Below, one piece after another: positions 1 to 11,290 of a DNA stretch of 11,290 nucleotides. Where the stretch lies: positions 1-11,290 of the forward strand of contig DAOVMD010000057.1 in assembly GCA_030630935.1 (NCBI GenBank), in the 5' to 3' direction. The translations under genes and the position numbers were made by a program. The stretch's first letter is position 1. Each line of letters starts with the position of its first letter. The notes below the pieces were generated by a model, which had not been told where the DNA came from, made no database searches, and saw nothing but the letters and a program-made list of their open reading frames with translations. This DNA comes from Candidatus Mcinerneyibacteriota bacterium. Its GTDB lineage: Bacteria > AUK180 > JAQVHJ01.

Positions 1-98
1 AACCTCCTATTATGGGTAATTTGAATATGATAACATAAATTACCAAAATCCGGTAACTTTAATTGACACCAACCGGTAATTCTAATTGTCGCTAATCA
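1..98 (-). mobile_element. End of an IS21-like insertion sequence, continuing off the left edge
   Basis: Read on the minus strand, the sequence after the last sense codon of the nuclease gene begins TGATTAGCGACAATTAG. It carries two similar units about 23 bp apart (plus strand 50-70 and 73-92, each ccggtaa..taattg..c), and a weaker third unit may lie near 15-30. Established knowledge: IS21-family ends start with TG and hold several direct repeats of roughly 20 bp of the type GCGACAATTA..ACCGG, bound by the transposase. A strong Shine-Dalgarno, AGGAGG on the minus strand (plus positions 3-8), sits at the window edge, where an istA-like transposase could begin just outside. The terminal TGA of the element is also the stop codon of the neighbouring nuclease. 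The transposase itself is not visible, so the family assignment rests on end structure alone. Confidence 0.6.
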
Positions 99-935
99 TT
101 CACCAGTGTTTCCGGTCGGTACAGCAGTTTTAATACCATTAAATTCCGGCGGATCTGTTTCGGATTGGCAGCTCCCCCAGATATACTCGACATATTCAGG
201 ATGATCAACAAATGGATTTCTATTATTCTGGTAATCATAAATATCATCATTTCTATTTATTTCCTTCTGGCTAATCGGGTCTTGCTGATGCCATTGTCTT
301 AAGGTTGGAAGGATATCTATATTAACAGTTGTGGCGTTAAATATATCCTGCTGCAGATCTCTACCATATCTGACAATAAAATATAAAATTGCACGGGCAG
401 CATCACCCTTATGTTGATCGGCAGGTTCAAATACATTTTTACTACTCGAATTTTTTCCGTTATAACTTATATAGTCACCGCTGCCCCAGGTAGAAATAAC
501 CACTGTAACATTATCCAGCGGTCTATTACTCCGTGATGAGTTCACGTTTGGCTGAGTAGGAAAGAGGTGGTGTAAATCAGTTTTCATATCACCTGTATCA
601 TATTTAAACCATGATTGGCAATATGTATGTTCACAGTTCAATTCATAATCATCAGGCCATCCCCCAACTCCAAGGTTGAAAGATTCCCCGGTATAGACAC
701 ACATTACCCATCCAGAATTATTATCAATATACCCATACATTTCTGCCCTGGCAGCGCCATAGGTATGAAATACATAACCGTTTGAGATGATTGTTCTAAG
801 TGCCTGGGCAAGAGAATCATGACAGAGACCCTGTGCAGAGTCATAGTCCCCGGCAGGGACTTCAGCCTTCGATACAGTTGAGAATATAATAAAGAAAAAG
901 GTTATCAAAGTTATGATAATAAATTGTTTTTTCAT
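96..935 (-). pseudogene. Truncated secreted endonuclease I family nuclease (3' part lost at an insertion sequence)
   Basis: This 279-residue product resembles the N-terminal third of the nuclease at 2166-4865. Residues 1-24 form a signal peptide (lysines, long hydrophobic core, cleavage near SKA-E). The endonuclease I domain (EndA/NucM/Vvn type, a metal-dependent secreted nuclease) covers about 28-256. It has the catalytic E102-H103 in NCEHTYCQSWF, the DLHHLFPT motif (120-127), the RSN motif (135-137) presumed to hold the metal-binding Asn, and GDAARAILYF (178-187). The proline usual after the catalytic histidine is replaced (EHTYC rather than EHSWP). From 260 it enters an FN3 domain, DPPEFNGIKTAVPTGNTGE, which matches the start of FN3 domains in the paralog, then stops at the TGA of the putative insertion end. 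The remaining FN3 and sorting domains are therefore missing. The nuclease domain is intact and could still be made and exported, but without its T9SS signal. The start is supported by AAGGAAG a few bases upstream of the ATG. Confidence 0.8.
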
Positions 936-954
936 GACGCTTCCTTACATTATT

Positions 955-983
955 ATTTTAACATATTTTATAAGGAATTACAA
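955..983 (-). promoter_or_regulatory. Putative sigma70-like promoter of the truncated nuclease gene
   Basis: On the minus strand TTGTAA (983-978) and TAAAAT (960-955) are separated by 17 bp and lie about 20 bp upstream of the ATG, leaving room for the AAGGAAG ribosome site. The match is fair rather than strong, in very AT-rich DNA. Confidence 0.35.
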
Positions 984-1232
984 CTTGAATTTAACCGCGA
1001 AAAGAAGTATATTTCAGCCACGAAGACGCGAAATTACAAAGAGAAGGATAATTTAAGAGTTAAAGTGTTGAATAGTTGAAATGTTATTAAAATCGTTTAA
1101 GTGTTTAAGAAGTTAAGATAGTTCAAGAACAGATAGCAGATAGCAGAGAACAGATAGCAATCGTTTTATAGATTATAGATAACAAAAAAAGAATTTATCT
1201 TATTTTATCAGTTCGGGTTCGGGTTAGGGTGT

Positions 1233-1355
1233 GAGACGTTATTGATAAAACACTTCCCGTTAGGGGAGCAAACTCAAATTGATTACTCAAACGGTTGTTT
1301 GCGAGAGCAAACAATACCCCTACTGCAACATCATAAACAATGCAAAACATTCTTC
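1233..1355 (+). repeat. Left arm of a 123-bp imperfect inverted repeat
   Basis: Aligned by eye, without gaps, this segment matches the reverse complement of 5150-5272 at roughly four of five positions. Shared blocks include gacgttatt, gcaaactcaaa, gattactcaaac, gcaaacaat and cccctactgca. It contains an 8-bp hairpin (ttgtttgc / gcaaacaa, loop gaga, 1295-1314) that is kept in the other arm with a different loop. Confidence 0.8.
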
Positions 1356-1386
1356 ATTTTTCATTATTCATTCTTCATTCTTACTT

Positions 1387-1404
1387 GCACAGCAATCGCT
1401 GTGC
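1387..1404. repeat. Perfect 7-bp hairpin just past the pseudopilin-like gene
   Basis: The stem is gcacagc / gctgtgc with loop aatc, beginning 7 bp after the stop of the minus-strand gene at 1411. It could act in 3'-end formation, but no T-run follows on the minus strand. It also belongs to the GC-loop-GC hairpin family seen in the other spacers. Confidence 0.55.
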
Positions 1405-1410
1405 TATTGT

Positions 1411-1947
1411 TTAGTTATCTGTTGTTACTCCTTTTTCGGAGGAGTAGGAATATTTATATTTTTTATTTCGAAAGTTATGTGAAGGTTTATATCTTATAAT
1501 AAAAGAATTATCATCTTTTAGTAGGGAATATTTTTCAATCTCCAGTTCATTATCATTTAAGTACCCAACTTCAGTTAATACCTTAAGGTTTTCCGGTATG
1601 AACTTATTATCGGTAGAATACATTTTTACTGCTGACCCGAGTTGTCTCAAGTCAGAAGCGATACTTGATTCAAATTTCGAATGGAAATACCCTGCGATAA
1701 AAGGTGACGTAAAGAAGACCAGTAAGATAACAAATCCCCCTGAAAAAATTCCTAATAATGATAAAGTCAAATTGATCTTTCCAAGGAAAAAACCTTCAAA
1801 TAACTCGGGGAATTTTTTTATTCTTGATATACCTATTAAAGTTAAAATTACTGATAGGAATCCCGGCACTATAAACAGACTAATCAGGGATAGGAGGAAA
1901 GCGAGGTATAGAGAAATTGGTACCTTCAGATTTTGTTTTTGTTCCAT
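1411..1947 (-). CDS. Membrane protein with DUF4190-like helices and a pseudopilin-like C-terminal domain
   Basis: The product is 178 residues. Residues 10-42 and 58-87 are two hydrophobic segments joined by a short basic loop (GISRIKKFPELFEG), an arrangement like small two-helix DUF4190-type membrane proteins. After the second helix, residues 95-130 (SSIASDLRQLGSAVKMYSTD...PENLKVLTEVGYL) resemble the start of the globular part of type II secretion/type IV pseudopilins (GspG-like 'DLRQLGSALKMY..D.G.YP'). The tail (131-178) is polar. There is no prepilin-peptidase site at the N-terminus, so it is unlikely to be processed as a pilin. Function is unknown. It lies downstream of the large nuclease gene on the same strand, across a 218-bp repeat-filled gap, so co-transcription is possible but not shown. 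The ribosome site is weak (AAAGA close to the ATG). The reading is based on pattern recognition only. Confidence 0.7.
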   Translation of the reverse strand: MEQKQNLKVPISLYLAFLLSLISLFIVPGFLSVILTLIGISRIKKFPELFEGFFLGKINLTLSLLGIFSGGFVILLVFFTSPFIAGYFHSKFESSIASDLRQLGSAVKMYSTDNKFIPENLKVLTEVGYLNDNELEIEKYSLLKDDNSFIIRYKPSHNFRNKKYKYSYSSEKGVTTDN

Positions 1948-1992
1948 TCTTTAATTTGTTGTGCGTTTTATAAGGCCTGCTTACAGACCCTG

Positions 1993-2167
1993 CTTGCGAA
2001 GCAAGTTTACAAAGCCGGTGTTACATTTTTATCAGAACCATCTTGCGAAGCAAGTTTACAAAGCCGGTGTTACATTTTTATCAGAACCATCTTGCGAAGC
2101 AAGTTTACAAAGCCTATTTTGAAAGCCCCGCTTGCGAAGCAAGCTTACAAAGCCCTCTTCGAGGGCT
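1993..2167. repeat. Array of four hairpin-bearing repeats, 49-bp period at its left end
   Basis: Units start at 1993, 2042, 2091 and 2131. The first two are identical over 49 bp. The third and fourth keep only the first ~24 bp (cttgcgaagcaag then t/cttacaaagcc). Each begins with a 13-nt perfect hairpin, cttgc-gaa-gcaag, extended in the fourth copy to gcttgc/gcaagc. The core gcgaagc is the sequence known from DNA chemistry as an exceptionally stable mini-hairpin. The array lies between two minus-strand genes, directly past the stop of the large nuclease. Confidence 0.85.
2151..2167 (-). terminator. Hairpin overlapping the stop codon of the large nuclease gene
   Basis: A perfect 7-bp stem, agccctc / gagggct with loop ttc, overlaps the TAG stop at 2166-2168. 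It could end transcription or protect the 3' end, but no T-run follows on the minus strand, so intrinsic termination is doubtful. Confidence 0.35.
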
Positions 2168-4865
2168 AGTTTATTATTCCTAATTTACCGGTATGCATTT
2201 TACCTGATGCATCTTTAATCACGAAGAAATAAATTCCTGACCCCAGGTTTTCTGTTTCAAGGACTGCCTGGTTATTTGATATAAGTGTAATCCCGGAATT
2301 TATTTCTGCAACCAAATCTCCATTCAGGGAATAAATACTGATTGAAGAGAAAGCCGAGTCTTCAATTACGATTGAGACATCAGAGCCCTTTGCCGGATTC
2401 GGATAGATCTTTACTGTTCCCGGTTCCGGTGGTGGAGGAGGTGGTGTTCCAGATTTTGTTGGAATTCCTTCAAGTTCAATTAAATTTGACTCTTCATTAT
2501 TCAATGAATCTTCTGCTCTTACAATAAAGTAATAGGCTTGTCCCTTTGTCAAATCAGTTATAGTTAATGACGAAGTATTTGTTGTTGTATATGACGGCAC
2601 ATCAAAGTATTGCCCGCCCGAATGTATACTATAATAAACATTATATGTAATAGGGTTTGACCCTTCCGGGTCTGTCGCCTGATCCCATTCCAGTGTTAGT
2701 GACTTTCCATCCTTCAAATCAACAATATTTTTTATCCCTTCAAAGACCGGTGGTGTTGTGTCAGGCCCGCTGCTATACGGTGCAGCAGATTGTTCGAGAC
2801 CATTTTCATCTTCATTCCCTACCGAATCTTCTGCTCGTACAACAAAGAAATATGTCACCCCGTTTGTTAAGCCGGTCAATGTAATCCCGGTTGCGTTAGT
2901 TGTTGAGTCATCCGGTGTTGAGAAATTCTGTCCACCTGAACTTGTATCATAATAAATATTATAAGTTATCGGCGTTGACGGGTCAGTTGCAGTGTTCCAG
3001 GTCAGTACAACTTGTCCTGCTGTCCCGTTTCCGTTTGCTGTTTGGACTCCTGTAAATACTGGTGGATCAGTATCTGAAACATTAGGTGCAGCAGATTGTT
3101 CGACACCATTTCCATATTCGTTCCCGCCCGAATCTTCTGCCCTGACTACAAAATAATATGTTACCCCGTTTGTTAGTCCAGTTAAAGTCAGTCCGGAAGC
3201 TGATGTTGTTGTAGTATTAGGCGTTGTAAAATTCTGTGTTCCTGAACTAGTCGCATAATAGATATTATATGTAATTGGCATTGACGGGTCGGTTGCAGTA
3301 TCCCAGGATAATTGAATCTCCCCTGAAGTTCCCGTTGCATTTGCTGATGTAACCCCGAAGAAATCCGGTGGGGAATTATCTACGAAAACATACGGTATCA
3401 CCGAGAGTTCAACTGTGTTTGTATCTTCATAAGGTCCGCCTTCACCTCCGGGTACGCTATCTTCTGCCCTCACAACAAACCAATAAGTTGTTCCGTTTGT
3501 TAAACCCGTCACATAAATTTCTGTATTAGTCGTAGTTCTGAAAGGTGCTCCAAAAAACTGTCCTCCTGAAGTTGTTCCAACATAAACATTATAAGTAATT
3601 GGCGGGGTCTGGTCAGTTGCGGAATCCCAGCTAAGGTAAACTTCTCCGGTATTCCCTGTTGCTAATGCAGTCTGAATTCCTGCAAAGAGAGGCGGGTCAT
3701 GGTCTGTTGTATCTTCCGGTGCCGCAGAAATCTCTACGGAATTTGTATCTTCATTCTCTTTTGAATCTTCTGCTCTCACAACAAAATAATATGTAGTTCC
3801 GTCAACCAGGCCATTCACATTCACATTTAGATTTGTAGTTGTTTGATTTGGTGTTGAGAAATTCTGTCCGCCAGAACTTGCCGCATAATAAATATTATAA
3901 GTTATAGGCGTTGAAGGATCGGTTGCTGCATTCCAGATAAGATGAATCTGACCTGTTGCTCCTGTAGAAGCCGCTGATTGCAGCCCTGAGAAAACAGGGG
4001 GATCAGTATCGGGTGTACACCCGTCCCCTGGCCAGATCTCACAAACCCATTCCGGATGGTCAATGAAGGGGTTTCTGTTACCCTGAATTGCATAAACATT
4101 ATCGTTCCTATCAAGTTCTTTCTGACTGACAGGGTCTGCAGCATGCCATTCCTTCATCATTGCAAGTGCCCAGGGTTTAAGATTTGCACCATCTATCATA
4201 CCATTTTCATCGAAACTTCCATCTTCTCCATAATATCTTGTACACATATAAAAATAAATTCTGGCATGATCACCCTTGAACTTATCAATTGGTTCAAATA
4301 CTGTCCCCGTATAAACACCAGCGTAAACATATGAATTTGAACCTACCTTAGAACCGTTTGTTCCTGTCCAGGATGGGGAATTTACTTCACCATACGGGTA
4401 ATTAGATCTTCTGTTATTTACATAACCATCAGTGGGAATGACATGGAACATATCTGAATACATAGGATTGGCTTTATTGAACCAACTTGAGGGCCAGGAA
4501 TGCTCACGGTTAAAACAGTCTCCTTCTCCGGAATAATTTCCGCATTTATCTCCAACATCATAATGATAACTGTAATCATAAGTACCATCAGTCTTTTCAG
4601 AATATATACACCAAACAGTACCATTTGGTCTTTTATCTGTAGGGGTATATCCTGAGTAAATTCCAAAACCACCATAAGCTTCATAAAGTTCATCATAATC
4701 GATAACTGAATGACCATCAATTATATTGTTCAGGTTTTGACGCAGTACATTCCCGGATCCGGTTGCAGAGTCATAATACCCCGGCGGAGCATCTGCATAT
4801 GTTAGTGAAAAGGGTATTAACAAAATTGTGATTAATACTAAAAAGATTGGAATTTTATTTTTCAT
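2166..4865 (-). CDS. Secreted endonuclease I with five FN3 domains and a T9SS type A sorting domain
   Basis: The product is 899 residues from the ATG at 4865-4863, chosen because GAGGAGAG lies just upstream; the in-frame ATG at 4898 falls inside the promoter. Residues 1-24 are a signal peptide (cleavage near TYA-D). The endonuclease I domain spans about 25-285: E121-H122 in NREHSWPSSWF, DMFHVIPTDGYVNNRRSNYP (138-157), FEPIDKFKGDHARIYFYM (190-207) and NRNPFIDHPEW (263-273). Five FN3 domains follow at about 287-384, 389-492, 496-594, 599-696 and 702-802, then a proline stretch (807-813). A T9SS sorting domain occupies 816-899, with KIYPNPA near its start and GSGIYFFVI...GK near its end. Family knowledge: such nucleases cut DNA or RNA non-specifically with a divalent metal. 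Inference: it crosses the outer membrane by T9SS and is released or cell-attached, perhaps for nucleic-acid scavenging or biofilm turnover. It is paralogous to the truncated gene at 96-935. Confidence 0.92.
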   Translation of the reverse strand: MKNKIPIFLVLITILLIPFSLTYADAPPGYYDSATGSGNVLRQNLNNIIDGHSVIDYDELYEAYGGFGIYSGYTPTDKRPNGTVWCIYSEKTDGTYDYSYHYDVGDKCGNYSGEGDCFNREHSWPSSWFNKANPMYSDMFHVIPTDGYVNNRRSNYPYGEVNSPSWTGTNGSKVGSNSYVYAGVYTGTVFEPIDKFKGDHARIYFYMCTRYYGEDGSFDENGMIDGANLKPWALAMMKEWHAADPVSQKELDRNDNVYAIQGNRNPFIDHPEWVCEIWPGDGCTPDTDPPVFSGLQSAASTGATGQIHLIWNAATDPSTPITYNIYYAASSGGQNFSTPNQTTTNLNVNVNGLVDGTTYYFVVRAEDSKENEDTNSVEISAAPEDTTDHDPPLFAGIQTALATGNTGEVYLSWDSATDQTPPITYNVYVGTTSGGQFFGAPFRTTTNTEIYVTGLTNGTTYWFVVRAEDSVPGGEGGPYEDTNTVELSVIPYVFVDNSPPDFFGVTSANATGTSGEIQLSWDTATDPSMPITYNIYYATSSGTQNFTTPNTTTTSASGLTLTGLTNGVTYYFVVRAEDSGGNEYGNGVEQSAAPNVSDTDPPVFTGVQTANGNGTAGQVVLTWNTATDPSTPITYNIYYDTSSGGQNFSTPDDSTTNATGITLTGLTNGVTYFFVVRAEDSVGNEDENGLEQSAAPYSSGPDTTPPVFEGIKNIVDLKDGKSLTLEWDQATDPEGSNPITYNVYYSIHSGGQYFDVPSYTTTNTSSLTITDLTKGQAYYFIVRAEDSLNNEESNLIELEGIPTKSGTPPPPPPEPGTVKIYPNPAKGSDVSIVIEDSAFSSISIYSLNGDLVAEINSGITLISNNQAVLETENLGSGIYFFVIKDASGKMHTGKLGIIN
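2460..4007 (-). repeat. DNA repeats encoding five FN3 domains, period about 310 bp
   Basis: Each FN3 unit keeps DPPxFxGxxxA, TGxxGxxxLxWxxATD, PITYNxY and TYYFVVRAEDS motifs. At the nucleotide level, units 1 and 4 share long identical runs around 2919-3002 and 3855-3935, which suggests fairly recent duplication or gene conversion. Confidence 0.85.
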
Positions 4866-4888
4866 ATTATTCTCTCCTCTTATATTAT

Positions 4889-4917
4889 ATATTATCATAT
4901 TTTGATATAGAAGTCAA
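4889..4917 (-). promoter_or_regulatory. Sigma70-like promoter of the large nuclease gene
   Basis: On the minus strand TTGACT (4917-4912) and TAATAT (4894-4889) are separated by exactly 17 bp, about 24 bp upstream of the ATG. A perfect palindrome abuts the -35 element on its upstream side. Confidence 0.65.
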
Positions 4918-4918
4918 G

Positions 4919-4948
4919 CACTTCGGTTAATAAAAATTAACCGAAGTG
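4919..4948. promoter_or_regulatory. Perfect 13-bp palindrome beside the nuclease promoter, possible operator
   Basis: The arms cacttcggttaat and attaaccgaagtg are exact reverse complements around a 4-nt AT spacer. The palindrome ends one base before the -35 hexamer. There is no T-run on either side and no gene ends nearby, so a terminator is unlikely. A dimeric regulator site is the natural reading, but no regulator is encoded in the window. Confidence 0.55.
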
Positions 4949-5149
4949 AGAGAACAGATAGCAGAGAACAGATAGCAGAGAGTTAAATAGTTCAACTGTT
5001 CAATGCATGCTCCGCATGCGTTCAAGAGTTATTATAAAGACATGCTATCGCATGTCTATAGTTCAATAGTTGAAATGTTGAAAAAGCGTTTAAATGCTAT
5101 TGTTTCGCTTCGCTCCACATTTATGATTTATGATTGAATATTAGTAATT

Positions 5150-5272
5150 GAAGATTGCTTTGCATTATTGATTACGATGCAGTAGGGGCATTGTTTGCTT
5201 TCGCAAACAACAGTTTGAGTAATCAGTTTGAGTTTGCTTCTATAAATAGGAGTGTCTTACAAATAACGTCTT
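5150..5272 (-). repeat. Right arm of the 123-bp imperfect inverted repeat
   Basis: This is the inverted partner of 1233-1355. Its internal hairpin (5191-5210) keeps the stem ttgtttgc / gcaaacaa, but the plus-strand loop is tttc, where a perfect inverted copy of the other arm would read tctc. Confidence 0.8.
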
Positions 5273-5308
5273 AAATTATTAAGAGTTTCAAAAACGCAGT
5301 GAAGTGAT

Positions 5309-5343
5309 CCCGATCAATTTCAGTAATATGAAATTCAATCGGG
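5309..5343. repeat. Compound hairpin in the spacer
   Basis: The outer stem cccgat / atcggg and inner stem aatttca / tgaaatt are separated by small bulges around loop gtaata. No T-run follows. It could be a structured RNA element or a decayed mobile-element remnant. Confidence 0.5.
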
Positions 5344-5813
5344 AAACCCTGACCAAATGAATTTAATCCTCCCGCATGATAAAAAAACAAAAAACAATAT
5401 AAATAAGCTACTTACAAGTCCCTTCCAGTCTCCCGATGCGTGTCGTTAGCAGGATCTCCTCACTCCGGTCGTCAATCTGCTGAAGAATTATTTATTTTGT
5501 TTTTTTTTAGTTTGTTTTTGTTTTATTTTTTTTCATCCCGTCCATCCCGTCCATCCCTGTTAAAATTCACATTCGACTGTTTGATAAGTATCTTCAGCTC
5601 TAAACAAATATAAACAATATTAATAAGTTATTTATAAGTCTCTTTGTCGTCCCTGTTAAAAATTTTTCTTTTTTTGTTTTTTAGTTCTCTTAAGTTCTCT
5701 TCAGTTCCCTGTTAATTTAAAAAAGTTTGAGCGAAGCGAGTTAAGTCAATTTCTGTTTCTTTTTTTTTGTTCTCGTCAGTTCTCTGTTAAAAATCTTTTT
5801 TTGTTTTTTTCTC

Positions 5814-5842
5814 TTGACAATTGGATAAAAAACATTTATAAT
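5814..5842 (+). promoter_or_regulatory. Consensus sigma70 promoter of the Mce operon
   Basis: TTGACA (5814-5819), a 17-bp spacer and TATAAT (5837-5842) match the consensus exactly. The expected start point near 5849 leaves an untranslated leader of only about 13 nt before the permease ATG at 5862, with AGGT as the only ribosome-site match. Confidence 0.8.
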
Positions 5843-5861
5843 TTCAATATGCAGGTAAATT

Positions 5862-6653
5862 ATGTTTATAATTGATTTCATAGAAAATATTGGTGAGCGA
5901 GTTAGGCAATTTTTCACTACTATTTTTCTAATAATGAACTTCTTCATTCAGACCATTATAAAACTATTCAGGTTGAATATTGTTGAAATTAGGTTAATGC
6001 GCCGTTCCATTTTGAATCAGATCAGGTTTACCTTAGTTGAACCGTTTTTCTTCCTAATAATAATGACTATCATGAGTGGTACACTTGTTGCTGTAATCAG
6101 TTTAATTAACTTTCCTTTAATAAACATTGAAGCGTTTATGAGATTTATTATGGTTTCTATTCTTGTAAAAGAGGTAGGTCCCATAATTGTCAGTATTATT
6201 ATTATTTCCAGATCTGTAACCGCAATAACCTCACATCTTGGGAATATGCAATTGAGCGGTGAGATTAGAACACTTGAACAGCTTGGAATTGATCCAATGA
6301 TTTATATTGCAGTACCAAGATACATAGGGTTTAGTTTATCTTTTGTTATGATGCTGATTTATTTTGATTTCTTCACAATCTTCGTAAGTTTTATTATTGC
6401 AAACTTCAATTGGGATATTTCTTTAAATCGATTTATGGTTATTTTCTTTCAGGGAATTCCAATGGCAGACTATTTATTTATCCTGTTAAAAGCTATAATA
6501 ATCGGAGAAGGTTTATCAGTGATTGCAACCTGGTTCGGGCTTTCAATTAAAGGTTCCAATATTGCAATTCCAAAACACCAAACCCGGGCTGTAGTCTATT
6601 CTTTTATTTGGTTTTTTTTCATAGATCTAATCTTTAACATTTTACAAATTTGA
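5862..6653 (+). CDS. MlaE/YrbE-family lipid transport permease
   Basis: The product is 263 residues, the normal length for MlaE-type permeases of Mce/Mla systems, inner-membrane proteins that work with an ABC ATPase and an MCE protein to move lipids between membranes. An N-terminal amphipathic/hydrophobic stretch (16-37) precedes the family start motif QIRFTLVE (53-60) and several membrane helices (about 61-85, 92-120, 155-178, 205-230 and 240-262). The family's central motif is well kept: KEVGPI (103-108), then SRSVTAITSHLGNMQ (116-130) and GEIRTLEQLGIDPMIYI (133-149), equivalent to 'ELGP..R..aaia.elG.M....qidAL..lGidP'. It is first in a three-gene operon under a consensus promoter, and its stop lies one base before the next ATG. 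The start at 5862 has only a weak ribosome site. An mlaE symbol is withheld because orthology to the E. coli gene is not shown. Confidence 0.9.
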   Translation: MFIIDFIENIGERVRQFFTTIFLIMNFFIQTIIKLFRLNIVEIRLMRRSILNQIRFTLVEPFFFLIIMTIMSGTLVAVISLINFPLINIEAFMRFIMVSILVKEVGPIIVSIIIISRSVTAITSHLGNMQLSGEIRTLEQLGIDPMIYIAVPRYIGFSLSFVMMLIYFDFFTIFVSFIIANFNWDISLNRFMVIFFQGIPMADYLFILLKAIIIGEGLSVIATWFGLSIKGSNIAIPKHQTRAVVYSFIWFFFIDLIFNILQI

Positions 6654-6654
6654 T

Positions 6655-7344
6655 ATGGAAGAAGAAAAGATTTTAAGTTTTGAGGACTGTTCCTTAAAAG
6701 ATATTATAACTACTAAGCTTAATTTTAGTGTTAAGGATAAGGACTCTGTAATGATAATTTTCCCCGGGGATAATTACCGTAATGCTTTCCTGGATCTGGT
6801 TTATGGATTTCAAAAGCCGAATGAAGGTAGGATTATTTTTAAAAACACAGAATACGATTATGAATATTCAAAGCTTCAGAGTTTAAGACGGAAAATCTCC
6901 CTGATTTCACTTGAAGGTAATTTAATTTCTAATTTAGATGTATATGAGAATCTACGTTTACCGTTACTTGCAATGGCTGAGCTTAAGACAAAAGATATTC
7001 CGAAAATAATCGATAATTTTGTAGAGAAACTTGGGATTAGAGAATTTCTTGATAAACTTCCTCATACAATCTCTGATTTGGACCGGGTAAAAGTTAATAT
7101 TGTCCGTGGTCTATGCCAGGATGCTCAACTTTTTATATTAAATAATCTTTTTGAAAGATTAAACGAGAAGAAATGTAAAACTCTTTTTAAAACAATAATC
7201 CCTGAATTACCCTGCACAATTGCATTATCAAAGAGTGAGCGTGGTATAAAGATTTGTAATAGAGTAATAATACTTGAAGAAGAAGGGATAATTTATAACG
7301 GTTCAACAGAGAATTTTGGAAAATACAGGAGTAAGAAAAAATGA
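6655..7344 (+). CDS. MlaF-like ABC protein with all catalytic motifs degenerate (putative pseudo-ATPase)
   Basis: The product is 229 residues, slightly short for an MlaF-type ATPase. The ABC fold is recognisable from the spaced blocks: GFQKPNEGRIIF (51-62), RRKISLISLEGNLISNLDVY (78-97), VRGLCQDAQLFIL (150-162) and CNRVIILEEEGIIYNG (201-216). Every catalytic motif is changed. The Walker A position reads FPGDNYRNAFL (36-46), with R, N and A where K, S and T belong. The Q-loop glutamine is absent. The signature LSGGQ is ISDLD (139-143). Walker B 'LLLLDEP' is LFILNNL (159-165), so both D and E are N. The D-loop aspartate is N170 and the switch histidine aligns with S192. The frame is intact, it starts one base after the permease stop and overlaps the MCE gene by 4 bp (ATGA), and its codon use resembles its neighbours. 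Inference: it is maintained as a structural or regulatory pseudo-ATPase, or the permease uses another ATPase encoded elsewhere. Confidence 0.85.
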   Translation: MEEEKILSFEDCSLKDIITTKLNFSVKDKDSVMIIFPGDNYRNAFLDLVYGFQKPNEGRIIFKNTEYDYEYSKLQSLRRKISLISLEGNLISNLDVYENLRLPLLAMAELKTKDIPKIIDNFVEKLGIREFLDKLPHTISDLDRVKVNIVRGLCQDAQLFILNNLFERLNEKKCKTLFKTIIPELPCTIALSKSERGIKICNRVIILEEEGIIYNGSTENFGKYRSKKK

Positions 7345-8330
7345 AAAAGCGAAGAAATGATATTTTAGTAGGATTTTTTACTTTAATTGCCATCGTGATT
7401 ATTTTGTATTCAATTATTAATATTATTAAAATATCCAAGCACAAAGATTACTACAAACTATATTCACGAGTGGAGAATGTTGCAAATCTTGAAATTGGTA
7501 CAAAGATTTTTTTACAAGGTTACGAGATAGGAAAAGTAAGTGAAATCAGGATTAATCAAAATAATAACGACCTTAGTTTTCTTGTTACCATGCAGATAAA
7601 AAAGGATATTATTTTATATAAGGATACAAAAGCATTAGTCTCAGGTCTCGGTTTATTTGGGGATATGACAATTTTAATGATTCTCCCTGAATTCCGTGAT
7701 GAAGTTTTGAAGGATGAAGATTATCTGGTGCTTGAACAGGATATTGGAGTGAAGGAATTAGTAAGCGATGTTAAAGAAACGATTCGAGATATTGATGAGT
7801 TTGTAAAAGGTGACCTTAAGGAAATGACTGCGGAAGCCAAGGTATTTGTGAAACAAATAAGTACAGTAATTTCAGATAACGCAGATAGTTTTAGCGAATC
7901 GATTGTGTTATTAAATAAGGATTTAAAAGAATTCCATAAAGCGATTTCAATTGTAAATAAATTAGTAGGTCGTAATGAAAACACAATAAATGAATTACTT
8001 GAGAATATCCACTCATCCTCAAAGAATTTAAAAGATATCACAGCTGATTTTACAAAGATGTCCAAGACCTCAACCGAAGAATTGAACAAGATGGCGAAGA
8101 ACCTTGCGATAACTTCTAAGAATTTTGCAATTGTCAGTGAAGATATTAAGAAACACCCCTGGAAACTTCTCTGGAAAAAGGATACCGATATAAAGAAGGC
8201 GGTTAAAGAGTTGGAAAATAGTATAGAAAAAGAAAAGGACCGAGTTGATAAAGAAAAAGATAAAGAGAAGGACAAACCACCCGCTCCAGCACCGGAGAAA
8301 GAAGTAGAAAAGAAAGATGGGAATGAATAA
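7341..8330 (+). CDS. MlaD-like MCE domain protein with long helical region and charged tail
   Basis: The product is 329 residues. A short basic N-terminus precedes one membrane helix (about 8-30). The MCE domain covers about 37-117, with YSRVENVANLEIGTKIFLQG (41-60), GYEIGKVSEIRI (60-71) and GLGLFGDMTIL (102-112), matching the family's 'V.gL..Gt.V...G..vG.V..I' and 'gllGd..i.l' patterns. Residues 135-270 are largely helical and heptad-like. A HPWKLLWK motif (272-279), seen near the end of many MCE proteins, follows. The last ~50 residues are a highly charged K/E/D tail broken by PPAPAP. Family knowledge: MCE proteins form hexameric rings in the periplasm that carry lipids. It starts with a good ribosome site (AGGAG at 7327-7331) and overlaps the ABC gene by 4 bp, which suggests translational coupling. 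Confidence 0.9.
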   Translation: MKKRRNDILVGFFTLIAIVIILYSIINIIKISKHKDYYKLYSRVENVANLEIGTKIFLQGYEIGKVSEIRINQNNNDLSFLVTMQIKKDIILYKDTKALVSGLGLFGDMTILMILPEFRDEVLKDEDYLVLEQDIGVKELVSDVKETIRDIDEFVKGDLKEMTAEAKVFVKQISTVISDNADSFSESIVLLNKDLKEFHKAISIVNKLVGRNENTINELLENIHSSSKNLKDITADFTKMSKTSTEELNKMAKNLAITSKNFAIVSEDIKKHPWKLLWKKDTDIKKAVKELENSIEKEKDRVDKEKDKEKDKPPAPAPEKEVEKKDGNE

Positions 8331-8337
8331 ACTACCG

Positions 8338-8359
8338 GAGACTTGCTGCGGCATGTCTC
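8338..8359. repeat. Hairpin between the MCE gene and the next gene
   Basis: Stem gagac-t-tgc pairs with gca-t-gtctc, with a single T-T mismatch and loop tgcg. It is related to the perfect agacatgc hairpin at 5038-5057. It may attenuate or separate expression of the downstream gene, but no T-run follows. Confidence 0.5.
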
Positions 8360-8377
8360 TATTAAGAGTTATGGATT

Positions 8378-8788
8378 ATGAACGACGAGATTAAAATTAA
8401 TAATGACGCTTCTGCAGATGCAATTATAATTGAAGAACATTGTGATAAATGCGGGGTTTTATTAAATGATGATGAATTAGAAGAGGATTACCGGTTTAAA
8501 AAAGGTCCTGTTTGTTTCAAGTGTTTCTTAAAGTTTTTATATAAGAAAAGATTGATTGGTGAAATAGTTACAGGTCTATTAGCTTTTATAGCAATTGTGA
8601 GCTTCATAGTTGGTAATTACATATTTGGAGTATTTTTTGCAATCCTTCTTATTGTTATATATTTAGATCTCCGTTCAGTGAAAAATTTTATTATTGATTT
8701 AGAGAGCAGGATAATAAAATCAAAGGCTACAATCGAGAATTCAAAAGAATCAGATATCTCAAATACTAAAGATGAAACCCCCGAATAA
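8378..8788 (+). CDS. Small zinc-ribbon-like membrane protein of unknown function
   Basis: The product is 136 residues and I do not recognise a family. The N-terminal soluble part has C22-x2-C25 (HCDKCG) and C46-x2-C49 (PVCFKCF), spaced 20 residues apart like a zinc ribbon. A basic KKR (56-58) leads into two hydrophobic segments (about 60-78 and 80-96). The C-terminal 40 residues are polar and charged. Such proteins are commonly membrane-anchored with the metal site in the cytoplasm. It lies 47 bp after the MCE gene on the same strand, so it may belong to the Mce operon, though a hairpin sits in the gap. The ribosome site is weak (AAGAG, 9 nt before the ATG). A nearby ATG at 8371 opens only a seven-codon frame. 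Confidence 0.75.
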   Translation: MNDEIKINNDASADAIIIEEHCDKCGVLLNDDELEEDYRFKKGPVCFKCFLKFLYKKRLIGEIVTGLLAFIAIVSFIVGNYIFGVFFAILLIVIYLDLRSVKNFIIDLESRIIKSKATIENSKESDISNTKDETPE

Positions 8789-8843
8789 TCTTTAAAATAT
8801 TTTAAAAAATTAACCGTAAATATAAATATAACTTAAGAATTCA

Positions 8844-8850
8844 AAGGAGG
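8844..8850 (+). promoter_or_regulatory. Strong ribosome binding site of the beta-propeller gene
   Basis: AAGGAGG lies 4 nt before the ATG at 8855. It is the best Shine-Dalgarno among the plus-strand genes and suggests efficient translation of an exported protein. The AT-rich stretch upstream shows no clear promoter. Confidence 0.7.
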
Positions 8851-8854
8851 ATTT

Positions 8855-10345
8855 ATGAAGAAGCTCAGATTACCAGGCATTTTTTTCCTGACGTTATTTT
8901 TAGTTGTATTATTGATCCAGGCACCCTGTGCCGGAGATGATAATTCAGATAAGGAACCGAAGATAAATATTCCCAGTTCCACATTTTCACTTGATTCCAC
9001 TCAACAGATTCAGCAAAAGAATATACCGAGTGGAATTAAAAGAGAAGGTAAGGTTACAGTAATTAAGAAGAAAATACCTGTTAAGATCTATAAGAAAAAT
9101 GGTTTTGCAATCTGGGAAGCAAGTATTCCTGGGAATCGGGCATTAGCAACACCAGCAGTTGTAGATGGTCGGGTTTTTATCGGAGGTGGTTTTGGGAGCT
9201 ATGAGTTTTATGCACTTGATGCCGATTCCGGAAAATCCAAATGGCAGATTAAAGTAAATGATCATGGTCCAACTGCAGCAGTTGTTAGGGATGGATACGT
9301 TGTTTTTAATACTGAGTCCTGCACTTTATTTGTTGTGAAAGAGAAGACCGGGAAGATGGTCTGGTCAAGATGGTTGGGAGACCCGCTTATGAGTCAACCT
9401 GCAATTTCCGAAGATAAAATTTACATGGTTTACCCAGACAGCAGGGGACATATCCTTACTTCACTTGGTCTGAAAGACGGGAAGGAATTCTGGAAGAGAA
9501 GGATTGACGGTGATGTGATCTCAGCTCCTGTTATAGCCGGAGATTCAGTCTATGTGTCAACTTTCAGAGGTACTGTTTACAGGTTCGGGAAGGATGACGG
9601 GGAAGAACGTTGGAAGAAAGAGATGAATGCAACTTCTGCACCATGGATAGTAGGTGATGAAGTTTTTGTAACAAAACGAAAGCCGGGTGATAAGACTGCA
9701 AAACATAAACCAAGAGAAGGGATTCAAATAATCAATGTAAAGGGCGGTAAAAATATAAACAAGGAACTCTGGTCGGAACGTGATGCAGAATATCTTTCTC
9801 ATGAAGTCCAATCGAAAACAAAATATTACACAGCTCAAAAGAGTGATGATGCTTCAGTTGGCTTTTCAACTGCACCTGCATTTGCAAAGACTCAAGACGC
9901 AGCAAGTAATATTGGGCAGAGTACAGTTCGAGGGCTCTGGGAATATCAGGGGTCGAGGAATGTTATAGTAGGAGATAAAGTATATAATTCAATGGGTGAC
10001 GTTCTTCAGGAAGTGGATAGAAAAACAGGGAAGGTTAATTGGGAGTTGAAACTTACGGGTGAAAAGAATCTTGGCGGTCATTTAATTACACCGGCTGCAA
10101 TCGGTGGAAGTAAGATGGTTGTCGGAACTTCAACAGGACTGGTAATCTGCTTTAATCGCAATTCAGGTAAGAAACTTTGGGAAGTTAATGTCGGAGCCCC
10201 GATCAGATTTCAACCATCCCTTGCAAATGGAAAGGTCTATGTCGGGACAACTACGGGTAAGTTAATCTGTATCGATACTAAAGATAAAGAACTCGATAAT
10301 TGGGTTATGTGGGGCGGTGGCCCGGAACATAATGGTCCGAAATAA
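8855..10345 (+). CDS. Exported PQQ-type beta-propeller repeat protein (BamB-like fold)
   Basis: The product is 496 residues. Residues 1-26 form a Sec signal peptide (MKKLRLP then a hydrophobic run to IQAPCA); the cysteine does not sit in a proper lipobox. After a polar linker (27-80) come repeated propeller blades of the type 'P.v..g.vyvg...g....ld..tGk..W'. The GK/GE-x-x-W ends occur at GKSKW, GKMVW, GKEFW, GEERW, KELW, GKVNW and GKKLW, with a last DNW, so about eight blades. A non-repeat stretch (roughly 310-365) interrupts the later blades. The protein ends in WVMWGGGPEHNGPK, a motif more often at the N-terminus of such proteins, which suggests ring closure by the C-terminal strand. Family knowledge: these propellers include quinoprotein dehydrogenases and the scaffold BamB. 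No heme-binding or dehydrogenase-specific residues are evident, so a scaffold or binding role is more likely than an enzyme. It starts 66 bp after the zinc-ribbon gene. Confidence 0.88.
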   Translation: MKKLRLPGIFFLTLFLVVLLIQAPCAGDDNSDKEPKINIPSSTFSLDSTQQIQQKNIPSGIKREGKVTVIKKKIPVKIYKKNGFAIWEASIPGNRALATPAVVDGRVFIGGGFGSYEFYALDADSGKSKWQIKVNDHGPTAAVVRDGYVVFNTESCTLFVVKEKTGKMVWSRWLGDPLMSQPAISEDKIYMVYPDSRGHILTSLGLKDGKEFWKRRIDGDVISAPVIAGDSVYVSTFRGTVYRFGKDDGEERWKKEMNATSAPWIVGDEVFVTKRKPGDKTAKHKPREGIQIINVKGGKNINKELWSERDAEYLSHEVQSKTKYYTAQKSDDASVGFSTAPAFAKTQDAASNIGQSTVRGLWEYQGSRNVIVGDKVYNSMGDVLQEVDRKTGKVNWELKLTGEKNLGGHLITPAAIGGSKMVVGTSTGLVICFNRNSGKKLWEVNVGAPIRFQPSLANGKVYVGTTTGKLICIDTKDKELDNWVMWGGGPEHNGPK

Positions 10346-10672
10346 GAGTTTCGCTTCGCTACACAATTAACAATGAAGAATGAATAATGAAGAGTGAACA
10401 ATGATTTTGCTTTAATTATTATGATGCATCTATTTTGAACTGAAGGCACTTAGTAAACAACTGAATGTAAGATTTTCACCACAGAGAACACAGCGAGCAT
10501 GGAGAAAAAAAAGAGAAGAATATTATAACCATGAAGGACATGAAGGGGGTGAAACCCCATTGTTATGGCTAATAACAATACTTTTCAAAGTACTAACCTT
10601 CACACCAGTCCAGTTTGGACTGGCGCATGATTGAAGATAATAGTATTAAAAGAAAAAACAAAAGAGAACTGG
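10346..10672. other. Non-coding spacer with a cluster of hairpins
   Basis: It begins with a 'tttcgcttcgct' word also found near 5103-5114, then 'aatgaagaatgaataatgaag' type words that are the complement of the run at 1357-1380. An 'accacagagaacacag' and 'ccatgaaggacatgaag' stretch (about 10478-10545), a phrase scattered in many bacterial genomes, follows. Four hairpins then lie between 10546 and 10623. No convincing gene was seen. Confidence 0.65.
10546..10623. repeat. Four consecutive hairpins upstream of a membrane-protein gene
   Basis: In order: ggggt-gaa-acccc (10546-10558), attgttat / ataacaat with loop ggcta (10559-10579), tacttt-tc-aaagta (10579-10592), and ccagtcca / tggactgg with loop gtt (10605-10623). 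All stems are perfect. The last ends 50 bp before the ATG at 10673. This may be a structured leader or a terminator/attenuator cluster; no clear T-run follows. Confidence 0.6.
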
Positions 10673-11251
10673 ATGAGAAATAACGAGAACCAGGACAACA
10701 AATCAACCAAAATCTCTTTTGTTTTTAAATCAATACTTGCATTGTTATTTTTTATAATTGGTTTTTATAAATTATACTATGGTTTTGTTTGGAGCGAATT
10801 CTTTAATTACTTTCCAGGGATCATTTTTATCTTTATATCATTGTTGGTTTATTTTATGAAAAGTTCAAAAGATATTATAACGTTCTTTTTATTTGTCGTA
10901 ATAATAACAGCTTTGGTTGAACTTGATCACATTTATAATTTTCAAAACACTTGGTATGATATTAATGATTTTTTAAGAATACTAATAATATTAAATGCTC
11001 TTTCAATAATTTCTTTTCTTTTTCTTAAAGTATCCGGTCAGGTTTTTGCAATCGTTATAAACAAGGTATTAAAATATTATTTTTTATATTTATATTTAAA
11101 TAAAATACTTTATTACTTATTAGATCCGGAATCTTTTGGAGGTTCATTTCACGTTAAGATCGCATTGTCATTTACAATCTTATTTTTTGTAGTTGGTATA
11201 ATTGAAATTTTGCTGTTAATAAGAATATCGAGATTCATAAAAAAACATTAA
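10673..11251 (+). CDS. Polytopic membrane protein of unknown function
   Basis: The product is 192 residues from the ATG at 10673. A TTG at 10631 would add 14 residues, but the ATG is preferred because AAAAGAGA lies just upstream and the extension is unconvincing. A polar, asparagine-rich N-terminus (1-14) is followed by hydrophobic segments at about 18-38, 46-62, 67-84, 100-118 and 163-184, with a sixth less certain around 135-150. The short charged loops include an ELDH (83-86) and a DPESFGG (151-157) segment. I recognise no family. Base composition is visibly more AT-rich than the nuclease genes, consistent with many Ile/Phe/Leu/Asn codons. It stands alone downstream of the hairpin cluster. 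Confidence 0.7.
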   Translation: MRNNENQDNKSTKISFVFKSILALLFFIIGFYKLYYGFVWSEFFNYFPGIIFIFISLLVYFMKSSKDIITFFLFVVIITALVELDHIYNFQNTWYDINDFLRILIILNALSIISFLFLKVSGQVFAIVINKVLKYYFLYLYLNKILYYLLDPESFGGSFHVKIALSFTILFFVVGIIEILLLIRISRFIKKH

Positions 11252-11256
11252 TTTAG

Positions 11257-11290
11257 ATGAAAAACAAAGATAAAAACAAAGGAAACAGAC
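11257..11290 (+). CDS. Possible start of a further gene, cut by the window edge
   Basis: An ATG five bases after the preceding stop opens a frame reading MKNKDKNKGNR with no stop before the edge. The lysine/asparagine-rich start could be a real cytoplasmic N-terminus, but 11 codons in AT-rich DNA prove little and no good ribosome site precedes it. Confidence 0.25.
   Translation, partial: MKNKDKNKGNR

Follow-up and report, generated by a model that had tools for sequence, protein, structure and literature searches.

What does an ABC 'ATPase' do in an operon that has kept its gene intact if the motifs needed for handling nucleotide are gone? The question is raised by a gene for a protein of 229 amino acids, with an ATG start (positions 6655–7344, forward strand), in the window, by which we mean the entire 11,290-base contig C85 from a draft genome of 471 contigs that is 80% complete. 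The gene occupies the position of MlaF in an MCE operon. It begins one base past the stop codon (6653) of a gene for an MlaE/YrbE-type permease of 263 amino acids (5862–6653, forward strand) and overlaps by four bases the start of a gene for an MCE (MlaD-like) protein (7341–8330, forward strand). The three reading frames are intact and densely spaced, and the original prediction of an uninterrupted MlaF-position gene inside a compact operon is borne out. All three products belong to the expected families: the ABC protein reaches 38.3 bits with Pfam ABC_tran (gathering score 25), the permease 137.9 bits with MlaE (PF02405, cut-off 22.5) and the MCE protein, which also has a homologue in the related genome G001 described below, 46 bits with MlaD (PF02470, cut-off 25.1) at residues 37–111. 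At 36.1 bits the ABC protein falls outside the NCBIfam equivalog for MlaF (NF008809, cut-off 441), a model on which even the genome's own canonical MlaF scores no more than 217.5 bits. The MCE protein has a transmembrane helix at its N terminus, a single MCE domain and a long helical C-terminal region, with no barrel-like C terminus.

Alignment to the canonical MlaF encoded elsewhere in the genome (locus L034) confirms the earlier claim that every nucleotide motif is altered. The Walker A position reads FPGDNYRN (residues 36–43, 6760–6783) against GxxGxGKS, with arginine for lysine and asparagine for serine, and FPGDYSRD in G001. Leu86 replaces the Q-loop glutamine (6910–6912), ISDLD (residues 139–143, 7069–7083) stands in the place of the signature LSGGQ (LSGGM in L034), and Asn163-Asn164 replace the Asp-Glu of Walker B (7141–7146). 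Asn170 takes the position of the D-loop aspartate (7162–7164) and Ser192 that of the H-loop histidine (7228–7230), the latter placed by its ungapped distance to the next conserved N/D-R; all of these features lie on the forward strand. One of 13 catalytic positions is kept, as against 12–13 of 13 in canonical nucleotide-binding domains (NBDs; n = 40), and the protein thus does not carry the motifs of an active ATPase and presumably does not hydrolyse ATP.

Sequencing or assembly error and chance are rejected as the origin of these replacements, because G001, which belongs to another genus of the same family and was assembled separately, has the same operon with the same gene order and the same motif replacements. 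As expected if the degenerate residues are conserved in related genomes, the two NBDs share the derived residues FPGD..R.AFLDL, SDLD, NNL.ERL and LSKSERG, at an overall identity of 52% (74% for the permease and 66% for the MCE protein). The three operon genes of G001 are followed, as in the window, by genes for the same small protein (8378–8788, forward strand in the window), which carries a CxxC...CxxC motif at its N terminus, has two hydrophobic stretches and matches no family in Pfam or NCBIfam, and for a secreted BamB/PQQ beta-propeller protein (8855–10345, forward strand; Pfam PQQ_2, 131.6 bits). The propeller would be a candidate periplasmic partner of the system; a hydrophobic protein of 206 amino acids is encoded 3' of it (10631–11251, forward strand). 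Among seven genomes of the phylum, G001 is the only other one with the divergent operon. Scans of genome contigs returned only the G001 record (JAQVHJ010000122.1) and one MlaE from Chitinophagales without an adjacent NBD match; the viral contigs searched gave no match, and among the best plasmid matches listed there were only generic ABC proteins below 30% identity.

The degenerate NBD is a trait of a broad MlaE branch and not of this genome, which the original prediction missed. The branch was gathered by permease similarity, and the state of the NBD played no part in finding its members. A profile built from the permeases of the window and G001 recovered distant relatives in many families, most of whose adjoining NBDs are degenerate to a varying degree, and an oddity confined to the window is thereby rejected. 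With a 20-member permease profile, on which its own members score high by construction, 25 of 386 genomes from 19 families scored at least 221 bits, and the next matches (at most 213 bits) adjoin canonical NBDs wherever these were read. In a maximum-likelihood tree of 62 permeases a single branch (100/100) parts the divergent permeases from those beside canonical NBDs, and the window permease sits opposite the canonical MlaE proteins encoded next to intact MlaF. The canonical loci had at first been picked by top Pfam score; selection bias is rejected as the source of the split, since a second tree of 75 sequences with low-scoring canonical MlaE from the same genomes and extra divergent permeases gave the same division (100/100). 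On the divergent side the deep order does not resolve and several end branches are long. Among the open PMC papers searched, we came across no account of degenerate MlaF proteins or of this larger branch.

Motif loss within the branch is graded. The 22 divergent NBDs keep between 0 and 12 of the 13 catalytic positions, the window lying near the extreme. All 22 have lost the first glycine of the signature, 21 the H-loop histidine (5% keep it) and 18 the catalytic glutamate (18% keep it); the Q-loop glutamine is kept in 27% and the Walker A lysine in 59%. The branch is not uniformly dead, as far as motifs can tell, because the NBDs of L099 and L114 show intermediate loss and those of one genus (g95; L109, L154, L155) are near intact, their sole change being LSVGM for LSGGM. 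The g95 proteins are probably still active, and they form a natural comparison set for the dead ones.

What has been retained while the active site was dismantled? The AlphaFold2 model of the window NBD is a confident, complete fold (pLDDT 93.4, pTM 0.90) that superimposes on E. coli MlaF (6xbd_I) over 224 residues at 2.2 Å and 19% identity (VIA Z 25.3). It clearly has the ABC NBD fold (best Foldseek E 5.5e-19, VIA Z 25.9); MlaF chains (Z 24–25) are among its nearest structures, with other ABC NBDs scoring like MlaF. Modelled at pLDDT 89, the permease aligns with chains of MlaE and of mycobacterial YrbE at Z 25–28 (20 for one low-resolution entry), the next unrelated fold reaching only Z 11. 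Structure prediction, proposed as a check for the ABC protein with its permease and MCE partners, returned for the two proteins as single chains a full MlaF-like NBD and an MlaE/YrbE-type permease. The best-conserved columns of the divergent NBDs include the stretch L-I-S-N-L..EN..LP that follows the Q-loop, in a region which in ABC transporters faces the coupling helix of the permease. Within its LISNL motif (residues 90–94, 6922–6936, forward strand) the asparagine is present in 22 of 22 divergent NBDs, whereas 97% of canonical NBDs have serine there. On the permease side the coupling-helix region (about residues 118–156) has a mean identity of 0.56–0.67 against 0.25–0.45 in many other parts, and permease and NBD distances are correlated (Mantel r 0.49 with near-duplicates removed; 0 of 2000 permutations). 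As judged from sequence, the permease-facing interface is retained and both ATP half-sites are gone.

We consider it reasonably probable (roughly 0.6) that the window protein is a structural pseudo-ATPase that replaces MlaF in a divergent, ATP-independent MlaE–MCE lipid conduit operating beside a canonical Mla system. Two copies of it would sit under an MlaE-type permease dimer, gripped through the conserved coupling-helix groove, and would stabilise the permease and the MCE ring without hydrolysing ATP; the NBD would have been retained because the permease–MCE complex needs it. Lipid would then travel between the inner membrane and the periplasmic MCE tunnel by way of the permease pocket, driven by its own gradient or by something other than ATP, while the canonical ATP-driven Mla system would run in parallel. 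That a protein with no catalytic residues left serves lipid transport without ATP is something that we infer, as we do the NBD homodimer, the formation of the complex, and the movement of lipid and its direction. Lipid passes from MlaD to MlaC spontaneously without ATP, and hydrolysis suppresses this transfer (PMC10212509, PMC7790496); by analogy, a permease–MCE complex with a dead NBD might act as a passive or otherwise driven conduit. In M. tuberculosis, MceG is needed for the stability of Mce1 and Mce4, but its Walker B mutants failed to stabilise them (PMC9947336), which cautions that an NBD without catalysis need not make a good scaffold.

Another possibility is that the pseudo-ATPase pairs with a canonical MlaF encoded elsewhere in an asymmetric dimer with one working site, in the manner of CFTR or TM287/288. 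The search for a second, canonical MlaF in the genome was successful: an MlaEFD operon on another contig (G000:C124, locus L034) has intact GQSGCGKS, LSGGM, DEP, GLDP and THD motifs, together with a long MCE protein with a barrel-like C terminus (L034:5090–7993). Two genes just 3' of this operon (L034:8008–9270 and 9549–10784) encode proteins that resemble each other and have TonB-like domains at their C termini. Of the 22 genomes whose NBD copy is clearly degenerate (genus g95 excluded), 19 have an intact MlaF-type NBD that was read beside another MlaE, and in mycobacteria a single NBD, MceG, serves several MCE permeases (PMC9947336), both of which speak for such pairing. The three genomes in which no intact MlaF-type NBD was read are G001 (72% complete), G138, which has two more MlaE genes with no NBD in the flanking stretches that were read, and G309, whose single system has an NBD that keeps Walker A, the Q-loop glutamine, DEP and the D-loop. 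Co-occurrence with canonical Mla is, however, expected and proves little, because most sampled genomes have MlaE (303 of 386 at E ≤ 1e-35), and the operon supplies one NBD for its one permease. An objection comes from the architecture of the sites, each of which combines Walker A and B from one chain with the signature from its partner. Since the window chain has lost both, no complete standard site would be expected either in a homodimer or in a pair with MlaF. ABC exporters with one degenerate site likewise keep non-canonical motifs under selection, but their odd motifs cluster at one site and they retain the other complete (PMC7756269), whereas the window chain retains neither half-site. 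Pairing with a borrowed ATPase is accordingly unlikely. Of the three mechanisms originally proposed, an ATP-independent lipid bridge, a structural clamp and a heterodimer with an active ATPase, only the last has been weakened in this way, and the three are otherwise only partly separated.

A somewhat less likely alternative is that the NBD acts as a sensor, gating the permease by binding ATP, ADP or some other ligand that it does not hydrolyse. The arginine at the position of the Walker A lysine is conserved in both genera, as is FPGD..R.AFLDL, and several divergent relatives (L097, L100, L103) combine a full Walker A with the loss of catalytic residues. Arginine also replaces this lysine in ABCG5/G8 (PMC7756269), and motif loss is no proof of lost nucleotide binding. 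Against a sensor stand the absence of the P-loop glycines, the Walker B aspartate and the signature in the window, and a Walker A that is unrecognisable in about half of the relatives.

A further alternative holds that the constraint on the subunit is relaxed, the subunit losing its function and its gene eventually being lost. The NBD changes at roughly twice the rate of its permease (dN between the window and G001 of 0.415 against 0.192; 0.242 for the MCE protein), and we conclude that it is under constraint weaker than that of its partners, which, with the graded motif loss across the branch, favours relaxation. The magnitude of the remaining constraint contradicts it. Fourfold-degenerate sites of the NBD gene differ at 61% between the window and G001, near saturation, and neutral simulations at that divergence gave a mean protein identity of 11–17% and always at least five stop codons, as compared with the 52% observed and no stops. 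Saturation of silent sites leaves dN/dS between the window and G001 undefined, and close pairs were therefore taken from another order, in which 21 further NBDs are degenerate and the LISNL stretch is almost unchanged. Four such pairs of equally degenerate homologues gave the low ratio that the original prediction called for (0.016/0.132, 0.035/0.235, 0.084/0.442 and 0.119/1.015, that is, 0.12–0.19). None of the 46 readable divergent loci lacks the NBD gene, the 47th (L200) running into a contig end, and identical derived residues recur in different genera. Decay of a pseudogene is rejected on the simulations and the dN/dS ratios, and gradual loss through relaxed constraint is already strongly disfavoured. 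Together with the residues shared with G001 and the confident fold, these data support the earlier proposal that selection, and not random decay, has shaped a non-hydrolysing subunit, and the divergent operon is real and under selection. Hydrolysis through a non-standard active site is highly improbable: the NBD fold is complete, but its Walker B is left without an acidic residue and it lacks a phosphate-binding loop of the known type.

How would a pseudo-ATPase conduit compare with the known MCE systems? MlaFEDB of E. coli, A. baumannii and P. aeruginosa shares with it the permease fold (VIA Z 25–27), the NBD fold (Z 24–25), the MCE domain and the gene order permease–NBD–MCE; complexes of the MlaFEDB type join NBD, permease and MCE protein in a 2:2:6 ratio. 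MlaFEDB differs from the window operon, which has neither a catalytic motif in its NBD nor a gene for MlaB or MlaC, and whose MCE protein carries the long helical extension while its permease falls into a separate branch. LetAB and PqiABC are MCE systems without an ABC ATPase, their membrane subunits not being MlaE-type permeases and no NBD being present; the window system would resemble them in employing an MCE tunnel that no ABC motor drives. Mycobacterial Mce1 (YrbE1AB, MceG) provides the best fold match for the permease (8fed_I, Z 28.3), and it differs in having an active ATPase, MceG, that serves more than one system (PMC9947336). The MlaEFD system of Veillonella parvula, as described in the available passages of PMC10665443, is likewise built on three core genes, its long MlaD perhaps bridging the envelope, and resembles rather the other operon of the window genome with its long, barrel-ended MCE protein; the Veillonella MlaD carries an outer-membrane beta-barrel, whereas the window MCE protein ends in a charged tail. 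The tree of that study was confined to MlaD and MlaE because the annotation of MlaF was uncertain, and those passages contain no discussion of a degenerate MlaF (PMC10665443).

In the branch at large a further component recurs. In 10 of 22 divergent loci, and in one weak case, the MCE gene is followed, mostly with an overlap, by a gene for a TPR protein that bears a lipoprotein-like signal (L096:8406–9335, L097:9009–10013, L100:3560–4468, L101:9074–10009, L102:3567–4355, L105:3426–4367, and also L099, L106, L111 and L113); none of 17 canonical loci has such a gene. The window and G001 have the CxxC membrane protein and the secreted propeller where others have this lipoprotein, which is a candidate partner on the outer-membrane side. 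More tentatively, and with odds that we place slightly below even, the branch as a whole may constitute a second, widespread type of MlaE-based MCE system that is ATP-independent, with its ATPase made structural and a TPR lipoprotein as fourth component in about half of its members, working beside the ATP-driven Mla system and possibly in the opposite direction. The delivery of phospholipid to the outer membrane and the direction of Mla-type transport are long-standing questions, and MlaE–MCE machines without a functional motor, apparently kept for long in many bacterial families, would offer a natural test of such a machine without ATP hydrolysis. In vitro, the absence of hydrolysis favours spontaneous outward transfer from MlaD (PMC10212509); outward flow would be the simplest guess. 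For annotation, the label 'MlaF' or 'ABC transporter ATP-binding protein' in an MCE operon is not evidence of ATP-driven transport.

Upstream of the operon the window holds a long intergenic region with imperfect T-rich direct repeats (5380–5815). An uncharacterised membrane protein of 178 amino acids without a family match (1411–1947, reverse strand) may belong to the transporter system, as its G001 homologue is encoded directly upstream of the divergent permease. The window also encodes two endonuclease I proteins (96–935 and 2166–4898, both on the reverse strand), the larger of which combines fibronectin III repeats with a sorting domain of the Por secretion (type IX) system at its C terminus, and a homologue lies near the divergent operon in G001 as well.
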